A stretch of 64,000 nucleotides of DNA. Origin: Gimesia sp. Lineage in GTDB: Bacteria; Planctomycetota; Planctomycetia; Planctomycetales; Planctomycetaceae. The stretch spans positions 232,001-296,000 of the forward strand of contig PAJV01000016.1 of assembly GCA_002706765.1 (NCBI GenBank). Reading direction: 5' to 3'. The position numbers were made by a program, and so were the translations under genes. Below, piece by piece: positions 1 through 64,000 of the stretch (the first letter of the stretch is position 1; the number at the start of each line of letters is the position of its first letter). The notes beneath the pieces were generated by a model. It saw nothing but the letters and a program-made list of their open reading frames with translations, did no database searches and was not told the origin of the DNA.

Positions 1-1
1 T

Positions 2-874
2 GAATCCAAGTATGATCTGCTGATTGAAGCCCAGCGGTTCCGCGCTTCGACAGACGATCTTGCGCTGGGTACTGTTGACTCGGGGAAAGAAGCCGAAAAA
101 CTGATTACGTATTCCAACTCTTCCAACCAGGTCCACAGTATGTCCGCCAGCCTGGGAAGCCTGACACGAGTGGTGCAGCAGGATAATTTTCCAATCCTGG
201 CCAACTATCGCACGTTCCGTAAGCTGGACATTCCTGAGTGGAGACCGGAAAGTGGTGAAAGCCAGACGACCAGCGTGCGGCTCACCTTCCCTCCCGATGA
301 TAAAAAATATGAAGGTTTCAGCGGACGCATTGACCACAGGCTCTACAAAAAAGGCCCAGATGGCAAAATGGTCGAAGCCCATAAAGGGATGTTCTTTGGA
401 CGTGGTAAATCGTTCAACAATATTCCACGCCCTGAGCCAGGCAAACCTTACGAAACACTTTATGCAGCCGTCGATACCTATTTCACGGTTCCCTATGACG
501 AAGGTTTGAAAGACAGCCAGGGTACCATCACCCTTGACGCCGCATTCCCGGGAATCCCGGTCAAAATGGAAGGTTCGATCGATCTGAAAGTCCTCACGGT
601 TGGCAGACCCGATGTCTATATTCTGCAGATCAAGGGACCACAGAAACTGATTGACGCCTCCGCCGCCAAGACGAATCACAGTAGTTCCTCGCAAGCGATT
701 CTGGAAATTCCCACTCAAATCAATGGCATCTCCAAGATCAAGGTCACACTACCGGTGACGGTGACACCGGATGTGAAATCCACGCTTGCGAAACAGCTGA
801 TTCGATCGACCATCAGTATTTCGACCAGTGATTCCCGAATTTCCGATTCAATCCCGATTGAGATCACACAGTAA
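2..874 (+). CDS. unrecognised protein, C-terminal part (5' end outside window)
   Basis: The reading frame is open from the first bases of the window, so the gene starts upstream and only about 290 C-terminal residues are visible. The segment is rich in beta-prone stretches, has no membrane segment, and ends with alternating polar/hydrophobic strands (TLPVTVTPDVKSTLAKQL region) that look like an immunoglobulin-like or DUF1573-type fold. That resemblance is only an impression. It lies 35 bp upstream of a thioesterase gene on the same strand. I do not recognise the family. An internal ATG at 140 exists but would cut off a continuous frame. Confidence 0.7.
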   Translation, partial: ESKYDLLIEAQRFRASTDDLALGTVDSGKEAEKLITYSNSSNQVHSMSASLGSLTRVVQQDNFPILANYRTFRKLDIPEWRPESGESQTTSVRLTFPPDDKKYEGFSGRIDHRLYKKGPDGKMVEAHKGMFFGRGKSFNNIPRPEPGKPYETLYAAVDTYFTVPYDEGLKDSQGTITLDAAFPGIPVKMEGSIDLKVLTVGRPDVYILQIKGPQKLIDASAAKTNHSSSSQAILEIPTQINGISKIKVTLPVTVTPDVKSTLAKQLIRSTISISTSDSRISDSIPIEITQ

Positions 875-909
875 CCCGGCAATCACGTTCAGGCAGGAAC
901 TGAGATTTC

Positions 910-1320
910 ATGCAGGATCAACAGCCTCGTATCGGGGCACAACATTCGATTTCATTCGAGGTGGAACAGAGCCAGACAATCTCTTTTTCGTACGAAACAG
1001 AAATTTCGGTACTCTCCACGCCGTCGCTGATTTGGTTTCTGGAACAGGCGGCGTTACAATTTCTGCTACCGTGGCAGGATGACAAGTCGATCAGTGTCGG
1101 CACCCATGTGGACGTGGAGCACCTCGCTCCCACTCCCGTTGGTGCGACCGTCGACTGTACCGCGCAGCTGATCTATCACGATGGTCCCGTCTATCGCTTC
1201 AAAGTGGAAGCGTATGCCGGTGATGAAAAAATCGCGAAAGGTCTGCATTCCCGCCGAATCATTCAAGCCAGTCAGTTAGCACGACGCCTGCAGGCATTCG
1301 AAACCAAAAGCAGAAAGTAA
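910..1320 (+). CDS. hotdog-fold thioesterase, FlK-like
   Basis: A 136-residue protein of the length usual for single-domain hotdog thioesterases. The central helix region (TPSLIWFLEQAA, about residues 37-48) is followed by SVGTHVDVEHLAPTPVG (about 61-77) and a C-terminal strand ending in KIAKGLHSRRII. This order matches the fluoroacetyl-CoA thioesterase (FlK)-like group, which hydrolyses acyl-CoA thioesters in the cytosol. The true substrate cannot be read from the sequence. The next gene starts 5 bp after the stop codon, so the two are probably co-transcribed. No strong Shine-Dalgarno site is visible before the ATG. Confidence 0.8.
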   Translation: MQDQQPRIGAQHSISFEVEQSQTISFSYETEISVLSTPSLIWFLEQAALQFLLPWQDDKSISVGTHVDVEHLAPTPVGATVDCTAQLIYHDGPVYRFKVEAYAGDEKIAKGLHSRRIIQASQLARRLQAFETKSRK

Positions 1321-1325
1321 AAAAC

Positions 1326-1634
1326 ATGATCTTCGTCATTGCAGATATTGAAATCGCAGAGGGAAAACAGGCCGCCTTCCTGGAAGCCTTTCACCAGTTG
1401 GTTCCCCTGGTTCACGCAGAAGATGGCTGTATTGAATATGGCCCCGCGGTCGACGAAGAGACGGACATCCCGGTCCAGGTGAAGAACGGCAGTCAGATCG
1501 TCACTGTCATGGAAAAATGGGAGAGCGTGGAAGCACTCAAAGCACACCTCGCAGCGCCCCACATGCTGACTTACCGCGAACAGGTTGCCGAGCTTGTCAA
1601 AGGGACAAAGATCAAAGTTCTGAAACCGGCTTAA
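1326..1634 (+). CDS. antibiotic biosynthesis monooxygenase (ABM) domain protein
   Basis: A 102-residue ferredoxin-like alpha/beta protein with the ABM pattern: an N-terminal strand (MIFVIADIEIAEGK), a helix, a CIEYGPAVDEE segment, and the strand/helix VMEKWESVEALKAHLAAPHM near residues 60-80. Such proteins (YgiN-like) act as small dimeric cofactor-free oxygenases or binding proteins; the substrate is unknown. It follows the thioesterase by 5 bp, so an operon is likely. Its stop lies only 7 bp from the end of the convergent membrane-protein gene, and no terminator hairpin separates them. Confidence 0.8.
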   Translation: MIFVIADIEIAEGKQAAFLEAFHQLVPLVHAEDGCIEYGPAVDEETDIPVQVKNGSQIVTVMEKWESVEALKAHLAAPHMLTYREQVAELVKGTKIKVLKPA

Positions 1635-1641
1635 GCGCAGC

Positions 1642-4600
1642 TTACGGTTTGGGAGCGACCAGGGGCAGTTCCTCTGTTTCCGGTTCTGTCTGGCCGACGG
1701 GTGCTTCCGGTAGAGCCGGGATCAGTTCTCCTGTCAGTTGATACAGATAGAATCGTACCAGCGGTCGATAAGGGGTCGCTGGTTCTGCTTCCAGTATCTC
1801 GCGCAAATGACCGGTTGCCAGTTCGGGTTGCCCCGCTTCGATTTCGCAGCGGGCCAGGTTCAGCAGCAATGGGATCTGCTGCTGCGAAAGCCCGTAGAGA
1901 TAGTTCACAATCGAAACCGCGTGCTGGGTAGGCCAGAAGCTGTTCGAAACCGGCTGGACCAGAGGCATCGACTGCAGCACACCGGCAATGCGGGCTTCTT
2001 CATGAGCCTGGATTTCCTGTCGCCATAAATCAAAGGAGCCACGATAATTCCCGTTCCCCAGATTCACAAATGCGGCTTGTGCCCGCCAGGGAATCTGCGG
2101 ATTCTGCATCGCTTTCTGCTCCAGCAGCGCCATCTGATTGTCCGCTTCTTCCGACTGCCCTGTTTCCATCAGAATGCTCGCATTCAGATTCTGCGCCAGG
2201 GGATTCTGCGCCAGGTAAACCGGATCATCCAGATAGCGCTGGGCCAGTAACACGAACCCGTTCTGATAAGCCTGGCTGGCCAGTTGGAGCCTTTCGGCGC
2301 CTTTTTCCTGCTGGGCATCGAGTTCCTGAGTGACCTGAGTGATTTGCGAATTCAGTTTTTCCAGGTGGTCAGTGTACGCTCGCAGTCGGGCGAAAGCATC
2401 GTCCGACAGATCTGCCTGCTTTTCGACCATTTCCAGGTAAGTCTTCAGTTCACGATGGGCCAGATCAATCTTTCCCATATTGGAATAGAGGTCGAATAAC
2501 ATCAGGTGGGTCGGCGCGAATTCCGGCTCGATAATCAGAGACTGATTGTAAGCATGTAAGATCTGGAAGTAACGCATCCGATCAATACTGACGGGAGGCC
2601 GCTGCTGATTTCGTTCAACCGGAGGTGCCAGCAGTTGTGCTTCCAGGTTCGCCAGGTAACCGTAAGCGCTTCCCAGAATGCGGTAGGCTTCGGCACTGTT
2701 GGGATTCTCAATTAACCCGCGGTTCGCCTGCTGAATTGCCAGAATGGCAAAACAGGAGGTCAACTCATGGTTCCCGCCTGACTGTGACATCAGTCCGAGA
2801 TAATGGCGGGCCGTCTGCACATCATTGCCCATAGTTGTATTCTGCGGCAGCAGATAGCGGCTGTAAAATGATCTGGGGCGCGCCCAGTCGCTGCGGATTT
2901 CCGGAAAGTCTTTCTCTTCGCGGAACGCCTGTTTTTTGAAATCGAGTTGATGTTCTGCCAGGAATTTCTTTGTGGTTTCGCTTTCGTTATCTGTCCGGTA
3001 AAAGACAGCAGTTGCGGCATTCAATTCGGTCAGTTGCCAGTCGGCAGTGGTCAACAGATCAAAAAAAGTACGGTAATCCGGATTCATTCCCGACAGCCGC
3101 GGAATCACATGCGTGACCTGATATTGATTAAACGTCTGCTTCCAGACTTCAGGCAGACCGCTGCCGACCTGATCTTCGCGCTGCACCCGCAATGCACGCC
3201 GCGTCTGATCATGCAGATCAAACAGGTCGTCTTTACCGGTTCCCACGAACAAGGCCAGACGGTTATCCACAAATGACTTCTGATCCAGCCAGATTAACAG
3301 GTCCCCCTGCTCCAGCACAAAATGGAAAGGGCGGTCATCCAGAGAATCGGTTAACGCTGCCTGGTATCCTTCAATGGTATGCGACAGGGAAGGACTGAAG
3401 CCAATCCCCACCGCATGCCGTGTCGAATCCTGCCCCTGAAATCGTCCACAGACCACCAGGTAAGCGAGTACGAAAAAGGTCAGCACCGTCAATGCCCGCC
3501 CGCCACGCGAAAACAGCAATTCAGAAGTTTCCACGCTATAGGTCTGCCGGAAATTATCGCGATACCAGATCTGAAAATTCCGATTGGCAAAGATGGCACA
3601 CAGCACACTGGTCACGACCAGTTCGTGGCTGGCCAGGACGGATAAACCGCAAAAACCGATAAAGACAAACAGTTGCCCCCAGCTCATCTTTGACTGGTTC
3701 AGCACAAAACTGACCAGCGTCAACAGGATCAGGATGAAGGCAGCCACTGCATAATGATTCAATGACTCCCAGAACTGAGGCGAGGTCATGGAAAAATAGC
3801 CCAGCTCTTCCGGCCGGACTCCGCCGGAAAACATCGAACGCATCAGAGGATAATCAACCGCGTAGTAACTCAGGCCGGTTGTCAACGAATGCCAGCCTAC
3901 GGGATTCAGCAAGGTCGCCACCAGGCTACCCCCCAGAACCAGCCAGAGCGTCTGGTAATCTGTGTCATCGTTCAATACCGAACGATCCAGCATTGAGGCA
4001 ACGGTTTCTCCCAGCGCGAACAGTCCCAGTAAAGCGATGCCCAGAAAGACGCGCGGATCCAGATTGGCCCAGACCAGAAACAGGGGAACCAGCAGCCAGA
4101 GCGCCCGCGCCGAATTCTTTTCCTGCCACTGGTGCAGACAGCTCATTGTCAACACCACGCCCAGAATCGTAATGATTTCGGGAGTCACATTCAGTTGCGG
4201 AAAACAGGCAATCAAAGCCAGCACCGCCAGGATTGATCCCCACCAGGTGGAAATCTCGCGCTGACAGAGATGGACGATGACATAAAAGGTAATCCCCAGC
4301 AGCAGGATCTTGAACAGCGTCAATCCGGTATCACCCAGAACGCCATACACGCCCGACAGTGTTAAATCGAACAGCCAGGCATTGTTGTACCAGGGGCGAT
4401 CATTGGCGGTATAGGAAAACACATCGTTCGCCGGAGGCCAGAAACCATGGCTGGCCAGGTACTGCCCGGTTTTGACATGCACCAGGGTTTCGGTATCCGA
4501 GATATAGGTGGCTGCAAACAGGCAGGCCAGCAGGATCGCCGCCCAGCGCAACATGAAGTCGCCACGAATGGCTTCGTCTTCGACCAGTTCGGGTGTCAAC

Positions 4601-4779
4601 GGCTCCCACTCCGGCAGACCTTCTTCTTCGGCGCTCTGGTTCACCAGTGCCGCTTCAGACTGATCTGTACCCGCCTGATCTCCCGCGGCATCTTCGGGAG
4701 ACCTGTTTGCTTCGGGATTCGATTCAGAAGGATCGGGAGAGTTCTCGTCAGGCAAATCTTTGTCTGGATGATCGTTCAC
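1642..4779 (-). CDS. polytopic membrane protein with C-terminal TPR-like region
   Basis: A long protein (about 1045 residues). An acidic, disordered cytosolic N-terminus (rich in D, E, S and P) is followed by many hydrophobic segments. Just after the first transmembrane helix comes the motif DVFSYTANDRPWYNNAWL, which resembles the first periplasmic loop of GT-C-type polyprenyl-phosphate-dependent glycosyltransferase-like proteins. The C-terminal 400 residues are soluble and helical with TPR-like repeats (SAEAYRILGSAYGYLANLEAQ and similar). I chose the GTG at 4779; an upstream ATG at 4830 would add a 17-residue extension. GT-C membership is inferred and no catalytic residue was assigned. Confidence 0.7.
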   Translation of the reverse strand: MNDHPDKDLPDENSPDPSESNPEANRSPEDAAGDQAGTDQSEAALVNQSAEEEGLPEWEPLTPELVEDEAIRGDFMLRWAAILLACLFAATYISDTETLVHVKTGQYLASHGFWPPANDVFSYTANDRPWYNNAWLFDLTLSGVYGVLGDTGLTLFKILLLGITFYVIVHLCQREISTWWGSILAVLALIACFPQLNVTPEIITILGVVLTMSCLHQWQEKNSARALWLLVPLFLVWANLDPRVFLGIALLGLFALGETVASMLDRSVLNDDTDYQTLWLVLGGSLVATLLNPVGWHSLTTGLSYYAVDYPLMRSMFSGGVRPEELGYFSMTSPQFWESLNHYAVAAFILILLTLVSFVLNQSKMSWGQLFVFIGFCGLSVLASHELVVTSVLCAIFANRNFQIWYRDNFRQTYSVETSELLFSRGGRALTVLTFFVLAYLVVCGRFQGQDSTRHAVGIGFSPSLSHTIEGYQAALTDSLDDRPFHFVLEQGDLLIWLDQKSFVDNRLALFVGTGKDDLFDLHDQTRRALRVQREDQVGSGLPEVWKQTFNQYQVTHVIPRLSGMNPDYRTFFDLLTTADWQLTELNAATAVFYRTDNESETTKKFLAEHQLDFKKQAFREEKDFPEIRSDWARPRSFYSRYLLPQNTTMGNDVQTARHYLGLMSQSGGNHELTSCFAILAIQQANRGLIENPNSAEAYRILGSAYGYLANLEAQLLAPPVERNQQRPPVSIDRMRYFQILHAYNQSLIIEPEFAPTHLMLFDLYSNMGKIDLAHRELKTYLEMVEKQADLSDDAFARLRAYTDHLEKLNSQITQVTQELDAQQEKGAERLQLASQAYQNGFVLLAQRYLDDPVYLAQNPLAQNLNASILMETGQSEEADNQMALLEQKAMQNPQIPWRAQAAFVNLGNGNYRGSFDLWRQEIQAHEEARIAGVLQSMPLVQPVSNSFWPTQHAVSIVNYLYGLSQQQIPLLLNLARCEIEAGQPELATGHLREILEAEPATPYRPLVRFYLYQLTGELIPALPEAPVGQTEPETEELPLVAPKP

Positions 4780-5080
4780 GTAAATACTCAAGATCTGAAA
4801 CGGGGACGAAAAAAGAAAAGGACACCGCATCCAATTTTGGCGGGACCACGTTCATCTTGTCCAGCTAAAACCAGTAATAAACAGGATCTGCACGAGAGTG
4901 CGTCCCGTGGAACTATAATTTCTTCAATACGATTAAAATCGATAGCAATAGTCTTTGAGACGCTGCAAAGTAACTGAAAACAGGAGAGATCAGTTCTTTT
5001 GGAGGGATCTGTTGAAATGCAACACTCCCACATTCTACTACGAGTTCCCGATCTCCACCGTTTGCCGCAAATCGGAACTT
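4780..5080. other. intergenic region with a degenerate copy of the dispersed repeat
   Basis: A 300-bp spacer between serS and the membrane-protein gene, both on the minus strand. It probably carries the promoter of the latter. I see no convincing gene. Its middle part aligns with the window-wide ~90-bp repeat (see separate entry at 4894-4985). Confidence 0.5.
4894..4985 (+). repeat. probable degenerate copy of the ~90-bp dispersed repeat
   Basis: Conserved anchors occur in order and at the right distance: AGAG at 4895, AACTATA, CTTCAAT ... ATTA, and GAGACGCT at 4957-4964, followed by CA.AGTAA. The distance from AGAG to GAGACGCT is 62 bp, against 61 bp in the clear copy at 63353. The left dyad arm is eroded, so this copy is less certain than the others. 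Confidence 0.45.
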
Positions 5081-6361
5081 TTAACCAATCTGACCTTTTC
5101 CAATCCAGGGACGCAGCACATCGGGAACCAGAATTGATCCGTCCGCCTGCTGATAATTTTCCAGAACGGCAATAATCGCCCGCGCAATTGAGACGGCGGT
5201 CCCGTTCAGCGTATGGACGTATTCCGTTCCCTTCTGCCCACTTGACTTGCAGCGGGTCCCCAGCCTTCTTGACTGATAATCCGTGCAGTTGGATGCGGAA
5301 GTGACTTCACCATATTCGCCTGCTTCGCCCCGGCCGGGCATCCAGGCTTCCAGATCATATTTACGATAAGCGGGTGCTCCCAGGTCACCGGTGCAGGTAT
5401 CGACCACGCGATAATGCAGGCCCAGCCCCTGGAAGATCTCTTCTTCGATCCGCACGATTTCTTCATGCATTTCATCGGAAGCCGCATTGGTGGGTTCCGT
5501 GAAAGCGAACATTTCCACTTTTGTAAACTGGTGCACGCGATAGATACCACGTGTCGCCTTCCCGTGAGCGCCGGCTTCGGTGCGGAAACAGTGAGACAGT
5601 CCGGCGATCTTGTAAGGCAGCGTTTCGCGGTCCATGATCTGATCTTTCATGGAGCCCCCCAGCGTGATCTCTGCGGTCGCCACCAGGCTGAGATCGGTAT
5701 TCTCGACGGAATAAATCTGGGTTTCGTCTCCCCGCGGATTGAAACCGATCCCTTCCAGAATTTCCTTGCGGGCCAGATCGGGAGTGCTGTGAAGAATGAA
5801 TCCTTCCTGCACCAGTTTCTGCATCGCATACTGACAGAGGGCCATCTCCAGCAGTACCGCTTCGTTTTTCAGATAATAAAATCCGTGACCGGCAACCCGT
5901 GTGCCCGCTTCGAAATCAATCAGGTCATGCTTCTCGGCCAGCGCCACATGATCGAGGGGAGTGAATTCAAACGCAGGTTTCTCGCCCCACATCCGCACGA
6001 CGGAATTCGCCTTGTCTTCTTTCCCCACAGGCACATCGGGGTGTGCCAGGTTGGGCACGCGTGCCTGCTCCGTCTTCAGCAGCGTCTCTACTTCGCGCAG
6101 TTCGATATCGATGGCAGAGACCTGTTCGCGTAATTCTTTTCCCTGCGCGATCAATGCCTGTCGGGCATCATTGTCTGCTGCTTTGGGAATTTGCGAGGAG
6201 ACGGTTTTCTGTTCCTGCCTTAAATTGTCACCCTGCACAATCAGCTCTCTACGGCGCTGGTCCAGTTTGCTCAGTTGCGCCAGATCGACTTCGATTCCAC
6301 GATTGCGACAATTTTCAAGAATGACTTCCTGATTCTCACAGATGAACTGCAAATCCAACAT
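5081..6361 (-). CDS. serS: seryl-tRNA synthetase
   Basis: A 426-residue class II aminoacyl-tRNA synthetase that charges tRNA-Ser (and tRNA-Sec where present) in the cytosol. The N-terminal 110 residues form the family's long antiparallel coiled-coil arm (QRRRELIVQGDNLRQEQK region). The catalytic domain shows TAE at 229-231 (serine binding), motif 2 FRTEAGAHGKATRG from 259, and motif 3 with NGTAVSIARAIIAVLE near the end. Length and all motifs are normal. It is transcribed alone; its ATG is 11 bp from the start of a gene-poor region. Confidence 0.97.
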   Translation of the reverse strand: MLDLQFICENQEVILENCRNRGIEVDLAQLSKLDQRRRELIVQGDNLRQEQKTVSSQIPKAADNDARQALIAQGKELREQVSAIDIELREVETLLKTEQARVPNLAHPDVPVGKEDKANSVVRMWGEKPAFEFTPLDHVALAEKHDLIDFEAGTRVAGHGFYYLKNEAVLLEMALCQYAMQKLVQEGFILHSTPDLARKEILEGIGFNPRGDETQIYSVENTDLSLVATAEITLGGSMKDQIMDRETLPYKIAGLSHCFRTEAGAHGKATRGIYRVHQFTKVEMFAFTEPTNAASDEMHEEIVRIEEEIFQGLGLHYRVVDTCTGDLGAPAYRKYDLEAWMPGRGEAGEYGEVTSASNCTDYQSRRLGTRCKSSGQKGTEYVHTLNGTAVSIARAIIAVLENYQQADGSILVPDVLRPWIGKGQIG

Positions 6362-6734
6362 AAGAAATCAATTACTCCCTGCAGAGTTCAGAAACAGTGT
6401 AATAAACGGTACCTGGGTGACATTCCCCGGACGGGGAGCACGCATCATATCTGATGACAATTTTAAAGTCCAAGGGTAACGCTTTTTCGCAGCAAAAAAC
6501 GGCTGATGCAGCCGGAATAATGCAAATTTGCCTGTTACAGCGATTACTCGCGCCCCGACTCCGCCGCGTCACAGATGATCTCCCCGCGCAGCGTCTGCCT
6601 GCAACATACCAGCCCGTAAACGAAACAAACTCCTGCAATGTTGAAAGGCGGGGCAGAAACCCATCTCTCAAACGACTCGCAGGAGCATCATTTCCAAAAT
6701 CAAACGGCAGTGGGGAGCGCGGGGCTGGGGCAGC
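6362..6734. other. intergenic region, no supported gene
   Basis: About 370 bp between the serS start and the end of the small secreted-protein gene. Short open frames exist on both strands, but none has a recognisable signal peptide, domain or ribosome-binding site. It presumably holds the serS promoter. Confidence 0.5.
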
Positions 6735-7052
6735 TTATTCAGGCAGAGGCAGCATTTCGCCGTGAATCGGCTGTGTACTTTTGACCTGATAACGATCGTA
6801 TTCATAACGTTGATACAGGCCTGTATTCATGCGGGCATCACAGCGTTTGCCCCGATACAGGTGATATGAATAGCGGGGCCAGGGATATGTGTTGCCTTTA
6901 AACTGGCGTCCCCGGTTCTCTTCCTCACACAGTTCACAGAAGGAAAGAAACATCCGCCCGCCGCCCGCCTGTGCTGTCTGCACGGCCAAGCCGGTCCCGA
7001 ACATTCCCATTAAGACAGTAGAAACAAAAACAGTCTTCCGGAATCCCTTCAT
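6735..7052 (-). CDS. small secreted protein of unknown function
   Basis: About 105 residues. The start at 7052 is preferred because GGAG lies 6 bp upstream, and it gives a clean Sec signal peptide: MKGFRKTVF, a hydrophobic core (VLMGMFGTGLAV), then a QTAQAG cleavage region. The mature part is small, basic and aromatic-rich, with a CELCEE segment and several Tyr/Arg pairs (YQRYEYDRYQ). An ATG at 7064 would add four residues. I recognise no family. The 5' leader carries a strong inverted repeat (separate entry). Confidence 0.65.
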   Translation of the reverse strand: MKGFRKTVFVSTVLMGMFGTGLAVQTAQAGGGRMFLSFCELCEEENRGRQFKGNTYPWPRYSYHLYRGKRCDARMNTGLYQRYEYDRYQVKSTQPIHGEMLPLPE

Positions 7053-7140
7053 CGTACGCTCCATTCCCTTGATTCTGCGTGTTGTGTGTGATGGTAGATA
7101 GAGAACCACACTTCTAGAAAACCACACTTCACATTCATCA

Positions 7141-7198
7141 TCGGGTGTTGGGAACCCGAGAAATAAGAGCGGCATCGCTCCGATCCGGTTCCCCAACA
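7141..7198. promoter_or_regulatory. structured leader with two mutually exclusive hairpins
   Basis: Arms TGTTGGGAACC (7146-7156) and GGTTCCCCAACA (7187-7198) pair with one bulge and enclose an inner stem GAGCG/CGCTC (7167-7180). A competing short hairpin pairs TCGGGT (7141-7146) with ACCCGA (7154-7159) and shares the left arm. The element lies upstream of the small secreted-protein gene and downstream of the epimerase gene, both on the minus strand. There is no T-tract, so it is not a classic terminator. Confidence 0.4.
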
Positions 7199-7252
7199 GA
7201 TTCGCAGACAGATTATCCGGGTTATACGGCTTTTGTCAGTTATATCTCACTG

Positions 7253-8230
7253 TCAGTCCAGGCCGCGAAGCCGTTTTTTCGAGGCGATGATGTCATCCAG
7301 GATGGCATCCAGTTTCACCTGCGGTTTGCGTCCCAGGGTTTTCTCCAGACGTCCCAGATCGGGAACCCGCCGTTGCACATCCTCAAAATCTTCATTATAG
7401 GCTTTATTGTAAGGCAGATATTCGATTTTGACGTCCGGATTCACCTTGGCAATGATGGCTTCCCCCAGTTCACGAATCGAAACCGGCTCATCGCTGCCGA
7501 TGTTATAAACCTGGCCTTTTGCTGAATCCAGGTTGGTCAGATCAATCACGCAGTCCACGATTTCATTCACATGCCCAAAACAGCGCACCTGACTGCCGTC
7601 ATCAAAGACGACGACCGGCCCTCCATCCAGAGCCTGATCAATGAAACGCGGAATCACCATCCCGTATTGCCCGACCTGACGGGGACCGACGACATTAAAA
7701 AAACGACCAATGCGAACATCCAGGCCATATTTCTGCGAATAAGCCAGGGCCAGAAATTCATCGATGGCTTTGGAAGCACCATAGGCCCAGCGGGGGCGCG
7801 TTGTGGGACCGAAATGCAGGTCATCTTCTTCCGTCCACCGCTCTTTGGGATTTTTTCCGTAGACTTCACTCGTTGATGCCAGAAAGAATTTCTGTTTCCC
7901 CTGTACCGCATGACGCAACAGGACTTCCGTCGGATAAATATTGGTCTCAATTGTCCGGACGGGGTTATCTGCCACCAGTTTCACGCCGACAGCAGCGGCC
8001 AGGTGATAAATTGTATCGACCCCCTGCACCATTTCCGCCATCAAGACAGGATCGGTAATGGACCCCGTGCGAAACGTGAAATTGGGATGATCAATGATGC
8101 CATCCAGGTTCTGCAGAAAGCCGGTGGACAGGTCATCGACGGCAGTAACCTCTTGTCCCTGTTGAATTAATTGCTCACATAAATGGCTGCCAATAAATCC
8201 GGCACCACCGGTGACCAGGCAATGAGACAT
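7253..8230 (-). CDS. NAD-dependent sugar-nucleotide epimerase/dehydratase (extended SDR)
   Basis: A 325-residue extended short-chain dehydrogenase. The NAD-binding motif GGAGFIG lies at residues 8-14, STSEVYG at 119-125, and the catalytic Tyr150-x-x-x-Lys154 (YGASK) follows. The DNIYPTEVL-type substrate region and C-terminal [14 protein letters not shown] are typical of UDP-glucose 4-epimerase or UDP-glucuronate decarboxylase-like enzymes acting in surface-polysaccharide precursor synthesis. The exact substrate cannot be decided. No glycosyltransferase genes adjoin it. A copy of the dispersed repeat sits just upstream of its start. Confidence 0.88.
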
Positions 8231-8273
8231 AAATCAAATCTTTCTCAAGAAAGGAAAAAAACCGCAGAACAAC

Positions 8274-8370
8274 TAGAGCGAACTATATTCAGCCATAGCG
8301 CGTCAATCTATTATACTCGGTCCAAATGGCCTGGGAGACGCTACAGTAAAACTGGACACCGTTAAATTTG
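8274..8370 (+). repeat. dispersed ~90-bp intergenic repeat, copy A
   Basis: Begins TAGAGCG and contains CCATAGCG, CAATCTATTATACTCGGT, CCAAATGG and GGAGACGCTACAGTAAAACT, matching the other copies in order and spacing. The left dyad arm is altered (AGCGCGTC) relative to the consensus AGCGTCTC. Confidence 0.85.
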
Positions 8371-8491
8371 GTCCAAAGTCGGAAAAGGCTTTAAAACAGT
8401 TTACACGCTAGAGTTGCATTTCGCTACGAACCTGCCATAATACGTACGTGTCATTCAACAAGACGCAAGAAAAACATTGGAATTTCCGATG

Positions 8492-8497
8492 TATAAT
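8492..8497 (+). promoter_or_regulatory. possible -10 box for tRNA-Val
   Basis: A perfect TATAAT ends 8 bp before the mature 5' end of the tRNA. No good -35 hexamer lies at the standard distance, so this is tentative. Confidence 0.3.
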
Positions 8498-8505
8498 GAA
8501 AATCC

Positions 8506-8579
8506 GGGCGATTAGCTCAGTTGGCTAGAGCATCTCGTTTACACCGAGAGGGTCGGGGGTTCGAGTCCCTCATCGCCCA
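8506..8579 (+). tRNA. tRNA-Val (anticodon TAC)
   Basis: A complete cloverleaf. Acceptor GGGCGAT pairs with ATCGCCC. D arm GCTC/GAGC; anticodon stem TCTCG/CGAGA with loop TTTACAC, giving anticodon TAC (valine); T arm GGGGG TTCGAGT CCCTC. The CCA end is not encoded. Its 3' end and the downstream terminator are duplicated at 11750-11818, marking it as the attachment site of an island. Confidence 0.95.
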
Positions 8580-8624
8580 CTTAATCAAGCACCTGCATGT
8601 ATGCAAGGTGCTTTTTTTATTGCA
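8558..8624 (+). repeat. putative attL: tRNA-Val 3' end plus terminator (direct repeat 1)
   Basis: This stretch recurs at 11750-11818. The longest exact match is GTCCCTCATCGCCCACTTA (19 bp), followed by a second matching block GCAAGGTGCTTTTTTTATTGCA split here to keep it short. The two repeats are about 3.19 kb apart and bracket genes unlike the neighbouring core genes. Confidence 0.7.
8587..8618 (+). terminator. rho-independent terminator of tRNA-Val
   Basis: AGCACCT (8588-8594) pairs with AGGTGCT (8606-8612), followed by an uninterrupted run of seven T. Confidence 0.85.
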
Positions 8625-8630
8625 CTTAAG

Positions 8631-8873
8631 AAGATCTCCCTTTCCATCCACAGCTTACGACAACGGCAAAATTCGGATCACTGTTCGGATAAGCGTCTGA
8701 AACGGTCGGATCCTCGAACAGTTCCCGGAGATCGAGATAAATGGTGACGATTCCCTGGGACGCACTGTTCTCGAAATGGTCTCGGTAATGGCGTGAGCAA
8801 TTGCGTGTTACTTTTGACAAACAGGCAGCGAGTCCATGCCCCGCCCCGTTCGCCAATCCACGTTCGATTCGTT
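8631..8873. other. island left end, no supported gene
   Basis: About 240 bp between the tRNA terminator and the cupin gene. Two overlapping minus-strand frames of about 75 codons cover it, but neither has a recognisable domain or start signal. It may be a gene remnant. Confidence 0.35.
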
Positions 8874-9218
8874 TTATGTCGTCGCCTCACCGCTCTGTAA
8901 GGCAATCGTCAGCAGGAAGGAAGAATCTGCGACGGCTTCAAGCTTGTGTGGTTCTCCTGCCGCCAGATAGAGCATGTCACCCGCCCGCAACTTTTTGGGC
9001 TCTCCCATTGTTGTGAACGTGATGTCCCCTTCCAGACATTGCACGATAATCTCGCCCGGGGCTTTGTGTTCTGACAGGATTTTACCTGCCGGAAGGATCA
9101 TGCGAATCACTTCGATGTGTGGTGTCTTAAGGAGCGTCCTGGTTCTGGACGCCACCAACTGGTCCGCCAGAGGCCGCACATCGATTATGTCGCCGGGTTG
9201 TGCGTGGGGAATAGCCAT
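8874..9218 (-). CDS. small cupin-domain protein
   Basis: A 114-residue single-domain cupin from the ATG at 9218, which removes a nonsensical 46-residue extension. The cupin pattern is visible: LPAGKILSEHKAPGEIIVQCLEG (motif 1, His and Glu), then LRAGDMLYLAAGEPHKLEAV (motif 2, His). Single cupins of this type often bind a metal and are thought to sense or modify small molecules; no specific reaction can be assigned. It lies inside the tRNA-Val island on the minus strand. Confidence 0.8.
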   Translation of the reverse strand: MAIPHAQPGDIIDVRPLADQLVASRTRTLLKTPHIEVIRMILPAGKILSEHKAPGEIIVQCLEGDITFTTMGEPKKLRAGDMLYLAAGEPHKLEAVADSSFLLTIALQSGEATT

Positions 9219-9396
9219 AAATGCCACTACTTTTCTAGTTTGGTGATGATGGATTGGTGGTTTGGATTCCACCATTGATGACTTCGTCAAGCTTCGACAG
9301 CACGTTTTGCTCTGAAAGACCCGGCAATTTTCCACTGCAGGAGCCAAAGCCCCCATCAGGAACAGAAGTTTCCAGAGAATATTCGGTCAAGTGTTT

Positions 9397-9437
9397 TCAA
9401 CCTTCTTGAGCGACCTTCTGTCAGTCGCCGGTTGAAG
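9397..9437. other. inverted repeat between cold-shock and cupin genes
   Basis: TTCAACC and GGTTGAA form an outer stem around an inner GCGAC/GTCGC stem. There is no T-tract. It could be a leader structure of the cupin gene. This is a pattern observation only. Confidence 0.3.
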
Positions 9438-9485
9438 AACTGGAGTTGATTGTTTGATCGGCTTGCAGAACAAAGACATGTTCAT

Positions 9486-9513
9486 TAAAAAAGCCGACGA
9501 GATTCGTCGGCTT
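9486..9513 (-). terminator. rho-independent terminator of the cold-shock gene
   Basis: AAGCCGACGA (9491-9500) pairs with TCGTCGGCTT (9504-9513). On the minus strand it is followed by a T-run, and it lies about 25 bp past the cold-shock stop codon. Confidence 0.88.
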
Positions 9514-9538
9514 CGTATCTTTTGAAATGACTCGGCGT

Positions 9539-9736
9539 TTAGATCACCTTGACATTTTCCGCTCTTGGTCCCTTTGGTCCTTGCCCCTTATCGAAAGACA
9601 CTCGTTGTCCTTCCTGGAGATCATCGTAGCTCACCCCCTGGAGGTTCGAATTGTGGAAAAACATGTCCTCGCCATTCCCCAAGTCGATGAAACCAAAACC
9701 TTTGTCTGTCAGCTTCTTGATCGTACCTTCTGCCAT
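9539..9736 (-). CDS. cold-shock domain protein
   Basis: A 65-residue single cold-shock domain that binds single-stranded RNA or DNA and acts as an RNA chaperone in the cytosol. Both RNA-binding motifs are present: RNP1 (KGFGFID) and RNP2 (DMFFH), and the C-terminus GPRAENVKVI is typical. The ATG at 9736 is preferred; a TTG two codons upstream is possible. It lies inside the tRNA-Val island with its own terminator, so it may be a mobile or extra copy rather than the main housekeeping one. Confidence 0.93.
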   Translation of the reverse strand: MAEGTIKKLTDKGFGFIDLGNGEDMFFHNSNLQGVSYDDLQEGQRVSFDKGQGPKGPRAENVKVI

Positions 9737-9983
9737 CTTCAATCCGATTCATAAAAATTATCTTTGTGGAGTCGCCCGACACAACAGGTTCAGGCTGCTC
9801 ATTCTCATAAAGATTGAGTCTAGCCAGAAACATCGACAAAACCAAGGAAGCGACCATCAAAAAAGGTCAATGATCGCTGTCGTCGGTTAAACCATGTCCT
9901 TTAATCCTTTGATTGGCAGGATTTAGACCATGTTTCTGCCTTCGCAAGCGAGTTTGACGATGCAAGTCATGCTTCAGCCTCGT

Positions 9984-10184
9984 TCATATAGCTCGGTGCC
10001 ATAATTGCAATTGATTCTTCATCGCCAGCCGCCGCTTCTGCATTGTGATCCTGACTGGCTGGACTGGGTTGTAAGGAACAAATTGAGGTAGATTCGCTGG
10101 CTGATATGGCTGGAAGACCGGCATTTCTGAAGTTGCCGGTTTCGGCTTTGGGCGCTTCCTGGGATAGAGTTGCCGGTTTGTCAT
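9984..10184 (-). CDS. small basic, proline-rich hypothetical protein
   Basis: A 66-residue frame whose ATG overlaps the stop of the upstream HigA-like gene as ATGA, an arrangement often linked to translational coupling. The protein is Pro/Lys/Arg-rich (RKRPKPKP near the N-terminus, then PYQPANLPQFVPYNPVQPV) and has no recognisable domain. It could be chance, or a decayed remainder of the toxin-antitoxin locus. Confidence 0.35.
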   Translation of the reverse strand: MTNRQLYPRKRPKPKPATSEMPVFQPYQPANLPQFVPYNPVQPVRITMQKRRLAMKNQLQLWHRAI

Positions 10185-10519
10185 TGGTAATGTGTTGATA
10201 AGTTTTGGGCGATTATGTTTTGCAAGATCGGACTGATTGATTCCTCGGGATTCATCAGGTGACGCAACATCTCTGCATCGGATGCTGGTAGAATCCGATA
10301 ATGCTCGTCTTCATACGCGGCGACCAGATCACTTAAAGCATCCAGATAGAGTTCTTGACCGGCTGAGAGTTTTCTTTGTGCCAGTAATCCGTCCATAACT
10401 TCCTGGGCTGCCACGAGATCCTCTTCCGAATGAACTGACGTCAGCGGGAACTTCATCACCAGTTCGAGGTAATCATCTCGAACCTTCCCCTTAAAACGTT
10501 TTGAACGGGCTGTGGTCAT
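10181..10519 (-). CDS. HigA-like antitoxin N-terminal domain, HTH apparently missing
   Basis: About 112 residues from the ATG at 10519 (an upstream ATG at 10588 is possible). The core FPLTSVHSEEDLVAAQEVMD ... YLDALSDLVAAYEDEHY matches the N-terminal region of the COG5499/HigA-type antitoxin family, in which YEDEHYPI precedes a helix-turn-helix. After DAEMLRHLM the protein ends within about 25 residues with no recognisable HTH, so it looks truncated. No HigB toxin is seen next to it. It sits inside the tRNA-Val island. Confidence 0.6.
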   Translation of the reverse strand: MTTARSKRFKGKVRDDYLELVMKFPLTSVHSEEDLVAAQEVMDGLLAQRKLSAGQELYLDALSDLVAAYEDEHYRILPASDAEMLRHLMNPEESISPILQNIIAQNLSTHYQ

Positions 10520-10834
10520 TTCTTCTGATATCTCCCATTTAGTATTAAAGTCGATATCCTTAACGAAAAGATTGTAACATAGAACCACTCTTCAAGAACA
10601 TTTAATCGCTATTGTATTTCCTCGGCTGATTAGTTTCTATCTTCGCTCATATTCAGTTCTCTATAAGCATACTGCCTGGTGCTGGAATGGTAGCCCTGTC
10701 GACAATCACATTCCAACAAGGAACTTCAAACACCTCACTTGAATCAATGTTTATCAATTGAATTAGATTTTCTATACTCAGTCTAAATGTACATTAACGT
10801 ACAACATTCACTTCATTATAACGGATACTGAGTA

Positions 10835-11680
10835 ATGATTAAGAAATATCAGATTTTCATTTCATCTACTTACACAGACTTAATTGAGGAGAGAGCAACT
10901 CTTATCAAAGCATGCCTTGACTTTGAACATATTCCAGTTGGTATGGAGATGTTTGTCGCGGGTAATCAAGCTCAATGGGAAGTCATCGAACAACAGATAG
11001 AACAGGTTGACTATTTCGTATCACTAGTTGCACATAGATACGGATCAAGGCCAGATAAAAACTTACCCTCTTATACCGAAATGGAATATGACTATGCCAC
11101 TTCGAAAGGCATACCGGTCATGGGTCTGGTGATTAATCCTGACACCAACTGGAACCCAAACTCAATGGACAAGGAACCAGAAGATCTCGAAGCATTGCAG
11201 AAATTCAAAGCAAAAATCAAGACTAAAATGATAATGGAATGGGAAGATAAGAAAGACATTGCCAAAAACTTTACTTTATCATTAAACAAGCTGATTCAAA
11301 CATCCCCCCGCCCTGGCTGGGAAAGATGTTCAGGATCAAGTTTAACCCAAAGTCGAGCCCATCATTACTGGCTTGGAAGAGATATTGTTAAAACCGCGTT
11401 TAATCTAGTAAGAGGTGATAAGCCACAATCAATCCAACATTCATTGTTTCAAGCAATTTACCACATGAAACAATTGAATTTGGAACATCTACCTGCCTGT
11501 GATCAACTTCAGATTTTAATCGATAAAATTGAGAATAAATACTTATCTAATTTTCCCGAAAGCGCTAGAAAGAATATGTCGTCAGACCTGATACGATATG
11601 GGAGCAACATTGGCTCTTTCCTGAATGGTAGAGAACCCGATTACAAGAATGGTAAAGACGATAATCCATACCCTGAGTAA
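10835..11680 (+). CDS. DUF4062 domain protein, candidate defence gene
   Basis: A 281-residue protein. Residues 1-100 carry the DUF4062 signature: KYQIFISSTYTDLIEERATL, then GMEMFVAGNQAQWEVIEQQI, VDYFVSLVAHRYGS and YTEMEYDYA. This domain has a TIR/SLOG-like Rossmann character and is often found at the N-terminus of STAND NTPases and in prokaryotic conflict systems. Here it stands alone with a ~120-residue helical C-terminus and no NTPase. The gene is clearly AT-rich compared with its surroundings, and it is the last gene before the right repeat of the tRNA-Val island. Function is inferred from family and context only. Confidence 0.85.
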   Translation: MIKKYQIFISSTYTDLIEERATLIKACLDFEHIPVGMEMFVAGNQAQWEVIEQQIEQVDYFVSLVAHRYGSRPDKNLPSYTEMEYDYATSKGIPVMGLVINPDTNWNPNSMDKEPEDLEALQKFKAKIKTKMIMEWEDKKDIAKNFTLSLNKLIQTSPRPGWERCSGSSLTQSRAHHYWLGRDIVKTAFNLVRGDKPQSIQHSLFQAIYHMKQLNLEHLPACDQLQILIDKIENKYLSNFPESARKNMSSDLIRYGSNIGSFLNGREPDYKNGKDDNPYPE

Positions 11681-11749
11681 TTCCGAACTTCACACAAGTC
11701 TGCAGCGATTAAACTGAAATTGTCCCTTTTCTAGTTGGTTTTTGGTAAA

Positions 11750-11818
11750 GGTTCCTGTCCCTCATCGCCCACTTATCAAGCCCCCTGCAGCTATTGCAAG
11801 GTGCTTTTTTTATTGCAT
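11750..11818 (+). pseudogene. putative attR: tRNA-Val 3' fragment plus terminator copy
   Basis: Repeats the last part of tRNA-Val (GGTTC..GTCCCTCATCGCCCA) and the following terminator region. The stem is degraded (AGCCCCCT instead of AGCACCT) while the T-tract region is kept. There is no complete tRNA here. Confidence 0.75.
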
Positions 11819-11832
11819 CCAGCTGACACCAA

Positions 11833-11874
11833 CAAAAAAATCCCTCTTCGCTTATTGAAAAGCGAAGAGGGATT
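11833..11874 (-). terminator. terminator of the DUF1559 gene
   Basis: A perfect 15-bp stem (AATCCCTCTTCGCTT with its complement) and a six-base loop, followed on the minus strand by seven T. Confidence 0.92.
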
Positions 11875-11912
11875 GAAAATTGATCTGTTACATTACGAAC
11901 TTGCAATGTAAT

Positions 11913-12980
11913 TTAATACTCTCCTACGATTTCTCCACTCTCTTTTGTTCCCAGTGCGCCCCAGGTGCCGTAAGGACTGATCCCCGTGGAGGTCGTTCCC
12001 GGGCTGGGCTGGCTGAGATCGCCGGTGTCGATATTTTCAGAGACAAAGCGCACTGCGCCATCTGCCATCAGGACATGGACGCCCCCCACGTGCAGACTGG
12101 ACGGTGCCAGTGCCGCGTCTACGGAATCCGCATTGCTGTTTGTTCCGGCTGCACAGGAAGGAGCATTCGGCGGAAGAATCGTATTGAATGCACAACGTTC
12201 TGCCTGCCCGTCCCACAGCGAGGTTCCATGTCTGCCTTTGACATTGGTTCCACTGACCCAGTTCGCGCCTGAAGCCAGACTCATACAGGCCCCCGGATTG
12301 TTTACCGGATCCTGACCGAGAGCAACACCCTCATTGTGTCGATTTCCGGCGTTGCTGGTACTGGCACCGTAGTTGGCACGGATGTGTTCGCTCATGGCGA
12401 TCGTGTTACTCGTCCCATCGGTAATATCCCGGATCCGGGTTCCATAACGATAGGGAAACATGCCGCGTGAATTCGTACCATTAATGCTGGACGCGGTATC
12501 GCCGATACAGAAGACATAGTTATTCACGCGAGTCGACTGTTTGTTTCGCCCGTCTGACGGACAGACCAGCATGGGAATTTTCACATTCCAGACATCCCAG
12601 CCACACCAGGCACAAGGCCCCATGGGATTTATGGGCGTGGAGGCGGAGGGATCTCCAGCAGAAATTTTATTGAACAGGGGAGCCTGATCCATATAAGGCA
12701 GGAGTCCAACAAATCCACTCAAACGAGACGCGTTTGAACTGGAGCTACTGCCACCTGTTCCCCCTCTGCGCAAAACAAACATTCCATAAACATCATGATA
12801 ATTATGCAGCGCCAGGCCCAGTTGTTTTAAATTATTTTTACACGTGGATCTGCGGGCTGCTTCACGTGCCTGTTGAACGGCCGGTAGTAACAATGCAATT
12901 AAAATGGCAATGATCGCAATCACCACCAGCAATTCAATTAACGTGAAACCTTTTCGCTTGTCTTTCTCTAAATTCCTCAC
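11913..12980 (-). CDS. DUF1559 protein with prepilin-type N-terminus
   Basis: About 355 residues. The GTG at 12980 is chosen because AAGGAG lies 9 bp upstream. The N-terminus has the type IV pilin methylation motif [17 protein letters not shown] and the conserved [20 protein letters not shown] stretch of the planctomycete DUF1559 family. Near the C-terminus is the family's H-x9-DG motif ([16 protein letters not shown]). Such proteins are exported pseudopilin-like proteins, present in very many copies in planctomycetes, with unknown function. A lipoprotein gene is transcribed divergently across a 470-bp gap. Confidence 0.93.
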
Positions 12981-13451
12981 CAAAGGATACTCCTTGAAAA
13001 AAAACAGAAACAAAACTGAGCCGAGCGAGTCAGTTTATAAAGAATCAGGTATGTTGAGACATAAGCTTTTTATAAAGTTCTCTCTCAACTTCCGAGTTGT
13101 GTGCTGACTGATAAATTTTCTTTTGTATGGCGGGAGCTACAAAAGATTCCAACTGAAATTCTCGTCGGATATTTCAGTCTTAAAGAAATGAATTTCAAAC
13201 TACAGCTGACGCGACTGTGAAACTAAGGTGTTGTCAATCTGGTTTAATTTAAAACTCAACTTAAACAACATCCAAAATTCATGATAGTTGATTTCTGCGA
13301 GATTTCAACTACGATAACGTAGCATCATCAATTTTCGAAACAGTGATTTACCTCCATAACAGGTGAATTAATTTCTCAACTTTTTAATGCAACAAGCTTA
13401 TTAAACTTCGTTCATTAAAAGATAAGTACTTTAAAAGAACTGGATTTTAGC
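12981..13451. other. AT-rich divergent intergenic region
   Basis: About 470 bp between the divergent DUF1559 and lipoprotein genes. It is distinctly AT-rich and must hold both promoters. I see no gene or strong hairpin. Confidence 0.6.
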
Positions 13452-13943
13452 ATGTCACTCTCTCCTGAAAATAAATTGCCGCCAAGTTCCGCAGCAGTCG
13501 TTCTGTTTCTGTCAATATTTTTTTTACAGGGATGTGGTGGAACAGACGATGATCGTCCCCAGCGTACGGCCGTCTCAGGTGTCATCACGTTTGACGGCGA
13601 ACCTGTCGAAGATGCCAGCATCACATTCAGACCCGTTGATGAATCGGGACAGACTGCCAATGGTCGCACCGACGAACAGGGAGTCTTTCAGATGGGAACT
13701 TATGAAGGGACCGATGGTGTCGTCGCCGGCGATTACACCGTCATGATTTCCAAGCTCGAATCGCAGGAGGTCGCTGAAGTCTTACCCGAGGATGACCCCA
13801 ATTACGATCCCAATCCCAAACCGCAGCCACCGCCAGAAAATCTGCTGCCCGAAAAATATTCCAACGCGGAAACCTCCGGATTAACGGTTACTGTTTCAGA
13901 GGGAAAAGAAATTTCAGATCTCAAATTTGAGTTATCTGAATAG
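13452..13943 (+). CDS. small lipoprotein, carboxypeptidase-regulatory-like fold
   Basis: A 163-residue exported lipoprotein: a hydrophobic stretch AAVVLFLSIFF and lipobox LQGC at about 25-28. It is followed by a beta-sandwich pattern VSGVITFDGEPVEDASITFRP and GRTDEQGVFQMGTYEG, the transthyretin/CnaB-like fold seen in proteins accompanying DUF1559 genes in planctomycetes. The C-terminus LLPEKYSNAETSGLTVTVSEG is the usual end of this family. It lies divergent from the DUF1559 gene; function is unknown. Confidence 0.85.
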   Translation: MSLSPENKLPPSSAAVVLFLSIFFLQGCGGTDDDRPQRTAVSGVITFDGEPVEDASITFRPVDESGQTANGRTDEQGVFQMGTYEGTDGVVAGDYTVMISKLESQEVAEVLPEDDPNYDPNPKPQPPPENLLPEKYSNAETSGLTVTVSEGKEISDLKFELSE

Positions 13944-13969
13944 AAAACTCCCTGCGCGACGAATCTCAT

Positions 13970-15073
13970 TCACTCAGCCGGGGCGGACTGCTGTGCGGCG
14001 ATCAGTTTAATGGGTATCTGCCAGGCTGCATTGCCGGAAAAGCCGTCCAGGACAAACTGCTTCAATACTTTGCCGATATAGATTCCCACTTCTTCGGGAG
14101 TCGGCTGAGGACGAATGTAGGCAAAGTCTCTGAGTTCCTCCCGTTCTTTTCCGAATACGTTGGTGACCATCATAAACACATTTTTATGCAGTTGATATTG
14201 TTGATGGTTTAGACTGGCTTTCGCAGCAATCCCTAAAGGCATGCTGCGCGCGATAATGCCGACCGTCGACTGAAACTGGGGTAACAGTCGGCTGACCTCC
14301 GCTTGAATGGCACTCGCATCTGATGGCAGAGAGCGGTAATAAATATTCTTCTGCGAAATTTTGTGCTTCCAGAAACATTCCTGTAAGGAATCGAGGTACA
14401 GAAAATCGCCCGGGTAAGCCCGCTCGCGCATCAGCACCAGAAACTGCTGACATTGTTTTTCAAGATGCAGATGCTCAAACGAGATTCGTGCCACTGCCTG
14501 TTGATCCTGATCGATCCAGGGCAACTCCGTGATCGAAGGATAGAGCGAGCCCACCACCACGGTCGGTAAACCGCTTTCCACGAGAATCCGCTGCGCATCC
14601 AAGGACGTCGAATACAATACGAAAGCATCGAGCCCTTCAGTTCCCAGTGCTTCATTTACGGTTTTTTCAACATATTCCCGCTGATCATGCTGAGGTAGAA
14701 AATTAAACTGGATTTCGGCTCGCGATAGTACGGACTGAATTCCAATCACCTGCCCATCCGCAAGGACGCCTTCCTTCTTCAGGAAATCTTCATTCAACAG
14801 AAAGTGAACGCGGCGAATCAACTGCGCGTCCTCATTGCCAGGCTCACTGATAAAAGTCCCCCGGCGCTGCTTGCGTTCGAGTACCCCTTTTTTGACCAGC
14901 AGCTGTAATGCCGAATTTGCTCCCGCATTACTGGTTTTCAACATCCGCGCTGTTTCAGAAAGTCCCAGGTAAGGATCACCGCTCGTCAGCCGCCGCGACT
15001 TGATATCACTTTCGATCAGTGCCGCCAGTTCCGTGATCGGCAGCCGCGCATTTTTTCTACGTTCGGTTTTCAT
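13970..15073 (-). CDS. GntR-type transcriptional regulator with LacI-like ligand domain
   Basis: 367 residues. Residues 8-80 form a winged helix of the GntR type (LAALIESDIKSRRLTSGDPYL, then LSETARMLKTSNAGANSALQLLVKKGVLERKQRRGTFI, split here for length). The rest looks like a periplasmic-binding-protein/LacI ligand domain (FVLYSTSLDAQRILVESGLPTVVVG, likewise only partly quoted by key segments). This architecture usually responds to sugars. It follows the glycosidase-like gene on the same strand by 118 bp, so control of that carbohydrate locus is a reasonable inference. Confidence 0.82.
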   Translation of the reverse strand: MKTERRKNARLPITELAALIESDIKSRRLTSGDPYLGLSETARMLKTSNAGANSALQLLVKKGVLERKQRRGTFISEPGNEDAQLIRRVHFLLNEDFLKKEGVLADGQVIGIQSVLSRAEIQFNFLPQHDQREYVEKTVNEALGTEGLDAFVLYSTSLDAQRILVESGLPTVVVGSLYPSITELPWIDQDQQAVARISFEHLHLEKQCQQFLVLMRERAYPGDFLYLDSLQECFWKHKISQKNIYYRSLPSDASAIQAEVSRLLPQFQSTVGIIARSMPLGIAAKASLNHQQYQLHKNVFMMVTNVFGKEREELRDFAYIRPQPTPEEVGIYIGKVLKQFVLDGFSGNAAWQIPIKLIAAQQSAPAE

Positions 15074-15191
15074 GTTGTTCGGTTTTCATGTTCCTCAAAC
15101 CTGACTGAATGCAGACACGCGAACCATCCTGCGCCCCTCTCAACCCGATAGCATGTCGTTTCAACTGAGTTTGGCATACCAGGACCAGACA

Positions 15192-16802
15192 CTATTCTTG
15201 ATAAGTCACCCACAATTGTAAATCCTCAACGACGGCAGGCCTGGTTGCTGTGGCAGCGAGTGCGAATTCTATCCTGTTTTCTCCTTCAGTCACCAGGTCC
15301 GGATTGATCCTGCCGGAGAGAAAATGATTCTCGTTCAAATCCAGTTGAACGGCTTCTCCATTCACCTTAACGAGCAAAACCTCTTTGTTTTGCGGCTCTG
15401 TCTTCAAGCGAACCTTCAGTTCCAGCGCGGCGCCGGTTTCCTGCGGGTTCTCGCCTACAGGTAACGTCACGCTGACACTTTTGCCCGGTGAAACGACGCG
15501 GGGATGCTTCGGCGTCAGAATATCACGATTCATATAGGAACTCCCCTGTTTCCACCAGGCATTCACACTGGCATAGCCGCGGGCTGAAGTGAAATAGACC
15601 TTCGGCAGTGTTTTCAATTGCGTTGGTTCACCCAGCTCGCGCCAGAGAGGATGTCGCGGATTGAACGAGTTGAATAAATAGATGCCATCAACGCCTTGAG
15701 ACCAGGCATTCATCGCACGGCCTCGAGACCCTTCAGTCGAGGCATACACTTTACGCGCCAGTTGATCTTTCTCACGCGATTCACTCAGCCCCGCATAGAC
15801 AGGCACATCGTATTTGTGTCCCAGCTTCACGGATTCTTTCCAGGGGTTCAAGCGGAAGTAACCAGTGACCGTCATGATGTCGACCAGGTCCTCTTTGAGC
15901 CAGGTCTCTACATCCAGGCCCAGCACCCGCGCGTACTCCACCGAATCAGGCACACGAATCGCAACCAGGATCGGACGTCCCCGCTGCCGAGCCACTTCAT
16001 CCGCCATGGCACGAATCCGCCGCATCAGATCGTTCAGTCGACTCAGCTCCAGTTCGCCGGCTGGCTCTCCCTGGGAAACGCGTTTGAAATAATTCAGATG
16101 ACGAAAGAAATCGAGTTCGACACCATCCACATCATAATTCCGACAGACTTCTTCCACATAGCGATAGGCCAGATCACAGATTTCCTCATGCGTGAAATCG
16201 ACGGCAGTCCAGCGACCGTTTTTGGGCTTCTGCTCTGCAGATCCAACCAGCCACTCCGGATGCTCTTTTTTCAAAGGCGGGAACAGTAAGGGACCGTACC
16301 AGGCAGTCGAGGCATCGTGCGTGTCATTCATTCGAAACGACCAGAACAGTTCGACGTCATTTTCCTGACACCAGTCGGACATCACGGTCAGAGGATCATG
16401 TCCCTTCTTTATCAATTCCGCCGTTTTATTATTCGAAAGCTTATCTGCGGTTTCCGTAAATACGTTGCCTACTTTGGTGTCATGTGTAAAATAACTGAAC
16501 CCCGAAGACCACGTGCAATAAAAAATCGTGTCGACCTGGCTCCCCTTCAAGGGGCTCGTGCGGACATCCAGCAGTGCCTGAGGCGTGGCTTCCTTCAGAG
16601 AATACACGGGTTCATTTCCATCGTTATTGAAAATGATTCGTCGTTTTTTCCAGGCCGCTTTCTGGCGCGCCGCTTTCATGGCCTGCTGTTGATCCTGCTT
16701 TGCCTCCGCAGCTTTCTCAGCAGCCGGACAGACAGAATTTTCCAGCAGCAACAGAGTCAGGACTGTTAATACGACTTGAGTTCGCAGATTTATGTTTTTC
16801 AT
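15192..16802 (-). CDS. secreted TIM-barrel glycoside-hydrolase-like protein
   Basis: About 536 residues from the ATG at 16802 (AAAGGA lies 10 bp upstream; the ATG at 16811 is too close to it). A signal peptide ends near CPAAEK. The middle resembles a (beta/alpha)8 glycosidase of the GHL10/DUF4015-like kind: VELFWSFRMND, VDGVELDFFRHL, ILVAIRVPDSVEYA, VDIMTVTGYFR and GVDGIYLFN mark successive strands. Asp and Glu in DGVELDF are candidate catalytic residues. A C-terminal beta-sandwich follows. Substrate unknown; it is probably active in the periplasm. Confidence 0.75.
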   Translation of the reverse strand: MKNINLRTQVVLTVLTLLLLENSVCPAAEKAAEAKQDQQQAMKAARQKAAWKKRRIIFNNDGNEPVYSLKEATPQALLDVRTSPLKGSQVDTIFYCTWSSGFSYFTHDTKVGNVFTETADKLSNNKTAELIKKGHDPLTVMSDWCQENDVELFWSFRMNDTHDASTAWYGPLLFPPLKKEHPEWLVGSAEQKPKNGRWTAVDFTHEEICDLAYRYVEEVCRNYDVDGVELDFFRHLNYFKRVSQGEPAGELELSRLNDLMRRIRAMADEVARQRGRPILVAIRVPDSVEYARVLGLDVETWLKEDLVDIMTVTGYFRLNPWKESVKLGHKYDVPVYAGLSESREKDQLARKVYASTEGSRGRAMNAWSQGVDGIYLFNSFNPRHPLWRELGEPTQLKTLPKVYFTSARGYASVNAWWKQGSSYMNRDILTPKHPRVVSPGKSVSVTLPVGENPQETGAALELKVRLKTEPQNKEVLLVKVNGEAVQLDLNENHFLSGRINPDLVTEGENRIEFALAATATRPAVVEDLQLWVTYQE

Positions 16803-16894
16803 CCAGGGCATGTCCTTTGAAGCGCTGTTGATCCGTTGCGGCTTGTTTTCGTCATATCAATTTCAAACTATTCAGGATAGTGTATTCAATCAAC

Positions 16895-17308
16895 TCAGTC
16901 TAAAGAAAAATCCACTTTCTGTGCGGACTCTCCGGCTTCGATGTCGGCTGTTAACCCACTGTTCGTATTGTACTTTTCAGGAATCTCAATCACCGGCGCA
17001 GCGTTTTTATCCGGCATGACTTCGGCTTCCACTAACTCCGTACCGCCGGCAGTAGAAGTGATTTCAACGCGGTGTTCTCCCAGCGGCACGCCTCCTTTAT
17101 TTTCAACCCGGTACGTACCATCAATAATCCGCGCTGAGGCAACAGGACCGCTGGGCTGGGGAATAAAACGAATCATCCCGTTCTCGACGGGTTGATTTTG
17201 ATAGAGCACCTTCCCTGTCACGAAACGCCGCGCGGGCCCATCGTCAGTTCCGCCGCAGCCATTCAACATACAGACTGATAGTATCAGTAAAAACCGCAGT
17301 CGATTCAT
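16895..17308 (-). CDS. small lipoprotein paired with DUF1559
   Basis: A 137-residue exported lipoprotein: MNRLRFLLILSVCMLNGC gives a textbook signal with lipobox LNGC. The mature part has the same transthyretin-like pattern as the lipoprotein at 13452 (VTGKVLYQNQPVENGMIRFIP, split by family position, and IPEKYNTNSGLTADIEAG near the end). It follows the DUF1559 gene by 57 bp on the same strand, so they probably form an operon. No function is known for the family. Confidence 0.87.
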   Translation of the reverse strand: MNRLRFLLILSVCMLNGCGGTDDGPARRFVTGKVLYQNQPVENGMIRFIPQPSGPVASARIIDGTYRVENKGGVPLGEHRVEITSTAGGTELVEAEVMPDKNAAPVIEIPEKYNTNSGLTADIEAGESAQKVDFSLD

Positions 17309-17365
17309 AATCGAAATCCCTGGTTAGCACATTTTTCTGACGGGTGATTCATAACGCGTTTCAGT

Positions 17366-18289
17366 TTAAAACTCGCCAACCACTTCTCCCCCCTGGCGGG
17401 TGGTCAGTTTTGAAAGTGTCTGTTGATCCATGTTTTCAGAGAAGAACCGGACGGCACCATCGCCCATGAGAAAGTGGCAACCACCCGTATGATAACTGGA
17501 GAATTCCATATCCCATTTATCCCAGTAACCACCGCCTGGAATGGAATTCGGTCCATTGATGCCACCTGCCGTATCCAGAACATTCCAGATGGTATATCCC
17601 TGCCCATCATAAGAGCCTGTCCTGCCTCCGGTAACTTCGCCAACCATCAGCGTATTGCTTGTGCCGTCGATGATATCACGAATCTTGACGCGGGAATGAT
17701 TAAACAGAACACCGTCACCGGCAACCGTCGGTCGGTAATTAGAAATATCGCAGAGCCAGTTCACGGAATCCGCAACCCCGGCCATGTTGGTTTTTCCAAT
17801 ATCGTCCTTACCTCCAGCTGGTCCTGGATTGGTAATGCCTCCCGTATGATTCGTGCGATCATCGCCCTGCGGATCACTCGGACATTGAAATGTTTGAACC
17901 TTGTAACCGCCCTGTTGTAAACCGCCATTGGGAGCAACATTGTAGTTGAGTGAAAAATTAAATCCGTTGTAAACATTCGCCAGATCAAGATAAGGCAGCA
18001 GATGCGTGCCCCAGGAAAATTTGGCCGGATTGCCTGGGATCGTTCCCGAGCAGCCGCCGCGAGGGAGCGAGCATCCAAAAGGAAACACGCCATGCGTCTC
18101 ATGATAATTGTGAAATGCCAGTCCGACCTGCTTGAAATTGTTCTTACATGAAGAGCGACGGGCAGCCTCACGCGCCTGCTGCACGGCCGGCAATAATAAG
18201 GCGACTAATATGGCAATAATGGCAATCACCACCAGCAACTCAATCAGAGTAAAGCCACGATTCCTACCTTGTTTTTTATGAGCAGACAT
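17366..18289 (-). CDS. DUF1559 protein with prepilin-type N-terminus
   Basis: 307 residues from the ATG at 18289, which has GGGAG 5 bp upstream and removes an implausible 41-residue extension. The prepilin motif [17 protein letters not shown] is followed by the family block [20 protein letters not shown] and, near the C-terminus, by the H-x9-DG motif (HTGGCHFLMGDGAVRF). It is the first gene of a minus-strand cluster with the lipoprotein, the glycosidase-like protein and the GntR-type regulator. Confidence 0.93.
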   Translation of the reverse strand: MSAHKKQGRNRGFTLIELLVVIAIIAILVALLLPAVQQAREAARRSSCKNNFKQVGLAFHNYHETHGVFPFGCSLPRGGCSGTIPGNPAKFSWGTHLLPYLDLANVYNGFNFSLNYNVAPNGGLQQGGYKVQTFQCPSDPQGDDRTNHTGGITNPGPAGGKDDIGKTNMAGVADSVNWLCDISNYRPTVAGDGVLFNHSRVKIRDIIDGTSNTLMVGEVTGGRTGSYDGQGYTIWNVLDTAGGINGPNSIPGGGYWDKWDMEFSSYHTGGCHFLMGDGAVRFFSENMDQQTLSKLTTRQGGEVVGEF

Positions 18290-18679
18290 TTGCACTCCCG
18301 GAAAGATTAAAGATAAGTACACGAAAACAGCAACAGACCCAAAAACGCATCCCTCTATATAATTAACACTTACGTAATATTTCTGTATTAAAGCCCTCAC
18401 AGGCCAGCACACTGTTTCCTCAGCATACCTATTTAATTTCTAATAACAAGAAATAATTTTACTTATATAGAATTTTATATCAACTGATTTTATCAATTTC
18501 GATTTTCAGGCGGATCTTGTCGGTTCACATCACCGGGATTGAAATTCGGAAACATGCCTTTGCATTGGGATCTGCTCGCCTCCCGGAGTTTCTCTTTGCA
18601 ATGCCAAACTGCAATCGTGTATACTTCCTTCACACCCACAAATATACATCTGCATCATCCATTGCTTCAGACATGAACA
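18290..18679. other. AT-rich intergenic region, no supported gene
   Basis: A 390-bp divergent region between the DUF1559 gene and the first large carboxypeptidase-regulatory-like paralogue. It is AT-rich in its middle and contains promoter-like A/T runs. No repeat copy or gene was found. Confidence 0.5.
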
Positions 18680-21600
18680 ATGGAAGGAAAAGGAAGCGGG
18701 GGAATGGCGATGGTATGTGCCTGTGATTCGGTAACAGGGAATGACGAGGGTTTATGGCACAGAGGGAGACTGCTTTCTCTCAGTGGATTTCTCCAGTTGA
18801 GTCTCTGCCTGATTCCCCTGACGGCAGCGGAACCAGAACAGCCAGAGACCAGTCGCCCCCCCGAAGTCATAACGCTGTATGAGCCGGGAAGGCTGGGCGG
18901 ACATGGTGCCTCGCTGCATCGCGTCACGATTACAGGCACGGCGCGGAATACGGACGGTAAACCGCTCAAAGATGCTGACATTTATGTTGCCAGTCGAGGC
19001 TGGATTACCCCAGGCGATTTTGAACAGCTGCGCGGTCATACCCGCAGCGATGCGAACGGACATTATGAACTCAAAGACGTTCAACTGTTTGTCATCAACA
19101 ATCGCGATCCCCACTCGCGACCCGACGAGAGTGACTTCATCGTCTTCGGCACGAAAGAGAATTATGGCCTCACCTGGCATCCTGCCCGCAATTATCGCCC
19201 CGCCGCGCGTCCTGAAAAAATCGATGGTCGGGATCGAAACAGTCACGCCGCGAGAAATGCCTTCTATCAGAATGAACCCATTGTCATCGATCTGCAGTTT
19301 GATGCGCCGGCAAAACTGAGAGGCGTCATCACCGACAAGCAGGGACATCCCCTGGCAAACGCGAAAGTGCAGTTGGGACACGTTGATCGCTCACTCACTC
19401 CCACTCCGAACAGAACAGGTTTCTGCCGATATCTCAAACAGGAAAACCCTTATTTAAAACAGATCGATTCATTCCTCAACTTTTCCGTAGTCCCTTCCTC
19501 AGTGCGTGAAACCTATACCGACGCACAAGGACGCTACGAATTCACACAACTCCGCCGCGACACCAGTTATGCAGCGAATATTGATCCGGGGCTTGAATTT
19601 GCTCCCTGGCAATTCACCCTGATGACGGCTGATCAATCTCGCACCTCCCCGGATACAGTCGCCACTGGTTATGATGGTGAATTGAACCATCAGTTTACTT
19701 CTCCCCGCGATGTCACTGTTCACGTTGTTCAAAGTGATTCAGGGCGACCGCTTTCAAATGTCCTGGTAACAGCACATCATATCGGAGAAGTACTACGCAG
19801 TGGCATCCAGGCACGCACAGACAGCCAGGGAAACGCACAGCTCAGGCTCATCCCCGATGAATACAAACTGGTGGCCGAGCCCAATCCGGACCAGCCCTTT
19901 CTGTATTTGAGCCAGCAGTATTTTGTTCCGAAACGAGAAGCTTCTGGAGGGAAAGACACCCCCAACGTCACTATGAAACTCAACCCGGCGGCGATTGTCA
20001 AACTGAAAGCCATCAATGCCAAAACGGGTGCCCCCATTCCGGGAGTCCGCTTCAATTACGAGACTTATGACGCGGGAGAACAGACCCCGGTCTCCACACA
20101 GACCGTTTATGTCGATTATCCTTTTACAAACGCTGCCGGAGAAATCCAGGCTTTCATGGAACCGGGCATGCGACGTTTTGTTGTCACCGAACCGTTCTCG
20201 CTGGCACAGGCAGAAGGCAGTCGCTCTGAACGCGTCAAACTAACAGCGGGTCAGGTCACGGAAGTCACAGTCAAATTGACGCCAGCAGATTTTCTGCCCA
20301 CACATCTGGTCGCCAGCGAGATACAGCCTCGTAAAAATTCGCTCTACGCTCCCGAGATTCAGAAGAAGTGGCACATTCAGTCAGAACTGCTGCGGCTCAC
20401 TCCCCTGCGGATCACCACACGCAAAGCCTCAATCTATCGAGGCTCCGTGGATACAGATAACCTGCTCAAAGATTTACGCGCACTGGATCCTTACGAAGTT
20501 CCCGATATCAAAGCGTTGCTTAACAGGTATTACTCTGGTGAAACAGCCTGGAACAAACAGGTGCTCACAGCCCATGGCACTCTCAAACATGAAGCCCGCT
20601 ATACGAACACAGATTCAAAGCCCCCACATTACTTCAATCTGTCAGGTCAGCCGTTGCCCAGTATCACCAGCATGACCGACGGCTGGAAAACCATTCACCA
20701 CCAGAGCATGAGTAATCAGGCACGGATTAACCCGATCAGAAAAGGAAAAATCCATTTCCATGTTGAATCTCCCTACGATATATGCGACTGGCCTTCCCTG
20801 CGCAATCGGATTCCTGCCCCGCCCAACAGCAAAAAACCCGAGGCCGATATTCGCCGCGAAGGACAGAGAATCTTTTATAGTGGAGAAAGCGAGAAAACCG
20901 TTTACCGTCGCGTGCTGGATGAGGAAACCGGTTTTATTTTCGAAACGTTTCACGGGTCCCCGTCTCATCAGTTCGAACAAGTCAAACTGTCCTTCGCCCC
21001 GAAGACGCTGGCCAACGGCCTGATCCTGCCTGGAATGCATATCAACTGGAAGACGTATCAGGGAAAATTACAGCACCTGGATGCAACTCTGATCGAAAAG
21101 GCAGAAATCCTCTCGCCGGTTCCCGTCGACGCCTTTTCGATTGCCTTGCCCGCGGGAGTGGAGGTCGTTGATTCCCGCCACCTGCCTGACAATATCAGCT
21201 ATATCGCAGGCAATCATGCTTCTAAGAAGATCTTGTATGGACCGGTCAGCGATTTCGCCGCTTACCTGCTACGGAATCCCTACTACAGCCACGAAATGGA
21301 AACGGAGCCGCAACTCGGCAGACACACCCCCACTCTGGAACCAGCACTCTGGTTGACGGCGGAAGGAAAATCAGCAGCACCCATCTTAAATGGAAAAGTA
21401 GCTCTGATTCACTTCTGGGGAACCCGGAATGCCAACAGCCTGGACCAGTTGTCTGAAATGAAAACCGCATATAAAAAATATGTAGATCAACCTGTGGTTC
21501 TCATCGGCCTGCATGACTCCTTTACCTCAACCTCTCAACTGCAGGCTGTTGCGGAACAGCAGGACCTGAAATACATACTGGCCATTGATCAACGTCCTGA

Positions 21601-21751
21601 AGAAGCAGGCTGGTTCGGCAAAACCATGCAGCACTTTCGCATACGAGCCTTGCCCCAGGCTGCAGTCATTGATCAACAGGGGAATCTGACTTTCATCGGC
21701 GATCTTCCACAGGCTCTGCAGAAAGTAGAGCAGCTGCTGGAACGCGATTGA
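18680..21751 (+). CDS. large exported protein, CnaB-like repeats plus thioredoxin-like domain lacking CxxC
   Basis: 1023 residues. An ATG at 18704, with AAAGGA 9 bp upstream, is an equally good start. A signal peptide ends near LTAAEP. Several carboxypeptidase-regulatory-like segments follow (VTITGTARNTDGKPLKDADI; LRGVITDKQGHPLANAKV). The last ~140 residues are a TlpA/AhpC-like fold (ALIHFWGTRNANS; RALPQAAVIDQQGNL). The position of the redox motif reads NANS (21428-21439) where the downstream paralogue has CGPC, so thiol chemistry is not expected. Shared blocks throughout show that the two genes are a tandem duplication. Confidence 0.85.
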   Translation: MEGKGSGGMAMVCACDSVTGNDEGLWHRGRLLSLSGFLQLSLCLIPLTAAEPEQPETSRPPEVITLYEPGRLGGHGASLHRVTITGTARNTDGKPLKDADIYVASRGWITPGDFEQLRGHTRSDANGHYELKDVQLFVINNRDPHSRPDESDFIVFGTKENYGLTWHPARNYRPAARPEKIDGRDRNSHAARNAFYQNEPIVIDLQFDAPAKLRGVITDKQGHPLANAKVQLGHVDRSLTPTPNRTGFCRYLKQENPYLKQIDSFLNFSVVPSSVRETYTDAQGRYEFTQLRRDTSYAANIDPGLEFAPWQFTLMTADQSRTSPDTVATGYDGELNHQFTSPRDVTVHVVQSDSGRPLSNVLVTAHHIGEVLRSGIQARTDSQGNAQLRLIPDEYKLVAEPNPDQPFLYLSQQYFVPKREASGGKDTPNVTMKLNPAAIVKLKAINAKTGAPIPGVRFNYETYDAGEQTPVSTQTVYVDYPFTNAAGEIQAFMEPGMRRFVVTEPFSLAQAEGSRSERVKLTAGQVTEVTVKLTPADFLPTHLVASEIQPRKNSLYAPEIQKKWHIQSELLRLTPLRITTRKASIYRGSVDTDNLLKDLRALDPYEVPDIKALLNRYYSGETAWNKQVLTAHGTLKHEARYTNTDSKPPHYFNLSGQPLPSITSMTDGWKTIHHQSMSNQARINPIRKGKIHFHVESPYDICDWPSLRNRIPAPPNSKKPEADIRREGQRIFYSGESEKTVYRRVLDEETGFIFETFHGSPSHQFEQVKLSFAPKTLANGLILPGMHINWKTYQGKLQHLDATLIEKAEILSPVPVDAFSIALPAGVEVVDSRHLPDNISYIAGNHASKKILYGPVSDFAAYLLRNPYYSHEMETEPQLGRHTPTLEPALWLTAEGKSAAPILNGKVALIHFWGTRNANSLDQLSEMKTAYKKYVDQPVVLIGLHDSFTSTSQLQAVAEQQDLKYILAIDQRPEEAGWFGKTMQHFRIRALPQAAVIDQQGNLTFIGDLPQALQKVEQLLERD

Positions 21752-21767
21752 GCGCACTACCAGATTC

Positions 21768-21861
21768 TATAGCACATCACAATGAACCATAGCGTCTTTC
21801 AATTTATTATACCTGGTCCTGATGACCCTGGAGACGCTACAGTAAAACTGCACAAAGTCTA
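21768..21861 (+). repeat. dispersed ~90-bp intergenic repeat, copy B
   Basis: Starts TATAGCACATCAC, continues ACCATAGCGTCTTTCAAT, TTATTATACC and CTGGAGACGCTACAGTAAAA, and ends near AGTCTAATTG. The dyad arms AGCGTCT and AGACGCT are both intact. It lies between the two tandem paralogues. Confidence 0.9.
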
Positions 21862-21888
21862 ATTGAAGTGACTTCGAGGAGATCTGGA

Positions 21889-24800
21889 ATGATTCAACTT
21901 TTCACCACTGGGATGGGATCGCTCATCAACTTTCAAAGAACAATATACCTGCTGGCAGGACTGAATCTGGTTTTCTGCTTTTCCTCTCATCTTGCGGCTG
22001 CAGAGCAATATAACCCGAAGAAGATTTCCATAAATCAAGTGGCCCTGGCTCCTGAAAAAGTCAAAACAGAAAACTCCCGGCAGCAGCAGCCACCGGCTTC
22101 ACGGCCACCAGAAGTCGAAATTCTAAGATCGTTAGAGGATGGAGCCGGGCACGGCACTGAATTACATCGAGTCACAATCACGGGAACCGCTCGAAATACG
22201 GCGGGAGAGCCAGTCAAAAACGCTGAGATTTATATAGGGACCTCTGCCAGCCACCACCCCAGTAATTTTGAATTATTGCGAGGTCAGACTCGCACAGATG
22301 AAACTGGATATTATGAACTGAAAGATATCCAGTTGCTCGTCAACCGAGAGCGGCCTAACCCGATCCCCAGGCAGGCGGAAGGAGGCTTTGTGGTGTTTGG
22401 TACCTGTAATGGATATGGCTTCACCTGGCACGCAACATGCCAGTATCGTCCCGACGTACGACCGCAGGGAACAGAACTGGGAGATAAAAACGCTAACGTG
22501 ACGGACCAGGCGTTTTACAAGGGGGAACCAATTAAAGTGGATCTGCTGTTTGAACCTCCCGCTCAAATCAAAGGTCGCATCACAGACAAACAGGGGAATC
22601 CCCTGGCCAATACTAAAGTCCAACTGGGGCTGGTCGATAGCCTGCGCAACCCCAATAGCTCAGGAATCCGTTCCTGTCGTTTTCTCGGAAATGAAAATCA
22701 ACCCGTCGGTAAACCTGTTACCTTTGCTGCAGTTCATATGCTCCCTGCAGAATTCCGGGAAACCAGGACCGATGCGGAAGGCTATTACGAATTAACCGGG
22801 CTTCGTCGTGATACCAGCTATCTGACAAACATTGACCCCGGTCCCACTTTCACCCCCTGGCAGCTTCGACTGGCAACTACCGGGGAACAGAAGATCGATA
22901 ACAGTAGAACAATCTACGTGGAATATGACGGTATTTTAAACAAAGAGTTCGATGCACCTCGACAGATCACAGTGCAGGTCGTTGAGGAAAAAACAGGAAG
23001 GCCTGTTGCGGATGTACTGGTGACAGCCTCTCCCCTTCGCCAGATTCGACGAGGCGGACTGCAGGCACGTTCGGACAGCCAGGGGAATGCCTTGCTGCAA
23101 CTCGGAACAGGCGAATATACGCTCATCGCAGAGCCAACTCCGATTCAACCTTTTTGCTTTCAGGAGCAGAAGATTTCAATCCCGGAAGATCCAGGTGAAG
23201 TACAGCTGACGCTCAAATTAAAATCCGCGGCGATTGTGAAACTCAAAACCGTCAATGCAGAAACCGGGAAACCGATTTCCGGCATACGCTTTCTCTATGA
23301 AACCGATTCATCCAGCCAGCAGTTTCCGCTTTCCACCCAAACCGTTTTCATTGACTACCCTCAAACCAACTCAGCCGGTGAACTGCAGGCATTTGTTGCT
23401 CCCGGCAGGAAACGGTTTATTGTCGCGGAACCGCTCACGCTGGCACAGGCGGAAAACAGTCGTGGAGCGATTTTGGATCTTACCGGAGGCGAAGTTGTCG
23501 AAGTCGTGTTCAAGCTGACTCCACCTCAGTTTCTGCCTGACCACGTATTTGCGGGTGAACCAGAGCCCGACCAGGACTCTATCTACACTCCAGACCTGCA
23601 ACTTAAATGGCATCATCAATCTGAATTACTCCGAAATTCTAATCTGCAGATTGCCACGCAATATACTCTGATCGTTCGAAAACCGATCGACCCTGACTCG
23701 CTACTGAAAGATCTGCGTGCCCTGGATTCTTACCAGTTGCCTGAGATTGAAAAACTGCTGAAGCAACACCAGGTGGAAAATGTGAACTGGTCTAAGAAAC
23801 GGTTAACAGCCCAGGGAAAGATTTATCGGGAGGAAAACTATTATTCGCCTGAAGTCACTCCAACGATACTCTCCAGTCGAGACGGAACTCCATTGCCCCA
23901 ATCCATCAACCTGACGGATGGCTGGAACACCCAGAGATATAATATCAACAACAGTCAGGCAAACATCTCTCGCCATAGTATGATTCACATCGATTCGCCG
24001 TACGATCTCTGTAACTGGCCCGCTCTCCGGCGTCGGCATACTGAATCCGGTGAAACAGAAAAGCCTGAATTTAATATTCACCAGAAAGGCCAGCGGACCA
24101 TTTATGAAATCAAGTCAGAGCGGTATTCCCAACGTCGTGTCTGCGATCAGGAGACTGGCTTCATCTTTGAGGACTCCACTGATATTCGTTCATCCAACTA
24201 TCAACGTGTCTCGCTATCTTTTGCACCTCAAAAATACGCAAACGGGCTGATACTACCACGCATGTTTCTCAGTTGGACCACTTCAAACGGTAAACTGCGT
24301 CTTCTGAGAATATTTAAAATTGAAAAAGTCGAAATCCCCCTTCAACTGGCTGCAGACGCTTTCTCCATTCCATTACTGCCGGGAACAATGATTGTCGATT
24401 CTCGTCACATTACACGTAATGCATCCCGATCAAGGCCCGTACGAAGAATTCAGTCTGTCCTGAATGGACCTGTGAGTGACTTCGCTGCCTATATGCAACG
24501 TCATCCTCCCCGGATCCCCAAACAGGAAAGTATTATCGAATATGGAAAACCGGCCCCCGAGTTAAAAGTATCACGATGGTTCACTTCAAATGGGGAGACT
24601 GAAGCACCCGACTTAAAAGATAAAGTCGTACTCATCGAATTCTGGGGAACTCGCTGTGGCCCCTGCATTGCACAACTGCCTGAAGTCCGCACCGCTGCCC
24701 GCTACTATGCTGACGCCCCCCTTGTTCTCATCGGTATACATGACAGTTATGCTTCTGTTTCTGACTTACAGAAATTTGCAAAGAAAGAAAACATCAATTA

Positions 24801-24987
24801 TCAACTCGCCATCGACCAGCCATCAACCGAGAAAGGCTGGTTTGGTCAGACCATGCTCAATTTCGGTGTCCGTGGCATCCCCCATGCTGCGGTCATCGAC
24901 CAGCAGGGAAACCTCTCCTATGTAGGATATTTTTCAGAAGCGCTGCGCACCGTGGATCGTCTGCTCAAAAAGGGCGAACAGAAATAA
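21889..24987 (+). CDS. large exported protein, CnaB-like repeats plus TlpA-type thioredoxin domain
   Basis: 1032 residues from the ATG at 21889 (GGAG upstream; a GTG at 21868 is less likely). A signal sequence with core LLAGLNLVFCFSSHLAAA is followed by carboxypeptidase-regulatory-like segments parallel to those of the upstream paralogue (VTITGTARNTAGEPVKNAEI; KGRITDKQGNPLANTKVQLG). The C-terminal thioredoxin-like domain has the active-site CGPC (Cys codons at 24655 and 24664) in EFWGTRCGPCIAQLPEV and the cis-Pro loop RGIPHAAVID. It probably acts as an exported thiol-disulfide protein; the partner is unknown. Confidence 0.87.
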   Translation: MIQLFTTGMGSLINFQRTIYLLAGLNLVFCFSSHLAAAEQYNPKKISINQVALAPEKVKTENSRQQQPPASRPPEVEILRSLEDGAGHGTELHRVTITGTARNTAGEPVKNAEIYIGTSASHHPSNFELLRGQTRTDETGYYELKDIQLLVNRERPNPIPRQAEGGFVVFGTCNGYGFTWHATCQYRPDVRPQGTELGDKNANVTDQAFYKGEPIKVDLLFEPPAQIKGRITDKQGNPLANTKVQLGLVDSLRNPNSSGIRSCRFLGNENQPVGKPVTFAAVHMLPAEFRETRTDAEGYYELTGLRRDTSYLTNIDPGPTFTPWQLRLATTGEQKIDNSRTIYVEYDGILNKEFDAPRQITVQVVEEKTGRPVADVLVTASPLRQIRRGGLQARSDSQGNALLQLGTGEYTLIAEPTPIQPFCFQEQKISIPEDPGEVQLTLKLKSAAIVKLKTVNAETGKPISGIRFLYETDSSSQQFPLSTQTVFIDYPQTNSAGELQAFVAPGRKRFIVAEPLTLAQAENSRGAILDLTGGEVVEVVFKLTPPQFLPDHVFAGEPEPDQDSIYTPDLQLKWHHQSELLRNSNLQIATQYTLIVRKPIDPDSLLKDLRALDSYQLPEIEKLLKQHQVENVNWSKKRLTAQGKIYREENYYSPEVTPTILSSRDGTPLPQSINLTDGWNTQRYNINNSQANISRHSMIHIDSPYDLCNWPALRRRHTESGETEKPEFNIHQKGQRTIYEIKSERYSQRRVCDQETGFIFEDSTDIRSSNYQRVSLSFAPQKYANGLILPRMFLSWTTSNGKLRLLRIFKIEKVEIPLQLAADAFSIPLLPGTMIVDSRHITRNASRSRPVRRIQSVLNGPVSDFAAYMQRHPPRIPKQESIIEYGKPAPELKVSRWFTSNGETEAPDLKDKVVLIEFWGTRCGPCIAQLPEVRTAARYYADAPLVLIGIHDSYASVSDLQKFAKKENINYQLAIDQPSTEKGWFGQTMLNFGVRGIPHAAVIDQQGNLSYVGYFSEALRTVDRLLKKGEQK

Positions 24988-25366
24988 TCTAACGGTGACA
25001 TGACCTTACCCGGGAATCATGTGGCGTGATGTGCATGAAGCCGACATACAGGTCCGGTAGATTTCATGTAACCTTCAACTGATTTCGCAATTTCTCATCC
25101 CGATTCGAGTCGATACAGAGCCATTCTGTCGTTCTGGTTTTTTCTCGATTGATCCCGGTTGACAATCCATTTCTGACGAATAAGATCGCACCGAAGGTAA
25201 GTGCTATGGCATGGATGCCTTTACAAATTATCTCACTGAGATCGAGTAAGCCGACAGGACGTCGCCACTTGCCTCGATATCTACCATCGGTGAACCAGGC
25301 TTCAATCGAAATCGGAATCGCGAGAGGATCGGATTCAGATTTCACATTTGGGAAAGGAAACCCAGA
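24988..25366. other. intergenic region upstream of the CsrA-REC gene
   Basis: About 380 bp. A 93-codon minus-strand frame is open here but has no recognisable feature, so I leave it out. The region presumably holds the promoter of the downstream fusion gene; no strong hairpin was found. Confidence 0.45.
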
Positions 25367-26119
25367 ATGCTTGTGTTATCACGCCGCGCAGATCAGAAAA
25401 TTGTGTTCCCCTCAATCGGTGTCACAGTCAAACTGCTCAAAATCAATCGGGGAGTCGCTAAAGTCGGAATTGACGCCCCACGCGATCTTCAGATTCTTCG
25501 TGAAGAAATCCCTCACACCAAATTACCATCGCCGCATGCTGATGCCTCGGCTGGTTCGACCAGGGCTTCAGACCGCCATGAATTACGAAACCGTTTGAAT
25601 GCAGCCAAACTGGGCGTGCATCTCGCACGTCGTCAACTTCATTCCGGCGATACTGAGAAAGCAGCTGATACACTCGACTTCGTGATCGACGGCTTTCGCA
25701 AAGCAGACGATCTGATGTACGCCATGCAGACCCGACGCCAATCAGCCCTGCTGGTAGATGACGACTGCAACGAACGAGAACTGCTGGCAGCATATCTGAA
25801 AACATTCGGCTTTCAGGTTGAGACAGTGGGCAATGGATCGGAAGCGTTAGCTTACCTGGAAAACCATGCATTACCTGATGTCGTCCTGATGGATATGGTG
25901 ATGCCTGTCTGCGATGGTGCCACTGCGATCAAGTCGATTCGCGAGACTCCTAAAATGCGGGAACTGAAAGTCTTTGGAGTCAGTGGCACAGAACCGAGAG
26001 ACTCTGGTGTGTCAGTCGGTCCTGCAGGCGTGGATGGCTGGTTCATGAAACCCCTCGATCCGGAAGAACTGCTGGGCTGTATCCGGTCTGCCAATCTTTC
26101 CGCATCGGTCACACTCTAA
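25367..26119 (+). CDS. CsrA - helical (DHp-like) - response-regulator receiver fusion
   Basis: 250 residues with three parts. Residues 1-48 are CsrA-like: MLVLSRR, then VGIDAPRDLQILREEI, matching the RNA-binding carbon storage regulator (canonical MLILTRR ... REEI). Residues 70-117 are helical, with HELRNRLN at 71-78 resembling a histidine-kinase H-box. Residues 126-240 are a receiver domain: acidic Asp131-133, phospho-acceptor Asp176 in LMDMVMP, Ser206 and Lys228 (FMKPLD). It would let phosphorylation control RNA binding by a post-transcriptional regulator; this is inference. It is convergent with the CheB/CheR hybrid kinase gene. Confidence 0.88.
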   Translation: MLVLSRRADQKIVFPSIGVTVKLLKINRGVAKVGIDAPRDLQILREEIPHTKLPSPHADASAGSTRASDRHELRNRLNAAKLGVHLARRQLHSGDTEKAADTLDFVIDGFRKADDLMYAMQTRRQSALLVDDDCNERELLAAYLKTFGFQVETVGNGSEALAYLENHALPDVVLMDMVMPVCDGATAIKSIRETPKMRELKVFGVSGTEPRDSGVSVGPAGVDGWFMKPLDPEELLGCIRSANLSASVTL

Positions 26120-26321
26120 CCTGGTGGAGTGGCATTTTAAATTTTGGGTTGATAGCTATCACGAGCGTGCGACAACGGAGCACGTAAACAACAACCCCAA
26201 CCCTCAACTTATATATAGGCAAAGCACTGGCAACGCTCTTGAAAGCGAGCCGGAAATCAACGCAGGGAACAGGGAACCTGCGTCTCAGGGATCCTGAAGT
26301 TGTGCGATAATCCGCGTGGAT

Positions 26322-29300
26322 TCAATCCTGATCGCTGTCTTTGTCTTCATCGTCTGGTGTCCCCTGCAGAAGACTTAGCAGTCGATCCAGATTGAGCGGT
26401 TTGACCAGGTACTCGTTGAAACCTGCCTGACAGGCCTCCTCGATGTCGTCGGTCTGACCATAGCCGGTGAGCGCAATCAGAAATATTTCCTCACCCAGTT
26501 TGCTCCTCACCTGACGGGCAATATCGTAGCCATGCATGATTGGCAAGCCGAGATCAATCACCGCGGCATCAGGGGGAGACTGCAATATCGCCCGCAAACC
26601 TGCTTCACCATCTTCGGCTGTCCTCACATCGTAGCCTTCTACCTTCAACAGTGATTGTAACATCTCACGATTGTCCTGCTGATCTTCGATGACGACTACC
26701 TGCTCAATTTTTTTATACGGTTTCTGCTTGAGCGTTTTTGAACCGCCGGGAAGTTGGACCTCGGATTCGACTTCCTCATCCACCGTTTTTTTCGGACTAC
26801 CGGAAAGTAAAGGGAGCCAGATAGTAAACTCACTCCCCTTTCCGATCCCCTCGCTTTTCACCTGAATCCGACCATCGTGGCCATCAATGATAAATTTGAC
26901 CAGCGACAGCCCCACGCCCATGCCGCCATCATGATGGACCCGCGTTTGATGCGACTGTTTGAAGGGTTCGAAAATGGTTTTCATCATCTCCTCGGAAATC
27001 CCTTCCCCTTCATCAGATAACTGCAACAAGGCGGAATCACCTTCGGACGAGACTTTCAACCTGATTTCTCCATTCGGATTCGAATACTTGATCGCATTGT
27101 CCAGCAGATTAATGATGACCTGTCGCAGGCGATCAGGATCTCCATAAACGGGAAACGGCCCCTGATCCAGTTCCACGACCAGGTTCTGTCCCTGACGATC
27201 AATCAGAGGCTGCATGGATTCAATTGCTTCCTGTATGGAATTGCGCAGGTTCATTCTCTGTCGGCGCAGCTCCAGTTTGTCCTGCGTCATCCGTGAAACA
27301 TCCAGCAAATCATCCAGCAGATGAGCCATGTGGGCAGCCTGCCTTAAGATCACCGAGATTGTCTTCTTGACGACCTCCGGATCATTCTGCTTTGTGCTCA
27401 GTAAATGCGATGCACTATAGACCGCGCTGATCGGGTTGCGCAATTCGTGCGACAACATGGCCAGGAACTGCTCTCGATTTTTCACCGCCTTTGAAAGGGA
27501 ATGCTGGGCCTGCTTAATGACGTTGATGTCAATTAATGTCAGCACCACCCCTTTCATTTCCCGCTTTGAGCGGTAGGGCAGGACACGCATATACATCCAG
27601 CGACCTGTATGATCCTGAACCTCTTCCTCCAGGACTTCTCCGGTCTTCAGCACACCACGGATGTCACGAATCAGCCCTGGCCGATCAATATGATGCGCAA
27701 AACTGTCAATACATCGCCCTGTATCCTGGGACATCAGTTTAAACACCTGACCGATTTGCGGCGTAAATTTACGAATACACAGCTCCTGGTCCAGAAAGAT
27801 GGTCGCCACGTCGGTGCTCTCCATCAGGCTGTCCATATCCGAAGTCATATCCGTCAGATCATTGATCTTATTCTGGTATTCTGCATTGACCGTGTATAAC
27901 TCTTCATTGACGGAATGCAATTCCTCATTGGTACTTTGAAGTTCCTCGTTGGAGGCAATCAGCTCTTCATTAGCCGCCTGCAGTTCTTCATTGGACGTCT
28001 CCAGCTCTTCCACCGTGGCCTGAAGATTCTCCTTGCTGTGTTGCAGTTCGATTTCAAGAGTATTGATTCGATCCTGTGAAAGACGCTGCGAACCAATCTC
28101 TTCCGCCGAGACTTCCTGGACGGGCTGTTGTGTACTACTCGTAACACCCATGCGTTGAAATGTCACCAGTAACTGCTGACTACTGGCATGTTTGTTTTCC
28201 ACGGGCTCGACCGTGACGTTATAAATCCCCTCTGCACTTCCTGAATTGACTCGCAGACCTCGATAACGCACCGGGACCAGTTCATTTTTAGTGCTCTGAA
28301 TGGCTCCCAGCAGGGCCGTCCGTAAATCATCTTCAAACAGATCCAGCACATCATGGCTCGGGCGACCTTTGCGGATCTTCATGAACTGCTCGGCCTCACC
28401 AAAGACATGCAGTAATTCGTGTCGATCATTAAACAGGATCGCCGCCGGCATATGATTCGCCAGAACCCAGTCATAAGCCCCCATCAGACTGGCATCCGGC
28501 AGGTCTCGTGACTTCAGTGGATTGCCGTTTCCCTGCATGCCATCAATTTTGGTGGAGGTCAGATGGGTGTGCGTCAAAGGACCTCGAATGTCCGCCGGCA
28601 AACGGATATCCCGCCGCTTATGATACAGCTTCCAGTGACCATCAATCACATCGAATTCATCGATCAGTTCTCCCGGGGATTCACTGGGCCCCAGCAGCAG
28701 AATCCCCCCGGTTTTCAATCCAAAATGAAACAGCGACAATGCCCGTTTCTGTGCGCGGGGCTGAAAGTAGATCAGCAGGTTTCGGCAGGAAATCAGATCC
28801 AGTTTTGTAAAGGGGGCATCCCGCAACACGTTATGCGGGGCAAAGACGATCATTTTACGCAGATCCGGATCCACGGCAAAACCGTTCCGGGTCCGCATGA
28901 AATAACGATTGAGACGCGACTCGGACACCTCTTTAAAAGACTCTTCCTTGTACTTCCCCGCTCCTGCCAGTTCTAATGATGCCTTATGCACATCCGTTGC
29001 AAAAATCTTGACATTCACCGGGCGATTCAACGCTTCCAGTTGCTCATGAAACAGGATCGCCAGTGAATAAGCTTCTTCCCCGGTTGCACAGCCGGCGACC
29101 CAGATGCGAATTTCTTCATCCCGCCCCCGCTTGCTGATGATATCCGGGATGATTGTTTTCTCCAGCTTTTCGTAGGCTTCCGGGTCCCGAAAAAACCGTG
29201 TGACTCCGATCAGCAGATCCAGGTACAGCGAATTCAATTCCTGCGGATCGCTGCGAAGATGTTCTGCGTATTCATTAATGGAATCGAACTGCTGCATCAG

Positions 29301-30077
29301 CAGTCGACGCTGAATCCGCCGGCCCACGGTACTCGCTTTATAGTGGGAAAAATCGATACCATATTCACTGTGCAACAAACCGAAGATCAGCTCCACGCCT
29401 TCATCAATCGGCTTCATCTTCGTGGAGTCTGAATTGCCACTTCCATCTTTAAACGTCACATGCTGCAGGATCGCATCGGAAATTTCACCGGGTTTCAGAA
29501 TCAGATCCACCACTCCCGTTTCTCGCGCGGAAAGGGGCATTCCATCGAACTTCGCTGTTTCGGCACTTTCACAGATCACCAGGCCACCGGCTTCATGCAC
29601 ATTGCGAATTCCCCGCGATCCGTCGCTGCCACTGCCGGAGAGAACCACCGCGATTGCCTGTGCTCCCGCTTCCTGTGCCAGGGAACGAAAAAAATGATCG
29701 ATGGGTAACGTCAGCGTTTCTTTTGGCTCTTTATCACGCAAGCGGAAACGACCATCGGCGAGAATCGCTTCTTTCTTCGGGGGGATCAGGTAAATCCGAT
29801 CCGGCGAAATTGCCAGGCCATCTTCCGCCTGCTGAATGGGGATCTGCGTGCGGCGGGCCAGCAGTTCATCCATTACACTCTTGAAATCGGGAGACAGATG
29901 CTGCACTACCACAAAAGCCATCCCGCTGTCGACCGGGACTTTTGCAAATAATTCTTCGAGCGACTCCAGACCGCCTGCCGAAGCGCCTACACCGACAATG
30001 GGAAATCCGAGAGTTTCATTGATTGGTTTCGCATCCCTGACACCCTCTTCCAGCCTGGAACTGTCTTCGATATCCAT
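26322..30077 (-). CDS. CheB-CheR-PAS hybrid histidine kinase with receiver
   Basis: 1251 residues. CheB methylesterase, residues 25-205: GASAGG (Ser33), VVQH (His60) and GSGSDG (Asp152) give the catalytic triad. A CheR methyltransferase domain follows, about 225-480. A coiled coil of repeated NEEL units lies at about 666-736, then a PAS domain, HisKA ([12 protein letters not shown], near 876), HATPase ([11 protein letters not shown]) and a receiver domain at 1119-1242 ([22 protein letters not shown]). Such proteins combine chemotaxis-type enzymes with a two-component kinase. No receptors, CheA or CheW lie nearby, so a chemotaxis role is not shown. Confidence 0.93.
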
Positions 30078-30780
30078 AACCTCTGTCCCATCTCTCTGAG
30101 TCGATGATATAAACCCGCTCTGTTATGATTGTTACACTGACTCCCCAAGCGTCAAGCCGACCATTTGTCATGTAAATATTCTGATTCATTCAGCAAATCA
30201 GATCATTTCCACATATAGCAGGCCAATCTGTCGGATCGTTATGCAGTTTTGTCGCACCCGTAGAGAGAAAGCCCCTTCGATTCAGTTTAGTCCCTGTATT
30301 CAGCACTGCACCGTATCCTGATTTTGCGAACAACCAGAGTCTGATCACGACAATGAGACTGGCCGTTTTACGGGAATATGTCCAAAGCCATTTGGACCGA
30401 ATACATTCGTTCGAGAAACACGAAGGTCAAATGCGATGCGTTCTAAGATGTCACCGCGGAACTGATTTCTCTCTGTTCTCATACCTCACAGGTGCAACAA
30501 CGCACTGAGATTTCATGCAAGTGCAACATTCCGCTGATCATGAAACAACCGAACAGGAACTGGAATGCAACCGTTGACTTAACACGATTCTGTAACAGAA
30601 TCCCGTTCCGCAGGATTTGTCGCTTCTACTTAAATAGTGTAGACTGCGTGCAGAATCCCGGGAGAGTGCCTCGTTTTTCACTCCGGGATGACAGCGAACA
30701 CCAGACGAAATTAACTGTTTATCAGCCGGAAACAGATCCCCGCGCATCTGAATTCCGTTGAATGGAATGGATACAATCAG
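30078..30780. other. 700-bp intergenic region with repeat copy D
   Basis: It holds the promoters of the divergent hybrid kinase and mgtE genes and an inverted copy of the dispersed repeat. A 90-codon frame at 30492-30761 lacks any protein-like feature and was not accepted. Confidence 0.55.
30353..30445 (-). repeat. dispersed ~90-bp intergenic repeat, copy D (inverted)
   Basis: Read on the minus strand: TAGAACGCATCGCATTTGACC, then GTGTTTCTCGAAC, TATTCGGTCCAAATGGC and CCCGTAAAACGG. It matches the other copies from end to end, but the right dyad arm is degraded. Confidence 0.8.
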
Positions 30781-32172
30781 ATGAATCAGCCGGATGAACC
30801 AACAGAAAACCTGGCAGTCGAACAGCCTGATGCCTGGGAACAGCTGGAGCAGATCGTCGCCGCCGGAGACCCGGATGCCGCCCATACGTTTCTGAAGGAA
30901 CTCCCTCCCGGCGAAGATGCGCGAATCATGGCGCAGCTGTCGGAGACGGAGCAGCATGAGTTTATCGCTTTGCTGGATGATGAAAACGCCGCACGGCTGA
31001 TGGAGTCGCTGCCGGAGATGCAGGCCGGTCAACTGCTTTCCAGCTTGCCTCCCGAACAGGCCGCTCACATCTTTGACGAGATGAACAGTGACGAGCAGGT
31101 CGACCTGCTGGATCAGCTCACCGAAGCCCAGTCGGAAGCCATCCTGGAAGAGATGGATCCGGAAGAAGCCGAGAACGTTCGTTTTCTGTCCAAGTACAAT
31201 CGGCTTTGTGCCGGGGGCTTGATGATCACCGAACTGCTCTCCTTCCAGGAGACGGAAACGGTGGACGATGTCGTTTCCGATCTCCGTAAGAATGCCGAGA
31301 AGTACGCCGAGTACAACGTGCAATATATTTATGTCATCAACGCCGATCTGCAACTGGTGGGCGTACTGCGACTCCGCGATCTGCTGATGGCACCGCCGGG
31401 CCGCAAGCTTTCCAGAATGATGATCGCCAATCCACACAGTTTTCCCGATATGACCCCGCTTCAGGACCTGTTGCATTTTTTCGATGCCCACCCGCTGTTT
31501 GGTCTGCCTGTCGTCGATGAAAACAAGGTCCTGGTCGGCGTCGTCCGTCGCGAAGATGTCGAAGCCGCCAGCGAAGAACTGGCTGGAAAAACGTTCCTGC
31601 GATTCGCGGGGATTATGGGCGGGGAAGAACTCCGCAGTCTGCCTCTCAAAACGCGCAGCGCGCGGCGTCTGTCGTGGCTCAGTATTAATATCCTGTTGAA
31701 TATCGTCGCCGCGAGTATCATCGCCATGTACGAAGAGACGCTCTCCAGCGTGATCGCGCTGGCGGTGTTCCTGCCCATCGTATCCGACATGAGTGGCTGC
31801 AGCGGTAACCAGGCCATCGCGGTCAGCACGCGCGAACTCGTGCTCGGCGTCATTCGCCCCAGCGACTGGCTGCACGTCTTCCGCAAGGAATTCGGACTGG
31901 GAATTGTCAACGGCCTCGCACTCGGCATTTTACTGGGAGGGGTCGCTTATATCTGGAAAGGCAATGCCTACCTGGGCCTGGTCATCGGCGGCGCGCTGGC
32001 GTTAAACACGCTGATGGCGGTCTGCCTGGGTGCGTTGATTCCCCTGCTGCTGAAAGGCTTCAAAATGGATCCCGCCCTCGCCTCCGGCCCGATCCTGACC
32101 ACCCTCACCGACATGTGCGGCTTCTTCCTCGTCCTCTCCTTCGCCCAGGCCCTGCTCCCCTGGCTGATTTGA
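30781..32172 (+). CDS. mgtE: MgtE-family magnesium transporter
   Basis: 463 residues. The N-terminal MgtE superhelical domain (about 20-140) has repeated LP-containing helices (MESLPEMQAGQLLSSLPPEQ). Two CBS domains follow (about 150-275), including YIYVINADLQLVGVLRLRDL and LPVVDENKVLVGVVRREDV. The membrane domain has SDMSGCSGNQAIAVSTREL and DPALASGPILTTLTDMCGF, which form the Mg2+ channel in this family. It imports Mg2+ with gating by cytosolic Mg2+. The gene is noticeably GC-richer than its neighbours and stands alone. Confidence 0.95.
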   Translation: MNQPDEPTENLAVEQPDAWEQLEQIVAAGDPDAAHTFLKELPPGEDARIMAQLSETEQHEFIALLDDENAARLMESLPEMQAGQLLSSLPPEQAAHIFDEMNSDEQVDLLDQLTEAQSEAILEEMDPEEAENVRFLSKYNRLCAGGLMITELLSFQETETVDDVVSDLRKNAEKYAEYNVQYIYVINADLQLVGVLRLRDLLMAPPGRKLSRMMIANPHSFPDMTPLQDLLHFFDAHPLFGLPVVDENKVLVGVVRREDVEAASEELAGKTFLRFAGIMGGEELRSLPLKTRSARRLSWLSINILLNIVAASIIAMYEETLSSVIALAVFLPIVSDMSGCSGNQAIAVSTRELVLGVIRPSDWLHVFRKEFGLGIVNGLALGILLGGVAYIWKGNAYLGLVIGGALALNTLMAVCLGALIPLLLKGFKMDPALASGPILTTLTDMCGFFLVLSFAQALLPWLI

Positions 32173-32347
32173 GAAGCAGAAGAAAGGCTGAATACAAGCA
32201 AGTCGGAAGAAATCCCGATCACAATCTCAACATCCAGAAAGATTTGTTTTTCGTTCTGAGTCCAGATAAAATTTGTTCTGTTGTTCTGAATGTTCTCGAG
32301 AACATAACGAATCCAAAACATCGCGGTTTTAAATCTGGATCACCAGT

Positions 32348-32728
32348 GTGAACGAAGAAGTCCGGAAAGCCATTCAGGAATTGAACGATCGCAATCAGCG
32401 GATCACAGAAATCCTGGATCTGCTGGGAACCCGTTTCAGCAATTCCGAAGCTGAAGTTGATCACATCCGTAAGTTGACCAGGAGCCTGCTGATCGATCTG
32501 GAAATAGACGCCAAAGCAGGTAAAGCGGTTCGGCGTCCCAATGGCATTCCCAATCCATGCCGGGAAGATTTTGTTCCTCCCGCCTACCAGGCATATTGGG
32601 TCCTGTATTTTCAACTCGATCTGGAAAAGCACCCTATTGAAAACAACTGGCCCGAAGCCCTCTCCATGGCCCAAATTTTTCTTGAGAGCGAACTGATGTT
32701 CCTGGAGCACCGCAACCAGGGTTCATAA
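32348..32728 (+). CDS. hypothetical protein
   Basis: 126 residues from a GTG codon. The N-terminal 55 residues are strongly helical and charged (RKAIQELNDRNQRITEILDLL). A central RRPNGIPNPCREDFVPPAYQ loop and an aromatic segment (YWVLYFQLDL) follow. No family is recognised. It ends 9 bp before the left repeat of the tRNA-Thr island, so it lies just outside it. Confidence 0.6.
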   Translation: MNEEVRKAIQELNDRNQRITEILDLLGTRFSNSEAEVDHIRKLTRSLLIDLEIDAKAGKAVRRPNGIPNPCREDFVPPAYQAYWVLYFQLDLEKHPIENNWPEALSMAQIFLESELMFLEHRNQGS

Positions 32729-32736
32729 ACAGCAGA

Positions 32737-32787
32737 GAAAAAGAGCCGCCGAGGAGAGTCGAACTCCTGACCTGCGCATTACGAATG
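32737..32787 (-). pseudogene. tRNA-Thr 3'-half fragment (putative distal att site)
   Basis: Fifty-one bp that match 39709-39759 with a single mismatch and cover the 3' half of tRNA-Thr from the anticodon loop to the end plus a few bases. The 5' half is absent: after the anticodon loop the sequence diverges. No functional tRNA is encoded here. Confidence 0.85.
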
Positions 32788-32816
32788 GATGAAGACGCGC
32801 CAACTATAAACCAACC

Positions 32817-32862
32817 AGACACCAACCGCTAATTATACAGGCGTTTGGTGTCTTTTCTTTTT
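32817..32862 (+). terminator. hairpin with T-tract at island edge
   Basis: AGACACCAA and TTGGTGTCT form the stem, followed by TTTCTTTTTG. No gene precedes it directly on the plus strand except the hypothetical gene ending at 32728, so it may be the terminator of that gene or an inherited island part. Confidence 0.6.
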
Positions 32863-32956
32863 GTCCGGCTGACTGTTAATGAGTGGTTGATTGGCATTTG
32901 GATGCGGGTGCAGGTGACGTTTTTGGAGACACTCACTATTCACACAACTATTTTAA

Positions 32957-33301
32957 TTATTGAATGCCGATTTTCTTCAGACAGAATATCATTCCCAGGT
33001 AAAATCCGACCATCACCACAGTCGAAATCCCGAAGCTCGCACTAAAGCCGACGCCTTTTTTCAATAGGATCGGCAGTAAAACAAAGAAGGAGAGCGAAGG
33101 CAGGACCAGCCAGAAGATATTTCGGGACAGTTCAGAGACTTTGTCAGTATTCCCCGTATCGATGTAGAGCCAGATCATGCCCAGGAAGGAGACCAGCGGC
33201 AGAGAAGCGAGGGCACCGCCTACTAGAGAACTGCGTTTGGAGATTTCGGATACCGCGACCACCAGTAACGCTGTTAAAGCAATCTTAAAAAAATAATACA
33301 T
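32957..33301 (-). CDS. DUF3147 family membrane protein
   Basis: 114 residues, almost entirely hydrophobic with about four transmembrane helices: IALTALLVVAVSEI, LVGGALASLPLVSFLGMIWL, NIFWLVLPSLSFFVLLPILL and STVVMVGFYLGMIF. The SKRSSLVGGALASLPLVS segment and the YIDTGN loop match the DUF3147 family of small inner-membrane proteins of unknown function, which can occur near metal-efflux genes. It is the last gene of the minus-strand metal-efflux cluster. Confidence 0.75.
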   Translation of the reverse strand: MYYFFKIALTALLVVAVSEISKRSSLVGGALASLPLVSFLGMIWLYIDTGNTDKVSELSRNIFWLVLPSLSFFVLLPILLKKGVGFSASFGISTVVMVGFYLGMIFCLKKIGIQ

Positions 33302-33426
33302 GGCCTGCTATCCCCTTTCAGTTGTTGATGCGTGGCGCTCAAGTCCTTCTGTGCCCCCTCTGGCCACCGCTAGAGTGATTTACAAAAGCGATGACCAGCC
33401 AGGAGACCAGATACTTACGGGGCAAA

Positions 33427-33924
33427 TTATTCCTGGAACTCGCCCTGTGAGGGTTTACCATCAATTTCGCCCAGCACGGTTCCGGCAAAGTCAGCGACAT
33501 TGCCAATCCCGGGGTCAGTTCCGACAAATTTGGCAGCTTTCCCATCTGTCGGATCCTGAGGGACCATTTTCACGGTCATCGCAGGCACTACTTTTCCTTC
33601 TGCGGTCTTTGTTTCCTTGATCGACAGTGTCAGCTCTTTCGCGGCAACCGGTGCAGGAGATTTCTCATCTGCTCCCAGAAAGAGAATCGTACATTCATGC
33701 CTGGGGTGATCGACTGTGAATTCCGCATGGTACTTACCCAGATCAAAGACGACCCCGCCATTCGGGCCGGTCCCATGCGAATGAGCATCGGCATGGCTCT
33801 CTTCTGTCTGTGCTGCTGGCGGTGGAGTTGTCTCCTTCGAAGCAGAGTCTGTGCTGCCTTTATCTGCACAGCCTGTCACAAACAGAGCAGCAAACAGTAA
33901 GCCAGAGATTTTCAAGTTCTTCAT
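33427..33924 (-). CDS. His-rich periplasmic lipoprotein of the metal-efflux cluster
   Basis: About 165 residues from the ATG at 33924 (AAGGA 8 bp upstream). Lipobox FVTGC. After a Ser/Thr/Pro-rich linker comes ESHADAHSHGTGPNGGVVFD, a likely metal-binding site, followed by a mostly beta domain (YHAEFTVDHPRHECTILFLG). It starts 32 bp after the end of the RND pump gene, so it belongs to the same transcript. It may act as a periplasmic metal carrier or sensor for the pump; this is inferred from context. Confidence 0.7.
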   Translation of the reverse strand: MKNLKISGLLFAALFVTGCADKGSTDSASKETTPPPAAQTEESHADAHSHGTGPNGGVVFDLGKYHAEFTVDHPRHECTILFLGADEKSPAPVAAKELTLSIKETKTAEGKVVPAMTVKMVPQDPTDGKAAKFVGTDPGIGNVADFAGTVLGEIDGKPSQGEFQE

Positions 33925-33956
33925 TTTGTTTTCCTTTTCTTCTTCAGAGAAATCAA

Positions 33957-36900
33957 TCAAGAGTTTTGTTGTGAAGCAGCCAGCAGCAGTTCTTCGTCAG
34001 AACATTCACTGCGGACCAGTCGTTCGGCGTCCTTGCCCGAGAATTTCCAGAACAGTCCGGGGTGGATAAAAAATTCACAGAAAGTAGAGGTCACCAGTCC
34101 TCCCAGGATGACGGTCGCTACCGGGTAGAGTATTTCCAGTCCCGGTTTATTGCCACCAACCACCAGCGGGATGAGTGCGATCCCGGCTGTCAATGCAGTC
34201 ATCAGCACCGGAGCTAACCTCTCCAGGCTGCCCCGCAGTACCATTTCGGGTGAGAATGCTTCGCCTTCTGCTTCCATTAAATGGAAATAATGTGTTACCA
34301 GCAGAATACCGTTACGGACGGCAATGCCGCCCAGCGACACAAAGCCGACCATGCTGGCAACCGTGAGAGTCTGGTCTGTTATGACCAGCGCGAAGACCCC
34401 TCCAATGAAAGCCGTGGGTATGGCATTCAGGATCTGAAACGTGATCCGGGCAGAGGGATAGAGCATCATCAGTACAATAAAGATACCGGCAACAGAGACG
34501 GCAGCCAGAATCGTAATCAGGAGTGTGGCAGAACGCTGTGCTTCAAACTGCCCCCCGAACTCCACAAAATAGCCGGTGGGCAAGTTAACCTGTTCACGCA
34601 CCTGTTTTTCAATCTCAACCACGGTGCTGGCCAGATCGCGTCCTGATACATTACAGCGGATTGTTTGTCGCCTGCGGACATTTTCGCGGTTGATCAGATT
34701 GGGTCCACTGGCGGAAGCAGGGAAGTCTGCCAGTTCCCGCAAACGGATCTGTCCTCTGTTATCGGGAAGTTCGAGTCGCAACTCCCCCAGATTATACGGG
34801 TCAGATCGATACGGTTCGTCGAGTTTGATGACCAGGTCGAATCGCCGCTGTCCCTCCAGTACCTGCGAGACCGCTTCCCCCTTTAATGCGGTCTCCACAA
34901 AATCAGCAACATATTCGCGACTCAGCCCAAAGAAGGCCAGCTCGTCCGGCCTCAGAACGACATGCAGTTCATCGACCCGTTCCTGGGGATCGATAATGGG
35001 CGGTGTCACACCGGGAATGTCGGTGATCGCATCGCGGACGTCTCCTGCCAGATCGCGGAGTTTATCCAGATCGTCTCCATACAGCTTGATTCCGACCTGT
35101 GCTTTGACTCCGGACAGCATATGACTGATGAGGTGAGACAGCGGCTGTTCCGCTTCAATCCCCACTCCGGGGACATTCGTTTTCAGATCGGAGAGCAGCG
35201 TCTCCAGAAATTTGTCCCGCTGGTAATCTGCCTCCGGATTCATTGTCAGGATATATTCTCCGACGTTGACCGGTTGGGCATGCTCATCACGTTCAGCACG
35301 ACCGGTGCGGCGGAAAAAGTGTAAAATCGGACCGCTGGGATTGTTCTTTGACTTCTGCATTTTCACCAGTTGGGCATCGATCAGTGAAGACGCTTCATTT
35401 GAAGCTTTCAACGAAGATCCTCCCGGCAGGGTAACGTTGATCTGCACACTGCCTTCATCGAATTTCGGAAGAAAGTCTGCTCCCAGTTTGGAGAGTTCCC
35501 AGACACTGACGCCAACCAGGGCCCAGGTCAGAATCAGTAAGACTCCTGCCCGCCGCATACTGAACCGGATCAGAAAACCGGCGCCCCATTTCAGTATTCG
35601 CAACAGACGCCCATCCTGATGATCGTGGGTAGCTTTGGCCTGGGGCAGCAGGTAATAGGACAGCACGGGTGTCACACTCAGCGAGACCAGCAGAGATGCC
35701 AGGATGGAAACAATATAGGCCACTCCCAAAGGGACAAACAGACGCCCTTCCACTCCCGATAAGGCAAACAGGGGCATGAAAGCGAGCACTACTACTGCGG
35801 TTCCAAAGATAATCGCAGAACGGATTTCCCGGCTGGCGTCAAAAACGACAACAATGGCAGGTTTCGGATCAGGACTTAAGTTGTTTTCTCCCAGGCGGCG
35901 AAAAATATTTTCTACGTCTACAATCGCATCGTCGACGAGTTCACCAATGGCGACCGCAATTCCTCCCAGAGTCATCACATTGATCGAGAGTTCGACGCCC
36001 GTGATCAGACCGACGATCCGGAAAACGAGAGTTGTGATAACCAGCGATAAAGGGATGGCCGTCAGTGTGATGAACGTCGTACGCAGATTCAGCAGAAACA
36101 GGAACAGCACGATCACCACGAGCACAGCACCAATCACCAGGGCTTCTTCGACATAGTAAATGCCCCGGTCAATAAAGCTTTTGAGTTTGAACAGCTTCGT
36201 ATTGATGACGATGTCAGCGGGCAGTGACACCTCCGCATCCTGTAACGCAGCCATCACGTCGTCAGTCAGTTTTCTGGTGTCTGCGTGGGGCTGTTTGACA
36301 ATCGTAATGACGACTCCTGCCTGTCCATCAATACTCGCATCACCCCGTTTCGGAGCAGGTCCTTCTTCGATTCGCGCCACGTCATTCAGCAATACGGCAC
36401 GATCCCCGTTCATTTTGACGGGAGCCTTGCGCAATTCTTCCAGCACATCATTCGTCAGCGCCCCCAAGCGTCCAATGACCCTTACCGGACGTTCTGTCTG
36501 GCCGCTAAGGATAAATCCGCCACTGGTATTCAGATTGTTTGCCTGGACCGCAGCCTCTACCTGCTGCAGCGAAACGTTATATTCCTGCAGCTTGATGGGG
36601 TCTACCAGAACCTGATACTGTTTTTCATCGCCTCCCATGACTATGACTTCTGCAATGCCGCTCAATTTGAGTAATCGCGGTCTGATGAGCCAGTCTGCCG
36701 TGGTACGCAGGTCCATCCGTTCTTCCAGGGGAGTCGGGAACACGACGTCATAGGATCGTTTATTCCAGACAAATGAAACCTGCCTGCCGAGATCTGCCGG
36801 TTCCCAATCTGGATTCTGAACCTGCACTTTCTGCCACAAGTCGGGATCGTTGCGATTCACTGGATTCCAGACAGTCAGGACAGGCTTTCCCTCTTTACCG

Positions 36901-37397
36901 GTACGTTCCGCCAATAAGCCTGTCTGTCCAATCGGCGTCAGCGTTCCTCCTTGCGGTCCTTTGCGACGATGAACTCCTACATGTAGAATCTGCCCCATAA
37001 TGGAGGCCTGGGGAGTCATGATCGGGCGGATGCCCGGTGGCATGGGGACGTTTGCCAGGCGTTCCGAGACAATCTGCCGGGCATAGCGTGGTTCAGTCTG
37101 CCAGCTGAACTCAATATAAATGACGTTCATGCCCTGGCTGGACTGGCTGCGAACATCTTCGACTCCGTTTGCTCCCAGGATGGCTGTTTCGATGGGATAA
37201 GTGATCAGGGTTTCGACCTCTTCCGACGACATGCCGGGGCACTCTGTCAGAATAACGACGCGCGGGCGATCAAGATCGGGAAAAACGTCGATGGGCAATG
37301 TGGTGGTCAGGTAACCGCCGTATGCCAGGATGACAATACAGGCAGCCAGCACCAGGCTGCGATGGGTCAACGAAAGTCGGATAATGGAATTAAGCAC
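33957..37397 (-). CDS. CusA/CzcA family heavy-metal efflux RND pump
   Basis: 1146 residues, about 100 longer than the usual ~1040. The family layout is clear: an N-terminal helix, PIDVFPDLDRP, the periplasmic porter domain, and the transmembrane motif VAIGELVDDAIVDVENIF that carries the acidic proton-relay residues. A second half repeats the pattern. It uses the proton gradient to expel divalent or monovalent metal ions from the periplasm. Residues about 143-226 are an insertion between MGQILHVGV and MDLRTTADW. The start is 10 bp from the adaptor gene's stop. Confidence 0.93.
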   Translation of the reverse strand: MLNSIIRLSLTHRSLVLAACIVILAYGGYLTTTLPIDVFPDLDRPRVVILTECPGMSSEEVETLITYPIETAILGANGVEDVRSQSSQGMNVIYIEFSWQTEPRYARQIVSERLANVPMPPGIRPIMTPQASIMGQILHVGVHRRKGPQGGTLTPIGQTGLLAERTGKEGKPVLTVWNPVNRNDPDLWQKVQVQNPDWEPADLGRQVSFVWNKRSYDVVFPTPLEERMDLRTTADWLIRPRLLKLSGIAEVIVMGGDEKQYQVLVDPIKLQEYNVSLQQVEAAVQANNLNTSGGFILSGQTERPVRVIGRLGALTNDVLEELRKAPVKMNGDRAVLLNDVARIEEGPAPKRGDASIDGQAGVVITIVKQPHADTRKLTDDVMAALQDAEVSLPADIVINTKLFKLKSFIDRGIYYVEEALVIGAVLVVIVLFLFLLNLRTTFITLTAIPLSLVITTLVFRIVGLITGVELSINVMTLGGIAVAIGELVDDAIVDVENIFRRLGENNLSPDPKPAIVVVFDASREIRSAIIFGTAVVVLAFMPLFALSGVEGRLFVPLGVAYIVSILASLLVSLSVTPVLSYYLLPQAKATHDHQDGRLLRILKWGAGFLIRFSMRRAGVLLILTWALVGVSVWELSKLGADFLPKFDEGSVQINVTLPGGSSLKASNEASSLIDAQLVKMQKSKNNPSGPILHFFRRTGRAERDEHAQPVNVGEYILTMNPEADYQRDKFLETLLSDLKTNVPGVGIEAEQPLSHLISHMLSGVKAQVGIKLYGDDLDKLRDLAGDVRDAITDIPGVTPPIIDPQERVDELHVVLRPDELAFFGLSREYVADFVETALKGEAVSQVLEGQRRFDLVIKLDEPYRSDPYNLGELRLELPDNRGQIRLRELADFPASASGPNLINRENVRRRQTIRCNVSGRDLASTVVEIEKQVREQVNLPTGYFVEFGGQFEAQRSATLLITILAAVSVAGIFIVLMMLYPSARITFQILNAIPTAFIGGVFALVITDQTLTVASMVGFVSLGGIAVRNGILLVTHYFHLMEAEGEAFSPEMVLRGSLERLAPVLMTALTAGIALIPLVVGGNKPGLEILYPVATVILGGLVTSTFCEFFIHPGLFWKFSGKDAERLVRSECSDEELLLAASQQNS

Positions 37398-37406
37398 GGC
37401 GTTCCC

Positions 37407-38846
37407 CTATTTCCCTTCATCTTCGTTTTTATGAAGACTGCCGTCCGCGTGGATGTGGTAGCCTTCCGGCAGGTCATCCCCGGAAGATGATTTCAGCATG
37501 CGGTTCAACTGTTCGGCAGATCCCTGGACAACAAACGAACCGGGAGTGAGCGAGCCATCATTGGCAATAACGGTATGCCGTCGATCTCGCTCCAGCACCC
37601 GTACCGGTTTCCGATTGAAGGTGTTGACATTCTGGGTGAAGACATAGGCCTCTGCGCCTTCCCGGGCAACGGCGTCTGCCGGAAGAACGAATACGTTGTC
37701 CAGTTTTTCTATACGTATCAACAGACGGACTTTCTGACCGGGACGAAAACGCCAGAGAACCTGAGTCTGTCCATCCTGATTCACAACGCGGGACTGATTT
37801 TCCAATGGCATGCGGAATGAAAAAGTACGATTTACCGGATCGATCACATTCGAGAGGTATTGAATCGGAAACCGCTGATTGACGGCGGGCCAGTCAGAAG
37901 AAGCGTGTTCCTGGAAGTCGACTTCAACCAGCCATCCTTCTTCCACACTTCGTTCCAGCAGTTGCGTTTCATCCCGAAATGCACGCCCTTCGATCGCTAA
38001 CATCCGATGGTTTGCCAACAGACACAACATCTGGCCTGTTCTGACCTGCTGTCCCAGATCAACCTTGCACTCCTGGACCTCGAAGGTCAGAGACTCTTCC
38101 CGTTTGACTGTATCCCCTGTTGACTGCATCTCGACAGAAGCTTTCGGAGAGCCGGTTTTATCAGTTTGATCGGGAACAATAATATTTAGCTCTTTGACGA
38201 ATTTTCCCGTCGCGATTTCGCTCAACTGCTGAGTTGTAAACCCCCGGCTCAGCAATTCCTGTCGATAGCCTTTGATGGCTGCATTCAGTCGCTTTATCTC
38301 ATTGGCGACTTCAATAATCAACGAGCCGGGAACAGCCCCTGCGGAAGCTTCCAGCCGCTTCTTTTTGGCTTCCGCCAACGTGATGTTCTGAGTGTCTTTA
38401 AACAGATTGGTCTGAGTCTGCTGTAACGTTTCACTGAGAATACGGATGGTATAAAGCACTTCTCCTGGGAGGACGGTATCACCCGGGTAATAATTCATTT
38501 TTTCCAGAACACCGTCGACGGGTGAAATGACTCCCCGATCACTGCGCCCGGGCCGATCCACAACCATTCCCGGAACCTGTAGTGTTTTCCAGTAGGTCTC
38601 GGGCAGAACAGATTTGACCTGCAGCCCCAGATTGGAAATCGCCTGATCGGAGAGGACGATCTTTTCCTGATCTGGAGCTTTTTTATTATCGGCCTGTTTC
38701 GTAGCCGCTGCCTGACGGCGCGAATTATCAGACGGTTTTTGCATTAGCAGCGGCATCCAGTGATCGCGCAATAGAAATCCTGCTACGATCAACACAACGA
38801 GAGCGATCCCCAGAGTGGGCTTTATCGACTGACCAGATATCTTCAT
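37407..38846 (-). CDS. efflux RND periplasmic adaptor (CzcB-like)
   Basis: 479 residues. An N-terminal membrane anchor (GIALVVLIVAGFLL) is followed by a lipoyl-like half (GVISPVDGVLEKMNYYPGDT), an alpha-hairpin (LAEAKKKRLEASAG region), the second lipoyl half (CKVDLGQQVRTGQMLCLLAN) and beta-barrel segments. It bridges the RND pump and an outer-membrane channel. It sits directly upstream of the pump gene with a 10-bp gap. No TolC-type channel gene follows or precedes it in this window. Confidence 0.9.
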   Translation of the reverse strand: MKISGQSIKPTLGIALVVLIVAGFLLRDHWMPLLMQKPSDNSRRQAAATKQADNKKAPDQEKIVLSDQAISNLGLQVKSVLPETYWKTLQVPGMVVDRPGRSDRGVISPVDGVLEKMNYYPGDTVLPGEVLYTIRILSETLQQTQTNLFKDTQNITLAEAKKKRLEASAGAVPGSLIIEVANEIKRLNAAIKGYRQELLSRGFTTQQLSEIATGKFVKELNIIVPDQTDKTGSPKASVEMQSTGDTVKREESLTFEVQECKVDLGQQVRTGQMLCLLANHRMLAIEGRAFRDETQLLERSVEEGWLVEVDFQEHASSDWPAVNQRFPIQYLSNVIDPVNRTFSFRMPLENQSRVVNQDGQTQVLWRFRPGQKVRLLIRIEKLDNVFVLPADAVAREGAEAYVFTQNVNTFNRKPVRVLERDRRHTVIANDGSLTPGSFVVQGSAEQLNRMLKSSSGDDLPEGYHIHADGSLHKNEDEGK

Positions 38847-39087
38847 GACTGTCCTTAATGCGTTCGCGGCTCGGTACGGTTATTTTCCGTTTTCTCCGTG
38901 TCGCGAGATCAGCTGGCATCAGAAAATGAGATATTTTCCGACGACAGAGTGGACAATGGATTGTGAGAACTTTTCGCTGCTTTACGGGAAAAATGCCCCG
39001 GATAGCAGTGAAAAAGACTTGACGCCAGAAGCAGAGGCAGGACAACCAGTCTCTGGATTAAGACTGTTGCCGCCTGTTAAGTCATGC

Positions 39088-39570
39088 TTAGATCAGAATT
39101 GCATGATGGCGGAGAAAGAGTGGCGAATCGGGATCGGGAGGCGCGCAGTCCTGCCCAAGCCAATCCGGTCCGGAAGCGGGAAGCGTTTCTGAAAATAGAT
39201 CGGTCCCGGTTTCGTTCCACTGGAACGGGACGATCATATCTATCCTGATGTTGGATCGTGTTCCAGTCGTGAGATCCGAACTGTTCAGATAAACGGCAGA
39301 GGAATCGTGATGAAACGGGGATTCCAATTGATCGGAAGTTTGCCTGTCACGATTCTGCTGAGAGTGATTCTCATGTGCGTGGCAGTGACCTCCATGTGAA
39401 TGAACATGCCCATGCTGTCCCTCAGCGGAAGGTGTATTAATATGAATATGAGGGCGTAAGTTGTGCCCTGCAGGTTCGTTACCAGCGTGCGAGTGCCCGA
39501 ATGTAACTGACTGCGTCAGCAACACAAACGGCATCAGGAGCAGGGACACGATTCTACGATACATATTCAT
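39088..39570 (-). CDS. secreted histidine-rich protein
   Basis: 160 residues. Signal peptide MNMYRRIVSLLLMPFVLL with likely cleavage before GHSHAGNE. The mature N-terminus is rich in His (GHVHSHGGHCHAHENH), which suggests metal binding in the periplasm. The C-terminal half has PFQWNETGTDLFSE and then a Pro/Asp-rich end. It is the first gene of the minus-strand metal-efflux cluster, about 240 bp upstream of the adaptor gene. A metal-chelating role is inferred from composition; I recognise no family. Confidence 0.7.
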   Translation of the reverse strand: MNMYRRIVSLLLMPFVLLTQSVTFGHSHAGNEPAGHNLRPHIHINTPSAEGQHGHVHSHGGHCHAHENHSQQNRDRQTSDQLESPFHHDSSAVYLNSSDLTTGTRSNIRIDMIVPFQWNETGTDLFSETLPASGPDWLGQDCAPPDPDSPLFLRHHAILI

Positions 39571-39708
39571 GGATTCCGAGAAAGACGAGACTTTACACTG
39601 ATTCTAGCATTCAGATCAGTAAAGTCCAGATCCAGTCACAACAATCTAAACACACTTAAGCTGTGGCGGAATTGAAAAGAAGGGCTGACAGCAAACAATT
39701 CGGGGGAA

Positions 39709-39759
39709 GAAAAAGAGCCGCCGAGGAGAGTCGAACTCCTGACCTACGCATTACGAATG
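39709..39759 (-). repeat. direct repeat 2 of the tRNA-Thr island (proximal att site)
   Basis: Within the intact tRNA-Thr. It matches 32737-32787 with one mismatch over 51 bp. The two repeats are 6.97 kb apart and bracket the metal-efflux genes. Confidence 0.8.
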
Positions 39760-39788
39760 CGTTGCTCTGCCAACTGAGCTACGGCGGC
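39716..39788 (-). tRNA. tRNA-Thr (anticodon CGT)
   Basis: A complete cloverleaf on the minus strand: acceptor GCCGCCG/CGGCGGC, D arm GCTC/GAGC, anticodon stem ACGCA/TGCGT with loop TTCGTAA giving anticodon CGT (threonine), and T arm AGGAG TTCGACT CTCCT. CCA is not encoded. Its 3' half is duplicated at 32737-32787. Confidence 0.95.
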
Positions 39789-40166
39789 GTTGAGATTCAG
39801 CTTGTCACTGATAGATTCCTCAGCCTCGGCAGAGGTTCGCCGGGCGGGAATCGTGGGGAGCCGGTTCCGGAAATGGGTTCCCGAACCGGGCTCTGGCGGT
39901 AGCATACCCCCTTTTTTCGGTTTACGAAAGGATTCGACCCGTTTTTCGTCTCCGAAAACCTGAATTCTCAGGCAGGTTTGACGCCTGTAATGACTGCCAG
40001 CCTGCTGTGAGAGCGACCGCAAAGTCTGTCAATGCTGTCAGCAACTGAAATCGGTTCAGGGACAAGACTTCAGATCGATGCGTGTTTATCCTTGCTGTCT
40101 GCGCGGGGGTTAGCCACAATCGAAGGAGAATGATTCCTACCCAGATTATCCAGCCGGAGAAAACCC
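39789..40166. other. intergenic region, no supported gene
   Basis: About 380 bp between the tRNA and the CocE-type hydrolase gene. It presumably holds both promoters. A GC-rich stretch at 39820-39900 has no clear hairpin or gene. Confidence 0.5.
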
Positions 40167-41831
40167 ATGCACAAACTGGCGACTGCCTGCCTGCTACTGA
40201 CTGCACTGCTTCTGTCCCCTGCCCTCCTGTCAGCCGCCGATCCCCCGCTCGAATTTGAAGGCGTCACCGAAAAACATGTGATGATCCCCATGCGGGATGG
40301 CGTCAAGCTCTCAGCGTATCTGTATTTTCCCGACGGGAAAGGCCCCTGGCCGGTGTTGATGGAACAACGGTATGCCAGCCTGCGGAGTAAAGGGGGGCGG
40401 CTCTCTTTTGCTGAAATGGCCTCGCACGGTTATGTCGTGTGTGGCGTCAACTTCCGTGGCTCGCAGTTGTCTGAAGGAACCTGGGTCGGCTATCGCGATC
40501 TGCAGTGGGGCGAGAAACGGGACGGCTACGATGTCGTCGAGTGGCTGGCAGAACAGCCCTGGTCGACCGGTAAGATCGGCACCTTCGGCAGTTCGCAGGC
40601 CGGTTATGCACAGAATTATCTGGCGGTCACCCAGCCACCTCACCTGGTCTGTCAGTTCATGATCGATACCGGCCTCAGTCTGTACGATGAAGGTTATTTC
40701 ATCGGCGGCGCTGCGAAACCGAATCGCTTCAAAGGGATGGATGCGGTCAGCCGCGTACCCGCCCACAACCGGGCGCTGATGAAAGAATGGTTCTCGCATC
40801 CCGACTACGATGACTACTGGAGAGCGGAAGATGCTTCTCTGCATTTCGACAAGATGAATGTTCCCTGCTTTACCGTCGGCAGCTGGTACGACTTTATGTG
40901 CGTCGGTTCGATTCAGAGCTTCATCGGTCGCCAGCACAAAGGGGGACCGAACTCGCGGGGGCAGCAGAAGCTGTATATCGGCCCCTGGCTGCATGGTCGC
41001 TTCAACAAGGTCAACAAAGTCGGCGAGATGGAATACCCGGAGAATGCCAACTTTGACATGATGACGGAGATGATCCGCTGGTTTGATCATTACCTCAAAG
41101 GGGTCGACAACGGCATCGAGAAAGATCCCAACGTCCGTTATTACGCGATGGGCGCGGTCGGCGAACCGGGTGCGCCGGGCAATGAATGGCGGGCCGTTGC
41201 AGACTGGCCCGTCAAGACCGTGGAAACACCATATTACCTGCAACCAGCGGGCAAGCTGGCGATAACGAAACCAGCAGGATCAGAGGCGTTTACCCAACTG
41301 ACAGCCGACCCGCTGAACCCTGCGAAGATTGAAGCGCGCGGCTTCCCCGGTGCCCGCGATGCCCGCCAGGTTGAAGAACAGGAAAACGTGCTCACCTTCA
41401 CCACCGATCCTTTAACAGAACCGGTTGAATGGACCGGCAATGTCAAAGCGGAACTGCTGGTCTCTTCCTCGGCGAAAGATACCGATTTCATCGTGCGCGT
41501 TTCGGACGTGTATCCAGACGGGCGATCCATTCTCATCATCGATATGATCCGCCGGGCCCGCTATCGGGATGGTTATGAACAGCAGGTTTTCATGGAACCG
41601 GGAGAAGTTTACAAAGTCCCCTTCAATGTCGGCTGGTTGAGCCAGGTGTTCAACAAAGGGCATCGCATTCGCGTGACGGTGGCTTCGACGGGGGCGCCTT
41701 TCTATGAACCCAATCCGAATACCGGTGAGCCGATCACGATTGAATTTCCTGAAAAAGTGGTCGTGGCGAAAAACAAAATTCATCACAGCCCGCAAAACGC
41801 ATCACGTATTCTGGCGCCCGTTAAAAAGTGA
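40167..41831 (+). CDS. secreted CocE/NonD family hydrolase
   Basis: 554 residues with a signal peptide (ACLLLTALLLSPALLSAADP). The Xaa-Pro dipeptidyl-peptidase/cocaine-esterase fold is visible: MRDGVKLSAYLYFP near 42-55, the nucleophile elbow GSSQAG with Ser143, and a C-terminal jelly-roll domain starting near WTGNVKAELLVSSSAKDTDF. Asp and His of the triad lie further on (candidate H in FDHYLKG is not certain). Such enzymes hydrolyse esters or acyl-amide bonds of small substrates in the periplasm. A NIPSNAP gene follows by 63 bp. Confidence 0.87.
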   Translation: MHKLATACLLLTALLLSPALLSAADPPLEFEGVTEKHVMIPMRDGVKLSAYLYFPDGKGPWPVLMEQRYASLRSKGGRLSFAEMASHGYVVCGVNFRGSQLSEGTWVGYRDLQWGEKRDGYDVVEWLAEQPWSTGKIGTFGSSQAGYAQNYLAVTQPPHLVCQFMIDTGLSLYDEGYFIGGAAKPNRFKGMDAVSRVPAHNRALMKEWFSHPDYDDYWRAEDASLHFDKMNVPCFTVGSWYDFMCVGSIQSFIGRQHKGGPNSRGQQKLYIGPWLHGRFNKVNKVGEMEYPENANFDMMTEMIRWFDHYLKGVDNGIEKDPNVRYYAMGAVGEPGAPGNEWRAVADWPVKTVETPYYLQPAGKLAITKPAGSEAFTQLTADPLNPAKIEARGFPGARDARQVEEQENVLTFTTDPLTEPVEWTGNVKAELLVSSSAKDTDFIVRVSDVYPDGRSILIIDMIRRARYRDGYEQQVFMEPGEVYKVPFNVGWLSQVFNKGHRIRVTVASTGAPFYEPNPNTGEPITIEFPEKVVVAKNKIHHSPQNASRILAPVKK

Positions 41832-41894
41832 ATCTGGCGGGAGTCCGTTTGCGTACCTGACTGTTGCAATTGTTTCAATGAAAAGAGGATTACC

Positions 41895-42692
41895 ATGAAT
41901 CAGAATAAAACCGACCGACGACAGTTTCTGGCAGGCACCATGGGTGCCGCCGTCGCGCTGGGGGTCACGCAGCGTGTGCAGTCTGCTGACTCAAAACCGA
42001 AACAGCAGTTTTACGAACTGCGGATCTATCGTACTCCTTCAGCCGACAAACAGGCGATTATCAGTAATTACCTGGAGCAGGCTTTACTGCCGGCTCTGAA
42101 GCGGGCCGGGATCACCCAGGTCGGTGTGTTCAAACAGATCGACGTCGAAGATGATCACTCACTGTACGTGTTGATCCCCTTCAATTCACTGGAGCAGTTT
42201 TCCTCGTTGAATGATGTTCTGGAAACCGACGAGAAATATCACCAGGCAGCCGCCGAGTACTTCTCTTTTCCAAAAGAGTCTCCCGCTTTCACGCGGATTG
42301 AGAGCCGACTGATGAAAGCCTTCAAAGGAATGCCTCAATTAAAAACACCGGAAGGCAAAGGTCCCCATGTATTCGAACTGCGGACCTACGAGAGCCACAA
42401 TGAAAAGCTGGCGAAACTGAAAGTCGACATGTTCAACTCCGGTGAAATTGAAATCATGGAAGACGTGCAACTCGCGCCCGTGTTCTTTGGAGAGATGCTC
42501 ATCGGCGGCGATGTTCCCAACCTGACTTATATGTTGTCCGCCCCCAGCCGTGCGGCGCATGAGAAACACTGGGATGGATTTCGCGCGCATCCGAAATGGG
42601 AGAAAATGAAAACCATGGACAAATATAAAGGGACCGTCTCGAAAATCACAAACTGGTATCTGGAGCCGCTCCCTTACTCGGCGATTCAGTAG
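41895..42692 (+). CDS. NIPSNAP family protein with Tat signal
   Basis: 265 residues. A twin-arginine signal (DRRQFLAGT at residues 7-15) precedes a hydrophobic stretch and the cleavage region VQSADS. Two ferredoxin-like NIPSNAP units follow: FYELRIYRTP (about 37) and HVFELRTYESHNEKLAKL (about 155), the repeated ELR-Y signature. Function of the family is unclear. It lies 63 bp after the CocE-type hydrolase gene, probably in one operon. Confidence 0.88.
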   Translation: MNQNKTDRRQFLAGTMGAAVALGVTQRVQSADSKPKQQFYELRIYRTPSADKQAIISNYLEQALLPALKRAGITQVGVFKQIDVEDDHSLYVLIPFNSLEQFSSLNDVLETDEKYHQAAAEYFSFPKESPAFTRIESRLMKAFKGMPQLKTPEGKGPHVFELRTYESHNEKLAKLKVDMFNSGEIEIMEDVQLAPVFFGEMLIGGDVPNLTYMLSAPSRAAHEKHWDGFRAHPKWEKMKTMDKYKGTVSKITNWYLEPLPYSAIQ

Positions 42693-43091
42693 CGGAAAAC
42701 ACATCAGGATTGGCTGGTGTATTCTATCAGATACCAACTGACATTCGGTGATTCTCACTTCCTTTTCCAGAACTTCAGCGAGATACCTGACTGTCAGCGA
42801 CCTGTTATTCTCTACAGTCATACTGTTTCCATAAACAATTACTATTTAACAAGATACAGCCTGCCCCCTCTTACCGCCCCTCAACTGTGATGTTAAACAG
42901 TGGGGGCAGGGTGGGTTGGAATCTGTCGTGAAACCCGAAATATGCTGAATGGAGGTTAGATTCTGAGTGGGATACCGTCTATTCTAGTGCATGTGAGTTA
43001 GCGAGTGTTTTTTAAGCTGTCTGGTATGAAATCAGCAGTTAACACTCTCCAATGAACTTAGATTTCCCTCTTCTAACGTATTGGAATTTGC
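42693..43091. other. intergenic region with GC-rich inverted repeat
   Basis: 400 bp upstream of the sigma-factor gene. CCTGCCCCC (from about 42867) and GGGGGCAGG (to about 42912) form a stem around a 30-base loop; no T-tract follows. No gene is visible. The segment may carry the sigma operon promoter. Confidence 0.45.
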
Positions 43092-43622
43092 ATGCCTGAT
43101 AAGCAGGCCAATCGGTGGTCGGCAGAGATTGAGGCGGTATATTTGCGAGACGGTCGAGAAATTTGGGCCTTATTATATGCTCAATGCTCTGACTCGGATC
43201 GTGCATATGACGCACTCCAGGAAGCGTTCGTACGTTTACAATCACAAGAAATAGAGTCAATTCGAAATATCCGGGCCTGGGTTTTGACTGTTGCTCAAAA
43301 CTGGCTGCGCGATTATGCCCGTCGGCAGAATCATGCAGCGAGGCCTGCAGATTATTTAGACAGTATTGTAGGTAAAAGTTCAGAGCCATCGGAGGCTCTG
43401 GAAAAGGAAGAGCGAAACGGCCAAATCCGGCAAGCACTTCAACAACTTCGAGCCGAGGACCGGGAGGTTCTCGTACTTCGTTATGCACTAGGATGGTCAT
43501 CAAAACGAATGTCAATAGCGCTCAATACATCAACGTCTGCTATTGATATGAGGCTTTCTCGCTCGAGAAAGCGTCTGTGTGAAGAGTTGGAAAAAGTGGG
43601 GATAGATCATGAAACCGTATGA
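43092..43622 (+). CDS. ECF-type RNA polymerase sigma factor
   Basis: 176 residues. Region 2: AYDALQEAFVRLQSQEIESI then NIRAWVLTVAQNWLRDYARR, the -10 recognition and core-binding part. Region 4: LQQLRAEDREVLVLRYALGW and MSIALNTSTSAIDMRLSRSR, the -35 binding helix-turn-helix. It directs RNA polymerase to its own regulon. The next gene overlaps it by 14 bp and encodes a membrane protein likely to be its regulator. Confidence 0.9.
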   Translation: MPDKQANRWSAEIEAVYLRDGREIWALLYAQCSDSDRAYDALQEAFVRLQSQEIESIRNIRAWVLTVAQNWLRDYARRQNHAARPADYLDSIVGKSSEPSEALEKEERNGQIRQALQQLRAEDREVLVLRYALGWSSKRMSIALNTSTSAIDMRLSRSRKRLCEELEKVGIDHETV

Positions 43623-44271
43623 CACTTCAGGAATGCTCGAGAATGACGATGAGCTGGAGAGTGTTCTGCGCGAATATTTTCAGCAGGAGATGCCTCCCGA
43701 GCTCCAGGAACTTTCCGATGTCTCCGATGAAGAGTTTGAAAAACGACTTCTGCAGAGACAGCCGGTGGGAAACGTCAACGCTGATCCGTTTACGTCCCGG
43801 CGACATCGCGCCTTCAAAATCGGTCTGTTGACGTCTGCTGTCTGTGCCTGTCTCGCACTGGGAATGGGACTGCTGCAGTTTCTACCTGAAGAAAATCCAG
43901 CGATCGTTGATCGAGTCGTACCGGTCAGTCCCGCCAATGACACCGCGCCGCCCGCCAGGGGGGAGACTGATGAGTCCGAAGAACTGGATTCCAATACGCT
44001 GGTTGTTGTTGATCATGGCAACAGCCCGATGGATTTGACTCCCAAAGTCGACAAAAATGTCAAAGAATCAATTGATATTACACTTTATAATACGGAACTG
44101 GGACCTGTTGAACAGCGAACAGAACTCTCATGGACGAACATTACGGTGGAGAATCCCCAAACGGGTTCCAACGTGAAAATGTCGATGCCGGAATTAACGA
44201 TTGATTTTGTCCCCGTGGATAAAGGGGGACTGTCTCTGATCGGAGACGAGAGCGGCGGGAACGGACAGTAA
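43609..44271 (+). CDS. membrane protein, probable anti-sigma factor
   Basis: 220 residues with a short acidic N-terminal cytosolic part (about 1-68), one transmembrane helix (70-92, IGLLTSAVCACLALGMGLLQ) and a periplasmic C-terminal domain of about 125 residues. The 14-bp overlap with the sigma-factor gene and the single-helix layout suggest an anti-sigma factor, but no ZAS zinc motif (HxxxCxxC) is present, so this is inferred from context. Confidence 0.7.
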   Translation: MKPYDTSGMLENDDELESVLREYFQQEMPPELQELSDVSDEEFEKRLLQRQPVGNVNADPFTSRRHRAFKIGLLTSAVCACLALGMGLLQFLPEENPAIVDRVVPVSPANDTAPPARGETDESEELDSNTLVVVDHGNSPMDLTPKVDKNVKESIDITLYNTELGPVEQRTELSWTNITVENPQTGSNVKMSMPELTIDFVPVDKGGLSLIGDESGGNGQ

Positions 44272-44420
44272 TGACCGTTCGCTGCGAAACGAATATTACA
44301 AACAAGCGGGTAAGCAGGAATCATGCTATCGGGCCACTTGAAGGATCGATCCTGAACGTAAGCGTCACGTTACCAGGTAAGGGAGCGGCGGTCTTTCTTG
44401 CAACATTTCAAGGCAGTACA

Positions 44421-45632
44421 ATGAAACAATGTCGACGGTTCTTAATGAGCGGTCTCATTTTGTCACTGCTGGCCGGTCAAACAGCTTTCGCGGATGACCA
44501 GCCGGTATCGGCGAAAAGACCAGACCAGGCAAATGTCAAACAAAACGAATCAGAGTCTGCGAAACAGGCAATGCCGGCGGAGTCTGATCAGACATCTGCC
44601 CAGGGCGCAAAAGCCCGTTTTCAAGTCACCAGCAGCCCCACCGGCGAAGCGCACCTGCGAAATTTTGTAGGGATCGTCACGGAACCCGTTCAAGCGGCAC
44701 TGGCTGCTCAGTTGAATGATCTCATGAAAGAAGGTCAGGGAGTCAGCATCAAGCTGGTTCTGCCGGATTCTCCCGCTCAGAAAGCCGGGCTCAAGATGTT
44801 CGACGTCCTCACGACGTTCAACGGCAAAACAATTACTTCCTCTGATATACTGCGTAAATTCGTACTGGATTCAGAAAAAGGGAGTAAGGTCGAACTGGGT
44901 GTCATCCGTGCGTCCCGACAACAGACAATCGAAGTAACTTTGACGCAGAAACTGTATCGAAATTATAAATTCACCGTCAAACCGATGGGACAGGATTCCC
45001 CGGCAAAACAACCGGAGAATCCCGCCGCTCCCGCCCCTGAAACGCCCTCGAAACAGGATGGCATTATTGCCTCTCGGTCTGGCGAAAAAGAAACGAAAGG
45101 CCGCGAACTGCCGATCGGCTTCAGCCATGCTCCTGTGACGACCACGCATAACCTCAGTCTGTTGTTTGTCGGCAGTGTGAAAGATGGTTATTCCGTAGAG
45201 ATCAGTTACCAGGACGAAACCGATACCCTGCAGACGCATCGCTTCACAGGCAGTATCGAGGAAATTACCGAACAGACGATCGATATGCCCGGTCATGTCC
45301 AGACAATGATCAGTGAGCGACTCAAAGAACTGAAAATCGCGTTACAGGGGAAAGCCAGTTTTCGACTGCAGATCAAACCACATATGCAGGGTAAAAACCG
45401 ATTCACGCGTGTCTTTCTCAGTCGAACCACAAAAGAACGATCCGTCCGCATGGTAGAACTCGATCATCATCTGGGTAATCGTCCTACCTTGAACGTCAAC
45501 CAGATACTCGGCAACCAGATTTTCACATCCGAACTCAAACAGCTGACGCCTGCGATTCAGGAACAGATTCGCGCAGCCCTGCATCGCGTTCGAATACCGA
45601 CCATCCAGATACATGCGGATAACCCGATTTAA
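44421..45632 (+). CDS. exported PDZ-domain protein
   Basis: 403 residues from the ATG at 44421, which has AAGG upstream and gives a signal peptide (RRFLMSGLILSLLAGQTAFA). An ATG at 44271, overlapping the previous stop, would add 50 residues of unlikely N-terminus. A PDZ domain is clear: FVGIVTEPVQAALAAQLNDL, VLPDSPAQKAGLKMFDVL and FNGKTITSSDILRKFVLD. No protease domain is visible. It is the third gene of the sigma operon, so it may sense envelope state or hold a partner for the sigma regulator; inference. Confidence 0.82.
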   Translation: MKQCRRFLMSGLILSLLAGQTAFADDQPVSAKRPDQANVKQNESESAKQAMPAESDQTSAQGAKARFQVTSSPTGEAHLRNFVGIVTEPVQAALAAQLNDLMKEGQGVSIKLVLPDSPAQKAGLKMFDVLTTFNGKTITSSDILRKFVLDSEKGSKVELGVIRASRQQTIEVTLTQKLYRNYKFTVKPMGQDSPAKQPENPAAPAPETPSKQDGIIASRSGEKETKGRELPIGFSHAPVTTTHNLSLLFVGSVKDGYSVEISYQDETDTLQTHRFTGSIEEITEQTIDMPGHVQTMISERLKELKIALQGKASFRLQIKPHMQGKNRFTRVFLSRTTKERSVRMVELDHHLGNRPTLNVNQILGNQIFTSELKQLTPAIQEQIRAALHRVRIPTIQIHADNPI

Positions 45633-45654
45633 GCGCACTTAACATAAGCCATAG

Positions 45655-45694
45655 AAAAAGCAGCTGTTTCTGAATCAGGAACAGCTGCTTTTTT
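45655..45694. terminator. bidirectional terminator
   Basis: AAAAAGCAGCTGTT and AACAGCTGCTTTTTT form a near-perfect stem with A-run and T-run on both sides. It serves the sigma operon on the plus strand and the pyrophosphatase gene on the minus strand. Confidence 0.9.
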
Positions 45695-45724
45695 ATTTGC
45701 ATGATTGGAGACGTGGCTGACTTC

Positions 45725-46267
45725 TTATAGAAAGCCGCGACGTCGCTGACTGCTGTAGCGCTGTAACGAATCTTCAATGATGGGAAAGGCAGCAGAAGCA
45801 GACTGAAATTCTTCGACTTCGACCGTCTTGCCTTCCAGCATTTTGTAATCCTGGAAAAACCGTCTGAGCATGGCCAGCCGATGCGGAGGCAGTTCAGACG
45901 CTTCTGTAAAGGGGTTATATTCCGGATCATTGACAGCAACGGCGAGGATCTTATGGTCCGGCTTACCGCTGTCAATCATGGTCATCACGCCGATGGCCCG
46001 GGCATCCAGAATCGTCAGGGGATCAACGGGTTCCTGACAGAGTACCAGTACGTCCAGTGGATCATCATCTTCAGCCAGCGTCTGGGGAATAAATCCATAG
46101 TTGGCGGGATAATGGACTGCAGAATAAAGCATGCGGTCCAGCCTGAGCAGTCCCGTTGTTTTATCCAACTCATACTTCACTTTGGAAAAGGTCGGAATTT
46201 CAATCACGGCGGTGAAATCGCGAGGCAGGTTCTGCCCCGGAGTCACATCATGCCAACAGTGGGTCAC
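45725..46267 (-). CDS. ppa: inorganic pyrophosphatase
   Basis: 180 residues, a family I soluble pyrophosphatase that hydrolyses PPi to phosphate and drives biosynthesis in the cytosol. Signature residues: [20 protein letters not shown] at the N-terminus and [10 protein letters not shown] with the metal-binding aspartates, then [16 protein letters not shown]. Length is normal. It lies downstream of a copy of the dispersed repeat. Confidence 0.95.
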
Positions 46268-46331
46268 TGTTTCTCTCCTGAATTGTTTCGATAGATTGCA
46301 AAAAGATCAGTTGATGGTGCGCGTTATCAAC

Positions 46332-46424
46332 TGGAACGTATCTCATTTAACCAGCGCGTCTCATTCTATCATAATCTGCCCAGATAGCCCCGGAGACGCA
46401 GCAGTAAATCTGGATACAGGTTAA
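46332..46424 (+). repeat. dispersed ~90-bp intergenic repeat, copy C
   Basis: Contains ACGTATCTCATTTAACC, GCGCGTCTCATTCTATCATA and CCCGGAGACGCAGCAGTAAA. Its last bases run into the stop codon of the FKBP gene. The dyad core GCGTCTC/GAGACGC is intact. Confidence 0.88.
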
Positions 46425-46936
46425 TTTACTTTAAACAGTTCAACCCGGAAGTGTAATGTCGCCCCGCCCGGAATGACTGGTGGCATTCCCCGGGCACCGT
46501 ATCCCAGTTCGGAAGGAATAATCAGTTCGACTTCTCCCCCTTCACCGATCAACTGCAGACCTTCTGTCCATCCCGGGATCACACCATTCAACGGAAACGA
46601 AATTGTCTGACCGCGACTGTAAGAGCTGTCGAATTCAGTACCGTCTTCCAGAGTGCCGCGGTAATGTACGGTCACTTGATCAGTCGGTCCTGGTTTTACA
46701 TCGCTGCCTTCGCGAACAATTTTGTATTTCAAGCCACTTGCTGTAGACAAGTAACCTGGCGTTGTTTCGTCACTCACGTAAACTTCCATTTCTTCTGATT
46801 TGGATCTTCTGTGTGCCCGGGGATCGGAACTGACCGATACCGAACCAGTCTCTTCCTGCTGTTGAAAGTAACCTTTGCAACCAGCAACAGTGAGACAGAA
46901 TAAGCCACATAAAACTAAAAACTGAGATTTTTTCAT
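46421..46936 (-). CDS. FKBP-type peptidyl-prolyl isomerase, lipoprotein
   Basis: 171 residues. Lipobox VAGC near residue 20, then a polar linker and an FKBP domain: YKIVREGSDVKPGPTDQVTV, HYRGTLEDGTEFDSSY, VIPGWTEGLQLIGEGGEVEL and LGYGARGMPPVIPGGATLHF. Catalyses cis-trans isomerisation of prolyl bonds, here probably anchored in the outer membrane and acting on exported proteins. A dispersed-repeat copy lies right behind its stop codon. Confidence 0.94.
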   Translation of the reverse strand: MKKSQFLVLCGLFCLTVAGCKGYFQQQEETGSVSVSSDPRAHRRSKSEEMEVYVSDETTPGYLSTASGLKYKIVREGSDVKPGPTDQVTVHYRGTLEDGTEFDSSYSRGQTISFPLNGVIPGWTEGLQLIGEGGEVELIIPSELGYGARGMPPVIPGGATLHFRVELFKVN

Positions 46937-47167
46937 AGACTCATTACCTTATCTACCGGCAATCAATTATACTGCGGCCGTGACATCAGTAATGGTCTAA
47001 AACGATACCATAACTAATAGGCCTTCGAGTTGCATCTCCAGAGTGTCTGCCTTTTCCCGACTTCAGAAAAAGAGTCGTCACTCCGGTTTATGATGAACTG
47101 CGATGTTCACACTTCACAACGAGTGTGCACAAATCAAATTTTACTTATATAACAAAGCTCTGCTTAA

Positions 47168-47599
47168 ATGATTGAGAATATCCACATCCGAACTGCAAAA
47201 CATGAGGATATCAGCAAACTGGCTGAATTTATCGTCCCCTTTGTGGAACAGGAAAAGATCTTACCTCGCACAGCAGAAGAATTGAATGTATTAGTGGAAA
47301 CCGGCTTTGTCGCGGTGGAACAGGTTGAAGAAAACGAGGAAATCGTCGGATTTGCTTCCCTGGAGATCTATTCCAGAAAACTGGCAGAAATCCGCAGTCT
47401 GGTGGTCGCCGATCATCGGCAGGGGATTGGTGTCGGTAAAAAACTGGTCTCCGTCTGTGTCGATCGGGCGCGTGAGAGAAACATTCTGGAAGTGATGGTG
47501 GTAACATCCTCGGACGTCTTTTTTCAAAACTGTGGCTTTGACTTCACCTTGCCCGGGGAAAAAAAGGCGCTCTTTATTCAACCCCATCTCAATGACTGA
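47168..47599 (+). CDS. GNAT-family N-acetyltransferase
   Basis: 143 residues. The acetyl-CoA-binding motif A is visible (LVVADHRQGIGVGKKLVSVC, with the R/Q-x-x-G-x-G/A core), preceded by EIVGFASLEIYSRKLAEIRS. The overall pattern resembles the ArgA acetyltransferase domain (N-acetylglutamate synthase-like), but no amino-acid kinase domain is attached. The substrate is not determined. It is transcribed alone. Confidence 0.86.
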   Translation: MIENIHIRTAKHEDISKLAEFIVPFVEQEKILPRTAEELNVLVETGFVAVEQVEENEEIVGFASLEIYSRKLAEIRSLVVADHRQGIGVGKKLVSVCVDRARERNILEVMVVTSSDVFFQNCGFDFTLPGEKKALFIQPHLND

Positions 47600-47676
47600 A
47601 TGCCAGTGCAACAGGAATCGTTCAAGCAAATATCAACGGCATTCTGAAATTGTTTTTTTACAGGTCAGCAGGTATT

Positions 47677-48315
47677 TCACCTGTCGACAACAGTCGCTTT
47701 GGTAATGTAATCCAGGCGGGGAAACTCCCGTTTCAGATAGTGATTCCCCTCGTATTGCAATCTTGCCTGTGTTGGTCCGCGGCCTGCTGGAGAAGCTTCA
47801 CCATAGCCGGCATACAGCGCCTCCACAATTTTCATGTCGGCTTGAGATACGAATCCGAACGGGGCAAATCCATAGCTGTCGAGCCGGCGATTATCATCAT
47901 AGTTAATGAAGATTTGTGTCGATCTTGAATGCGGCGCCCCCGTCTTGGCAAACGAGACGTACCCCTTGAGATTGGGTTTGACGACCGGGTCATCCTGGAT
48001 CGTCCGGTCTCGCCACTTTTTCTGTATTTCGGGATCGCCGTTAATACCAAACTGCGCCATGAAGCCATCAATGACGCGAAAAAAAGCACAGTCATTGTAA
48101 AATCCGGATTGAACCAGTTTGTAAAACTGATCTGCCCCGTTGGGAGACCAGCTGCGGGTCACATCAATATGAAAAGTACCCCGCGTGGTTTCCAGTTTGA
48201 CACGATAGGTTTCCGGTGCCTGTGCCTGAAGCAGGCTTTGATTTCCCATCCAGACAGATGAGAACAGTGTCGCTGCAACTACCAGGAAATGCTTTCTTGA
48301 TATCACGTTTTTCAT
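47677..48315 (-). CDS. cyclophilin-type peptidyl-prolyl isomerase, exported
   Basis: About 212 residues with a signal sequence (FLVVAATLFSSVWMGNQSLL). The cyclophilin domain has YRVKLETTRGTFHIDV, FYKLVQSGFYNDCAFFRVID, and later GFVSQADMKIVEALYAGY. It would help fold exported proteins. The start is uncertain: ATG 48315, GTG 48330, or an internal GTG about 21 bp later, which has AGAAGG at normal spacing. Confidence 0.9.
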   Translation of the reverse strand: MKNVISRKHFLVVAATLFSSVWMGNQSLLQAQAPETYRVKLETTRGTFHIDVTRSWSPNGADQFYKLVQSGFYNDCAFFRVIDGFMAQFGINGDPEIQKKWRDRTIQDDPVVKPNLKGYVSFAKTGAPHSRSTQIFINYDDNRRLDSYGFAPFGFVSQADMKIVEALYAGYGEASPAGRGPTQARLQYEGNHYLKREFPRLDYITKATVVDR

Positions 48316-48435
48316 TCCTTCTAAAAACACTCAATGAAAATTTATATCGGCGAAAGTTTAGTTGAAATCAGGTTTTTATCACAAGGTCGATTCAGAGGCT
48401 CTGCCTGAACAGCAGCGTGAATCGGCAGCCGTAAG

Positions 48436-48481
48436 AATAAAAAAAGCCGCCGCGAATCAGGGGGGGAGAATTCGCGACGGC
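48436..48481 (-). terminator. terminator of the secretin gene
   Basis: GCCGCCGCGAA and TTCGCGACGGC pair with one mismatch; on the minus strand a T-rich run follows. It is the last of four consecutive hairpins after the secretin stop codon. Confidence 0.85.
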
Positions 48482-48489
48482 CAGAGCCC

Positions 48490-48567
48490 GGGGCTGCTGA
48501 CGATCAGCCCCTCTGCAGATCCCGCGATCTGCAACTTCTGGGAGTTGCCCACGATGGGGACAACTCC
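48490..48567 (-). other. three additional tandem hairpins in the secretin 3' region
   Basis: Three separate stems in sequence: GGAGTTG/CAACTCC (48541-48567), TGCAGATC/GATCTGCA (48514-48533) and GGGGCTG/CAGCCCC (48490-48511). All lie between the stop codon and the terminator. Confidence 0.6.
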
Positions 48568-48574
48568 GTTTTTC

Positions 48575-53650
<5,076 letters not shown>

Positions 53651-54001
53651 CATGACTTCCAACTCGCTATCTATTATGGGTAGGATTTTAGTCCGAATTC
53701 TGAATTTAGTGCCATACGAGTTTTGCAGGACCAACCAGGATTCCAGAAAAACGAAACGCTATTGAATGTTTGCCATCGGGCAAAATTTAACAAACGATTG
53801 TCAGAGAAATGATAGTGTGATTTGATTTTTTGAGAGTAGAGAGAAGTGTGTGCGGGTAATAATCGATTTGTCGTTTTCAGGTCAATATGATTTTGACAAA
53901 TTTTTCAATTTAGTTTGCATGGTTTTCAAAATACTTTTTCAATCTGTATTTCACGCAGCAAATCTTAATCTGAGCTTCATATCTGCTCTTTACCGAGCCG
54001 C
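53651..54001. other. AT-rich intergenic region upstream of the secretin gene
   Basis: 350 bp between the secretin start and the end of the parvulin gene. AT-rich; presumably the secretin promoter. No supported gene. Confidence 0.5.
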
Positions 54002-55261
54002 TTACTTTGTAATATTTTCATCTTCCGTTTTATATTCGAACATCGATTCGATGATCGCTTTCTCGTAGAGTTTTTCCAGGGTTTCCCTGGAGGCTTTGAT
54101 ACGGGATTCATTCACCATGCTTTGTTCCAGCTTTGACTGGACATCAGCAAACGGTGTATGCCCGGCTTCTTTACGATCAATGACTTTTACGATCTGAAAC
54201 GAATCATCCGTTTCGAAGACCTGGCTGGTCTGTCCGATTGGCAGTTGAAACAGGGCTTCTTCCACTTCCGTTTCAGCCAGGCTGCCTCGACCGGTCCAGC
54301 CCCATTGCCCTTTTTTCTCGGCCCGTGGTCCATCAGAATATTTTTCTGCCAGGGCACCAAAATCTTCGCCTGCCTGCAGTTTATGAATGACTTCATCCAA
54401 AACACCGACGGCTTTTTCTTTACCGCCATGCTGGGAATAGCTGATCCGAATTCGCTGCCAGCGTGCTTTCGCTGGATAGGCATAATCCTCGATATTGGAT
54501 TTGTAACGTGCCAGAACTTCTTCACGGCTGAAACTGTTTTTCGCTTTTGCTTTGACAGACATGAACTGAAGCGCGGACTGCTGCTTCATGAACAGTTCTT
54601 TCTCCATGTACAGCGAACGCCCCTGCTGGTTCAGTTTTGCTTCCAGTTCCTGGGGAGAGCCGGCTCCGACACTCTTTTGCAGCTCGGGGATTCTTTCTTC
54701 TTCAAATGCTTTGACCAGATGCTCCTGGAGCATATCGAGCTGCTCTTTTTTGAGAGTGGTTTTCATTTCATGGATGAGCAACTGGCGTTCAATGTGACTT
54801 TTCAAATCCCGTTTTACCAGGGCTGTCCGTAATTTCTGATATTCTTCGGGCGGCATTCTCTGCTCGGCCTGCTTCAATTGAAAATCATAAATGCCGATAA
54901 TGTCAGAAACAAAAAGAGGAGTCCCGTTGACCATGGCCACCACGGTGCTGTCTTTTAATTCCTCAACGGAATCATCGATCACACTGGCTGTGGAAGTAGG
55001 CGAATCGGAAGTGGATGAGGCAGTGATCACCGGCGTCTCAAACGGATTGTCTGATTCCTCGAAATCTCCCTCGATAATATTTTTTCTGTCTTCAGAGCGA
55101 CTCGCCATCTGCGTGTGTTGCAGCTTCTGCTGTTTGAGCGCAGACTCCAGACGCGGAGGGGGTGGCCCCAGCACCGGGTTATCGACCTTGGGAGTCGTTT
55201 CGCACCCAGAAATGCTGAGAAAAGCCATCATCAATAAATATATTTGCGCGTAGCGCATCAA
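54002..55261 (-). CDS. parvulin-type peptidyl-prolyl isomerase, lipoprotein
   Basis: 419 residues. Lipobox ISGC near residue 20. A long N-terminal chaperone part with SurA-like helices (VNGTPLFVSDIIGIYDFQLK; LIHEMKTTLKKEQLDMLQEH) is followed by a rotamase domain: ARWQRIRISY, LQAGEDFGALAEKYSDG, KKGQWGWTGRGSL and EALFQLPIGQTSQVF. Probably assists folding of outer-membrane proteins such as the neighbouring secretin, whose gene it precedes. Confidence 0.92.
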   Translation of the reverse strand: MMRYAQIYLLMMAFLSISGCETTPKVDNPVLGPPPPRLESALKQQKLQHTQMASRSEDRKNIIEGDFEESDNPFETPVITASSTSDSPTSTASVIDDSVEELKDSTVVAMVNGTPLFVSDIIGIYDFQLKQAEQRMPPEEYQKLRTALVKRDLKSHIERQLLIHEMKTTLKKEQLDMLQEHLVKAFEEERIPELQKSVGAGSPQELEAKLNQQGRSLYMEKELFMKQQSALQFMSVKAKAKNSFSREEVLARYKSNIEDYAYPAKARWQRIRISYSQHGGKEKAVGVLDEVIHKLQAGEDFGALAEKYSDGPRAEKKGQWGWTGRGSLAETEVEEALFQLPIGQTSQVFETDDSFQIVKVIDRKEAGHTPFADVQSKLEQSMVNESRIKASRETLEKLYEKAIIESMFEYKTEDENITK

Positions 55262-55441
55262 GATGCATCCTGCATGATGAACGAATTATTTACCGGGAGT
55301 TTGAGAGACAATCTGTAGTCAGGATTTTGAATTCAGCCCGATTTACAAGGGAGGTGTAAGGATGGGATACTGACTGAATTTTGATCCGCATCATCCTGTT
55401 CAGCAGGCAAAACACCTTTCCAAGGCGATCTGATGAACCGA

Positions 55442-58400
55442 TCAGACTGATGTGGCAGGATTATAAGCCGGATCAAAAGTTTGTTGCAATACCGTTTTGA
55501 GTTCCTGCATCACCTCTTCGGTATTCTCCGCAGATACGGGCAGTGGGATGTAGGCGGATTTCTGATCTACAATCCGGACGGGAATCCGGCCCTGATTGCT
55601 TTTTGCCAAAGCCAGTATGTGATTTTTGTCCCGATAACCCAGCACAGCGAAGTTATTTTCCAGGCGAATACTGTCGACCTGCCACCGCTGTGACAGGATT
55701 TGTAATTCTTTCAAAATCAATAATTGTCTCGCAGGATGCGGAATGGAGCCAAATCGATCTTCCATTTCTTCCTCAAGGGCAGTCAGTTCCTCAAGCGAAC
55801 GCACCGCGGACAGTTTTCGATAGATTTCAATTTTGATGCGGCCGGGGGGAATGTAATCCGAAGGCAAATACGCTGTGCAAGGCAGGTCAATCGCCACATG
55901 ATGGTGTTCGCGAATGGGTTCATTTTTCAGCTTCCTGCAGGCATTTTCCAGTAACTGACAATACAGCTCATAACCGACGGCTGCGATGTGTCCGCTCTGT
56001 TCGGTTCCCAGGATATTTCCGGCTCCGCGAATCTCCAGATCGCGCATGGCAATTTTGAACCCGGCCCCCAGCTCACTGTATTCTTCAATCGCCTTTAAGC
56101 GTTTGGCAGCAATCGAGGTCAGAATCTGCCCGTCGCGGAGCAGCAGATAGCAGTAGGCCCGATGATGCGACCGCCCGACCCGACCCCGCAACTGGTGCAG
56201 ATCGGATAAGCCATGGTTACCGGCATCATGAATAAAAATTGTATTGGCATTGGGAATATCCAGACCGCTTTCAATAATCGTGGTGCAGACAAAAATGTCT
56301 ACCTTGCCGGAAACGAAATTCAACATCGCCGCTTCCAGTTCCGACTCTTTCATCTGCCCGTGTCCAATCCCGATACTCGCTTCCGGTACGATTTGCTGGA
56401 TTCGATCGGCGTATTTCTGCAGATCATGCACGCGATTATGCACAAAATAAACCTGGCCATTGCGGTTCAGTTCCCGGACCATCGCATGTCGAATCAATTC
56501 GGGATCAAAGCGGGTGATTCTGGTTTCAATGGGAACACGATCGCGGGGCGCTGTCGTCAGGTTGGAAATATCACGAATGCCCAGCAGCGACATATGCAAT
56601 GTGCGCGGAACCGGTGTGGCGCTCAACGTGAGCACGTCGATCTGCAGCCTGAGATGTTTCAGCCTCTCTTTGGCTTCCACACCGAACCGCTGCTCTTCAT
56701 CAATGATCAACAGACCCAGATCTTTAAATTTGATATCCTTCTGAATCAGCCGATGTGTGCCAATCACCAGGTCCACGCTGCCCGCGGCCATGCCCTCCAG
56801 AATCGCCCGCTGTTCTTTTTTTGATTTGAAACGGGACAGCCCTTCAATGGTAATGGGGTAATCAGCCATTCGCTCACTGAAAGTCCGGGTATGCTGTTCT
56901 GCGAGCACCGTGGTCGGCACGAGGACGGCCACCTGTTTACCGGCATCAATGGCTTTGAAAGCAGCGCGAATGGCGACTTCCGTTTTTCCATAGCCGACAT
57001 CGCCACAGATCAGTCGATCCATGGGCTGTGCCCGTTCCATGTCATGCCGTACATCGCTGATGGCGTGCAACTGGTCGGAAGTCTCGGTATAGGGAAACGA
57101 CGCTTCAAACTCTTTCTGCCAGTGGCTGTCAGGAGGATAGGAAATACCGGGTTGACCCGAGCGCTGCGCCTGCAGACGCAGCATGTCGCTGGCCATATCC
57201 CGAACCGCTTCTGCCGCTTTTGCTTTTTTGCTGGCCCAGCTTTTCGTACCCAGCTTTGACAACTGCGGTACATGTTTGCCTCCGCCAATATATTTCTGAA
57301 CCAGATGGACCAGTGAAACGGGCACGTACATCTGCACTTTATCACGAAACTCCAGGGAGAGATGTTCTTCCCGATACCCTTCCTTATCCAGCAGTTCCAG
57401 GCCTCGGAAGCGGGCAATCCCATGTGATAGATGAACAACGAAATCACCGACGTTCAAATCCAGGAAACTGTCAATCGCCCGACTCTCAACTTTGCGTTTC
57501 CGGGGCTTATGCCTGATATCAGCCCGGCCAAACAGTTCGTGATCACTCAGCACCACCAGGTGCTCGGGGACGATACGAAATCCCAGCGCCAGGTTTCCAA
57601 TACAGGTTTTCACGCGGCGGGATAAATCCAGTTCAGACTCATCCAGAAGTTCCTGCAGACGATCCTGCTCTCCCTGGTTGTGACAGCAGACCAGCACGGT
57701 ATCCTGCGGCCCCGTAATCGACGCCAGTTCTTCCAGCATTTCTGATTTGGCGCGGGTAAACCGTTCTACTGATTCGATCTGCAGATGGCAGGAGATTTCG
57801 GTCGATCCTGCAGAAATCGGAGCAATCGTCACCGAGGGAAAATCAGTGCAGCGCGACATGGTCGAAGGCACACTGAACAGTCCGCGCGGATTTTCCAGAC
57901 GATCCAGATAACGCTTACCTTCATCAATCAACTCGGGCAGTTCAACCAATGCAATACACGCATCAGGGGGCAGGTTATCCAGCAGACTTTCCGATGCGGT
58001 GCCGTCTTCATCGCGCGCAGGAGTATGAGGCTGCCTGTCGGAGCGGTCTGCGGGGACAGGCGAAATCAGCGTGAGGTCAACCTGTTGACAGGTCTCAAGT
58101 GTACGCTGTGTTTCCGTATCAAACTGCCTGATCGATTCCACTTCATCCCCGAAGAATTCAATGCGAATCGGTAAAGCGGAATCCGGCGAATAAATATCCA
58201 GGATGCCGCCATGCATACTGAATTCGCCGGGAAGCTCGATCGCCGTGGTCCGTTCAAAGCCACGCTCCAGCAACCATTTCATGAAGGAATCAGTATCGAT
58301 TTCATCACCAACCTGAATGCGGCGCGTCGCTTCCTTCCGCTGTTGCCGGCTGGGCACAGGCTGCAGCAGAGCCGGAAATGATGTGACGATGACTAGAGGA

Positions 58401-58780
58401 GTCGAGGCAGATTCTCCCGACTGCTGCAACTGACTGAGTACCCGCAGACGCCCTCCGAAAACCGCATCGGCTACATCATGTTCGTCCGGGAGTGTCTCCC
58501 AGGCAGGAAAGATCTCGGGAATCGTTCCCATAAAGCTGGCCAGGTCCCCGGAAAATTCGTCGATTTCCGAGAGACGTGGAAGCACAATCAGCAGCACGGA
58601 ATCCAGGGCGGCAGCAACACAGGCTGCCGTCAGCGCGCATGATCCTCCCCAGGCTCCGTCAATCGTCCCACTCTGTCCGGATCGTAAAGCCGCTGTCACT
58701 GCGGCAAAACCATCGCTGCGACTGAGGACGGGAACCAGATCCTGCATCGACTCAATCTGACTGTCGCCGTGTGTTATCAT
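55442..58780 (-). CDS. mfd: transcription-repair coupling factor
   Basis: About 1110 residues from the ATG at 58780; an ATG at 58879 would add 33. A UvrB-homology N-terminal part, then a CarD-like RNA-polymerase-interacting domain (LNVGDFVVHLSHGIARFRGL), a helicase core with Walker A (GDVGYGKTE), DEEQRFG and motif VI (QLRGRVGRSHHRAYCYLLL), and a C-terminal TRCF domain. Mfd removes stalled RNA polymerase and recruits UvrA. Complete, normal length. Confidence 0.97.
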   Translation of the reverse strand: MITHGDSQIESMQDLVPVLSRSDGFAAVTAALRSGQSGTIDGAWGGSCALTAACVAAALDSVLLIVLPRLSEIDEFSGDLASFMGTIPEIFPAWETLPDEHDVADAVFGGRLRVLSQLQQSGESASTPLVIVTSFPALLQPVPSRQQRKEATRRIQVGDEIDTDSFMKWLLERGFERTTAIELPGEFSMHGGILDIYSPDSALPIRIEFFGDEVESIRQFDTETQRTLETCQQVDLTLISPVPADRSDRQPHTPARDEDGTASESLLDNLPPDACIALVELPELIDEGKRYLDRLENPRGLFSVPSTMSRCTDFPSVTIAPISAGSTEISCHLQIESVERFTRAKSEMLEELASITGPQDTVLVCCHNQGEQDRLQELLDESELDLSRRVKTCIGNLALGFRIVPEHLVVLSDHELFGRADIRHKPRKRKVESRAIDSFLDLNVGDFVVHLSHGIARFRGLELLDKEGYREEHLSLEFRDKVQMYVPVSLVHLVQKYIGGGKHVPQLSKLGTKSWASKKAKAAEAVRDMASDMLRLQAQRSGQPGISYPPDSHWQKEFEASFPYTETSDQLHAISDVRHDMERAQPMDRLICGDVGYGKTEVAIRAAFKAIDAGKQVAVLVPTTVLAEQHTRTFSERMADYPITIEGLSRFKSKKEQRAILEGMAAGSVDLVIGTHRLIQKDIKFKDLGLLIIDEEQRFGVEAKERLKHLRLQIDVLTLSATPVPRTLHMSLLGIRDISNLTTAPRDRVPIETRITRFDPELIRHAMVRELNRNGQVYFVHNRVHDLQKYADRIQQIVPEASIGIGHGQMKESELEAAMLNFVSGKVDIFVCTTIIESGLDIPNANTIFIHDAGNHGLSDLHQLRGRVGRSHHRAYCYLLLRDGQILTSIAAKRLKAIEEYSELGAGFKIAMRDLEIRGAGNILGTEQSGHIAAVGYELYCQLLENACRKLKNEPIREHHHVAIDLPCTAYLPSDYIPPGRIKIEIYRKLSAVRSLEELTALEEEMEDRFGSIPHPARQLLILKELQILSQRWQVDSIRLENNFAVLGYRDKNHILALAKSNQGRIPVRIVDQKSAYIPLPVSAENTEEVMQELKTVLQQTFDPAYNPATSV

Positions 58781-58987
58781 ATGCGAGAATATTTTAGCAG
58801 GCGGTACTGAATTGTCACGTGCCTGCTGCCGAAAAACTGTTTCTGCTGTTCGATTTGGGTCAATTCGGCGTGACTTCATCCTGCCGCAGAGTTACGATAG
58901 ACGTCTGTTGAATCAGTTGGCTGTGTCCCTGTTCAAAATGGTTTTCAGTCGGCTGCTTACCCGATTTTCCAGTACGAAGGATGTAAA

Positions 58988-60160
58988 GTGTCTGAAAGTT
59001 TAGATGTCAATGTCGCCCTGGGTCCACGCAGTTACCATATTTCGGTGGTCAGCAATCAGTTTGCTCAGTTTGCTGATACACTGGAAACCTGGATGAATCA
59101 GAATCCCGCCTACCGGAATGCGCTGGCGGAGGGCAGTAAGACCGCATTGATCATCACAGACCGGAATCTGTCAACACTGCACACACCCCACATCGAAACC
59201 AGCCTGCAAGCAAAGGGCTGGAAATTTGAAACCGCGATCATTGAACCGGGTGAAAAATCAAAATCTCTGGAAGTGATTTCCAGCCTGTATGACAAACTGG
59301 TCGCGATGAAGGCAGATCGACAGACCGTCGTGATCGCCGTGGGTGGCGGCGTGACAGGTGATGCCGCCGGTTTTGTGGCAGCAACTTATGTCCGTGGTCT
59401 CCCCTTTGTCCAGGTTCCGACCTCACTGCTGGCACATGTCGACAGCTCCGTGGGAGGCAAAGTCGGGGTCAACCATCCCCAGGCTAAAAACCTGATCGGC
59501 GCGTTCTATCAGCCGCTGGGTGTCTTCATTGATACTTCGACTCTGGAAACACTGCCTCCGAGGGATTACCGCAGTGGCCTGGCAGAAGTGGTGAAGTATG
59601 GCGTGATTCTGGATTCCCGCTTCTTTCAATATCTCGAACAGAACATCGAAGCGCTGAACAAGCGCGATCCCGAGGTCCTGCGTCACGTAATCGCCCGTAG
59701 CTGTGAACTCAAGGCAGAAGTGGTGGAACAGGATGAGCATGAACGTTCCGGATTGCGTGCCATTTTGAATTATGGACACACCTTTGCGCATGCTTTTGAA
59801 GCGCTTTGCGGATACGGGGAACTGATGCATGGCGAAGCGGTTTCCATAGGCATGATCTATGCCAGCTATCTCGCTGAGAAACTGGAACTGATTTCCCACC
59901 AGGATACGGAGCGTCAAATCAAATTGCTGGAAGCCCTGGGTTTACCGGTACTTCTTCCCAAGGGGACCCGGTTGGATGCAGACCAGATTATTGACCGGAT
60001 GAAACTCGATAAAAAAACCGTGGGGGGCAAACTGCGATTTGTACTGCCTACCAGTCTGGGCCGCGTGGAAGTCTTCAAAGAAATCCCGGAAAGTCTGGTC
60101 CGGGAAGTTCTGGAAGAACTGGCTCATCCTGCCGCTGCCGAAGATGATTTTCAAATCTGA
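58988..60160 (+). CDS. aroB: 3-dehydroquinate synthase
   Basis: 390 residues from a GTG with AAGGA 6 bp upstream. Catalyses the second step of the shikimate pathway: DAHP to 3-dehydroquinate, with NAD+ and a divalent metal. Signatures: GGGVTGDAAGFVAATYVRG (NAD binding), PTSLLAHVDSSVGGKVGVN, LAEVVKYGVI and the metal ligands in NYGHTFAHAFE and MHGEAVSIGM. Divergent from mfd. Confidence 0.97.
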   Translation: MSESLDVNVALGPRSYHISVVSNQFAQFADTLETWMNQNPAYRNALAEGSKTALIITDRNLSTLHTPHIETSLQAKGWKFETAIIEPGEKSKSLEVISSLYDKLVAMKADRQTVVIAVGGGVTGDAAGFVAATYVRGLPFVQVPTSLLAHVDSSVGGKVGVNHPQAKNLIGAFYQPLGVFIDTSTLETLPPRDYRSGLAEVVKYGVILDSRFFQYLEQNIEALNKRDPEVLRHVIARSCELKAEVVEQDEHERSGLRAILNYGHTFAHAFEALCGYGELMHGEAVSIGMIYASYLAEKLELISHQDTERQIKLLEALGLPVLLPKGTRLDADQIIDRMKLDKKTVGGKLRFVLPTSLGRVEVFKEIPESLVREVLEELAHPAAAEDDFQI

Positions 60161-60573
60161 CGGTTGATCTCTGCAAAAACCCTGCGGGGCACATCTCATT
60201 TCCCACGGTTTTTCCCGTCGCAACAGCAGTTGAGGCCTGTTGGTTTTGAGGAATCGCTTCAACGTTTTCGCTGCACCTTAAGGGAAATCCCTCAAATTGC
60301 ATGCATCATAAACCGAACCAAAACGGACTGATTTATCCAAAACCGTGAATTTGCTGGCGATTTTACTCTCCCAAACGATACAGGTTGCAGAGTCCCTAAA
60401 AAAACAAAATCGTCTTGCCGCTGTTTCCGATGATCTTTGATCATTTCTGAAAATGGAAACTAACCTTAGCTGTAGGCCTGCTGACAATTTCTCTGAATCG
60501 CTGCGCCACAGTAGAGCTGCCTGTGCCGCGACACCAGTTTGCGCTGCGCGATTTCCCGCTAAGGAAAAATTAA
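60161..60573. other. intergenic region, no supported gene
   Basis: About 410 bp between aroB and the Hpt gene. Presumably a promoter for the Hpt gene; no known riboswitch consensus and no repeat copy were seen. Confidence 0.5.
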
Positions 60574-60957
60574 ATGATGAATACAAACACAACAAGCAAC
60601 ACAGGACAGTGGCGACTGATTGACGGCGACCGGATTCTGGATATGGCAATGGGAGATACGGAGTTTCTTGCGGAATTAATCGAGCTGTTTATGAGTACGG
60701 TTCCCGAGCAGATGTGTGAGATCGGTCTGGCCATCGAACGGAAACAGGCAGAGACCCTGGCGATCACGGCACATGGTTTCAAAGGAACCGTCGCAAACTA
60801 CACCAGAGAAGAGCCCTTTCGGCTGTTACAGACATTAGAAGACGATGGAAAGTCAAATCAACTACAGGATGCTTCTATCAGTTATGCAGCTCTGGAAAAC
60901 GAAATGCAGGAACTGATTAGTGAACTGAATATGCTGATGGCACAGGTGTGCCGTTAA
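60574..60957 (+). CDS. histidine phosphotransfer (Hpt) domain protein
   Basis: 127 residues. An all-helical Hpt domain: FLAELIELFMSTVPEQMCEI, then the phosphorylation site AHGFKGTVANY with His67, and a C-terminal helix pair. It would carry phosphoryl groups between a hybrid kinase and a receiver. The next gene encodes a receiver protein 48 bp downstream on the same strand, its likely partner. Confidence 0.88.
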   Translation: MMNTNTTSNTGQWRLIDGDRILDMAMGDTEFLAELIELFMSTVPEQMCEIGLAIERKQAETLAITAHGFKGTVANYTREEPFRLLQTLEDDGKSNQLQDASISYAALENEMQELISELNMLMAQVCR

Positions 60958-61005
60958 AAAAGTTTTATACCCGCTAAACCTGGTTTTAAACCAAAGGCTG
61001 ATGTA

Positions 61006-61599
61006 ATGAAAATTTTAGTTGTCGATGATGTCGGCTATACCTGCCACTTTCATGCTCGACTTATTGAAAAATTCGGTTATCGATGTTGTTCAGCGACTTC
61101 AGGCTTTGAGGCCCTGAACCTTCTGAAAACAGATAATGATATTAATATTGTCATTACAGACCTGATGATGCGCGGCATGGATGGCGTCGATTTATACAAA
61201 GAAGCCCAGCACCTGGAACGCTTCACGGACGACGGACAACTGGATCCGCCCCAGTTCATTCTCATGACCGCATTGCGCCTGGAAAAAAATTCCAACGACA
61301 AAGATGTACAACGGCTCAAACTGGCGAAGGAACTGGGAATTGACAAAATCATGTTTAAGCCACTGGATCAGGATGAACTGCGGGAAACATTGAAAGATAT
61401 GTTGATGGGCGCTCCGGAAGGTTCCATTACGTCGCAAACCGTCGATTTATATACGCCAGCGCAAAAGATTAAAGACGCGGTCAATGATATTATCGAATCA
61501 GGAAATTCCACGGCCGCAGAGCAGTTTATTGAATGCCTGAATGGTGAAGTCCATCATCTTCAGGAATTTCTGTCAAAGCTGGAAACGGTTCAGAATTAA
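61006..61599 (+). CDS. response-regulator receiver protein
   Basis: 197 residues. Receiver domain at 1-125: acidic Asp7-Asp8, phospho-acceptor Asp52 (ITDLMMRGMDG), Thr88 (LMTAL) and Lys118 (FKPLD). The C-terminal 70 residues are helical without a DNA-binding motif. It probably acts by protein contacts, together with the Hpt protein encoded just upstream. Confidence 0.92.
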   Translation: MKILVVDDVGYTCHFHARLIEKFGYRCCSATSGFEALNLLKTDNDINIVITDLMMRGMDGVDLYKEAQHLERFTDDGQLDPPQFILMTALRLEKNSNDKDVQRLKLAKELGIDKIMFKPLDQDELRETLKDMLMGAPEGSITSQTVDLYTPAQKIKDAVNDIIESGNSTAAEQFIECLNGEVHHLQEFLSKLETVQN

Positions 61600-61774
61600 A
61601 TACTTGATTTACACCATTCCATGACAGTACATCAAATTTTATTGATTCATTACAGGAGGGATTTGACTGCACCAATTCCAGACCTATAGTTGTGATAGTC
61701 CTATACAAACCTGACCGTTTTTAAGAATTATTGGGCAACAACTAAATATTCAAATCTTTAAATGGGCCTCTCCC

Positions 61775-62182
61775 ATGAGTCTAATTAATCTGGAACAATA
61801 CTCTGTCAAACAGAACCGGGCCATCTCACGTGTTCTGGATACACTGGATCGTATCGATCAACGCACTGGTGTGCACTATTCCAACAAAAGGTCGCATGAG
61901 CGTAAAGACTTCCGGGGAGTTGTGTGGATTTCACTGCCGGACAGCGATGCTGCCGATGACCAGGAATCCACAACCATCAAAGTCTGGGCACGCTCCATCT
62001 CCCAGTCGGGGCTCTCCTTCATTTATCCCTTCCCCATCTATCGGAACAATATTCTGGTAGGAGTTCCCGTTCAGGGTTCACAGGTCACCTGGTTTCGTTC
62101 AGAAATTGTCAGGCAAAAAGAGATTGAAGAAGAACAGTTCTTTGAATTCGGAGTTCGCTTTCTGGGTAAAGTGACTGCCTGA
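61775..62182 (+). CDS. PilZ-like protein
   Basis: 135 residues. An N-terminal helical part, then RSHERKDFRG (Arg39 and Arg43 of the PilZ RxxxR motif) and SISQSGLSF, where the usual Asp/Asn of the (D/N)xSxxG motif is Ser. The C-terminus FEFGVRFLGK is typical of PilZ. Cyclic-di-GMP binding is possible but doubtful because of the substituted residue. It lies 175 bp after the receiver gene. Confidence 0.72.
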   Translation: MSLINLEQYSVKQNRAISRVLDTLDRIDQRTGVHYSNKRSHERKDFRGVVWISLPDSDAADDQESTTIKVWARSISQSGLSFIYPFPIYRNNILVGVPVQGSQVTWFRSEIVRQKEIEEEQFFEFGVRFLGKVTA

Positions 62183-62314
62183 ATCGATTTCAAAGGTGGT
62201 CTCCGGTTGGATTTCAAGTGCCGGGGAAGATATGATTCTCAACAGATCATCAGCAGCAGACAGAGCTGTCGCCAATCATTGAATCGACTGAAATAAACGG
62301 GAAACATACCGGTA

Positions 62315-63031
62315 ATGGAAGACCTCGCTGGCCTCCTGCACAAGAATTTAACGGGAATACAAGCGCGAATCCGCGCTGCCTGCACCCGGGCACACCGCGC
62401 CCCTGAATCGGTCACGCTCATCGGCGTGACCAAATATGCCCGCCTGGAATGGGTCTCGGAACTGATCCGTCTGGGTTGCCGGGATCTGGCTGAAAGCCGC
62501 ACTCCCCAGCTCACCGAACGGGCGGAATCCCTTTCACCGAATGTCCACTGGCACTTCATCGGACCTCTGCAACGTAATAAAGTCAGACGGACCATCCAGT
62601 ACAGCCACCTGATTCACTCGGTCGATTCAGAAAAATTACTGAATACCATCGATCGAGTCGCCGCGGAATCCGACCTCAGGCCCCGGGTTCTGATCGAGGT
62701 TAATCTTTCAGGCGAAGCAAATAAAAAAGGATTTCAGAAAACAGAACTGCTGCAAACATGGCACACACTCTGCCAGAACAGGCACGTTCAAATCGCGGGG
62801 CTGATGACGATGGCACCGCATGTGGATGACCCTGAAGCGGCCCGTCCTGTCTTTCGTGAACTGGCCGCACTGCGTGATATTCTGCAGGCCGTGTCTCCAG
62901 TACAGATCAGACTTCAGGAACTGTCGATGGGCATGAGTGGCGATTTCGAAGTGGGTATTGAAGAAGGAGCCACCCTCGTGCGTGTCGGCAGCGCGCTGTT
63001 TGAAGGTCTGGCAGACTTGTCTTTGAATTGA
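62315..63031 (+). CDS. YggS family PLP-binding protein
   Basis: 238 residues. A TIM-barrel PLP protein: Lys40 in VTLIGVTKY binds PLP; other family marks are HFIGPLQRNKVR, VLIEVNLSGEANKKGF, GLMTMAP and SMGMSGDFEVGIEEGATLVR. It buffers PLP in the cytosol and has no known catalytic reaction. Followed by the DUF167 gene after 9 bp; such pairs occur together in many bacteria. Confidence 0.96.
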   Translation: MEDLAGLLHKNLTGIQARIRAACTRAHRAPESVTLIGVTKYARLEWVSELIRLGCRDLAESRTPQLTERAESLSPNVHWHFIGPLQRNKVRRTIQYSHLIHSVDSEKLLNTIDRVAAESDLRPRVLIEVNLSGEANKKGFQKTELLQTWHTLCQNRHVQIAGLMTMAPHVDDPEAARPVFRELAALRDILQAVSPVQIRLQELSMGMSGDFEVGIEEGATLVRVGSALFEGLADLSLN

Positions 63032-63040
63032 GAATTCATC

Positions 63041-63355
63041 GTGAATCTACCATTAAATCTGGAAATGGATGGCACGGCGATACTCCTTCCGGTGCGTGCG
63101 CAACCACGATCCAGTAAAAACGGAATCGAGGGAGTACATGCTGGCAGACTCAAAGTCTGCGTCACACAAGTTCCTGAAAAAGGAAAAGCCAACAAAGCCC
63201 TGCTCAAAGTGATTCAGTCAGGCCTGAAGCTGAAACGATCACAAATTGAACTCTATAAGGGAGAAACGGCGTCTTTAAAGATCTTTCGCATTCGGGAAAT
63301 CTCCCGAGAAGAATTGTACACACGAATTTCTGCTGCCATCAATCCGTCCCGTTAG
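63041..63355 (+). CDS. DUF167/YggU family protein
   Basis: 104 residues from a GTG. The family pattern is clear: LLPVRAQPRSSKNGIEGV, LKVCVTQVPEKGKANKALLK and IELYKGETASLKIFRI. Small cytosolic protein of unknown function, often next to yggS, as here. A dispersed repeat begins exactly at the stop codon. Confidence 0.93.
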   Translation: MNLPLNLEMDGTAILLPVRAQPRSSKNGIEGVHAGRLKVCVTQVPEKGKANKALLKVIQSGLKLKRSQIELYKGETASLKIFRIREISREELYTRISAAINPSR

Positions 63356-63446
63356 AGCGTATCACATTTAACCATAGCGTCTCTCAATCTATTATACTCG
63401 GTTCAAATGCCCCTGGAGACGCTACAGTAAAACGGGACACAGTCTA
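63353..63446 (+). repeat. dispersed ~90-bp intergenic repeat, copy E
   Basis: The best-preserved copy. Its first bases TAGAGCG overlap the stop codon of the YggU gene. It holds the perfect dyad TAGCGTCTC ... GAGACGCTA, CAATCTATTATACTCGGT and CAGTAAAACGGGACAC. Confidence 0.92.
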
Positions 63447-63840
63447 GCTACTGTCCTGCATTGGCATCTGCTCTGTGGTGCCGGTCCCGTCAGCACTTTT
63501 ACCGTTCAGTCTCTGGCCAGTTTCTGGAATTGAAAATTGGCTCTCCGCTGGACAGGAATCGGTCAACATAGATTGCAGCCACTCTGAGCGGGGCATATAA
63601 TCACGAGTGCGTCCGTGTCTTACCTCAAGAGGCATTCGCTGCATTTTATGAATCAGCCTGAACCGGAATACAGCAGCGATCTCTCAAATGAATGTGCACT
63701 CCATTTAACCACAGCGTTTCTCACCCATTGTTGCCCGGCTCCGATTGCCCTGGAGACACTACAGAGCAGACGCTACAAAAAAACTGGATACCGGCTGGAT
63801 TCCCTCCTCGCCTGAAAATCTCAAAAAGGACTATTTGATT
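63356..63840. other. intergenic region with two repeat copies
   Basis: 485 bp between the YggU gene and the PQQ-propeller gene. It contains copies E and F of the dispersed repeat; no supported gene. Confidence 0.6.
63691..63795 (+). repeat. dispersed ~90-bp intergenic repeat, copy F
   Basis: Contains CATTTAACCACAGCGTTTCTC, CCCTGGAGACACTACAGAG and then an extra AGACGCTACAAAAAAACTGG, so the right arm appears twice. More divergent than copy E. Confidence 0.75.
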
Positions 63841-64000
63841 ATGAGCAACTCGATGCCTGTTCGCCTGCTGCTGGGCGCCCTACTGGTTTGCGGACTCTCC
63901 CTGTCAGCGAAAGCAAACGAACCTGCAAAACTGTCTGACTCGTGGGAACAGTGGAGAGGCCCCGATCGTCTGAATCATTCAGCGGATACCGGCCTGCTCG
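63841..64000 (+). CDS. exported PQQ-propeller-like protein, N-terminal part (cut by window end)
   Basis: The first 53 codons are visible. A signal peptide (RLLLGALLVCGLSLSAKANE) is followed by WEQWRGPDRLNHSADTGLL, the typical first blade of outer-membrane-assembly-factor BamB/PQQ-like beta-propeller proteins that are abundant in planctomycetes. The remainder lies beyond the window. Confidence 0.75.
   Translation, partial: MSNSMPVRLLLGALLVCGLSLSAKANEPAKLSDSWEQWRGPDRLNHSADTGLL

Follow-up and report, generated by a model that had tools for sequence, protein, structure and literature searches.

A planctomycete protein joining CsrA, a DHp-related helical hairpin and a receiver domain, and its linkage to a CheB-CheR hybrid kinase

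Introduction

Known CsrA proteins are small stand-alone dimers that are controlled from outside by sRNAs or sponge RNAs or by proteins such as FliW. The window analysed here, a stretch of 64,000 nucleotides from Gimesia sp., encodes a protein in which a CsrA domain is joined to a helical segment and a receiver domain, and the question raised by this locus is whether CsrA has been placed under the direct control of a two-component system. An earlier note, made from the letters of the window alone, had read the protein in this way, with phosphorylation controlling mRNA binding, and this interpretation is supported as far as the sequence goes. The fusion is probably a response regulator that binds RNA, its CsrA output being under the control of a linked kinase, possibly by way of a His-Asp-His-Asp relay through residue H71 of the helical segment. 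RNA-binding response regulators and the control of Csr by two-component systems are kinds already known, and the CsrA-receiver fusion is a variant of these. The most unusual part of the system is the helical segment, a hairpin resembling the DHp domain of histidine kinases.

Results and discussion

Architecture of the fusion protein

The features of the locus are collected in Table 1. CsrA, helices and a full receiver were expected in one ORF, and Pfam and the family alignment agree with this. Pfam places CsrA (PF02599) at residues 1–48 with 47.9 bits against a curated cut-off of 27, and Response_reg at residues 128–238 with 70.5 bits against a cut-off of 30.2. These are the only two families found in the protein at E up to 1, ANTAR being absent, and Pfam identifies no HATPase_c in it either. 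The phospho-acceptor is Asp176 and the receiver lysine is Lys228, as had been claimed, and D131/D132 and S206 fill out the site. Among solved structures, residues 1–63 resemble CsrA/RsmA (best E 7e-4) and residues 128–242 match receivers such as PleD. The best 50 rows of a Foldseek comparison of the whole model are receivers or receiver-containing proteins by title, including PhoB (2iyn, E 1.4e-9).

Table 1. Coordinates of the fusion gene, its parts and other features of the window
Feature	Position	Strand	Basis or remark
Tandem long protein, 1023 aa	18680-21751	+	
Tandem long protein, 1039 aa	21868-24987	+	
Leader hairpin, GGGAAAGGAAACCC	25350..25363	+	predicted hairpin, AAGGA in loop over ribosome-binding site; candidate CsrA site on own mRNA
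CsrA-hairpin-receiver fusion gene	25367-26119	+	ATG start, 250 aa ORF
CsrA domain, residues 1-48	25367..25510	+	Pfam E 1.3e-12; R6 in 104/104 and R45 in 103/104 family members
Linker, residues 49-60	25511..25546	+	low model confidence; pLDDT <50 for residues 46-64
DHp-like helical hairpin, residues 61-121	25547..25729	+	helix prediction, HHalign, conserved H71/N75
H71 codon in hairpin	25577-25579	+	
Receiver (REC), residues ~126-241	25742..26089	+	Pfam Response_reg E 1.6e-19
D176 codon in receiver	25892-25894	+	
K228 codon in receiver	26048-26050	+	
Hybrid kinase, 1251 aa	26322..30077	-	CheB, CheR, PAS, HisKA, HATPase_c, receiver (Pfam)
Weak HPt match in 127-aa frame	60673-60918	+	E 2.7e-5; possible stand-alone phosphotransfer protein

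The fusion fails the cut-off of the CsrA equivalog TIGR00202 (39.2 bits against 70.1); it is 250 aa long with two extra parts, so it is not of stand-alone length, and the C-terminal tail of CsrA is absent. The claim that the first 48 residues form the CsrA beta-fold stands in part. The monomer model contains three CsrA strands (residues 11–14, 19–27 and 30–36), and the edge residues are less sure, confidence being middling for 1–10 and low from 46 onwards. The edge strands of CsrA pair across the dimer, which may be why they are modelled with low confidence in a monomer.

The genome that contains the window has 11 CsrA matches, of which the fusion lies in an open frame of 289 aa and the other ten in open frames of 66–134 aa. 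Two of these (L010 and L011) are odd CsrA-like proteins with weaker scores of 35.6 and 34.5 bits. A scan of genome_contigs gave one receiver-only match. In keeping with a planctomycete origin, the genome that contains the window has 135 matches to PF07596, a family expanded in planctomycetes, and none is present in 14 control genomes.

Distribution and conservation

The survey of the fusion across planctomycetes that the earlier note had proposed shows that the architecture recurs. In a sample of 392 genomes of the phylum, 40 of them in the same class, full-length fusions are present in 15 of the 40 class genomes (17 places), and a sixteenth genome (G167) encodes a divergent one, L028. No match spanning the CsrA part is found in the other 352 genomes among the matches listed. 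A profile of the CsrA part and the hairpin, built without the receiver, was then compared with 397 genomes of the class, where it has 100 strong matches, spread over 93 genomes by a count of the search listing. The regions around 96 of these matches and around a few weaker ones were taken, and 107 distinct proteins were extracted, of which 104 (the window's included) have the three-part order of CsrA, hairpin and receiver. They come from 90 of the 397 genomes, a lower bound since G533:C116, G646, G564, G725 and most weaker matches (E above ~8e-23) were left out. Because the same order occurs in one open frame in 103 proteins from other loci, the fusion is not a product of chance or of assembly. 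Family members are 31–57% identical to the window protein. Within the genus the distribution is patchy, with the fusion in 7 of 17 genomes (E up to 1e-20). Among plasmids, 37 Piscirickettsia records have a CsrA match, none of which covers 80% of the query.

The remaining three of the 107 proteins (L106, L107 and L108) are composed of CsrA and hairpin with no fused receiver. Judged by eye, the histidine of the hairpin is missing from L106 and L107 as well; it is present in L108, and a gene with a receiver follows L108 by no more than ~10 bases.

A CsrA match (PF02599, E up to 0.1) is present in all 104 members. The RNA-contact residues of CsrA strands 1 and 5, which we take to be the equivalents of L4, R6/R7 and R44, are not lost in the homologues. 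R6 and G34 are invariant and R45, P15, A37 and P38 are found in 103 of 104; position 4 is L in 87 and V, I, M or F in the rest, and position 7 has R in 73 members and K in 13. In the hairpin, H71 is kept in 97/104, N75 in 94/104 and L77 in 98/104. The counts for H71, R6 and R45 lean upwards because the profile used to gather the family has these residues conserved. The receiver lay outside that profile, and here D132, D176, P180, W225, K228 and P229 are found in every member, with S or T at position 206 throughout. Its first helix is conserved as well (N135, E136, L139, L140 and A141 at ≥90%); in known complexes this face docks on DHp domains. The divergent L028, which was included in the first alignment and stands outside the 104, no longer has the K228 equivalent or the HxxRN motif.

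The adjacent CheB-CheR kinase

The presence of a hybrid kinase with CheB and CheR domains next to the fusion is confirmed by Pfam, which identifies no HPt match in this kinase at E up to 1. In the whole genome there are five CheB matches, three of them in frames of more than 1,200 aa, so the two genes would be adjacent by chance in ~0.1% of cases (an estimate for ~6,000 genes). When neighbours are counted across the family, using only genes of at least 120 aa and treating loci at contig ends as misses, the gene directly next to the fusion encodes CheB and a kinase core in 51 of the 104 cases, and such a gene lies within two genes of 55 fusions. Any histidine kinase lies within two genes of 81/104, and none is found within this distance at 23/104 loci, some of which are at contig ends. 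The fusion is thus genetically tied to a CheB-CheR kinase at approximately half of its loci and to some kinase at most of them.

The CheB-CheR kinase accompanies the fusion within the genus and often outside it. All nine fusions of the genus, found in 7 of its 17 genomes, adjoin such a kinase, with 48–72% identity to the window's for the eight outside its own genome. The ten fusion-less genomes encode no kinase more than 38% identical to that of the window, giving seven genomes with both and ten with neither. Among 48 clean fusion-kinase pairs, the two genes run in the same direction with the kinase first in 25, converge as in the window in 16 and diverge in seven, and the median gap is 180 bases. 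Pairwise distances over these 48 pairs are correlated between the fusion and the kinase core (r 0.83) and between the fusion and the CheB-CheR part (0.80), beside 0.75 between the kinase's own two parts and at most 0.18 with permuted labels; species history contributes to all three correlations and could raise them alone.

Relationship of the hairpin to DHp domains

Two long helices are predicted at residues 61–92 and 96–121, the first of which contains H71 of the sequence HELRNRLN. The earlier note had called these helices kinase-like. HHalign comparison of the hairpin with the DHp domains of the kinases from the same loci gives a probability of 96.5% (E 1e-9, score 43.5) and places H71 on the phosphorylated histidine; 20 column shuffles reach at most 15.1 in score and 6.1% in probability, and the reversed profile scores 11.6. 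At the profile level, then, the hairpin is related to histidine-kinase DHp domains.

With Pfam, a search of the window protein at E 1 finds no HisKA, so the gathering score is not reached. In the family HisKA matches 19 of the 104 members (E of 0.1 or lower, best 1e-4), which makes it the third commonest Pfam family among the matches listed. TPR was considered as the identity of the hairpin and rejected, since each TPR model matches at most 5/104 members (best E 7e-4), fewer and more weakly than HisKA. In whole-protein Pfam searches PDE8A_N matches 18/104 (best 2.8e-6) and Caudo_TAP 4/104 (best 1.7e-4). The top row of the structure comparison is DesK, three entries of which align residues 57–120 of the model on 174–237; matches of this helical hairpin are unspecific, rubrerythrins and DesK scoring equally.

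In histidine kinases the residue following the phosphorylated histidine is the general base for autophosphorylation, and the T or N at +4 serves the phosphatase reaction. In the fusions the residue after H71 is variable (D in 24, E in 22, A in 18 and Q in 13 of 104) and N75 is kept, a combination that fits a phosphotransfer or phosphatase hairpin no longer needing autophosphorylation. Over the 104 members, neither HATPase_c nor ANTAR is found among the best 25 of 35 Pfam families.

H71 and the type of neighbouring kinase

For a hybrid kinase with a receiver at its end, the phosphoryl group normally has to pass through a histidine before it reaches the final regulator. Of the 76 fusions that carry H71 and have a kinase within two genes, 71 have one with such a terminal receiver. 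Seven fusions lack H71; five of them have a kinase near, which is receiver-ended in one, and for the other four the nearest kinase is a CheB-CheR-PAS histidine kinase with no receiver. At three loci (L085, L086 and L135) two fusions flank three CheB-CheR genes, with the H71-less fusion towards the kinase that has no receiver (885 bases away in L085) and the H71-bearing fusion next to the hybrid. L087 is arranged similarly with two CheB-CheR genes. The genes between the fusions at these four loci are tandem CheB-CheR-PAS genes, some including kinase and receiver parts and some lacking them.

The nearest kinase lacks a C-terminal receiver next to five H71-bearing fusions, four of which were inspected, L166 being left out. 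The kinase and the fusion are separated by a distinct receiver gene in L157 and L164, in L156 the kinase frame overlaps the fusion gene and seems to be out of register at its end, and in L168 a full hybrid kinase is encoded one gene further on. The association was rejected as a statistic: a Fisher test gives p 0.0004, which was set aside as the H71-less proteins form one clade, and a test of independent pairs on the tree has a single pair and no significance. The association traces to a single change on the tree, hence one natural experiment, and the pattern is suggestive in matching what a relay would predict.

The genome also contains six HPt matches, two of them in frames of only 116 and 127 aa, whose proteins could serve the relay in place of H71.

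The leader hairpin

The ATG of the fusion is preceded by TTTGGGAAAGGAAACCCAGA, which is predicted to fold as a stem-loop (-6.5 kcal/mol for 23 nt) that holds AAGGA in its loop and lies over the ribosome-binding site. A CsrA site is described in the part of PMC10729762 consulted as the motif 'A(N)GGA' inside a hairpin. The literal motif GG.A.GGA..CC is located upstream of 49 of the 104 fusions, and in a first set it stands before 23 of 46 fusion-like genes compared with 0 of 321 other ORFs. For starts that have ANGGA at Shine-Dalgarno spacing, the two inner pairs are both Watson-Crick in 56/92 fusions compared with 9/151 controls, whose starts were guessed. Over three pair positions there are 167 Watson-Crick pairs, against a mean of 128.7 and a maximum of 148 in 5,000 shuffles that ignore relatedness.

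None of the genome's ten other csrA loci is preceded by the literal motif. That the leader hairpin is exclusive to the fusion among csrA genes was nevertheless rejected, as L003 and L010 have the two pairs of the looser criterion; a small hairpin with an AAGGA loop is possible in the L010 leader. A sigma-54 promoter was also considered, csrA being enriched among sigma-54 targets in Planctomycetia according to the portion of PMC12316311 available. A scan for sites like the -24/-12 consensus found them upstream of 33/104 fusions and 219/657 other genes, hence no more commonly, and none upstream of the window gene.

Hairpins of the type GGGAARGGANNCCC also lie directly before the ATG of a few more genes (in the window's own genome, L118, L120, L122 and L125), which encode what by eye is a ParA-like ATPase, as well as two proteins of 501 aa and one of 65 aa. 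Three such hairpin starts recur in 16, 15 and 14 of the 17 genomes of the genus, counted by eye, with or without the fusion. On both strands this pattern has 98 matches compared with 20 for the reversed pattern. The genes led by such hairpins possibly form a small CsrA regulon.

Proposed mechanism and alternatives

In the mechanism outlined here we infer the dimeric form, phosphotransfer and its route, the binding of RNA, the sign of the regulatory effect, and autoregulation. The fusion chain would form a dimer held by the CsrA part and the DHp-like hairpin, and D176 of the receiver would be phosphorylated by the adjacent CheB-CheR-PAS hybrid histidine kinase. Since this kinase lacks an HPt and carries a receiver of its own at its end, a relay through H71 is possible: the phosphoryl group would pass from the kinase His to the kinase receiver Asp, then to H71 and to D176, the hairpin providing the missing phosphotransfer step. 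The phosphorylation state would shift the geometry of the dimeric hairpin and with it the spacing or exposure of the two RNA-binding surfaces of CsrA, so that the repression (or activation) of target mRNAs would be turned on or off. The protein's own mRNA is perhaps among these targets, through the ANGGA hairpin over the ribosome-binding site. Taken as a whole, a full His-Asp-His-Asp relay that ends on an mRNA-binding protein and is closed by feedback through its own leader seems unlikely.

The kinase may instead phosphorylate D176 directly, leaving the hairpin as a dimerisation stalk or as an in-built phosphatase with N75 as the T/N of the phosphatase motif, an alternative that we hold at somewhat under an even chance. 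It is favoured by the variable residue after H71, where autokinases have their general base, by the N kept at +4 in 94/104, by the conserved receiver helix 1 and by the lack of an ATPase domain fused to the hairpin. Yet a pure stalk would not need the H71 found in 97/104 members, nor does it suit this alternative that H71 is kept chiefly beside receiver-ended kinases, which counts as one event only. Quite improbable is a CsrA part that no longer regulates mRNA and has become a module for dimerisation or protein binding, or one that sequesters a partner or a small RNA. The missing C-terminal tail, the low equivalog score (39.2 of 70.1 bits) and one member of 104 without R45 are consistent with such a change, but a pure dimeriser need not keep the arginines, and R6 is present in 104/104, R45 in 103/104 and a hydrophobic residue always at position 4.

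For the leader, the chances are about equal that the hairpin is read by stand-alone CsrA, the fusion then being a Csr target and not self-regulated. In favour of this, similar hairpins precede genes of the genus even where no fusion is present (the 16, 15 and 14 of 17 genomes above), and the genome has ten other CsrA matches that could provide the reader; against this, the literal motif precedes 0/10 of the other csrA loci, two of which have the looser form, and 49/104 fusions.

Comparison with known systems

The 48 N-terminal residues are like CsrA/RsmA/RsmE (PF02599) in carrying the RNA-contact arginines of both edge strands, and unlike them the fusion would have its control built in as a receiver. 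The hairpin may find its counterpart in Spo0B and ChpT, dimeric DHp-type hairpins with a phosphorylatable His that acts as a relay step in a protein with no active kinase domain. In contrast to the fusion, where the hairpin lies between output and receiver, those are separate proteins with a degenerate ATPase-like domain. No CsrA-receiver protein is described in the portion of the open-licence full-text literature covered. Older response-regulator censuses may have a table entry for it, and the architecture may well be catalogued in domain databases.

The BarA-UvrY (GacS-GacA) system is similar in that a sensor kinase is linked to CsrA-type regulation (PMC4682653, in part). Its response regulator, however, activates transcription of the sRNAs that titrate CsrA, a step that would be unneeded in the fusion, where all is in one protein. 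ANTAR regulators such as AmiR, NasR and PdtaR also couple a receiver to an RNA-binding output, according to the sections of PMC12471899 consulted, but these are antiterminators and the output of the fusion is an N-terminal CsrA. A table of the same source gives the label 'orphan RR' to E. coli CsrA, in our view an error.

A covalent CsrA-receiver fusion with an often co-inherited kinase would constitute a direct switch from sensing to translation. If this is true, translation control by phosphorylation would be widespread in planctomycetes with no regulatory sRNA needed, and the locus would offer a simple test bed for phosphorylation-controlled RNA binding, with one kinase, one regulator and one predicted RNA site. 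It is also a pointer to post-transcriptional regulation in bacteria with many csrA copies, such as the genome studied here with its 11 matches.

Other features of the window

Two long proteins are encoded in tandem on the same strand as the fusion gene (Table 1) and are clearly alike by eye. Both have a thioredoxin-like C-terminal part, within which the second and not the first contains a CGPC motif.
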